NCBI GenBank assembly: GCA_903880005.1
Contig: CAIRNV010000142.1
Location: 1 to 37,917, forward strand
Length of the DNA stretch: 37,917 nucleotides
Direction of reading: 5' to 3'
From: an uncultured Verrucomicrobiota bacterium
GTDB lineage: Bacteria > Verrucomicrobiota > Verrucomicrobiia > Limisphaerales > UBA9464
Both the position numbers and the translations under genes were made by a program. Position 1 is the first letter of the stretch; each line of letters starts with the position of its first letter. A model generated the notes under the pieces. The model had not been told where the DNA came from. It worked only from the letters and a program-made list of their open reading frames with translations, and did not search any database. This document shows positions 1 through 37,917 of this stretch, piece after piece.

Positions 1-559
<559 letters not shown>

Positions 560-601
560 GTCCTGCTTCCTTGCGCCGGTCCCAAGACCGGAGTCTGCGA
601 A

Positions 602-627
602 GGGCGCGGCCACGGCCGCGCCCTTTT
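602..627 (+). terminator. Rho-independent terminator of groEL
   Basis: A perfect 9-bp GC-only stem (GGGCGCGGC, CACG loop, GCCGCGCCC) is followed directly by TTTT. It begins 43 bases after the groEL stop and ends just before the SNF2 helicase gene, separating the two transcripts. Confidence 0.85.
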
Positions 628-643
628 GCATTGGAGCACCGGC

Positions 644-3484
644 ATGCCGTCGGAGGTGGCCCACGCATTTGCCCCGGGCCACGGGTTGGTGGCAGCCTCA
701 TCCCGCATGGGTTGGACATGGAATCTGACGCCGACGGGGCGGCTGATGCTGCTGGCGCCCAACGACGCAACGGGCAACGGGTCGGAGGCGACGGACGCGG
801 CGTGGACTTCGCTGGCACGCGCCTTCGACGAAGGCCCGGCCGCCGGAGTCGTCGCCCTCGCCATGCCGCGTCATCGGGCGTTGCCCTCCGGGCCGGCGGG
901 GCTCTTCTGGCGTTCGTTTGCGGACGCCTTCCTTGGGGCCGTGGCGCGCGCGACCCATTCCCAAGCGGCGGCAGCAGGGCCGGTTGACGCCAACGACGAA
1001 GCCAAGGACGAGGGCGGGCTGCGGTTCCCGGCCATGCAGCCAATGGGGGCGGCCGAGGCGGCGGAATGGGTGCTGCGCATGCCGGAGATGCGAGGGGCGG
1101 AGTACGTGTCGCCCGGTTGGTTCGAGACCTTTTGGCTGGACCTGATGGCGTGGGCCCGGGGCCAGTCCGCAGCGGAGGGCGGCGTGCGGGCGTGGCTGGG
1201 CCGCGTGCATCCAGGCCTGCATGCGTTGGGCCGCGTGACGTTTCACCTGGTGGAGAACAAGCGGACGCCGGCCACGCCGTTTGCCTTCCTGGCCACCTAC
1301 GTCCATCGGCTTTCGGAGGGGGCGAAGCCCGTGCACCTGCCGTTGGCGCGGGCGTTGCATGAGTACGCGGGCGCGGGCAACAAGGCGGCGTTGCAATCGT
1401 TGCTGGAACCGGTCCGGCGCGCGGCGGAGGCCAGCGACTGGGCTCGGGATCTCCTGGAGAGCAAAAGGCTGTTCCAGCCACAGGCATGGACGCCCTCGGA
1501 GGCCTACGGACTGCTCCGCGAGGTGCCCGCGCTGGAGGCGAGCGGCATCATCACGCGCATCCCCGACTGGTGGCGCCAAGGCCGCGGCCCGCGGCCCAAG
1601 GTCCAGGTGCGGGTCGGCGACGTCGCGCCCACGCCGATGCAGCATGGCGGGCTCTTGTCGTTCTCGGTGGAGGCCGCGCTCGGTGGCGAGGCCCTGACCG
1701 AGGAGGAATGGCAGCGGCTGATGTCGGGGCCGGACGGCCTGGTTTCAATCCGGGGCCAGTGGGTGGAAGTGGATCGCTCCCGCTTGTCGCAGGTCATGGA
1801 GCACTGGCGCAAGATGGCGAGCGAGGCGGGCGAGGGCGGCGTCGGTTTCCTGGAAGGCATGCGGTTGTTGTCGGGGTTCCGGCCGGGGGCGGCCGATGCC
1901 GAGGGCGCGGCGCTTGCGGCGGACCGGGATTGGGCGGAGGTGGCGGCGGGGACGACCCTGAGGGAGGCGTTGGCGGACCTTGGGGACCCGTCGCGGGCGG
2001 CGCGGTTTGACCCCAACGAGGGACTTGGGGCGCGATTGCGGCCGTATCAGGAGACGGGCGTGCGTTGGCTGTGGTTGATGCAACGCCTGGGGTTGGGGGC
2101 GTGCTTGGCGGACGACATGGGCCTGGGGAAGACGTTGCAGGTGATCGGGTTGCTGGTGCGGTTGAAGAGGGAGGAGGCGTGCGTTGGACCGTCGCTGTTG
2201 GTGGCGCCGGCGTCCCTGCTGGCGAACTGGATGGCCGAGATCAAGCGGTTCGCGCCGGGATTGAAGGCGGTGTGCCTCCATGGGGCACAGTCCGGGGGCG
2301 ATGGATGGAAGGATGGCGATGCGGCTGCCCGGCTGCTGGTGGGAGCGGACGTGGCCATCACGACGTATGGGCAGGCCGCGCGCCTGGGCTGGCTCGCAAG
2401 GCGGAAATGGAGGCTGCTGGTGCTGGATGAAGCCCAGGCCATCAAGAACCCGGGGGCGAAGCAAACCCGGTCCATCAAGGCCATCCCAGCCCAGGCGCGC
2501 ATCGCGTTGAGCGGCACCCCGGTGGAGAACCGGTTGGGTGACCTGTGGTCGTTGTTCGACTTCCTGAACCCCGGCCTGCTGGGCGCGGCGCGGGGATTTG
2601 GCGAGGCGGTGGAACGGATGCGAGCCATGGTTCCGCCGGACTACTCGCCACTGCGGCGGTTGGTGGCCCCTTATCTCCTGCGCCGACTCAAGACGGACAG
2701 GCGCATCATCGCGGACCTGCCGGACAAGACGGAGACGGAGGCCTGGTGCGTGTTGTCCAAGCGGCAGGCGGTCCTCTACCAGCAATCGGTGCGGCAATTG
2801 TCCGAGGCGCTGGAGGGCGCGATGGACGGCATCCAGAAGCGGGGGCTCGTGCTGGCCTTCCTCATGAGGTTCAAGCAGGTATGCAACCACCCGTCGCACT
2901 GGCTGGCGGACGGCCAGTTCACGCCGGAGGACAGCGGCAAGTTCCAACGGCTCGCGGAGTTGTGCGAGGAGATTGCTTCGCGCCAGGAGCGCGTCCTGGT
3001 CTTCACGCAGTTCCGGGAAATGACCGCGCCGCTCGCCGCCTTCCTGGCCGGGTTGTTTGGACGCGACGGCTTGACGTTGGACGGGACGACGCCGGTGCCC
3101 CGACGGCAGGAGATCGTGCAGGCCTTCCAGCGTGAGGACGGCCCGCCGTTCCTGGTGCTTTCGCTGAAGGCGGGCGGCACCGGCCTCACGCTCACGGCGG
3201 CAAACCATGTGATCCACTTCGACCGCTGGTGGAACCCGGCCGTGGAGAACCAAGCCACCGACCGCGCCTTTCGCATCGGGCAACGGCGGAACGTCCTGGT
3301 CCACAAGTTCGTGTGCCGCGGCACCGTGGAGGAGCGCATCCACGAGATGCTGCAAGCGAAGCGCGAGCTGGCGGACGCGGTGCTGGGGGCCGAGGGCGGC
3401 GCGGAGGCCCTGATCTCGAACATGTCCAACGACGAGTTGCTGCGATTCGTCGCCCTCGACATGCAGGCCGTAATGGGGGAGTAA
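644..3484 (+). CDS. SNF2/RapA-type DEAD/DEAH box helicase
   Basis: A 946-residue Swi2/Snf2-family DNA translocase. The first ~450 residues are a variable N-terminal region without a motif I recognise. The motor follows: motif I DDMGLGKT near residue 490, motif II DEAQ near 595, motif III SGTPVEN near 623 and the SNF2 signature DLWSLFDFLNPGLLG. The helicase C lobe has VLVFTQF near 785, GGTGLTLTAANHV near 845 and QATDRAFRIGQ near 870. These proteins use ATP to move along duplex DNA and remodel protein-DNA complexes; the bacterial substrate is usually unknown. I chose the ATG at 644; a TTG at 626 lies inside the terminator and an ATG at 707 is the next option. A SWIM zinc-finger gene starts 7 bases after the stop, so the two are almost certainly co-transcribed. 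Confidence 0.93.
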   Translation: MPSEVAHAFAPGHGLVAASSRMGWTWNLTPTGRLMLLAPNDATGNGSEATDAAWTSLARAFDEGPAAGVVALAMPRHRALPSGPAGLFWRSFADAFLGAVARATHSQAAAAGPVDANDEAKDEGGLRFPAMQPMGAAEAAEWVLRMPEMRGAEYVSPGWFETFWLDLMAWARGQSAAEGGVRAWLGRVHPGLHALGRVTFHLVENKRTPATPFAFLATYVHRLSEGAKPVHLPLARALHEYAGAGNKAALQSLLEPVRRAAEASDWARDLLESKRLFQPQAWTPSEAYGLLREVPALEASGIITRIPDWWRQGRGPRPKVQVRVGDVAPTPMQHGGLLSFSVEAALGGEALTEEEWQRLMSGPDGLVSIRGQWVEVDRSRLSQVMEHWRKMASEAGEGGVGFLEGMRLLSGFRPGAADAEGAALAADRDWAEVAAGTTLREALADLGDPSRAARFDPNEGLGARLRPYQETGVRWLWLMQRLGLGACLADDMGLGKTLQVIGLLVRLKREEACVGPSLLVAPASLLANWMAEIKRFAPGLKAVCLHGAQSGGDGWKDGDAAARLLVGADVAITTYGQAARLGWLARRKWRLLVLDEAQAIKNPGAKQTRSIKAIPAQARIALSGTPVENRLGDLWSLFDFLNPGLLGAARGFGEAVERMRAMVPPDYSPLRRLVAPYLLRRLKTDRRIIADLPDKTETEAWCVLSKRQAVLYQQSVRQLSEALEGAMDGIQKRGLVLAFLMRFKQVCNHPSHWLADGQFTPEDSGKFQRLAELCEEIASRQERVLVFTQFREMTAPLAAFLAGLFGRDGLTLDGTTPVPRRQEIVQAFQREDGPPFLVLSLKAGGTGLTLTAANHVIHFDRWWNPAVENQATDRAFRIGQRRNVLVHKFVCRGTVEERIHEMLQAKRELADAVLGAEGGAEALISNMSNDELLRFVALDMQAVMGE

Positions 3485-3490
3485 CCACGC

Positions 3491-4381
3491 ATGAGCTGGT
3501 CCCGATTCCCCCGCTACGTTCCCGTCGCCGAGCGCGTGCGCAAGGCCAAGGCCGCCGCCGCGCAGGTCGGCAAGAAGGAGGATCGCCGCGAGCCGGTCGT
3601 GGTCGAGGGGACGAAGATCGCCACGACGTTTTGGGGCAAGGGATGGTGCAAGCACCTCGAGTCGTTCAGCGATTACTCCAACCGCCTCCCGCGTGGCCGT
3701 TCCTATGCCCGAAACGGGCTGGTGATCGACCTCCGCATCACCCAGGGCCTCGTCGAGGCCCTCGTCCAAGGCTCCAGCCTCTACCGCGTCAAGGTCTCCA
3801 TCGCCCCGCTACCAAGCCAACGCTGGGCATCGTTCGTCCAGTCCTCCACCGACAAGGTCACGCAGGTCATCGACCTCCTCCAGGGCCAGCTCCCGCCGTC
3901 CCTGCTCCAGTCCGTCACAAACCCCGAGTCGGGGCTGTTCCCGCGTCCGGCCGAAATCAAGCTTTCCTGCTCGTGCCCGGACTGGGCCGACATGTGCAAG
4001 CACGTGGCGGCGACGTTGTACGGCGTGGGCGCGAGGCTGGATACGCGCCCGGAGTTGTTCTTCACCTTGCGCGGCGTGGACATGAACGACCTCGTCGCAG
4101 CCGCCGGCAAGACGGCCGCAGAAGTCCCGGTGGATGCGTCGGCCCCGGGCCTCGGGCACGAGGATTTGTCCGCGTTGTTTGGCGTCGAAATCGAATCCGG
4201 ATCCTCGGCGACGCCGGATGCCCCTGCGGTCCCAACGACGGCGCAGGCCCCCGCTGCGGCGCGCCCGAGGAAGACGATGCGCACGCCCAAGACAAAGGCT
4301 GCGACCAAGAAGCCGGTTCGGACCCGAGGTGGGAAGCCAGCCAAACGCCCTGCCACTCGCACTCGTCCCAAGCCCGGTTGA
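3491..4381 (+). CDS. SWIM zinc-finger protein, partner of the SNF2 helicase
   Basis: 296 residues. The centre carries a SWIM zinc finger, C160-x-C162-x6-C169-x-H171 (sequence SCSCPDWADMCKHVAATLYG), a fold thought to bind DNA or protein. The N-terminal part contains TFWGKGWCKHLESFSDYSNRL, typical of SWIM proteins encoded beside SNF2 helicases. The last ~80 residues are low complexity and very basic (Ala, Pro, Lys, Arg, Thr), like a histone-H1-type tail, and could bind nucleic acid non-specifically. The gene starts 7 bases behind the helicase stop. This gene pair recurs across bacteria; a joint role in chromatin remodelling or transcription is inferred, not shown. Confidence 0.9.
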   Translation: MSWSRFPRYVPVAERVRKAKAAAAQVGKKEDRREPVVVEGTKIATTFWGKGWCKHLESFSDYSNRLPRGRSYARNGLVIDLRITQGLVEALVQGSSLYRVKVSIAPLPSQRWASFVQSSTDKVTQVIDLLQGQLPPSLLQSVTNPESGLFPRPAEIKLSCSCPDWADMCKHVAATLYGVGARLDTRPELFFTLRGVDMNDLVAAAGKTAAEVPVDASAPGLGHEDLSALFGVEIESGSSATPDAPAVPTTAQAPAAARPRKTMRTPKTKAATKKPVRTRGGKPAKRPATRTRPKPG

Positions 4382-4539
4382 CGGCACACGAACCGCCTCG
4401 GCAAGCAGCCTCCCCAGGAGGGTCCAACCCGGCCCGACGCGGGCTCTCGCCGATCCAACGGCCCCCGACGAAGCAAGCCTCCACCCGGGCCAAATCCGAG
4501 CCGGAACGTCGGCCGCTTGCCATCCAGGTGGCCATGCCC

Positions 4540-5496
4540 ATGCTTCGCGCCGACATGAGCACGTGTGGCGGCGGCCAAGTCCTCGAAGCATCACCTTCCC
4601 CCGTAGCCCTCCAACTGCGGAGGAGGCTTCCGGACTGGCTCAAGGTCCCCCTCCCGGCCAGCAGCGCGTTCACGCGCACGCGGCAACTGCTCGAGGACCT
4701 GCAACTCCACACCGTCTGCGAAAGCGCCAAGTGCCCCAACCACTGGGAGTGCTGGTCCCGCGGCACCGCCACCTTCATGATCGCAGGCGATCGCTGCACA
4801 CGGGCCTGCGGCTTCTGTGCGGTGTCCACGGCAAAGCCCCTCGCCCTCGAAAACGACGAGCCGCGGCGCGTCGCCGAGGCCACCCGTCGCCTGGGACTCA
4901 AGCACGTGGTCATCACCGCCGTCGCCCGCGACGACCTGGCCGACGGCGGCGCCGACCACTTCCATCGGACCATCGGCGCCGTCCGTGAATTGAACCCCGG
5001 CATCGTGGTCGAGGTCCTCACGCCCGACTTCCTCGACCGCGACGATGCGCTGGATCGCGTCCTCGCGGCAGCGCCCGACATCTTCAACCACAACCTGGAA
5101 ACCATCCGGCGCCTGACCCCGACCGTGAGGCATCGGGCCACCTACGACCGTTCCCTCGCCGTGCTGCGCAAGGCCAAGGAAAGGGGTGGCACCGGCATGC
5201 TGACCAAGTCCGGCATGATGCTCGGGCTGGGAGAGACGCAGCCCGAGGTGATGGAGTCGCTGGGGGACCTTCGCAGGGCACGCGTGGACGTCCTGACGCT
5301 GGGCCAGTACCTGCAGCCCACGCTTCGGCACCTGCCGGTGGTCGAGTACGTCGAGCCCGCTCGCTTTGAAGCCTATCGCGAACAGGCGCTGGCCATGGGC
5401 TTCCTGCACGTCGCCTCGGGCCCGCTGGTGCGGTCCTCCTACCACGCGGACGAGGTCACCGCCGGGGCTGCCATGACGGGTTCTGCGGCGACGTGA
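4540..5496 (+). CDS. lipA: Lipoyl synthase (radical SAM)
   Basis: About 318 residues. LipA inserts two sulfurs into protein-bound octanoyl groups to make the lipoyl cofactor of 2-oxoacid dehydrogenases and of the glycine cleavage H protein. Both [4Fe-4S] motifs are intact: the auxiliary cluster C60-x4-C65-x5-C71 (CESAKCPNHWEC) and the radical-SAM cluster C86-x3-C90-x2-C93 (CTRACGFC). The C-terminal RSSY motif of the family is present near residue 298. Other family signatures are VVITAVARDDLADGGA, FNHNLET and TLGQYLQPT. Starts at 4534, 4540 and 4555 are all in frame; AGGTGG at 4526-4531 is best spaced for 4540. lipB is not in the window. GcvP, in the pathway that needs lipoylated H protein, lies about 6 kb downstream. 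Confidence 0.95.
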   Translation: MLRADMSTCGGGQVLEASPSPVALQLRRRLPDWLKVPLPASSAFTRTRQLLEDLQLHTVCESAKCPNHWECWSRGTATFMIAGDRCTRACGFCAVSTAKPLALENDEPRRVAEATRRLGLKHVVITAVARDDLADGGADHFHRTIGAVRELNPGIVVEVLTPDFLDRDDALDRVLAAAPDIFNHNLETIRRLTPTVRHRATYDRSLAVLRKAKERGGTGMLTKSGMMLGLGETQPEVMESLGDLRRARVDVLTLGQYLQPTLRHLPVVEYVEPARFEAYREQALAMGFLHVASGPLVRSSYHADEVTAGAAMTGSAAT

Positions 5497-5509
5497 CGGC
5501 CCCGGCTTG

Positions 5510-5674
5510 GCCGGGACGATTCAGTTGGGAGGGAAGTGATTGCGAGGCAGATGCTCCGGCAAGCCGAGGAGTAAGCGAGGCGCAGGCCGGTACGAGGCCC
5601 GTAACGAACGAAGGACGAAGGATTTTCGGAAGCAGTTCGAGCAAGCACCACCGATCCAACTGCATCGTTCCGGC
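5510..5674 (+). repeat. 165-bp palindromic repeat, copy A
   Basis: Bounded by near-perfect 19-bp inverted ends: GCCGGGACGATTCAGTTGG on the left and the reverse complement of GCCGGAACGATGCAGTTGG on the right. The interior holds GGAGGGAAGTGATTGCGA, GAGGAGTAAGCGAGGCGC and GAGGCCCGTAACGAACGA, all of which recur in the other copies. It lies 13 bases behind the lipA stop. It has no room for a transposase, so it is a MITE-like or REP/BIME-like non-autonomous element; short reading frames across it are by-products. Confidence 0.88.
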
Positions 5675-5707
5675 TTAAAGGGGCCGGCCGAGGACGCCGG
5701 GCTTTCC

Positions 5708-5749
5708 CCGTGGGGGAAGGGGGCCGTTTGCACCGCCCCCTTCCCACGG
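5708..5749. terminator. Strong hairpin between convergent genes
   Basis: Left arm 5708-5724 (CCGTGGGGGAAGGGGGC) pairs with right arm 5735-5749 (GCCCCCTTCCCACGG), apart from two extra G. The loop is about 10 bases. It sits between lipA with its repeat (+) and the haem-motif protein (-), 10 bases beyond the latter's stop. There is no clear T-run, so it may act as a transcript-end stabiliser rather than a classical intrinsic terminator. Confidence 0.55.
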
Positions 5750-5759
5750 TGGGCCAATG

Positions 5760-7133
5760 TCAGTGGACGAAGTTGGGCACATGACGGGTCCGCGGTCCCG
5801 TGCTGCCGTTGGCCGGGCCGAAGCTGCGAATCAGTGCTTCGAGGTCCTGCCTGCGCCGGTCCAGGTCGTTGAAGGTGCGGGTGATGGAGGGATCGACGGG
5901 ATCCTTGATGGTCTTTCCAGACATGAAGCCAGAAAGGGCCGCCGGCTTCCCGAGCGAGCGTGGGAGCGAGTGGCCAACAGGAAAGCCAACGTGGAGGAAG
6001 TTAATGGCGGTTTCCGCCCGGTGACATCCGCCGCAGGTGTTGAGCGCGAAGGATTGCCGGGCGTCATTGTTGGCAATCCCGGCGCCGCTCCAAGGGATGT
6101 CGAACAACGTGGCGCTGAGGGCGTTGGCCGTGAAGGTGCGCGACTCGAAGTCCGGAAAGTGGGTGCGCTGGAAGGCGCCGGCCAACGACGACGCGGCCTG
6201 CATCTCAGCAGGAACCACAAAGGTGCCGTCCAGGAGGGCCTCCTCGTTGTCGTTGATCAGGTCCACCAGGGCGGGCGTGCCGTTCAAGGCGATGAAGTCG
6301 GGCGTCTGGGCCATGCCATGCGGCGCCATCCAGCCATTCTGGATGCGAAACTCACGAAGCTCCCACGGCTCCGCCAGCGTCAGCTCGTTGGACCGAAGTT
6401 GGTTGATGGCGCTGCCGTTGGGCTTGTGGGGGGCACGGCCGCGATCGGTGAATCGACGGGTGATGGCCTCAAGAGCCGCGTTGTATTGCGGGGTGCCCAG
6501 CTGGAATCGCCCGAGGTTGGCCCAAAGGAGGGTCCACTCGGCGAGCTGCGCCATGTTGTTCGCGACGAGCTCGTACTCGAAGATGACCACAAACCCGCCG
6601 GGGTTGACGCTGGCGCCCAGCAACGGCGCCAAGGGCTTCCCGTCCGGGCCGAGCAAGCCAAAGACAAACCGCCCCTCGCCCGCCGTCGCGACGGTGGGCG
6701 AATCGTGGGCACGGAGATCCATGCGGTTCACGATCGCCAGCAGCTTGAAGGGGGCGATGTCGAGGTTCAGGGACTTTCCTCCGCTCGCCTTGAGCCATGG
6801 GTCGATCACCTTGCGGCGGATGTCGGGTCGCGCCCGGGCCACGCTGCCGTGAATCACCTGGTCGGTCTCCCAGGTCTTGAGCCAGCGCATCACGAACTCG
6901 GACGGGTCATTGGGACCGGCCATGGCCGTCATCAGGCTCTTGAACGTCCACGCCGCCCGCGCCCCGTTCCGCGGGTTGGTCCGGATCGGGTCCTCGACCA
7001 CGCGCAAGTCCGTGATCATGAGCTGCGAGTTGATGTTGACGGACTGGGCCTGTGCGGCGGTCCGGGCGACGAGGCCGAGCACGGCTGACGCAGCCAGCAA
7101 TGATCGGACAAGGGTGAGTTTTCCAAGTTTCAA
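5760..7133 (-). CDS. Exported protein with a single CxxCH haem-binding motif
   Basis: 457 residues of unknown function. The N-terminus (KLGKLTLVRSLLAASAVLGLVARTAAQA) is a classic Sec signal peptide with cleavage likely after AQA. The body has no domain I can name; it is rich in Trp and Arg with segments such as LLAIVNRMDLRA and GFVVIFEYEL. Near the C-terminus is C367-G-G-C370-H371 followed by RAETAINFLHV, a c-type haem attachment site, so a periplasmic monohaem protein is likely. The start is TTG at 7131-7133: it is preceded by AAAGGA with 8 bases spacing, and no ATG fits the signal peptide. No redox partner or cytochrome maturation gene is nearby. Confidence 0.8.
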   Translation of the reverse strand: MKLGKLTLVRSLLAASAVLGLVARTAAQAQSVNINSQLMITDLRVVEDPIRTNPRNGARAAWTFKSLMTAMAGPNDPSEFVMRWLKTWETDQVIHGSVARARPDIRRKVIDPWLKASGGKSLNLDIAPFKLLAIVNRMDLRAHDSPTVATAGEGRFVFGLLGPDGKPLAPLLGASVNPGGFVVIFEYELVANNMAQLAEWTLLWANLGRFQLGTPQYNAALEAITRRFTDRGRAPHKPNGSAINQLRSNELTLAEPWELREFRIQNGWMAPHGMAQTPDFIALNGTPALVDLINDNEEALLDGTFVVPAEMQAASSLAGAFQRTHFPDFESRTFTANALSATLFDIPWSGAGIANNDARQSFALNTCGGCHRAETAINFLHVGFPVGHSLPRSLGKPAALSGFMSGKTIKDPVDPSITRTFNDLDRRRQDLEALIRSFGPANGSTGPRTRHVPNFVH

Positions 7134-7440
7134 GTTAGGGGTCCTTTCCGTGTCTCCAGCCAGGGTATGGCCCTAGAAACCACAGCGGGCGAGACTCGGT
7201 CAAAAGGTAATTTCACGTATGTCAAATATTTGAAGTAGCTATTGAATGGCTATGGCATGTCACTTCGCAGAACCCATCAGGTTCGGGCCGAGGCGACCAT
7301 CGAAAGCGATGGATCAGGCTCGGTATCCGGGAAGGGGGCCTTGGGCGGCTTTTCAGGAAGTATTGCGTAAGCAAACCGCCGCCATTCCCGATGACAGGGG
7401 TTGTGGCGGGCATGAGGTCCGCTGACAGGAGCGAAACGGC
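7134..7440. promoter_or_regulatory. Divergent intergenic region with stacked hairpins and an AT-rich operator-like palindrome
   Basis: 307 bases between the haem-motif gene (-) and the ARPP-1 gene (+). An AT-rich patch around 7200-7250 contains the perfect palindrome TCAAATATTTGA (7222-7233), overlapped on the minus strand by TTGACA (7220-7225), a possible -35 box for the minus gene with no convincing -10. Downstream are two adjacent hairpins: GAACC-CATCA-GGTTC (7270-7284) and a two-part stem in which CCGAG (7288-7292) pairs with CTCGG (7319-7323) and encloses CCATCG-AAAG-CGATGG (7297-7312). AGGAG at 7427-7431 is the ribosome site of the next gene. The structure matches no riboswitch I know. 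Confidence 0.45.
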
Positions 7441-8559
7441 ATGGCTGGGGAATGGCAGGATGGAACGGCGGATGGAACGGCGGATGGAGCCCAGGATCGG
7501 TCTCGGGAACGATCCCAGGACGTCGTGGGGCAGTGGCTCGACGGGATCCGGCTCGGACGAGCCAAGCATTGCGGTGGCGTCGTGCTGGTGCCGCTGCTGA
7601 ACGGAAGCAGCGGCGTCGATGCCTTGGGAAAAACCCGGGGCGGGACGGGCTACCGGACCATGCCGGAGGCCATGGCGCGGGGCGACCTGCTCGTCACGGA
7701 GGTGTCGTCCATCGGCATGCCGGGCGAGGTGCTCGCGTGGAATCGGGGCGACGTCCCCGTCTTGATGCTGGAAGGGGAGGAATGGTCCGGTGCCAGGCAG
7801 AATCGCGTCTTGATGGCGTCGGTGCTGCTCCGGCCGGGTCCACCGCGGCACCTGCCCGTGGCGTGCAGTGAACCCGGTCGGTGGAACTATCCCGGCAAGG
7901 GGGCGGGCCCTGCCATGGGGGAGTCCGGTTCATGCCTACCCTCCGGCATGAGGGCGGCGGCCCGAATGGCCCGGACCCTTTCTGGGGAATGGACCAGCGA
8001 GGCCGCAAAGGCCGTGGGAGAGGTCGTTCGGCAGGGCCTATTGGGATGGCGAAACCAGGCCGGCGGCGGCGAAACGCTATCGGACTGGCAGGACCGGGAT
8101 GTCCGACGCTGGGAGGGCTTGGAGGAGGTGTTCCGCTGGGTGCCGGGCCAGGTGGGTTGGATGGCCCACACCCATGGTGCCTGGCGATCGGTGGAACTCG
8201 TGTCACGTCCGGCAGCCTGGAGGCGGTGGCATGACAAATGGCTGCGAGGCGTCCTTTCGGGAACCGAGCCCCGAGGAGCGCACGACAGGCCCGGAGCTGG
8301 GTCACCGGACGACGCGGGATGGCGCAAGTCCGCGAGGTTGGCCTTGCTGGAGCTCACCCAAGGCAGCAGGGCCTGTTCGCCGGGGATCGACCTCGGAGAA
8401 CGGGAAGAGCGGCGGTCGGCCCAGTGGACGGGCACAGCCCTCATTCTCGACGGGGAACTGTTGCACGGGGGCTGGCAACGCATCCCATCGGGCGCACGTC
8501 ATGACCCCTGCCGGGTTCAACCGGCTCAGGGGATGGGGATGACGTCGATGCCCAGGTAA
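7441..8559 (+). CDS. ARPP-1 family domain protein
   Basis: 372 residues. The segment from about 43 to 145 fits the ARPP-1 family (named for association with ADP-ribosylglycohydrolases and phosphatases): VVLVPLLNG, YRTMPEAMARGDLLVTEVS, ENRGD-like WNRGDVPVLMLEGEEWSGA, RQNRVLMASVLL and LPVACSEPGRWNY. The C-terminal half is less conserved and Trp-rich (VFRWVPGQVGWMAH). The family's activity is unknown to me. The N-terminus contains a short in-frame tandem repeat (GTADGTADGA, from GATGGAACGGCG units), so the start may differ, although AGGAG sits 9 bases before this ATG. The 3' end overlaps serS, which runs the other way, by 34 bases. Confidence 0.72.
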   Translation: MAGEWQDGTADGTADGAQDRSRERSQDVVGQWLDGIRLGRAKHCGGVVLVPLLNGSSGVDALGKTRGGTGYRTMPEAMARGDLLVTEVSSIGMPGEVLAWNRGDVPVLMLEGEEWSGARQNRVLMASVLLRPGPPRHLPVACSEPGRWNYPGKGAGPAMGESGSCLPSGMRAAARMARTLSGEWTSEAAKAVGEVVRQGLLGWRNQAGGGETLSDWQDRDVRRWEGLEEVFRWVPGQVGWMAHTHGAWRSVELVSRPAAWRRWHDKWLRGVLSGTEPRGAHDRPGAGSPDDAGWRKSARLALLELTQGSRACSPGIDLGEREERRSAQWTGTALILDGELLHGGWQRIPSGARHDPCRVQPAQGMGMTSMPR

Positions 8560-9833
8560 GGACGGAGGGGCTCGGGCACGAGCACGGAGCCATCGGCTCG
8601 TTGGTGCGTTTCGAGAAGGGCCACGAAAAGCCGGGCGAGGGCCGTGCCGGAACCGTTGAGGATGTGCGGGAACCTATTGTCTCCGGATGCGGCATCCTTG
8701 AATCGGAGGTTCATGCGGCGGGCCTGGTAATCCTCGCAGTTGGAACAGCTCGACACCTCAAGGAACTGGCCTTGGCCGGGTGCCCAGACCTCGATGTCGT
8801 AGGTCTTGGCGGAGGCGAAACCCATGTCGCCGGTGCAAAGATTGATGACGCGATAATGGAGGCCGAGGCGTTGCAGGACGGTCTCGGCGTTGCGAACCAT
8901 GGCCTCGAGCTCGTCGTACCCGAACTCGGGCGGCACGATCTTGATCAACTCGACCTTGTCGAACTGGTGGACGCGAATCATGCCACGCGTGCCAACACCC
9001 GCCGCCCCGGCCTCGGCCCGGAAACACGGGGAATACGCGACGTAACGGACGGGAAGGTCGGCACCCGGGAGGATTTCCTCGCGATGGATGTTGGCGACGG
9101 GCGCCTCGGCGGTCGGGAGGAGGTAAAGCTTGCCGAGGGTGGAGGCGTCGAGGCCTTCCTGCACGGCATAGGCTTGGTCGCGGAACTTCGGAAACTGCCC
9201 TACGCCCACCATGCAATGCTCGCCGATGATGAAGGGCGGTGCGACCTCCTGATAGCCGTGCTCACGTTGATGAAGGTCGAGGAGGAAGTTGATCAGGGCT
9301 CGCTCCAAACGTGCTCCCCATCCGGTGTAGAGGAGGAATCCCGAACCGCTGAGCTTGGCGCCGCGCGCGAAGTCCACGAGGCGGAGCTTCTCGCACAAGG
9401 CGACATGGTTGAGGGGTTGGAAGGCAAAGGAGGCGGGGCTGCCCCATCGGCGAACCTCCGGGTTTTCCTCCGCCGTCGCCCCGAGCGCGACGCTGGGGTG
9501 GGGAACGTTGGGGATGGTCAGCAGCAGCTCATCCCGACGCATGGCGGCCTCGGCCACCTCATGGTCGAGCGCCGTGATGCGGTCGCCGATGGCACGGACC
9601 TCGGCCTTCTTGGCGTCCGCGTCGGCGGACTTCTTTTGGGCCATGAGGGCCCCGATTTCCTTGGAGGCGGCGTTGCGCTGGGCCTTGAGCTTCTCGACCT
9701 CCGCCAGCGCACAGCGCCGTCGCTCATCGAGCGCAAGGACCTCGGAGACCTTGGCGTCATCGCCGCCATGCCTTGAGGCGAGGCGTTCGCGCACGAGATC
9801 TGGTTTTTCCCGAAGCAACTTGATGTCCAGCAT
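8526..9833 (-). CDS. serS: Serine--tRNA ligase
   Basis: 435 residues, normal for the family. It charges tRNA-Ser (and tRNA-Sec) with serine. The N-terminal long antiparallel coiled coil that grips the tRNA arm spans roughly residues 30-100 (VEKLKAQRNAASKEIGALM, then many Ala/Lys/Glu). The class II catalytic core follows, with motif 2 around FRAEAGAAGVGTRGMIRVHQ and motif 3 NGSGTALARLFVALLE. The start is the ATG at 9831-9833 (MLDIKLLREKPDLVRERL), the family's invariant beginning. The frame stays open for 48 more codons upstream, but that extension does not match SerRS. No T-box leader is visible. It is convergent with, and overlaps, the ARPP-1 gene. Confidence 0.96.
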   Translation of the reverse strand: MLDIKLLREKPDLVRERLASRHGGDDAKVSEVLALDERRRCALAEVEKLKAQRNAASKEIGALMAQKKSADADAKKAEVRAIGDRITALDHEVAEAAMRRDELLLTIPNVPHPSVALGATAEENPEVRRWGSPASFAFQPLNHVALCEKLRLVDFARGAKLSGSGFLLYTGWGARLERALINFLLDLHQREHGYQEVAPPFIIGEHCMVGVGQFPKFRDQAYAVQEGLDASTLGKLYLLPTAEAPVANIHREEILPGADLPVRYVAYSPCFRAEAGAAGVGTRGMIRVHQFDKVELIKIVPPEFGYDELEAMVRNAETVLQRLGLHYRVINLCTGDMGFASAKTYDIEVWAPGQGQFLEVSSCSNCEDYQARRMNLRFKDAASGDNRFPHILNGSGTALARLFVALLETHQRADGSVLVPEPLRPYLGIDVIPIP

Positions 9834-10120
9834 GCCGGCGAGGATGGGAACCGCCGCGTTTGGGGCAATCCGGAACTTGGCTGCGATTTCATCGGGGCGG
9901 TCGTCCTGGCTGGACCTTGCTTCCCAAATCGTTCGGCCTTTGCTCGTTATCCCGCGCCTGTGAAACACCGGCGGCACGCCTCATTCATCCCCGTGTTACG
10001 GAGGAATCTGCGACGTCAACGCGTCCCCTCCGACCCCATGGCGCGTCCGAGCCCGTTCCGACATGCCACATCATGGGAAGTCGGGCTTTCAAGCGTCCCG
10101 CTCCCGCCCATGCTGGACGC

Positions 10121-11032
10121 ATGAAGCACCCATCCAGCACGACAGGCGACGGCCGACTGCGCGTGGCCGCCGCCCAGATGGTTTTTGCGCCGACCATCGA
10201 GGGGAACCTCGAGCGCATTGGCCTCGCAACCGGCCGGGCCGCAGGGCTCGGCGCCGACGTCATCTTGTTTCCCGAGTGCGCTACGACGGGGTATGGGATC
10301 GACTTTGGGAAGCTGGCGCGGCCCACGGTGGCTAGGGCGCTTCAGGCCGTCTCGGCCATGGCCGCGCGGCATCGAATCCACCTCTTGGTTGGGAGCCCGG
10401 TGTACATGGACCGGCGACGCCTCAATGCGCTCCTGTTGTTCAACCGTGCCGGCCGCCTCGTCCATGGCTATGCCAAGTGCCAGCTTACCGACGGTGACCG
10501 GCGCTGGTTTTCCCCTGGAAACGCCCTTTCGTTGTTCTCGATCGAAGGCATGGCGGCGACGGCGATCATCTGCCACGAGCGCCGCTACCCCGAGCTGGTG
10601 CGACTGCCGGTCATGGCCGGCGCGCAGGTCGTTTTCCATCCGAACGCCGGACTGGATGACCTTGCGGTTTCCAAGGCCAAGCGCGGTGGCCGTGACGGCA
10701 TTCCCGTGCGGGCCTTTGAAAACGCCGTTTACTACGTGTTCGCCAACTCGGTGGGGCCGCAGGGCGGCGGCAAGTGGTCGGCGGGCGACACGAAGATCGT
10801 TGCCCCGGATGGCTCTCTTCTCGGGTTGGCCAACAACCGGGACGCGGCATTGGTCGTTGCCGACCTCGACCCGGGCCTGGCGACGAGGAGATACGCGGCG
10901 GAGAGCCTTCAGCACCCCCGATTTCTCGCGCCCTACTGGAGGGCCATGGTGCGGGAGCTTCGACGCCAGGTGGTGATCTCAGACCGCGCCTACCGGGTCC
11001 TCATGAAGGAGCCCGCGCCGGGGACATCGTGA
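10121..11032 (+). CDS. Carbon-nitrogen hydrolase (nitrilase superfamily)
   Basis: 303 residues. The Glu-Lys-Cys catalytic triad of the superfamily is in place: E52 in FPECATTGYG, K119 in HGYAKCQL and C151 in AIICHERRYPE. The enzyme hydrolyses a C-N bond (amide or nitrile) in a small molecule; the exact substrate cannot be read from sequence. VRAFENAVYYVFANSVG and the closing VVADLDPGLATRRY are typical of aliphatic amidase/N-carbamoyl-type members. The ATG at 10121 was chosen because the triad spacing from it is normal; the frame is open further upstream without similarity. It is divergent from serS and convergent with gcvP, with 21 bases between the stops, so it is a single-gene unit. Confidence 0.88.
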   Translation: MKHPSSTTGDGRLRVAAAQMVFAPTIEGNLERIGLATGRAAGLGADVILFPECATTGYGIDFGKLARPTVARALQAVSAMAARHRIHLLVGSPVYMDRRRLNALLLFNRAGRLVHGYAKCQLTDGDRRWFSPGNALSLFSIEGMAATAIICHERRYPELVRLPVMAGAQVVFHPNAGLDDLAVSKAKRGGRDGIPVRAFENAVYYVFANSVGPQGGGKWSAGDTKIVAPDGSLLGLANNRDAALVVADLDPGLATRRYAAESLQHPRFLAPYWRAMVRELRRQVVISDRAYRVLMKEPAPGTS

Positions 11033-11053
11033 CGCGGGGCGGCCGCTTGCCGG

Positions 11054-13942
<2,889 letters not shown>

Positions 13943-13954
13943 GTTTTGTGGGGG

Positions 13955-13974
13955 GCCTGCCGACGTCGGCAGGC
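13955..13974. promoter_or_regulatory. 20-bp perfect palindrome just upstream of gcvP
   Basis: GCCTGCCGACGTCGGCAGGC is fully self-complementary and ends 12 bases before the gcvP start codon, where a ribosome-binding site would lie; none is visible there. It could be an operator for a dimeric regulator or an mRNA hairpin limiting translation. It may equally be a dispersed repeat unit. Confidence 0.5.
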
Positions 13975-14166
13975 ACGGGCGACGCTATTCCCGTCTCCCA
14001 TGACGGCAAGCGCCAATCCCTGGGCGTGCCACCCTCATCCAGCACGAGGACCGAATGAGCCACCGTCATCAAGTGCTGACGCCCGTCAGGCCCTCCATCC
14101 CCACCCGCTGACGGCCTTCCACGCCCACCTTGCATCGGACGACGTTCGTCGGGAGTCTCGCCCGTG

Positions 14167-15714
14167 ATGCTGGCGCGTTGGATGTTCACCTTGGGCTTCT
14201 CCCTCATTGCCTTGTCGGCGGGCCTCGTGCCGTTGGCCGCCGCCGATGCGCCGGGCGAGGAGCTGCCATCGTACGCGAATTGGGTTTCAGCATGCCGTCG
14301 ATTGCCCACGAACCGACGGTCAGGCGGCAACCCTGCCGCGCCCGCGACGCTGCCCATGCCAAAGTTCGCGGACTTTGGACGAGTCCTGGACGCCTTCTTC
14401 CTGGCGAGCCGCACGGGGGCGCTGGCCAATGGAACCCTTTGGGTGGGGGAAGGACGTTCGACACCCGAATTCCTCGACCCCGCGACGATGTACTACGTCG
14501 CGCCGGGAGCGCCCGCGATGACCTTCGTGCGCCCATTCCTGAACGGCCCGGCTCCGTCGTCGGCCTCCGGCGGCCCGGCGGCCTTCCGACCGTTCGTGCA
14601 ACGCACCCGCCTGCCGGAGGATGCCGAGGTGTTCGTCCACGCGGACTATCACGGCGACGTGCATTCGTTGGTAGGGGCCTTGGAATGGCTGAACGCCAAT
14701 GGCCGGATGAGGGGCTTCGAGATCGCCAAGCCCGGCTTTGCCATGGTCTTCCTCGGCGACTACGCCGATCGCGGCCGCCATGGCATCGAGGTGCTGGCCA
14801 CGTTGATGCGGCTCAAGCTCGCCAACCCGGATCGAGTCTTCCTCTGCCGCGGCAACCACGAGGAGGCCGCCATCGCGGCGCGCTACGGACTCCTCGCCGA
14901 GGGCCGCATCAAGTACGGCGACGCGTTTGACGTCCCCAAGGTCCTGCGCCTCTTCGACTACCTGCCCGTCGCCATCTGGGTGGGCACAGCCGGTCAATTT
15001 GTGCAATGCCACCACGGCGGGATGGAGCCGGGCTTCGACCCGCGAGCCCTCCTCGACGCGAGCCCCGCCAACGCATTCCAGTTCGTGGGAACCCTGGCTC
15101 AGGCGTCGTTCCTGAAATCCAACCCCGGATGCCTCGCCAACGACCCCGCCGCCCGCGCCCTCATGGGCAAGTCAGCCCGCGACTTCGTCCCCGTCGATCC
15201 CATCCATCCGGCCACGCTCGGCTTCATGTGGAACGACTTTACCATCGCGCCGGACGAGCCCGGCTTCGGCGTCGATCCCGGCCGGGCGTTCGTTTACGGG
15301 CGCGAGGCGACCCGCTTCCTCCTCGCGAGCGCGCGCACGGCCTCGAACGCCATCCACACCGTCTTTCGCGGTCACCAGCAAGCCTCCGTCCCGAACCCAA
15401 TGATGCGGCGGCTCGTCGCATCCCGGGGTGTCTTTCGTCATTGGCAGGACGGGGATTCGGTGGAGCGGCTCGACACCCCGATGGCTGCCATCGATTCCTG
15501 GATCGAGAAGTCCGGGGAACGTCGCGTGCCCGCTGCCTCCGTGTGGACGTTTAACATCGCCCCCGACACCGCTTACGGAGTGGCCAACAGTTTCGACTTC
15601 GATGCGTTTGGGCTCCTCCAGTTGGCGCGTTCACCCGCCGACTGGAGACTCCGGATCATCAACCTGAGGCCGGATGGAACCCAAGCCGGGGGCGGGCCGA
15701 ACGACGGGCGATGA
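14167..15714 (+). CDS. Secreted PPP-type metallophosphatase (calcineurin-like)
   Basis: 515 residues. A signal peptide (MLARWMFTLGFSLIALSAGLVPLAAADA, start to residue ~27) precedes a metallophosphoesterase with the PPP-family order of motifs: ADYHGDVH with G163-D164-V-H166, GDYADRG at 197-203 and GNHE at 229-232. These bind the two catalytic metal ions. A later histidine, in QCHHGGMEPGF, fits the fourth motif. GDxxDRG plus GNHE are the signatures of Ser/Thr protein phosphatases, but the exported location makes another phosphoester substrate just as likely. GGGAG at 14151-14155 lies 11 bases before the ATG; a GTG directly in front is in frame. It is convergent with the enolase-superfamily gene. 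Confidence 0.85.
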   Translation: MLARWMFTLGFSLIALSAGLVPLAAADAPGEELPSYANWVSACRRLPTNRRSGGNPAAPATLPMPKFADFGRVLDAFFLASRTGALANGTLWVGEGRSTPEFLDPATMYYVAPGAPAMTFVRPFLNGPAPSSASGGPAAFRPFVQRTRLPEDAEVFVHADYHGDVHSLVGALEWLNANGRMRGFEIAKPGFAMVFLGDYADRGRHGIEVLATLMRLKLANPDRVFLCRGNHEEAAIAARYGLLAEGRIKYGDAFDVPKVLRLFDYLPVAIWVGTAGQFVQCHHGGMEPGFDPRALLDASPANAFQFVGTLAQASFLKSNPGCLANDPAARALMGKSARDFVPVDPIHPATLGFMWNDFTIAPDEPGFGVDPGRAFVYGREATRFLLASARTASNAIHTVFRGHQQASVPNPMMRRLVASRGVFRHWQDGDSVERLDTPMAAIDSWIEKSGERRVPAASVWTFNIAPDTAYGVANSFDFDAFGLLQLARSPADWRLRIINLRPDGTQAGGGPNDGR

Positions 15715-15758
15715 CCGAGACAACCCCCTCGGACAGGCGGGGGGAGGGCCGGGGCGCA

Positions 15759-16862
15759 TCACTCGACCACAAGGACCGGTGGCCCCAACACGTCACGGCG
15801 TGGCTCCACTCCAAGGCCAGGGGCCGCCGAGGCCCGCATGAAGCCATCCACGCGCCGGGGCGCACCCTCGGCGATGGAAACGGTGACGTAGCTGTTGAAG
15901 TCCGTGCTGGTGAACCGAAGCGGCTCGGGCGTGCTATGGGCGACGTGGGCGATGGCGGCGGTCACGATGTCGCCACCCCACGAGTCCTCGAGCGTCATGG
16001 CAATTCCCATGCTGGCGCACAAGTCGCGCGCCTGCCGCGTGCGGGTGATGCCACCCAGCTTGCTGATCTTGAGGTTCACCACGTCCATGGCGAGGTCTGA
16101 TCGCGCCCGCAGGAGCACGTCCAGGCCATCGATGTTCTCGTCGAGCACGAAGGGCAGCCCGCATGCCCGTCGCACGGCCAGGCATTCCTCGTAGGTCAGG
16201 CATGGTTGCTCGATGTACACGTCCAGGTCCCGGACGGCCCGCGCCACGCGCACCGCCTCGTGCTGCGTCCAGCCCGTGTTGGCATCCGCCACCAAACGGT
16301 CGCCCGGACGCAGGACGCCACGGACGGCCCGGATGCGCTCGATGTCCGTGTCGGGGTCACCGCCGACCTTGAGCTGGAACCGCGAGTACCCCTCGGCGCG
16401 ATACTGGGCGACGCGACGTGCCATGGCGTCGGGATCTTCCTGCGAGATCGCGCGGTACAGGCGGACGGACTCGCCAAAGCGACCGCCCAGCAGGGTGCAC
16501 ACGGGCAGCCCCGACACCTTGCCCAGCACGTCCCAGCACGCCATGTCGATGCCGGACTTCACATGGGGATGCCCTTTCAAGCACGCGTCCATCTGCGTGT
16601 TCAGGACGCCGAGTTGGGTGGGATCGAACCCAAGGAGGCGCGGGCCGAGCTCCCGGATGCCGGACCTCACGCCCTCCGCGTAAGCTGGAAGGTAAAAGGG
16701 CCCCAGGGGACAAACCTCACCCCATCCCACCACGCCGGAGTCGGTCTCCACGCACACCACCGTGCTGTCGAAGACGGTGACGGACTTGCCGCCGGACCAC
16801 TTGTAGGTCGTCTCGTGCAAGGGCAGATCCACCCGATGCGCCAGGATGCGTGTGATCTTCAT
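15759..16862 (-). CDS. Enolase-superfamily enzyme, probable cis-3-hydroxy-L-proline dehydratase or hydroxyproline-betaine epimerase type
   Basis: 367 residues, the size of mandelate racemase/muconate lactonizing enzymes. The N-terminal capping domain has [17 protein letters not shown] and [18 protein letters not shown], then [19 protein letters not shown] and [17 protein letters not shown], which are close to the cis-3-hydroxyproline dehydratase/4-hydroxyproline betaine 2-epimerase group. Barrel residues: K165 in FQLKVGG (acid/base), metal ligands in [13 protein letters not shown] and DENIDG, and K265/K268 in LKISKLGG as the opposing base. ATG at 16862 gives the family's standard start MKITRI. 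It stands alone, without transporter or hydroxyproline genes, so the substrate is an inference. Confidence 0.82.
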
Positions 16863-16958
16863 GTGCGATGCGGCGATGTTGCAGCGCCGTGGGCATGGGA
16901 GGAACCGCGAAGCCCGTGGAGGGCGAAAATTTGGGTCGCATGCGCCCGGGGAACACGA

Positions 16959-16986
16959 TTGACGAAGGGGGGGCGATTGATAGTCT
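16959..16986 (+). promoter_or_regulatory. Candidate sigma-70-type promoter for the rpmH operon
   Basis: TTGACG (16959-16964) and TAGTCT (16981-16986) are separated by 16 bases, a reasonable -35/-10 pair 36 bases upstream of rpmH. The -10 box is only a partial match, and the sigma consensus of this lineage is unknown. Confidence 0.45.
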
Positions 16987-16993
16987 CCGCCGC

Positions 16994-17010
16994 TCCGCGA
17001 GTGTCGCGGA
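16994..17010 (+). promoter_or_regulatory. Leader hairpin of rpmH
   Basis: TCCGCGA-GTG-TCGCGGA is a perfect 7-bp stem with a 3-base loop, followed by CCCCATTTTTG and the rpmH start 12 bases later. It occupies the place of the ribosome-binding site, and no Shine-Dalgarno is seen. It could be an attenuator-like or autoregulatory structure. Confidence 0.45.
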
Positions 17011-17022
17011 CCCCATTTTTGT

Positions 17023-17160
17023 ATGAAGCGCCAGTATCAGCCCTCGAAGATTCGTCGCGTCCGCCAGCATGGTTTTCGCTCCCGGATGGCGACCAAGAGC
17101 GGACGCGGCATTATCAACAACCGCCGCCGCGTCGGCCGCAAGCGCCTGACGCCGGTTTGA
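17023..17160 (+). CDS. rpmH: 50S ribosomal protein L34
   Basis: 45 residues ([18 protein letters not shown], then [20 protein letters not shown]), the standard length and sequence for L34, a very basic protein of the large ribosomal subunit. It opens the conserved rpmH-rnpA-yidD-yidC-jag cluster and is followed by rnpA after 20 bases. In many bacteria this cluster sits next to dnaA and the origin; neither dnaA nor DnaA boxes are seen here. Confidence 0.97.
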
Positions 17161-17180
17161 TTTCACCCAGCACGCTCCGG

Positions 17181-17582
17181 ATGACTCCGGACCCCGCATC
17201 GGGGCGGCCCGGCCCACGCGGGCACGGGCTGCCCAAGACGTCCCGGCTGGTACATCGGCGGGATTTTCTTCGCGTGCGCGACGAGGGTCGCAGGCTGGCA
17301 TCCGGCTCGGTGGTGGTGAACTGGCTCGACCGGGAGGATCTTCCGCGCGGCGCACGTCTCCCATTGCTGGGCGTGATTACCACCAAGGCCTTGGGGTCCG
17401 CCGTCGTACGCAACCGCGCCCGGCGAAGGATGCGAGAGGCCTTCCGGATGCTTCGCCCCTCGATGTCCCGACCGGCTTGGGTCGTGTTGATCGCACGCCA
17501 TTCGATGAAGGACGCCGACGCCCCCCGGGTGGCACGGGATCTGGCTGCGGGACTTCGCAAGGCCCGGTTGCTCCCGGGATAA
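17181..17582 (+). CDS. rnpA: Ribonuclease P protein component
   Basis: 133 residues. Together with the M1 RNA it trims the 5' leader of pre-tRNAs. The RNR motif that binds the RNA is present as R77-N78-R79 in VVRNRARRRMREAFR; LLGVITTKALGSAV precedes it, as expected for the left-handed beta-alpha-beta crossover. The N-terminus (TPDPASGRPGPRGHG) is unstructured and species-specific; KTSRLVHRRDFLRV is the conserved beginning. The ATG at 17181 overlaps nothing; a TTG at 17157 that overlaps the rpmH stop is also in frame. It is followed by yidD after 12 bases. Confidence 0.95.
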   Translation: MTPDPASGRPGPRGHGLPKTSRLVHRRDFLRVRDEGRRLASGSVVVNWLDREDLPRGARLPLLGVITTKALGSAVVRNRARRRMREAFRMLRPSMSRPAWVVLIARHSMKDADAPRVARDLAAGLRKARLLPG

Positions 17583-17594
17583 GGGTCCCCTCAC

Positions 17595-17843
17595 ATGGGC
17601 AACCTCCAGGCATCGATGCTTTTCCTGCTGCGGGCATACCAATGGACCGTGTCGCCCGCCAAGAACGCGCTGCTGGGCGGGCCTTGCTGCCGGTTTACCC
17701 CCACCTGTTCCCAATACGCCATCGAGGCCATCGGACGGCACGGAGCCGCCCATGGGGCATCGTTGGCCATGCGACGCGTCTGCCGGTGCCATCCCTGGGC
17801 GTCCGGCGGGCATGATCCCGTTCCCGAGGCCATCCACGGCTAA
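17595..17843 (+). CDS. yidD: Membrane protein insertion efficiency factor YidD
   Basis: 82 residues. The family core is intact: [35 protein letters not shown] and [18 protein letters not shown], with the conserved cysteines. YidD is a small membrane-associated protein thought to help YidC insert proteins. It lies 12 bases after rnpA and 26 bases before yidC, so it belongs to the same transcript. Confidence 0.95.
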
Positions 17844-17869
17844 CCTCCTCCTCAATCCTTTTTCTCATC

Positions 17870-19666
17870 ATGGACCGCAAGGGCATCGTCATCCTGGTTC
17901 TCGCCTTCGGCTTGTTGCTTGGCCTGCAGCCCCTCGCACGCTGGCTCTTCCCATCCTCGCAACGCCCCGTGGCGACCGGGACCAACGCCCCGGCCGTCGC
18001 GGGCTCGACCAACACGGCCACCACCAGCCCAACGCCCCCGTCCTTGCAAGGCGTGCAACCGCTGCCAGCCGCCACGCAGCCCAAGCCAGCCGGACCCGAG
18101 TCAACCCTCGCCCTCACCAACGGCTCCGCCCGATGGGTGTTCACGTCGCACGGTGGCGGCATCAAGCGGGTCGAGCTGCCAGGCCATGCGTCGTTGACGG
18201 GTCGCCACGCCAAGGGACGGTCCAACGGACCGGTCATCCTGAACCACGACGCGATGACGCCGGTGCTGGGTTGGATCGGTGCGGCGGCGGTCGAGGGCGA
18301 CGCCTCGTACTCGCTGCGACCGATCGAGCGCGGCGTGCGCGCCGAGAAAAGCGTGGGCAACGGGCTGTTCCTCGTGCGCGAGTACCGTCTCACCACCAAC
18401 GACCACCTCCTCCACGCCGTCGTCCGCATCGAGAACCGCACGGCCGGCGTCTTGGCATTGCCGGACATCGAATGGTCCACGGGCGCGGCCACGCCGATGA
18501 ACCGCCTCGACAAGGGCGAGATGCTGGCGGTGGACTACTTCAACGGCAGCAAGGCCGTCCAGACCCTTGGCTGGGTCTCCACGCCCGGGTTGTTCTGCAT
18601 GATGAGCAACCCCCGGGAGGAGTACCGGCAGGCCGAGGAGCCCGTTGTCTGGGCGTCGGTCCAGAACCAGTTCTTCACCCTCATCACGCTTCCCGACCGG
18701 CCGGCCAAGTCCTTTGCCGCGCGGCGCATCGCGCTCCCTACGCCCACCCCGGCCGACTTGGCGGCGGACCCGGAGCAGATGCGCTCCCCCGCCGCCGTCG
18801 CCACCCACGTGCAGTTCGGCGCGTCCAACCTCGAGCCTGGCAAGACGCTCGAGCACCGCTTCACGATCTATGCGGGACCGAAGGAGTACTTCGTCTTGTC
18901 GAGGCTTCAGCCGGCGTTCGACCAAACCCTGGGCTACGGCTTCTTCGGGTTCTTCGCGAAGCCATTGCTCCTGGGCATGAACTTCCTGCACTCGGTGCTC
19001 CGCGTGCCCTATGGGTGGTGCATCGTGGTCATCACGTTGTTGATCAAGGCAGCGTTTTGGCCCCTGACCGCCGTGAGCACGCGCTCGATGAAGCGCATGG
19101 CGGAGCTGGGGCCGCAGCTCCAGGCCATCCGTGACAAGTACAAGGACGACCCGCGTAAGCTGAACGAGAAGACGATGCAGTTCATGCGCCAGAGCGGGTA
19201 CAACCCCGTCTCCGGATGCCTGCCCGTCGTCGTCCAGATCCCCGTGTTCTTCGGCTTCTTCACCATGCTTCGGTCCGCCATCGAGCTGCGCGGGGCGTCG
19301 TTCTTCTGGTGCCCGGACCTTTCTGCGGCGGACACCCTCTTTGTGATCCCGGGCCTTGGGTTCATCCCGTTGCTGGGCGTGCCCGGCCTTGGGCTTCCCC
19401 TGAACCTGATGCCGTTGTTCTACGTGGGCACCGCCCTCTGGCAGACCCACCTCACGCCGCCGTCGCCCCAGATGGACCCCGTCCAGCAGCGACTCATGCG
19501 CTGGATGCCCCTCATGTTCCTCGCCCTGTTCTACAACTACTCCGCGGGCCTCACCCTTTACTGGACCGTCCAGAACTTGCTAAGCATCCTGCAAACGAAG
19601 CTCACCAAGTCCAACGTCCCCGCGACGTCCACGCCCGCCGCGCCGCGGCAGGGCCGACGCCACTGA
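17870..19666 (+). CDS. yidC: Membrane protein insertase YidC
   Basis: 598 residues, the long Gram-negative form. The first transmembrane helix (GIVILVLAFGLLLGLQPLARWLF) is followed by a linker rich in Thr, Pro and Ala, then a large periplasmic beta-domain (about 75-350). The conserved insertase domain starts near residue 370 (MNFLHSVLRVPYGWCIVVIT), with the arginine-containing hydrophilic groove region around RSMKRMAELGPQLQAI and four further membrane segments. It inserts and folds inner-membrane proteins alone or with SecYEG. The C-terminus is short and basic (APRQGRRH), which may contact ribosomes. Its presence in long form supports a diderm cell. Confidence 0.96.
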   Translation: MDRKGIVILVLAFGLLLGLQPLARWLFPSSQRPVATGTNAPAVAGSTNTATTSPTPPSLQGVQPLPAATQPKPAGPESTLALTNGSARWVFTSHGGGIKRVELPGHASLTGRHAKGRSNGPVILNHDAMTPVLGWIGAAAVEGDASYSLRPIERGVRAEKSVGNGLFLVREYRLTTNDHLLHAVVRIENRTAGVLALPDIEWSTGAATPMNRLDKGEMLAVDYFNGSKAVQTLGWVSTPGLFCMMSNPREEYRQAEEPVVWASVQNQFFTLITLPDRPAKSFAARRIALPTPTPADLAADPEQMRSPAAVATHVQFGASNLEPGKTLEHRFTIYAGPKEYFVLSRLQPAFDQTLGYGFFGFFAKPLLLGMNFLHSVLRVPYGWCIVVITLLIKAAFWPLTAVSTRSMKRMAELGPQLQAIRDKYKDDPRKLNEKTMQFMRQSGYNPVSGCLPVVVQIPVFFGFFTMLRSAIELRGASFFWCPDLSAADTLFVIPGLGFIPLLGVPGLGLPLNLMPLFYVGTALWQTHLTPPSPQMDPVQQRLMRWMPLMFLALFYNYSAGLTLYWTVQNLLSILQTKLTKSNVPATSTPAAPRQGRRH

Positions 19667-19736
19667 ACGGATCGAAACAGCGCGCCACGACGCATCCAGC
19701 CAAACAACGCCACGCCATCCCAGGGCGCCCCTCTCC

Positions 19737-20225
19737 ATGAACCCCGAAGCAAACCCCCACGTGCTCCCCCCGAAGGAGATGCTCCTCGAGATGCTCCAAC
19801 GCCTCGGCTTCAACGACGCCGAGGTCGAGGAGATCGACTTCGAGGGCCAGCTCATGCTCGACATCAAGACGGACGACCCAGGCCGCCTCATCGGCAGGCA
19901 AGGTGCAACGCTTGGCGACCTGCAATACCTCCTCAATCGCATCGTCCATCGCGGCGACGACTCCACGCCCCGCATCGTCCTCGACGTCGGGGGCTATCGA
20001 CGCCAAGCCCGCGAGCAGCTCGTCAAGCGCGCCCGCGAGGGCGCCGAGAAGGTCCGGCGCTGGGGCGATGTCATCGAGCTCGAGCCCATGAACGCCTACG
20101 ACCGCCGCATCGTCCACCAAGCCCTCAAGGATGATCCCGACATCGAGACCCATTCCGTCGAGGTCGAGGGATCCGACAAGAAGGTCATCCTCCTTCGCCC
20201 GCGTCGCCAACCGGCGGCCTCCTAG
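19737..20225 (+). CDS. jag: KH/R3H RNA-binding protein (Jag/KhpB family)
   Basis: 162 residues. A KH-like domain (about 15-85) carries the RNA-binding loop GRLIGRQGATLGDLQYLLN, and an R3H domain (about 95-160) contains ELEPMNAYDRRIVHQAL, with the R-x3-H signature. The protein binds RNA; in Firmicutes KhpB acts with KhpA in cell-envelope control. The N-terminal Jag_N domain is missing, as is common outside Firmicutes. It follows yidC after 70 bases, the usual place for this gene. Confidence 0.92.
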   Translation: MNPEANPHVLPPKEMLLEMLQRLGFNDAEVEEIDFEGQLMLDIKTDDPGRLIGRQGATLGDLQYLLNRIVHRGDDSTPRIVLDVGGYRRQAREQLVKRAREGAEKVRRWGDVIELEPMNAYDRRIVHQALKDDPDIETHSVEVEGSDKKVILLRPRRQPAAS

Positions 20226-20237
20226 CCCACGCCCGCC

Positions 20238-20726
20238 GTGGCTTTCGAGTTCAAGACGTCCCGCCTCGTCGAGTTCAACGAGACCGACATGGCCGGGATC
20301 GTCCATTTCACCCAGTTCTTCCGTTACATGGAGTCGGTGGAGCATGCGTTCCTGCGCTCCATCGGCCACTCCGTCGTCATGCCCGGGGCTCATCCACCCA
20401 TCGGTTTCCCACGAGTCCACGCCTCCTGCGACTATCGCCGCCCGCTTCGCTTCGAGGACCTCGTCGAACTCCACCTGCTCGTCGCCGAAAAGCGCACGCG
20501 GTCCATCGCCTACCAAGTCCGCATGACCCGGCTCCAGCCCGGCCCCCGCGAGGAGGTCGCCGTGGGGCGGCTCGTGGTGGCCTGCGTGGCCAAGCTTCCC
20601 GACGGCCAACTTACCGCCGTGCCGCTGCCCGATTCGCTCGCCAGCGTCATCGAGCCCGCCCCCGCCCATCTGCTCGCGCACGACCACTTCCATCCACGCG
20701 CGAGCCAGCACGACCGATCCAACTGA
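20238..20726 (+). CDS. Acyl-CoA thioesterase, 4-hydroxybenzoyl-CoA thioesterase (hotdog) family
   Basis: 162 residues. FNETDMAGIVHFTQFFRYMESVEHAFL contains the conserved Asp (D17) and the His of the hotdog active-site loop; this class hydrolyses acyl-CoA thioesters, for example YbgC-like enzymes. The start must be GTG at 20238-20240, because the next ATG is at codon 18, behind the catalytic Asp. It begins 12 bases after jag. The last ~9 codons (around RASQHDRSN) lie inside a fragment of the dispersed palindromic repeat, so the original C-terminus has been replaced by repeat sequence. Confidence 0.88.
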   Translation: MAFEFKTSRLVEFNETDMAGIVHFTQFFRYMESVEHAFLRSIGHSVVMPGAHPPIGFPRVHASCDYRRPLRFEDLVELHLLVAEKRTRSIAYQVRMTRLQPGPREEVAVGRLVVACVAKLPDGQLTAVPLPDSLASVIEPAPAHLLAHDHFHPRASQHDRSN

Positions 20727-20737
20727 ATCGTTCCGGC
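20701..20737 (+). repeat. Palindromic repeat, copy E (right end only)
   Basis: CGAGCCAGCACGACCGATCC followed by AACTGAATCGTTCCGGC matches the right ~37 bases of the 165-bp family. The left part is missing. It overlaps the 3' end of the thioesterase gene and supplies its stop codon. Confidence 0.8.
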
Positions 20738-20739
20738 TC

Positions 20740-20979
20740 GTGTCGTGTCTCACAAATGGCTGGTGTTTCGCCGCGAGGGATTTTCGTGTCCAACGAGGCG
20801 CGAGTGACGAGCAGACCCGCGGAGGTCTGTGAGGAGCGAGCAACGACGTGGGACGCGAAAAGCGCCGCGGCCCTTCGTTGTTCGTCCGTCACAGACCGCT
20901 GCGGGTAGGCTCCGTCCTCACGCCTTACCCCGGGGCATTCTTGGAGCAACCAAACACCAGCGATTTGTGAGACACGACA

Positions 20980-20980
<1 letters not shown>
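20740..20980. repeat. 240-bp element with 28-bp terminal inverted repeats
   Basis: Left end 20741-20768 begins TGTCGTGTCTCACAAAT; right end 20952-20979 is its reverse complement with one mismatch in 28. A second internal inverted pair (ACCCGCGGAGGTCTGTGAGG around 20817-20836 against CACAGACCGCTGCGGGT around 20891-20907) lets the whole element fold into a long hairpin. It has no coding capacity for a transposase. It fills the gap between the thioesterase (+) and ftsH (-) genes, starts 3 bases after repeat fragment E, and its last base is the first base of the ftsH stop codon complement (CTA). It differs in sequence from the 165-bp family. Confidence 0.85.
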
Positions 20981-22986
<2,006 letters not shown>

Positions 22987-23251
22987 CGCTCGTTGGGGAC
23001 ATTACCACTCTTGGTTACTGCGTGCAATCACGCGGACGCTCCGATGAACGAAGGGATTCAAGCGGCGATGCGCGCGGGCCGGTCGTGCTGGCCGGCTCCC
23101 CAGGTTCAAGGGCCTCGTCCCTCGCGCGTGACCCGGCGCCGGCGAGAGGACTCGCCCACACCGTGCGGGGTGCTGCAAGCCTGCGCGTCCAAGCCTCTTT
23201 GGCAACGGGCAACCCCGGCGACGAAGTGCCTGCCACGGAACCGACGCTGCC
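22987..23251. other. Intergenic region between ftsH and the universal stress gene
   Basis: 265 bases. I see no convincing gene, RNA or repeat. Reading frames cross it but their products are Arg/Pro-rich and resemble nothing. The ftsH promoter should lie here; no clear -35/-10 pair was found. Confidence 0.5.
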
Positions 23252-23818
23252 CTAGACAAAGTCATGCTCCTCGTCGCGCACCACCAATACGGGACAGGGG
23301 GCGTGCCTCACGATCTTCTCCGCAACACTCCCCAGCAACGCATGCTTCAATCCCGTGTAGCCATGCGTGGACACCACGATCAGGTCGGCGCCCGAGGCCT
23401 TTGCCTCCTCGACGACGCCCTGCCATGGGCGCCCCACGAACACCTTGGCGGCCACCGCGATCCCGCCGCCCACGCCCTTGGCGATCGCGTCCAACTGCCT
23501 TTGCAACTCCCTCATGCGCGCCTCCTCCACGTCGGGCGGCAGCAGGGGCACGACCGCGAAGTCCGGCGGGTAGGTCATCGGCTCCACCACGTGCACGAGC
23601 ACGATGGCGGCCGCGAACTGCTCGGCGAACATGCGCGCGTAATGGACCGCCTTGCGCGACGGCTGCGAGAAATCCACCGGCACCAGGATTTTCCTGAGCC
23701 CGATGCGCCGGGGCGTCATGGCGGTGGCCGGGACCGTGGCATGGCCATGGCCATCCTTGCCCGTGACCACGATCTTGGCCTCCGAAGGCCGCGGTGTTCC
23801 GTGCTGCGATGTGTTCAT
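23252..23818 (-). CDS. Universal stress protein (UspA family)
   Basis: 188 residues with one Usp domain (about 38-188): RKILVPVDFSQPSRKAVHYA at its start, VLVHVVEP, and the ATP-binding end STHGYTGLKHALLGSVAEKI, which keeps the G-x9-G-S part of the nucleotide motif although the first glycine is Ser. It is therefore probably an ATP-binding Usp. The ~35-residue N-terminal extension is Thr/Gly-rich. ATG at 23818 is chosen because AAGGAAGGAA lies just upstream; an ATG 13 codons earlier is less likely. It follows the CBM48 gene by 51 bases on the same strand, so the two probably form an operon. Confidence 0.92.
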   Translation of the reverse strand: MNTSQHGTPRPSEAKIVVTGKDGHGHATVPATAMTPRRIGLRKILVPVDFSQPSRKAVHYARMFAEQFAAAIVLVHVVEPMTYPPDFAVVPLLPPDVEEARMRELQRQLDAIAKGVGGGIAVAAKVFVGRPWQGVVEEAKASGADLIVVSTHGYTGLKHALLGSVAEKIVRHAPCPVLVVRDEEHDFV

Positions 23819-23869
23819 TCGGTTGTTCCTTCCTTGTTGCGTGCGCTTGCCGATCAAATCCAGGCCGTC

Positions 23870-24202
23870 TCAGCTCACATGCCGGACGGAGTTGAAGCCG
23901 CCGAATGGATTGGGGGTCTTCTCGTCGCAAGCCGGGTCCTCGACCCAGCGCCCGTCGGCAATCACGCGGTACTCGTAGCGTCCGGGGGCCAGCAACAGCT
24001 CCTTTTCCCAGCGCCCGGGGCCTGTGTTGACCATGGGCAGGGTCGAGGGCTGCCAATCGTTGAAGTTCCCGGCGAGATGCACCTCGCGCGCCCCGCCCAG
24101 GTGCACGTCAAACAACACCCTCTTGGCACCCCCAAGGACATCCTGCCGCCCGCTACCCATGCCCAAGCCCGTGCCATTGCCCGTCTGCCTTCGCGTTCTC
24201 AT
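23870..24202 (-). CDS. Small CBM48/AMPK-type glycogen-binding domain protein
   Basis: 110 residues. After ~25 basic/Gly-rich residues comes one isoamylase-N/CBM48-like domain: KRVLFDVHLGGAREVHLAGNF, NDWQPSTLPM, GRWEKELLLAPGRYEYRVIADGRWVEDPACDEKTPNPFGGFNSV. The NDW, GRYEYRF-like and NPFGG-type motifs are those that bind alpha-glucans in AMPK-beta and branching enzymes. There is no catalytic domain, so it is a free binding module. ATG at 24202 was chosen; the frame continues to an upstream ATG at 24334 that reaches into repeat-flanking DNA. A probable operon with the downstream universal stress gene hints at a link between glycogen state and stress, which is inference. Confidence 0.82.
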   Translation of the reverse strand: MRTRRQTGNGTGLGMGSGRQDVLGGAKRVLFDVHLGGAREVHLAGNFNDWQPSTLPMVNTGPGRWEKELLLAPGRYEYRVIADGRWVEDPACDEKTPNPFGGFNSVRHVS

Positions 24203-24347
24203 GTGGTTCCGGACAGCGTTTCCCCGTCCTTTATCAAACATCCCCGGATCCACGTGGCCCACCACACCTCCGTTGCCCTTGCCTCCACCAAAAAAAACAA
24301 TGCGTGCAGGCCGACGGGCCAATCGTCCCTCCATGGAGGAGGCCCTA

Positions 24348-24512
24348 GCCGGAACGATTCAGTTGGGTCGGTCGTGCTTGCTCGATCTGCTTGCGCAACT
24401 CCTTCGTCGCTCACTCGTTACGGGCCTCGAACTGGCCCGCGCCTCGCTCACTCCTCGGCTTGCGCAAGCATCTGCTTCGCAATCACTTCCCTCCCAACTG
24501 AATCGTCCCGGC
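24348..24512 (-). repeat. 165-bp palindromic repeat, copy B (inverted orientation)
   Basis: Same length as copy A but in reverse orientation. Ends are GCCGGAACGATTCAGTTGG (left) and CCAACTGAATCGTCCCGGC (right), 18/19 complementary. The interior reads as the reverse complement of copy A, with CTTGCGCAACTCCTTCGTCG and CTCACTCCTCGGCTTGCGCA. Its right edge supplies the first base of the pseudopilin stop codon (24512-24514). Confidence 0.9.
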
Positions 24513-25222
24513 TAGTCCGCCTCCAGCGTGAACAACCGGCGCGGCGCGTCCCGACGCAGCTCCACGTGGCCGTCGGCAAACCCCAGGTTCGCCCGAAACT
24601 TCCCCTTCTTCGCCATGCCAGCCACGCCACGATCCGTCTCCGAGCTGCGCTCGTTGCCGCCGCTGTGACGGAAACAGACGTTCGCGCCGCCCGACCCATC
24701 TGGATAAAGGCAGGCGTCCCACCCATCGGTGTCCCCATAGAGGACCGTGCCCACGGGGTCCGCCACGTTGCGCGAGCCCACGTCCCTCTGGCCGTTGTTG
24801 ATGAAGCCGTTTTGGGCGTAGGCCAGGTAGCCCCAGAAGCCGCCCGTCACAATGGCCCCGCCCGCCTTCTGGTCCTTGCGTTGCATCGACGACGGGCAGA
24901 CGAAGATCCCCTGCCCGGCCGTCTTGGCCGTCCGGCCCACGTAGGGTTGCAATTGCCGGTACCAAATGGGCGGCACCGTCGTTGTCAGCCAGTCCGCCAG
25001 CGGCCAGCCGATGGGGTACGTGCGGTGCTCCTCGTCGTACATCATCGCCGCCATCGTCAGTTGCCGGAGGTTGCTTTGGCAGGCGGCCGACCGGGCCTTG
25101 TCACGCGCCTTGCCCAGGACGGGCAGCAACATGCCCGCCAGGATGGCGATGATGGCCACCACCACCAGCAGCTCGATCAAGGTGAACCCACCGCCCACCC
25201 GCCTCCGGCGTCCCTCGTCCAT
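24512..25222 (-). CDS. Type II secretion-like pseudopilin of the PVC type
   Basis: 236 residues. A short basic leader (MDEGRRRRVGG) ends in the prepilin peptidase site G|FTLIELLVVVAIIAILAGML; the Glu at mature position 5 is present. After the hydrophobic helix comes a beta-rich domain with YDEEHRTYPIGWPLADW and, near the C-terminus, ANLGFADGHVELR, the 'H-x9-DG'-type motif common in Verrucomicrobia and Planctomycetes. Such proteins are numerous in these genomes and probably assemble into pseudopili or surface filaments; the individual role is unknown. ATG at 25222 is used because the frame above it lacks leader-like sequence. The stop lies at the edge of repeat copy B. Confidence 0.9.
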   Translation of the reverse strand: MDEGRRRRVGGGFTLIELLVVVAIIAILAGMLLPVLGKARDKARSAACQSNLRQLTMAAMMYDEEHRTYPIGWPLADWLTTTVPPIWYRQLQPYVGRTAKTAGQGIFVCPSSMQRKDQKAGGAIVTGGFWGYLAYAQNGFINNGQRDVGSRNVADPVGTVLYGDTDGWDACLYPDGSGGANVCFRHSGGNERSSETDRGVAGMAKKGKFRANLGFADGHVELRRDAPRRLFTLEAD

Positions 25223-25369
25223 GGGCCCATTCGCACCACGAATCCCGCCCCGGGTCAACGCTCGCCCAGCACGCGCGTCCATGTCGTCGGTCCGGCCGCG
25301 GCCCAGAACGTCGGCTCACAGCCGGCCTTCGCGCTCGCCGGGGCGGCTGGCGTGGGCATAGTCGCCGCC

Positions 25370-26167
25370 ATGTTCTTGGCGTCGCTGCTTGGGGGCCTGT
25401 TGGACCCGGAATTCCTCCTGGGAAGCCCGGTGGCGTTGCTGATGTTTGGGTTCTCGGCCTGGATGTTCGTGGACGCGCTCCGGCGCCACGAGTGGATCTG
25501 GGCGGTGTGCATCGCCGTGTTCACGGTGTTCTCGGCGATGATGTACTACTTCCTCGTTTACCGGCAGCTCGGCCGGGCGGGGGGAGGTCGGGGGTTGTCC
25601 GGCTTCGAGCTGCCCGGCGCGCGTCAAAGGGCCCGCATGCGCGAGATCCGGGCGCGGATCCATGACCTGGACCACGCGCGCGACCACCTCGACCTGGCGG
25701 ACCTGTTGTTCGCGCGCGGCAAATACCAGGAGGCGGAGGCGAGTTATCGTGCCTCGTTGGCACGGGACCCGGACGACCCGGACGCATTGGCCCACCTCGG
25801 GCAATGCCTCATGCGGCTCGGTCGGCCTGCGGAGGCGCGACCCTTGCTCGAGGCGGTCCTCGCCCAGGACGCCAAGCATGACTACGGCCACACGCGCATG
25901 GCGTTGGCGGAAGCCTTGACCGCGTTGGGGGACGCCACGGCTTCCTTGGCGCATTGGGAGGAAGTCAACCGTCACCACGGCTACCCGCGCGCCCGCGTCC
26001 AGCACGCCGAGCTTCTCATCGCCCAGGGACGAGGCGCGGAGGCCATGGCGCTGGCGCGCGAGGCGGTGTCGGATGACGAGCATGCCCCGCGCTTCCAACG
26101 CCAACGTGACAAGGCATGGATCCGAAGGGCGCGGCGAATCGTCTCGATGGGCGACGGCAAGGCCTGA
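25370..26167 (+). CDS. Membrane-anchored TPR protein
   Basis: 265 residues. Two hydrophobic helices (about MFLASLLGGLLDPEFLLGSP to 30, and IWAVCIAVFTVFSAMMYYFLV) lead into a soluble part of tetratricopeptide repeats from about residue 95: ADLLFARGKYQEAEASYRAS, LAHLGQCLMRLGRPAEARPL, RMALAEALTALGDATASLAH and AELLIAQGRGAEAMALAREA. TPRs are protein-docking solenoids; the partner is unknown. The ATG at 25370 is chosen; GTG at 25352 is in frame. It is divergent from the pseudopilin gene. Confidence 0.8.
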   Translation: MFLASLLGGLLDPEFLLGSPVALLMFGFSAWMFVDALRRHEWIWAVCIAVFTVFSAMMYYFLVYRQLGRAGGGRGLSGFELPGARQRARMREIRARIHDLDHARDHLDLADLLFARGKYQEAEASYRASLARDPDDPDALAHLGQCLMRLGRPAEARPLLEAVLAQDAKHDYGHTRMALAEALTALGDATASLAHWEEVNRHHGYPRARVQHAELLIAQGRGAEAMALAREAVSDDEHAPRFQRQRDKAWIRRARRIVSMGDGKA

Positions 26168-26194
26168 GCCTTAGCGATGCAGTTGGATCGGTCG
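26168..26194 (-). repeat. Palindromic repeat, copy F (degenerate end fragment)
   Basis: GCCTTAGCGATGCAGTTGGA followed by TCGGTCG matches the first ~27 bases of the family in copy-B orientation, with the CCGGA core decayed. It begins immediately behind the TPR gene's stop (TGA 26165-26167). Confidence 0.6.
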
Positions 26195-26223
26195 CACCGG
26201 GTGGGGTTCCCCCCGCCGGCGGA

Positions 26224-27195
26224 TCAACGGTCCGTCGCATCGAACGTCGCGACGAGCAGGCGATGGTCCGAGGCCAGCCCCCAGTTGGGCGTCGTATGGA
26301 TATGGGTCTCCTCCCGACGCCATTCCCGGGCCAGGCCTCGGCTCACGAGGATGTAGTCAATCCGGGCATAGGCGTCCTCGCGGGCGAAATGGTGCGTCCA
26401 CGTGATGGTCCTCTTGGCCGGGAGCGAGGCGTCGCGTGTCAGGCCGGGCTCGGCGGGGCGGGTGTCGATCAGGGCCATGTTCCCGCGTCCAACGAGGGCC
26501 CGCAGCGCACGGCTGTCCGGCGTGTCGTTGAAGTCGCCGCACACGACCAGGTTGGCGTCGCGCTCGGCCGCGAGGATGGCATCGGCCTTCTCACGCAGCA
26601 GGATGGCCTCTTGCTCGCGCATCTCCGCCTCGGCGGCGAGCCCGACGGCGCGCTTGGACTTCAAGTGGGCGGCGACGAGGACCACGCGATGACCCGGTGC
26701 GGGCGAGAAGGAAACCTCGGCGAAGCCGCGGCTGGCCTTGATGCGACGTTCGTCCAGCAGGAACGACTCATTGGTGTGGGGCCGACGATGCAAGAACGGG
26801 AAGCGAGAGAGGACGGCGACGCAGATGTTGGTGTCATGGCCACGGACAATCTCCGCATGCGGCAGGTTCAAGCCCTGGATGGCGAGCCGACGTTGAAGGT
26901 CGGCAAGGGCCTCGGGATCCCCGATTTCCTGGAGGGCCACGACGTCCGGGCGCGCCTCGGAGAGCAGCCGCGCAACCTGGTCCCGGCTGGCCTCGGGCTT
27001 GGGTTTCCGGCCGGGCGCGGGCCGGACGAGGTAGTTTTCGACGTTGAAGGTGGCGATCCGAAAGGAGGGCTGGGACGTGCTCGTGCCGGAGACCGCGATG
27101 CTCGATGCAGGCGTGCGCAAGGCGACGAAGCCGAGGAGGAACGCGAGGATCGTGGCGTGGAACGACTTGCTGGCGAGGATGGGATGGGCGGCCAT
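26224..27195 (-). CDS. Exported endonuclease/exonuclease/phosphatase-fold protein
   Basis: 323 residues. The N-terminus (SKSFHATILAFLLGFVALRTPASS) is a signal peptide or membrane anchor. The rest is an EEP fold (DNase I / exonuclease III / sphingomyelinase group) with FRIATFNVENY, VVALQEIGDPEAL (metal-binding Glu), HLKSKRAVG, CGDFNDTPDSRAL (GDFND) and ASDHRLLVATF (catalytic SDH). All active-site motifs are intact, so it is likely an active, secreted, Mg-dependent phosphodiesterase; nuclease or lipid phosphatase cannot be told apart. The product starts with ATG at 27195, divergent from folE2. Confidence 0.88.
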   Translation of the reverse strand: MAAHPILASKSFHATILAFLLGFVALRTPASSIAVSGTSTSQPSFRIATFNVENYLVRPAPGRKPKPEASRDQVARLLSEARPDVVALQEIGDPEALADLQRRLAIQGLNLPHAEIVRGHDTNICVAVLSRFPFLHRRPHTNESFLLDERRIKASRGFAEVSFSPAPGHRVVLVAAHLKSKRAVGLAAEAEMREQEAILLREKADAILAAERDANLVVCGDFNDTPDSRALRALVGRGNMALIDTRPAEPGLTRDASLPAKRTITWTHHFAREDAYARIDYILVSRGLAREWRREETHIHTTPNWGLASDHRLLVATFDATDR

Positions 27196-27364
27196 CCGGC
27201 CAACGTCCGCGTCGAACGGTGACGTTTCAAGCAGGCGGGAACAAAGCCGTTGGTGGACCCATCGATGGGTGATACGGTCGCCTATGACGAGTCAAGCGAC
27301 GGGCGCGCGGACATTGGCTAGGGGAGCCGAGACCGGCCGCGTTACAGGGCAGGTTGGAGCCATC

Positions 27365-28144
27365 ATGAAACCGCTGAGCGACAAGCAAAACGAGCCGGAC
27401 ATCCGGGGTCTCCGCATCGACAAGGTGGGCGTCCGAGGCCTTCGCGTGCCCTTGCAAGTGCGCGACAAGGCCCACGAGGCGCCCCAAAACACCGTCGCAA
27501 CCGTGGGCCTGTTCGTGGACCTGCCCAAGGAGTTCAAGGGGACGCACATGAGCCGCTTCGTGGAGGTGCTCAACCAGCATGGCGGCGTGGTGCACGTGGA
27601 GAACATCCCGGACATGCTCCGGGCGATGCAAGCGCGCCTCAACGCCGCCAGCGCGCATGTCGAGATGGAGTTCCCGTTCTTCCTCGTGAAGAAGGCCCCC
27701 GTCTCGGGCAAGGAGGGCGTGCTGGACTACACGGTGCGATTCGACGCCGCCCTGCACGGCAGCGATCTCGACTTCGTCCTCACCGTGAAGGCCTTGGTCA
27801 CCACCTTGTGCCCCTGCTCCAAGGCCATCTCGAAATACGGCGCCCACAACCAACGCGGCGAGGTCACCGTGCAGGTTCGCACCACCCAGGTCGTCTGGAT
27901 CGAGGACTTGATCGCCTTGGTCGAGGCGTCCGCCAGCAGCGAGATGTACTCGTTGCTGAAGCGCGAGGACGAGAAGGCCGTCACCGAGCGCGCCTACGAG
28001 AACCCCGTGTTCGTCGAGGATCTCGTCCGCAACGTCGCCCTCCGCCTCAACGCACATCCCGACGTCGCGTGGTACAAGGTGGAGGCCGAGAACTACGAGA
28101 GCATCCACAACCACAACGCCTACGCATGCATCGAGAAAGGCTGA
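27365..28144 (+). CDS. folE2: GTP cyclohydrolase FolE2 (type IB)
   Basis: 259 residues. It converts GTP to 7,8-dihydroneopterin triphosphate, the first step of folate, biopterin and queuosine synthesis. The active-site cysteine region is LVTTLCPCSKAISKYGAHNQRG, with C149 and C151; the family's N-terminus IDKVGVRGLRVPL is complete. GGAG at 27356-27359 stands 5 bases before the ATG. FolE2 can use metals other than zinc, and in some bacteria is induced by zinc limitation; no Zur box was recognised here. A pterin carbinolamine dehydratase gene lies 1.2 kb further on. Confidence 0.95.
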   Translation: MKPLSDKQNEPDIRGLRIDKVGVRGLRVPLQVRDKAHEAPQNTVATVGLFVDLPKEFKGTHMSRFVEVLNQHGGVVHVENIPDMLRAMQARLNAASAHVEMEFPFFLVKKAPVSGKEGVLDYTVRFDAALHGSDLDFVLTVKALVTTLCPCSKAISKYGAHNQRGEVTVQVRTTQVVWIEDLIALVEASASSEMYSLLKREDEKAVTERAYENPVFVEDLVRNVALRLNAHPDVAWYKVEAENYESIHNHNAYACIEKG

Positions 28145-28309
28145 CGCCCTCGATGACGTTCCGCGGTCGCGGGACAACGGGCGAGAAACCCATCCCTTAC
28201 CTCGCACCTGCGGAGCCATAGCGGCCGATCCATCCGCGCCCTTCCTGCCGGGTCCCGCACGCCCGCCTTTGCGCTTCCACCCGCAAGGCCGCATGGCCAG
28301 CCTTGTGAC

Positions 28310-29239
28310 GTGAACGACGCGGCGACACGCGAGCTGCTGGACCTGCTGGTCGGCCACCTCGAGGGCCTTCGCGACGACGGGGCAAGATGGGTTGCCGCGT
28401 CGCCTGCGTTGCTGGCGGACGCCCTCGGGCCCCTTTCACGCCCACGCCCAAGCCGCGTCGAGGCCCCTCCTGCATCCCTCGCTTCATCCCGCGGGCGAGG
28501 GTCGGAGCCCGCCTCAACTTCCCACTCGGCCGCTCCAGGCGCCGGCCTGCGCGCCCCTTCCGCCATCCTGCCACCCCCACGCCCGGAGCTTGGGGGTGCG
28601 CCGCTGGACCGGGCCGGCAAGATTGCGGCGCTTGCAGCCCTGGAAGCCAAGGCCCAAGCCTGCACCCAATGCGCGGCCATCGCACGATCTCGCAAGTCGG
28701 TCGTCTTCGGCGTGGGCGACCCGGATGCCGCGTTGATGTTGATTGGCGAGGCGCCCGGCCGGGACGAGGACCAGGTCGGCGAGCCGTTCGTGGGCGCCGC
28801 CGGGCAATTGCTCTCCAAGATCCTCGTCGCCATGGGCCTTGGGCGCGAACGCGTGTACATCGCCAACGTCTTGAAGTGCCGCCCGGACACCCCGGGCGAG
28901 GCCTACGGCAATCGCAAGCCCACGGCAGACGAGATGGCGACCTGCATCCCGTTCTTGTTCGAGCAGGTGCGCATCGTGAGGCCGAGGGTCATCGTGGCCT
29001 TGGGCGGCACGGCATTGGAGGGGTTGCTCGGGCAGCAAAAACTCTCGGTCACCCGCATGCGCGGCCGATGGGTTGACTTCGCGGGCGTGCCCTTGATGCC
29101 GACCTACCACCCTTCGTACCTGCTTCGGCAGGACACGCTGGCGACCAAGCGCGAGGTGTGGGAGGACATGCTCGCCGTGATGGAGAAGCTCGGCCTTCCC
29201 ATCAGCGCCAAGCAACGCGGCTACTTCACCAAGGCCTGA
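28310..29239 (+). CDS. Type-4 uracil-DNA glycosylase (Fe-S)
   Basis: 309 residues. It removes uracil from DNA. The catalytic domain covers about 105-300: motif A GEAPGRDEDQVGEPFVG (from residue 146) and motif B HPSYLLR (H267). The four [4Fe-4S] cysteines are C118 and C121 (CTQC), C190 (NVLKCRP) and C212 (MATCIPF). The first ~100 residues are a Pro/Ser/Ala-rich linker without homology, as in many high-GC members. The start is GTG at 28310-28312; no in-frame ATG precedes the catalytic domain. It follows folE2 by 165 bases in which I see no signal. Confidence 0.93.
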   Translation: MNDAATRELLDLLVGHLEGLRDDGARWVAASPALLADALGPLSRPRPSRVEAPPASLASSRGRGSEPASTSHSAAPGAGLRAPSAILPPPRPELGGAPLDRAGKIAALAALEAKAQACTQCAAIARSRKSVVFGVGDPDAALMLIGEAPGRDEDQVGEPFVGAAGQLLSKILVAMGLGRERVYIANVLKCRPDTPGEAYGNRKPTADEMATCIPFLFEQVRIVRPRVIVALGGTALEGLLGQQKLSVTRMRGRWVDFAGVPLMPTYHPSYLLRQDTLATKREVWEDMLAVMEKLGLPISAKQRGYFTKA

Positions 29240-29294
29240 CGCGCCGACGGCAATGGTGAGGGTGGATGCCTCGGTACCGGTTCAGTGGGGAAGG

Positions 29295-29594
29295 TCACGC
29301 CCGCACCCGCCCGCGGGCAGCCAAGGCGTCGCAGCGTGCCGCAAGGACGAAGTCGCGCTCGCTGAGTCCGCCCTCGTCATGGGTCGTTAGAGACAACCGA
29401 ACTCGATTCCAACGAATGTCGATGTCGGGATGGTGGCAGGCTTCCTCGGCGGCGCGGGCGACGCGTACGACGAAGCGAACCGCAGATGGAAAGTCCGGGA
29501 ACGCAAACTCGCGCTCAATGCGGTCCTTCTTGCGCGTCCACGCAGGGACGGCGGCCATGGAATGTCGGACTTCGGCGGCGCTCAAGCTTGCCAT
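29295..29594 (-). CDS. 4a-hydroxytetrahydrobiopterin dehydratase (pterin-4a-carbinolamine dehydratase)
   Basis: 99 residues, usual for the family. It dehydrates the 4a-hydroxypterin made by aromatic amino acid hydroxylases and is found in bacteria lacking them, where it may serve Moco or folate metabolism. The signature H-H-P-[D]-I-D is present (ACHHPDIDIRWNRVRLSLTTHD), together with GGLSERDFVLA. It is convergent with the uracil-DNA glycosylase gene, 55 bases apart. Proximity to folE2 suggests pterin chemistry, but the two are on opposite strands and not co-transcribed. Confidence 0.93.
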   Translation of the reverse strand: MASLSAAEVRHSMAAVPAWTRKKDRIEREFAFPDFPSAVRFVVRVARAAEEACHHPDIDIRWNRVRLSLTTHDEGGLSERDFVLAARCDALAARGRVRA

Positions 29595-29721
29595 GACGAG
29601 ACAGTAACCATGGCCGGGGGGTCGTCACGGAGCGGAATCCTCGGGACGCGCCGGACGTTCGTATCCAGGCCCAGCTACCCCCGCACGTGCGGCAACAGCG
29701 GGTGTGGGGTACCCTCCATCC

Positions 29722-30612
29722 ATGCGCGTCATGGTCGTGGGTGGAAGCGGCTTCGTGGGCCGGGCGGTCGTTTCGGAATTGCTGGCCAGGGGCCATGCGG
29801 TGCGCGTGTTGACGCGGGGAACCCGCCCTCGGGTGAACGGCGTCGAATGGGTCACGGGCGGGGTCGAGGATGGACCCTTGCTGGAACGTGCGTGCGCAGG
29901 CTGCGACGCCGTCCTCTACCTCGCCGGCATCATCGCGGAGGTTCGCGACCAAACGTATGACCGCGTCCACCGGGAGGGGACGGTTCGCGTCCTCGCGGCG
30001 GCACGCGCGACGGGCGTCCGGCAATGGATCCACATGAGCGCCTTGGGCACGCGCGCCGATGCGCCGTCTCGATACCATGCCACCAAGTGGGCCGGCGAGG
30101 AGGCCGTCCGCCAGTCCGGCATGGCCTGGACCATCCACCGGCCGTCCGTGATTCACGGCACCGGCGACGGATTCCTCGGCTTCTTCGAGAGAATGAGCCG
30201 GTGGAGCCCGGCCCTCCCTTTGGTGGGCGGGGGCAAGACCCTGTTCCAGCCGGTTTGGGTCGGCGACGTCGCAACGGCAATGGTGCGCTGCATCGATGTC
30301 GGCGCGAGCGTGGGGCGGACCTACGACGTGTGCGGGCCGGAGCGTTGGACCTTGAGGCAGATGCTGGAGTTGGTGCTTCGCGTGACGGGCCGGAGCCGCC
30401 TGCTCGTGCCGGTGCCGGCTCCCGTGGCGTGGTGCCAGGCATGGGTGGCGGAGACAGTGCTGGGATCATGGAAGGGGCGCACCCCGCCCCTGTGCCGGGA
30501 CCAGTTGATCATGCTGGGCGAGGACAACGTGGGCGACCCTTCGGCGTTGCAAACAGACCTCGGCTGGGCCGCGTCCGGACTGGAGGAGAAGCTTCGCGAA
30601 CGATGGGGCTAG
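29722..30612 (+). CDS. Atypical SDR / NAD(P)-binding oxidoreductase (NDUFA9-like)
   Basis: 296 residues. The Rossmann motif is at the N-terminus: MRVMVVGGSGFVGRAVVSEL with G7, G10 and G13. SALGTRADAPSRYHATKWAGE carries Y-x3-K, and IHRPSVIHGTGDGFLGFFERM and QPVWVGDVATAMVRCID are typical of NDUFA9/YbjT-like members that bind but may not turn over NAD(P)H. The ATG at 29722 (not the upstream GTG/ATG in the same frame) puts the Rossmann motif at the usual place. It starts a run of four plus-strand genes reaching to 36.4 kb and precedes the DUF455-ATP-grasp gene by 48 bases. Confidence 0.87.
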   Translation: MRVMVVGGSGFVGRAVVSELLARGHAVRVLTRGTRPRVNGVEWVTGGVEDGPLLERACAGCDAVLYLAGIIAEVRDQTYDRVHREGTVRVLAAARATGVRQWIHMSALGTRADAPSRYHATKWAGEEAVRQSGMAWTIHRPSVIHGTGDGFLGFFERMSRWSPALPLVGGGKTLFQPVWVGDVATAMVRCIDVGASVGRTYDVCGPERWTLRQMLELVLRVTGRSRLLVPVPAPVAWCQAWVAETVLGSWKGRTPPLCRDQLIMLGEDNVGDPSALQTDLGWAASGLEEKLRERWG

Positions 30613-30660
30613 CGGGAGCGCCGCCCCTGCGGACCACCGCGAGAAAACCTCGGCTCATGC

Positions 30661-32886
30661 GTGGTTTTCGATTCCCCAACTCCCAGGACGCGCCTCCAAT
30701 CATCGGCGGTGGAACTGCGCGAATTTGCGGAGCGAATTGTCTTCGGAACCTCGCTGGCGGAGAAGTTGGCCGACCCCGGGCCGCTGACGGACACGCGGCC
30801 GGGCCCGGCCTTGGCGTCTCCGACGGAACCGGGGCGTCCGGAGCACCTGCGTTTCAAGGCGCGACAGGGCTCCGGCGAGGACTCGGGCTTCCCGGGAATG
30901 CGCGGGCTGGACACGGACGTGGGACGGGGCCGGGTGCTCCATTTCTTTGCCAACCATGAACTGCTGGCCGTGGAGTTGATGGCGTTGGCCTTGCTCCGGT
31001 TTCCCGACGCCCCCCCGGCGTTCCGCATGGGCTTGCTCCACACGCTTCGGGACGAGCAACGCCACACCCAGGACTACCTGCGGCGGATGCAGGCGTGCGG
31101 CGTCACGTTCGGGGAACTGCCGGTCAGCGGCCATCTGTGGCGACTGCTCGCGCCCATGGCGTCGCCCTTGGACTACGTCTCGGGCCTGCCGCTCACGTTT
31201 GAGCAAGCCAACCTCGACCACTCCCTCGCCTTCGGAAGGGCCTTCGCCGAGGCGGGCGACGGCGAGACGGCGGCGTTGCTCCGGTCCATTCACCGCGATG
31301 AAATCGCCCACGTGGCGCATGGGCTGAAGTGGTTCCGGCGCTGGAAGGACCCGGGGCTCGCCGATTGGGAGGCGTTTCGCACCCACTTGCAGTTTCCCCT
31401 CTCGCCCAGCCGCGCCAAGGGGCCGTCCGTGGACGAGGCATCCCGTCGGGCGGCCGGACTGGACGATGCGTTCATCCGGCAATTGCGCGTGCATGGCCAA
31501 TCGCGCGGGCGGGCCCCGGCGGTTCACTGGTTCAACCCCTTCGCCGAGCACGCGGTCGCCGGGCACGGGATGGAGTCCCTGCCAGCCGTGCGCCGCGACC
31601 TGGCTCGGGACCTGGACACGCTGCCGGTGGGGTTGGTCCGACAGGACGACGTGGTGCTGGTCCACGAGGAACCGTCGTTGGAGTTCCGCGAGTCACTCCG
31701 CGCGGCCGGGTTGCCGGTTCCTGAATTCGACGTCCTGGTCGGGGGCCGGATCCGGCCAGGGTCCAACCTGCTCGCGCGCGCAATCGGCGAACTGCGCCCG
31801 TGGGCGTGGGGGCCGGACGCCATGGAATGCCTCGGCGCCTTGTCAGGCCGCCTGCCCTCCGGAGCCCATCGTCCCCCCGCGTGCATGACCCCCGAACGCG
31901 CGGCCACCTTCTCGAAGCCCTGGTCGGCCGCCTTCCTGCGCCGTTGGCTGGCCGCAACGCCGGACGCCGACTGGCTCTGTACCGCAGACGAGGTCGGCGC
32001 CGTCGTCCATTCGATGGCCGAGGCGCGCGACGTCATCGCGTCCATTCGCGGGCGCGGTCATCACCGGATCGTGGCCAAGGCCGCCCTCGACCTCGCGGGC
32101 GCGGGCCAGCTTCGGTTGTGGGAAGACGAGGTTCTCCCGGCGCAATGGCGGTGGATGGAATCGCAGGTCGAGCACCCGTCTGGGTTGGTCGTCGAGCCAT
32201 GGCTGGAACGTCTCGTGGACTTCTCGGTGCAGATCGACGTGTCGGCCTGCGAAGGAGGACAGGGAAGGACGGAGATCGTCGGGTACGCCGGGATGGAGGC
32301 GGACCTTCGGGGCCAATTCGTCTCGAACTGGGCTGAGCCCGCGTTTCATCGACGGCCGCCGGCGGCCGTCGAGAGGCGCTTCACGGGCATCCCGGACATC
32401 TCGCGGCGGTTGCGCGGGCATTTCACCGAGTTGATCCAGGCGCTCGGGCAGGCGTTGCGCGAGGCGGGGCATCACGGCCCGGCGGGCATCGACGCCTTCG
32501 TGTATCGGGATGCCGCAGGCCGCGCGCGGTTGAAGCCGGTGGTGGAGGTCAATCCCCGCCATACGTTCGGACGCCTGACGCTCTCGTTGATGCGCCATGC
32601 CGCCCAAGGAACGCGCGGCGTGCTCCGGGTTGTCGGCCGACGCGACCTGCGGGCTTCGGGCGAGCCCACGTTTGCCGCGCTGGCCGCGCGGCTGCGACGG
32701 GCGAAACCGTTGGTTCGGACGAACGGCCCCGCCCCGCGGATCGAGGAGGGATGGCTTTGCTTGAACGACCCCGCGAAGGCCCAGTCCTTCCTGGCGACGT
32801 TCGAGGTTTCGCCGGCGCACGGCGGACTCGGTCGCGACACCACGAGCCTCCGGATCGAACCGCCCCCGACCCCTCCGGAATCCTGA
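30661..32886 (+). CDS. DUF455 ferritin-like domain fused to an ATP-grasp domain
   Basis: 741 residues. Residues ~15-260 form a DUF455 ferritin-like bundle (ELREFAERIVFGTSLAEKL at its start). Putative metal ligands: E100 (FANHE), E132-x2-H135 (DEQRH), E181 (FEQANLDH) and E214-x2-H217 (DEIAHV), the two ExxH pairs of a di-iron site. Residues ~330-700 look like an ATP-grasp ligase: VAKAALDLAGAG (ATP-binding Lys), VVEPWLERLVDFSVQ with E512, and VVEVNPRHTFGRL with E629 and N631 as Mg ligands. The product of the ligase is not predictable. A GTG at 30661 is the probable start; GTG at 30709 is an alternative. The stop overlaps the next gene's ATG (TGATG), giving translational coupling. Confidence 0.85.
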   Translation: MVFDSPTPRTRLQSSAVELREFAERIVFGTSLAEKLADPGPLTDTRPGPALASPTEPGRPEHLRFKARQGSGEDSGFPGMRGLDTDVGRGRVLHFFANHELLAVELMALALLRFPDAPPAFRMGLLHTLRDEQRHTQDYLRRMQACGVTFGELPVSGHLWRLLAPMASPLDYVSGLPLTFEQANLDHSLAFGRAFAEAGDGETAALLRSIHRDEIAHVAHGLKWFRRWKDPGLADWEAFRTHLQFPLSPSRAKGPSVDEASRRAAGLDDAFIRQLRVHGQSRGRAPAVHWFNPFAEHAVAGHGMESLPAVRRDLARDLDTLPVGLVRQDDVVLVHEEPSLEFRESLRAAGLPVPEFDVLVGGRIRPGSNLLARAIGELRPWAWGPDAMECLGALSGRLPSGAHRPPACMTPERAATFSKPWSAAFLRRWLAATPDADWLCTADEVGAVVHSMAEARDVIASIRGRGHHRIVAKAALDLAGAGQLRLWEDEVLPAQWRWMESQVEHPSGLVVEPWLERLVDFSVQIDVSACEGGQGRTEIVGYAGMEADLRGQFVSNWAEPAFHRRPPAAVERRFTGIPDISRRLRGHFTELIQALGQALREAGHHGPAGIDAFVYRDAAGRARLKPVVEVNPRHTFGRLTLSLMRHAAQGTRGVLRVVGRRDLRASGEPTFAALAARLRRAKPLVRTNGPAPRIEEGWLCLNDPAKAQSFLATFEVSPAHGGLGRDTTSLRIEPPPTPPES

Positions 32887-35351
32887 TGAAGGCAACGACG
32901 ACGACCCGAGCGCTGGCATGCGCGATGACCTTGCTGGGTGGCGCGGCGGCGGCGACAGGCATGGATTCAACCGAGGTGATGAAGGGGCCGGTCGTGATCT
33001 CGGAGTTCATGTCGGTCAACACGAGGACCGCCAAGGACGAGGACGGCGAGGCGTCGGATTGGATCGAGCTATGGAACCGCGGCGACAAGCCCGTGGACCT
33101 GGGCGGGTGGGGTCTTTCGGACAAGGCGAGCAAGCCGCTGCGTTGGCGATTCCCCTCCACCAACCTCCCGCCGGGCGGGCACATGATCGTGTGGGCCTCG
33201 GGCAAGGATCGAGCCATCGCCGGGCGCCCGCTGCATGCGTCGTTCAAGCTGTCCGCCGGGGGCGATCCGCTGATGCTGAGCACACCCGACGGCACGACGT
33301 CCTCGGCGTTGAAGCCCGCCTATCCGGTGCAACACGCGGATGTTTCGTTCGGGGTCATCCCGGGGCTGACGCCCAGGTGGGGTTACTGCACGCGCCCGAC
33401 GCCCGGCCAACCCAATGCCAGCGACGGCGCGCAGCCGTGGAATGCCTGGGCGGATCCCTCGCACGATCCGATGGAGCCCAAGGCGGGCGGCGTCCTGACG
33501 GTATCCGTGAGGGCCCGACCCACCGATGCAGCCCAGGGCAGGCCCGTGGTGAAGTGGCGACGCAACTTCGACCCGGAAACGGAGATCGCGCTGCGGGACG
33601 ACGGGCAAGAAGGGGATCGCACGGCCGGGGATGGCCGATGGACGGCAACGCTGCCCCTCGGGAAGACGCAGCCCGGCGACATGGTTCGATGGCGCTTCGC
33701 CATGCCGGACGACCGGGGCGGCCTGTGGCGATGGCCGTTGTCGTCGCGGGAGCCGCAGGCGGAAGGATGGCTGGGAACCGTGGTGGACCCGGGCGCGGTG
33801 ACGTCGGCCCTGCCCGTCGTCCATTGGTTCGTCGAGCCGTCCCGGTTGGCATCCATGGACTCCGACGCAGGAGCGCCGGCCTGGCTCTATCACGGAGGCG
33901 AGTTCTACGACGGCGCATGGGTGAAGGTGCGCGGCAACACGACGGCGGGCTTCGAGAAGAAGTCGCACCGGGTGGAGTTTCCTGCGGGGCATGCGTTCCA
34001 GCCGCCGCACGGGGGCGCGAGGGTCCGGGCGACGTCCTTCATGGCGGAGTGGGGAGATCCCACGTACCTGAGGCAGCACTTGTCGTTTTGGATGATGACG
34101 CGGGCGGGGGTGGCGGCGCCCTTCCATGAGCCCGTGCGGATCCAGCTCAACGGCCAGTTTCATCAACTGGCCCTGCATTCGCTTCCCTTGGGCGAGGAGG
34201 TGCTCGAACTCGCGGGCCTCGACCCCGACGGGGCCTTGTACAAGGCGGTGGGGCTCGTGCTTCCGGGCGGCGAGGGATCCGGTGGCTTCGAGAAGAAGAC
34301 GCGAAGAAGGGAGGGCAACGAGGACTACGTCGCCCTGGCCGCCGCGCTGGGGGACGACCGTCCGCTGGCGGAGCGGGCGCGGTCATGGATGGACCTGGGC
34401 GACGTCCCCGCCACGATCAACTACATCGCCGTGGCACGCCTATGCCAGGAGGACGACGACATCTGGGCGAACCTGTCCTTGTACCACGACAACGACGGGT
34501 CGGGCCGTTGGCGGCCCGTGGCCTTCGACATGAACGTGTCGTGGGGCTTCAGCTATGGCGCCGGCGAGATTCTCGCCCATCGCGATGACTTCCGGAGCCA
34601 TCCGTTCTGGGGCGCGGAGGGGATCGGATCCAACCAAGGCCACAACCGGCTGTACGACGTGGTGGTGCGGCACCCGTTCACGCGCGAGATGTTGCTGCGG
34701 CGGATGCGGACGTTGATGGACGACGCGTGGAGGCCTCCGGGTGCGGCGGGCGACGGGGGCGGATGGATCGAGCGGCACGTGAACGAGATGGCCGCGCGCA
34801 TGCGCCCGGAGGCCACGCTGGACCGGCAGCGTTGGGGGGAGCCGTGGACGGGAAGACCGGGCATCCCGGCGGCGCGTTCCTTGGACGCAGGCATCGAGGA
34901 CCTGATGCGCAAGTTCGTGGAACCGCGCCGTCGGCATTTCTTCGTCACGCATGCCGCGACAAACGCCGCGCGCCCCATCGGCGTGGGCACCACGCTCTCG
35001 GCCGGGATCCCAGACCGTCAGCCGAGCCCGGCCGATCTCCAGGTCCATGCCCGGGTGGGCGAGCCGCGCGGCGGCGGCGACGGCTGGGCGGTGGTGAGCA
35101 ACACGCATCCCTTCAGCGTGGACCTGTCCGGTTGGCGGCTGGGAGATGGGAAGGGCTTCACGCTGCCGCCGGGGTCCGTCCTGCCGGCCCATGCCGCCGG
35201 CCTCGTGGTGGAGTCGTGGGAGGGTTTCCGGCGGCGAACGACCTCGCCCAAGCCCGGGGAAGGAAGGCTGGTCTTGGGGCGTTGGAAAACGCTGCCCAGC
35301 CAGGAAGGCGCGGTCCCCTTGGCCGGAACGATTCCGTTGGGAGGGAAGTGA
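32886..35351 (+). CDS. Exported lamin-tail domain / CotH kinase-like protein
   Basis: 821 residues. A signal peptide (TTTRALACAMTLLGGAAAATG) is followed by a lamin-tail domain (~35-150; VVISEFMSVNTRTAKDEDGE, SDWIELWNRGDKPVDLGGW, LPPGGHMIVWASG). A CotH-like kinase domain covers ~300-620: WVKVRGNTTAGFEKKSHRVEF, CQEDDDIWANLSLYHDNDGS, WRPVAFDMNVSWGF (metal Asp) and HPFTREMLLRRMRTLMDDAW. A second, short lamin-tail domain ends the protein (WAVVSNTHPFSVDLSGWRLG). CotH kinases phosphorylate secreted proteins, so an extracytoplasmic kinase or scaffold is suggested. It starts in the stop codon of the DUF455 gene. The last ~10 residues (AGTIPLGGK) and the stop come from repeat copy D. Confidence 0.85.
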   Translation: MKATTTTRALACAMTLLGGAAAATGMDSTEVMKGPVVISEFMSVNTRTAKDEDGEASDWIELWNRGDKPVDLGGWGLSDKASKPLRWRFPSTNLPPGGHMIVWASGKDRAIAGRPLHASFKLSAGGDPLMLSTPDGTTSSALKPAYPVQHADVSFGVIPGLTPRWGYCTRPTPGQPNASDGAQPWNAWADPSHDPMEPKAGGVLTVSVRARPTDAAQGRPVVKWRRNFDPETEIALRDDGQEGDRTAGDGRWTATLPLGKTQPGDMVRWRFAMPDDRGGLWRWPLSSREPQAEGWLGTVVDPGAVTSALPVVHWFVEPSRLASMDSDAGAPAWLYHGGEFYDGAWVKVRGNTTAGFEKKSHRVEFPAGHAFQPPHGGARVRATSFMAEWGDPTYLRQHLSFWMMTRAGVAAPFHEPVRIQLNGQFHQLALHSLPLGEEVLELAGLDPDGALYKAVGLVLPGGEGSGGFEKKTRRREGNEDYVALAAALGDDRPLAERARSWMDLGDVPATINYIAVARLCQEDDDIWANLSLYHDNDGSGRWRPVAFDMNVSWGFSYGAGEILAHRDDFRSHPFWGAEGIGSNQGHNRLYDVVVRHPFTREMLLRRMRTLMDDAWRPPGAAGDGGGWIERHVNEMAARMRPEATLDRQRWGEPWTGRPGIPAARSLDAGIEDLMRKFVEPRRRHFFVTHAATNAARPIGVGTTLSAGIPDRQPSPADLQVHARVGEPRGGGDGWAVVSNTHPFSVDLSGWRLGDGKGFTLPPGSVLPAHAAGLVVESWEGFRRRTTSPKPGEGRLVLGRWKTLPSQEGAVPLAGTIPLGGK

Positions 35352-35401
35352 TTGCGAAGCAGATCGAGCAAGCACGACCGATCCAACTGAATCGTTCCGG
35401 C
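35322..35401 (+). repeat. Palindromic repeat, copy D (80-bp internally deleted form)
   Basis: Both ends are intact: GCCGGAACGATTCCGTTGG and the reverse complement of GCCGGAACGATTCAGTTGG (18/19). Between them the element keeps GGAGGGAAGTGATTGCGAAG and AGATCGAGCAAGCACGACCG but lacks the middle ~85 bases of the long form. It overlaps the 3' end of the CotH-like gene. Confidence 0.9.
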
Positions 35402-35448
35402 GCCCCGAAGAGGCCGGGCGTGGTTGTCAACCGCCGCGGGATGTCGCC

Positions 35449-36393
35449 ATGGTGAAGGCCATGAGGAGTCTTCGGCGGGCGTTGTTGATCGGCGGCTGGG
35501 CGTGGGGCGTTGCCTGCGGGGCGGGCCCCGGGGGAATGGTGGAAGGAGATCCAGACGTGACGTTGAAGGCTCGCGTGGACCGCGCGGTGTCGCAGGCCAG
35601 CCAACGGCCCGGCCCGAAGGCCGTCGAGCCCGGCCAAGTCGCCATCACGTTGTTGGATCTCTCCCAGCCAACGGCCCCCAGGTGGGCGGCGCACCGGGGC
35701 GATCAACCCATCTATCCGGCGAGCGTCGTGAAGTTGTTTTACCTCGTCGCGGCGCATCGTTGGCTCGAAGACGGTCGCATCGACGATTCGCCCGAGCTTC
35801 AACGGGCGATGAAGGACATGATCGTGGACTCGTCCAACGAGGCGACCCATTACGTGCTCGACGTGTTGACCGGGACGACGAGCGGCCCGGAACTCACGCC
35901 GGATGCCCTGCGCGCCTGGCACGACCAACGAAACGCCGTGAATCGTTACTTCGCGTCGCTGGGATACCGCGGGATCAATTGCAACAAGAAGCCCTGGTGC
36001 GAGGGCCCCTACGGCCGCGAAACACAAGCCATCCGCGCCTTCGAGCCGCGTCGCAACCTGCTCACCACCGATGCCACGGCTCGCTTGATGGGCGAGATCG
36101 CCACCGGCAAGGCGGTGACGGCGGAGCGATGCAACCAAATGAAGGCCCTGCTCGCCCGCGACCCCCAAGCAACGCCAAAGCCCGACGACCAGACGACGGG
36201 TTTTGTCGCGGGCGGGCTGCCTGCCGGGGCGAAGCTCTGGTCCAAGGCGGGTTGGACCAGCCAGACCCGGCACGACTGCGCCTGGGTGGATCTGCCGGAT
36301 GGCCGCCGTTGGATCCTCGTGATCTTCACCGAGGGCCATGCCCCTGACGAGACGTTGCTGCCCGAGATCACCCGCAGCCTGCTGGGGCCTTAG
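35449..36393 (+). CDS. Beta-lactamase-fold serine hydrolase (class A-like / DD-peptidase-like)
   Basis: 314 residues. An N-terminal signal peptide (MRSLRRALLIGGWAWGVACGAG) ends in a Cys-containing stretch that could be a lipobox-like site, although GVAC is an unusual one. The catalytic motifs are S92-x2-K95 (PASVVKLFYL), S128-S129-N130 (DSSNEATH) and K266-A-G268 (LWSKAGWTSQ), the SxxK / SxN / K[TS]G order of the superfamily with the third motif altered to KAG. It could hydrolyse beta-lactams, peptidoglycan or another ester/amide; the third motif argues against a standard class A enzyme. ATG at 35449 or 35461 are both possible. The TAG stop is the first part of repeat copy C. Confidence 0.85.
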   Translation: MVKAMRSLRRALLIGGWAWGVACGAGPGGMVEGDPDVTLKARVDRAVSQASQRPGPKAVEPGQVAITLLDLSQPTAPRWAAHRGDQPIYPASVVKLFYLVAAHRWLEDGRIDDSPELQRAMKDMIVDSSNEATHYVLDVLTGTTSGPELTPDALRAWHDQRNAVNRYFASLGYRGINCNKKPWCEGPYGRETQAIRAFEPRRNLLTTDATARLMGEIATGKAVTAERCNQMKALLARDPQATPKPDDQTTGFVAGGLPAGAKLWSKAGWTSQTRHDCAWVDLPDGRRWILVIFTEGHAPDETLLPEITRSLLGP

Positions 36394-36543
36394 CCGGAAC
36401 GATGCAGTTGGGAGGGAAGGGATGGCGCCGCAGATTCTTTCGCAACACGAGGAGTGAGCGAGGCGCGGGCCAGTTCCAGGCCCGTAACGAGCGAACGACG
36501 AAGGAATTGCGCAAGCAGATCGAGCAAGCACGACCGATCCAAA
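36393..36543 (+). repeat. 165-bp palindromic repeat, copy C (decayed right end)
   Basis: Starts in the TAG stop of the serine hydrolase gene: GCCGGAACGATGCAGTTGGG, then GGAGTGAGCGAGGCGCGGGC, CCCGTAACGAGCGAACGACG and CGAGCAAGCACGACCGATCC, in the same order as copy A. Similarity stops after GATCCAA, so the right inverted end is lost or diverged (a degraded remnant may reach about 36558). Confidence 0.85.
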
Positions 36544-36558
36544 TCCACGCATAAGCCG

Positions 36559-36967
36559 TTTTTGAGTGAAGGGCTCTCGGCTCGCGCGGCGCTGCCAGAG
36601 AGTGGATCCTACGGGCTCTCTTCGCGTCTTGGCGTGATTCAAAAACCCAGCCTTCCCGAGCGCTGAACCCAGGATGCATGCAGCCGGGATTCCCTCACGC
36701 GAAGACGCAAAGACGCGAAGAATGCGGTCTCATGGAGGCCCATGCCGAGGTTCATGCCCATCCGCTACGATCCCGTTCGGGCATGCCGCCTGCCGTGCTT
36801 CACGGGGTTGTGGATCCGGACTCTCTCCCGTTCTTACGCGAGGATTTGGGACTGATTGATCTGGCGGGTTGGAAAACCCGCCCCCCCATTCGGCGGGTGC
36901 CGAACGTTGCCCGATGGGGCCGGGATTGAACTTGAGGCACATGGGGAGGTCAGTAGCGTTCGACCCG
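36559..36967. other. Gene-poor tract with small repeats
   Basis: About 410 bases with no supported gene. TCTTCGCGTCTTGGCGT (36619-36635) and ACGCGAAGACGCAAAGACGC (from 36697) are inverted copies of a motif that recurs in many bacterial genomes. At 36863-36882, GGCGGGTT-GGAA-AACCCGCC forms a perfect 8-bp stem with a GNRA-type tetraloop, another small dispersed hairpin. The promoter for the mntA-hepT pair should lie in the last part. Confidence 0.65.
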
Positions 36968-37375
36968 ATGCATCATGAACCGGCAACCTGGAGGCGAGTG
37001 CTCGACCTGCTGGCTCCGTGCGAGCCGGTCGTCGTGTACCTTTTTGGTTCCCGGGCGCACGGCCGGTCCCGGCAAGACAGCGACATGGACCTCGCGGTCC
37101 TCCCGGGTCGGTCCCTCCAGCCCATGGCATGGTTCGACCTGCAAGGACGCCTGGGCGAGGAACTGGGCGTGGACGTGGACTTGGTGAACCTAGCCGAAGC
37201 CTCGGCGGTGCTCCGAAAGGAGATCCTCGCCGGTGGGAAGGTCGTATGGGCCCGCGACCTGCAGCAGAGGGCTGAGTGGGAGATGTACGCGCTCAGCGAC
37301 TACGCGCGACTCAACGAGGAACGGGCGCCGGTGCTGGCGGCCCTGGGCCAACCCCTTGCCGGCCATGCCCGATGA
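36968..37375 (+). CDS. mntA: MNT-type nucleotidyltransferase antitoxin
   Basis: 135 residues of a minimal nucleotidyltransferase. YLFGSRAHGRSRQDSDMDLAV holds the G27-S28...D39-M-D41 motif, and GVDVDLVN provides the third carboxylate, so the active site looks complete. In known systems MntA inactivates its HEPN partner by attaching AMP units to a tyrosine near the HEPN active site. ATG at 36968 starts in a good position relative to the fold; an ATG at 36941 is also in frame. The stop overlaps the start of hepT by 11 bases, the normal antitoxin-toxin arrangement. Confidence 0.88.
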   Translation: MHHEPATWRRVLDLLAPCEPVVVYLFGSRAHGRSRQDSDMDLAVLPGRSLQPMAWFDLQGRLGEELGVDVDLVNLAEASAVLRKEILAGGKVVWARDLQQRAEWEMYALSDYARLNEERAPVLAALGQPLAGHAR

Positions 37376-37769
37376 CTTGCTGCTGAACAAGGGCGTCATC
37401 ATTCGGCGCTGCATGGCGCGGGTTCGAGAAGAGTACGGGGATGACCCGGCTCGTCTTGCCAACCCGACCCGCCAAGACTCCATGGTTCTCAACGTGCAGC
37501 GGGCCTGCGAGGCGGCCATCGACCTCGCAATGCACCAGGTGGCGAGGCGTCGCCTCGGGGTGCCCCAGACGAGCCGGGAGGCGTTCGTGTTGCTGGAACG
37601 AGCCGGAATCCTGACCCCGGAGACCGGCCGACGCATGCGCGCGATGGTGGGGTTTCGCAACGTGGCCGTGCATGCGTACCAAGAGTTGCAATTGCCCATG
37701 CTCAGGTCGGTGATCGAGGAGCACCTCGCCGACTTCGAGACGTTCCTCCGGGAATTGGAACATGACTGA
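37365..37769 (+). CDS. hepT: HEPN-domain RNase toxin (HepT-like, DUF86)
   Basis: 134 residues, all-helical. The HEPN ribonuclease motif R-x4-H-x-Y is present as R98-NVAV-H103-A-Y105 (FRNVAVHAYQEL); the tyrosine is the residue modified by the antitoxin in characterised pairs. ACEAAIDLAMHQVARR in the first half is typical of the family. It overlaps mntA by 11 bases and would be translated from the same mRNA. Such toxins cleave tRNA or other RNA; the target here is unknown. Confidence 0.9.
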   Translation: MPDDLLLNKGVIIRRCMARVREEYGDDPARLANPTRQDSMVLNVQRACEAAIDLAMHQVARRRLGVPQTSREAFVLLERAGILTPETGRRMRAMVGFRNVAVHAYQELQLPMLRSVIEEHLADFETFLRELEHD

Positions 37770-37858
37770 GCGCCTTAGTAGAGTAGGCGAGGCTGAGGTC
37801 ACGGAGTTAAACAGACCGCAGTTGTCAGTTTCCGGCCCCAACCTCGCCCCTCATCAAA

Positions 37859-37885
37859 CCGGACGGGCGGTTTTACCGCATCCGG
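37859..37885 (-). mobile_element. Hairpin resembling the sequence after group II intron reverse transcriptase genes
   Basis: CCGGACGGGCGGTTTTACCGC followed by ATCCGG folds into an interrupted stem. On the minus strand the wider text (AAAGCCGGATGCGGTAAAAC, then CGTCCGGTTTGATGAGGGG) resembles from memory the conserved stretch directly downstream of group II intron reverse transcriptase/maturase genes. The gene itself would lie beyond the window's right edge, running leftward. The exact boundary and class cannot be determined here. Confidence 0.45.
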
Positions 37886-37917
37886 CTTTCCGAGGGTCGT
37901 TCGTCGCATTGCTTCTC

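Follow-up and report, generated by a model that had tools for sequence, protein, structure and literature searches.

PGM1, the pheganomycin peptide ligase (PDB 3wvq/3wvr), couples a peptide with a nonproteinogenic amino acid, and its gene is part of an antibiotic cluster (PMC8939145). Together with BesA (8yi6), a Streptomyces peptide ligase (8ynd), and LdmS, the L-aspartate–L-methionine ligase of Staphylococcus aureus (SAOUHSC_02373; 7r8p/7r8q), it is among the described proteins closest in fold to the ligase half of the protein reported here. Unlike the latter, none of these entries carries a ferritin domain. ATP-grasp proteins of about 400 aa from Bacteroidota (L123:7992-9200 and others; found in Parabacteroides, Phocaeicola, Bacteroides, and Prevotella) are homologous over the whole ligase half, with an FNPxxE/D-type start and the same catalytic residues, but have no ferritin half on the chain.

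For the other half, the relatives are the standalone DUF455/COG2833 proteins (e.g., that of Sinorhizobium meliloti, 275 aa), which lack a ligase half and are about 30% identical to the ferritin half of the fused form. DUF455 is a widespread family that is still named a “domain of unknown function,” and our search of the DUF455/COG2833 literature found no paper assigning it one. RNR R2, R2lox, aldehyde deformylating oxygenase, MiaE, and bacterioferritin have the same ferritin-like di-iron carboxylate layout and match weakly in sequence, but none is a strong sequence relative (0.0029 being the best E value of a profile against the PDB) and none is fused to a ligase in the entries compared. Two observations on DUF455 proteins outside the fusion may be recorded here. 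The standalone genes of Sinorhizobium and Sphingomonas (L125:5300-6612 and L173:2201-3477), from two alphaproteobacterial orders, each lie directly after a peroxiredoxin gene. Proteins of about 450 to 515 aa at loci L107-L116, mostly from family f28, match DUF455 weakly (E values of 1e-12 to 1e-14) and only in their C-terminal half, and are possibly tandems of two ferritin-like domains.

The fused gene lies in the window, i.e., the whole 37,917-nucleotide stretch analyzed here, from an uncultured Verrucomicrobiota bacterium, and is present as a single copy in its genome (Table 1). The first-pass annotation had placed a DUF455 domain and an ATP-grasp ligase on one chain at this position, and the reading frame, the Pfam search, and the structure model all agree with it. 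The true start is probably not at 30661 but at GTG 30709 (residue 17), which would give a protein of 725 aa, since the region conserved among relatives opens at residue 17 to 18 of the 741-residue frame and many of them have ATG at the position of this GTG. The ATG of the downstream CotH kinase/lamin-tail gene overlaps the stop codon of the fused gene (TGATG, 32884-32888) and begins on its last base; the two genes adjoin only here and in the closest relative.

Table 1 Features of the fused gene and its downstream neighbor (window positions; residue numbers refer to the 741-codon frame)
Feature	Position	Strand	Remark
Fused ORF, whole frame	30661..32886	+	741 codons
DUF455 (PF04305), residues 53-272	30817..31476	+	Pfam, E 2.7e-46, 158.6 bits vs cut-off 34.3
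Ferritin-like four-helix bundle, residues 84-235	30910..31365	+	helices 86-113, 119-145, 169-197, 201-228
Glu100, helix A, predicted di-iron ligand	30958..30960	+	invariant, 43 fused + 8 standalone DUF455
Glu132-x-x-His135, helix B, predicted di-iron ligands	31054..31065	+	invariant, 43 fused + 8 standalone DUF455
Tyr139, 4 residues past helix-B His (ExxHxxxY)	31075..31077	+	invariant among fused sequences; standalone DUF455 has V/I/L/M
Glu181, helix C, predicted di-iron ligand	31201..31203	+	invariant, 43 fused + 8 standalone DUF455
Glu214-x-x-His217, helix D, predicted di-iron ligands	31300..31311	+	invariant, 43 fused + 8 standalone DUF455
ATP-grasp half resembling PGM1/BesA/LdmS, residues 286-741, with FNPxxE at its start	31516..32883	+	model fold match; Bacteroidota standalone homologues
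Lys473, ATP-grasp lysine, strand 470-474	32077..32079	+	invariant
Glu512-Pro-Trp514, hinge Glu of ATP site	32194..32202	+	Glu invariant in 34 sequences
Asp520 of R517-x-x-D520-F motif	32218..32220	+	Asp invariant
Asp611 of G606-x-x-G-x-D motif	32491..32493	+	invariant
Glu629-x-Asn631-x-Arg633, expected Mg2+/phosphate site	32545..32559	+	invariant
CotH kinase + lamin-tail domain gene	32886-35351	+	directly downstream of fused gene

The N-terminal half, modeled alone with 43 fused sequences in the alignment (pLDDT 88.5, pTM 0.88), forms a four-helix bundle that superposes on the Dps-like PA4880 (Z 16.3 over 141 residues, 1.9 A), on bacterioferritins (Z 15 to 16), and on rubrerythrin (Z 14.8), values to be read against the Z of 13 to 14 that unrelated helical bundles can score. 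Foldseek E values were also weak (best, 0.039), so the ferritin-like assignment rests on the fold together with the ligands. In the model, an E/ExxH/E/ExxH ligand set sits at matching heights in the middle of all four helices, with spacings (E100-E132, 32; E181-E214, 33) close to the corresponding 33 and 33 of Escherichia coli bacterioferritin. The two ExxH pairs previously pointed out in the sequence, E132/H135 and E214/H217, thus take their place beside E100 and E181 in this set. D186, G221, and W224, invariant in standalone DUF455 proteins along with the six ligands, are present here as well. A profile of the fused-family ferritin half found no significant kin among PDB sequences, and no MiaE structure was among the fold matches listed for this half, which decides nothing. 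Conservation and modeling together give good support to a ferritin-like bundle with a complete predicted di-metal site; iron, whose binding we infer, is the most likely metal.

The fused form differs from standalone DUF455 in the residues beside the ligands. N98, H99, Q133, Y139, Q182, and N184 were present in all fused sequences sampled, whereas the standalone proteins mostly have H, I, A, V/I/L/M, A, and G at these positions. As judged from the alignment, the surroundings of the metal ligands have been respecialized in the fused form (H99, Q133, Y139, Q182, and N184).

The C-terminal half is also well supported, by residue conservation and by the full-length model (pLDDT 89.7, pTM 0.87), as an ATP-grasp ligase with a predicted intact ATP site. 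Pfam gave no profile above the cut-off for this half of the window protein, and the matches obtained were weak (DUF3182, PreAtp-grasp, and ATP-grasp_3); PreAtp-grasp (PF18604) matched 7 of 34 members (best E value, 6.9e-5), the window's own sequence not among them. Foldseek recognized the ATP-grasp fold with an E value of 2e-12. In the fold comparison, the whole half superposed on PGM1 (3wvr; Z 27.0 over 371 residues, 3.1 A), the Streptomyces peptide ligase (Z 24.9), and BesA (Z 23.8) over 358 to 376 residues at 13 to 17% sequence identity, followed by LdmS (Z 22.4), with PurK in the next tier (Z 18.7 or below). This ranking makes amino acid/peptide ligases the closest class. LdmS was also the only PDB sequence reached by a profile of the ligase half (E 0.015). 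The NCBIfam LdmS model (NF047900) matched a Bacteroidota homologue at 8.4e-8 and 31.4 bits, below its equivalog cut-off of 475 bits, and did not match the window protein at an E value of 1. Over 34 sequences, including standalone Bacteroidota proteins, the F-N-P motif, K473, E512, D520, G606, D611, E629, N631, R633, and G637 are invariant, so that the Lys, Glu, and E-x-N residues named in the first-pass annotation are all accounted for. The structural check proposed there likewise returned a ferritin-like bundle and an ATP-grasp site that is not degenerate.

A search of 84,980 species genomes identified 356 stretches encoding relatives, a number that excludes chance. The best 80 of the 356 are essentially all Verrucomicrobiota metagenome-assembled genomes; the few bearing other names were taken as mislabeled bins, and the single such row included in the tree branches among the Verrucomicrobiota ones. 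In an evenly drawn sample of 289 Verrucomicrobiota genomes, strong DUF455 matches were found in 14 and the ligase half in the same 14, every pair forming one frame of 648 to 757 codons. These genomes include a family from another class, indicating that the fusion is old. At the order level, the first half was matched in 91 of 245 genomes and the second in 95. Recurrence in the 14 phylum genomes and in about 90 of the 245 order genomes rules out an assembly artifact or chance fusion. On plasmids, fused copies were absent and the halves occurred only separately; no virus-borne copies were found in IMG/VR contigs with the patterns used. Our literature search, outside of which many subscription papers lay, found no paper describing a DUF455/ATP-grasp fusion. 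Both halves fall within known superfamilies, but in the particular family described here no function is assigned to either.

The same fusion thus recurs across the phylum, but its neighbors are not conserved. Among 81 loci, some of them cut by contig ends, the largest shared neighbor cluster, excluding frames overlapping the fused gene, had 17 members with a prepilin-type N terminus, and all others had 11 or fewer; at the 14 deep-family loci, no neighbor was common to more than three. No neighboring frame of at least 80 to 90 aa was widely shared, which bears on graspetide (RiPP) precursor and other RiPP genes, and neither a linked electron donor gene nor a conserved target gene was found in the neighborhood. 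A biosynthetic cluster was rejected, the neighbors occurring in at most 17 of the 81 loci and being generic. The fused gene stands alone, whereas the genes for the PGM1-type ligases compared sit in antibiotic clusters. The lack of a conserved neighborhood suggests that one gene suffices, and that the substrates are likely common metabolites.

Several other genes in the window merit mention in their own right. A 755-aa frame (3229-5496, +) has a C-terminal radical SAM part with a match to a lipoyl-synthase-like N-terminal domain, and the product of 7441-8559 (+) matches PF20208, the uncharacterized ARPP-1 family, which takes its name from an association with ARG and rhodanese-phosphatase proteins. 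Within 27044-29594, a FolE2-type GTP cyclohydrolase gene (27044-28144, +) lies near one for a pterin-4a-carbinolamine dehydratase (29295-29594, −). At 36869-37769 (+), a nucleotidyltransferase (Polbeta) gene precedes a HepT-like one, and the two probably form a HepT/MNT toxin-antitoxin pair.

We propose, with about even confidence, that the protein is a bifunctional enzyme in which a carboxylate-amine ligase is joined to an O2-dependent di-iron step acting on the substrate or product of the ligase. The ATP-grasp half would work as PGM1, BesA, and LdmS do: with ATP, it would turn the carboxylate group on one amino acid (or on a short peptide) into an acyl phosphate, and attack by another amino acid's amine would then form an amide bond. 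Of the amide- or ester-forming step suggested earlier, the amide part is favored, the nearest characterized folds being amide forming, and the ester part found no specific support. The ferritin-like half would bind two metal ions and use O2 to oxidize the ligase substrate or product by hydroxylation or desaturation. Since no partner gene is conserved, the final product would probably be a simple oxidized metabolite that resembles a dipeptide and is built from common amino acids. We infer both the coupling of the oxygen chemistry to the ligase's own substrate and the substrates themselves; the linkage on one chain across most of the phylum, the constraint on both halves (dN/dS of about 0.1 to 0.3, indicating purifying selection, with synonymous sites partly saturated), and the specialized flanks of the iron site favor such a coupling.

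The proposal is weakened by the loss of the ferritin core at least twice with the ligase intact. The failure to find a linked electron donor gene, or a paper assigning DUF455 a function, also counts against it. In six members of the order (loci L158-L163), a ligase frame of 451 to 532 codons lies within the contig and the core is absent; candidates G500, G521, G547, and G421 were left out because their frames end at contig edges. These are natural ferritin-less forms of the fused protein. Some retain its first 20 to 40 residues, and that of L160 starts MELRDLAEPVLFATTLDDKL and then runs straight into the FNP motif. No DUF455 above the cut-off was found elsewhere in the six genomes. In a tree of the ligase half built with a quick method, the ferritin-less members occupy two positions among the fused ones, and two changes are required by branches with good support. 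The sequences therefore indicate at least two losses inside the family, the fused state being the older in these cases. The ferritin-less ligases keep their catalytic residues, with only G609 varying, and are still under purifying selection (dN/dS of about 0.24 to 0.31, with synonymous sites partly saturated), indicating that the ligase is useful without the di-iron core and that the oxidation is dispensable for it. Absence of oxygen respiration as the cause of core loss was not supported outright, as a COX1-family gene was present in all 21 genomes tested. The COX1 matches were weaker in four of the six ferritin-less genomes (6.9e-26 to 1.3e-78) than in the fused ones, all 15 of which reached 1e-119 or better; this is only a hint of lower-oxygen lives, the genomes not being independent.

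These losses speak for the main rival account, somewhat unlikely in our estimation, in which the enzyme proper is the ligase and its product a plain amide. The di-iron domain would then be an accessory, either clearing O2 or peroxide from around a substrate sensitive to oxygen or sensing O2 or iron and gating the ligase. The ligase-only homologues of the anaerobes Bacteroides, Parabacteroides, and Prevotella are consistent with such a role, as are the two alphaproteobacterial DUF455 genes that follow a peroxiredoxin gene. However, the ferritin half is the slower evolving in two of three pairs compared (81% identity, against 63% for the ligase half, in the closest pair), and the flanks of its site are specialized beyond the needs of a generic scavenger.

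The absence of a surrounding biosynthetic gene cluster would also suit an ATP-grasp half whose target is a protein, to which it would add an amino acid or peptide tag much as RimK or the proposed CDC123 clade does, with the di-iron half acting on the same target. Protein tagging by ATP-grasp enzymes has been established or proposed in other cases (PMC4431377). We nevertheless regard this as improbable here, as the nearest structures among the matches listed are small-molecule/peptide ligases and a conserved target gene is absent nearby. That the ferritin-like half merely stores or oxidizes iron in the role of a ferritin, Dps, or encapsulated ferritin, its fusion being incidental, would agree with the bacterioferritin and Dps folds closest to it and with weak EncFtn-like Pfam matches in 35 of 43 members (best, 3.9e-4), but is most improbable given that, wherever the phylum sample has a strong DUF455 match, it shares one frame with the ligase, and that invariant polar residues specific to the fused form lie by the ligands.

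Returning to the coupled ligase-oxidase, a bolder version of it centers on Tyr139. In a HMMER alignment (E 0.047, not significant) this residue pairs with a tyrosine in 2ani, an R2 chain that we take to be a mutant with the radical tyrosine restored. E. coli bacterioferritin has a Tyr at the matching position too, which makes the alignment a lead rather than a test. If the di-iron site made or passed a tyrosyl radical by way of Tyr139, at the R2 radical-tyrosine position, a ligase-held amino acid or dipeptide could be oxidized, giving an undescribed oxidized peptide metabolite that is made by one gene and shared by much of the phylum; we consider this a long shot.

Overall, the fusion ties DUF455 to ligase kin of the enzymes that make dipeptides and antibiotic peptides, and so provides a testable substrate class for DUF455. 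The natural forms with and without the di-iron core constitute a ready-made comparison. If the coupled ligase and oxidation steps are indeed what the protein performs, a single gene would make an oxidized amide, at once a compact biocatalyst and the source of a so far unknown metabolite in a widespread phylum.
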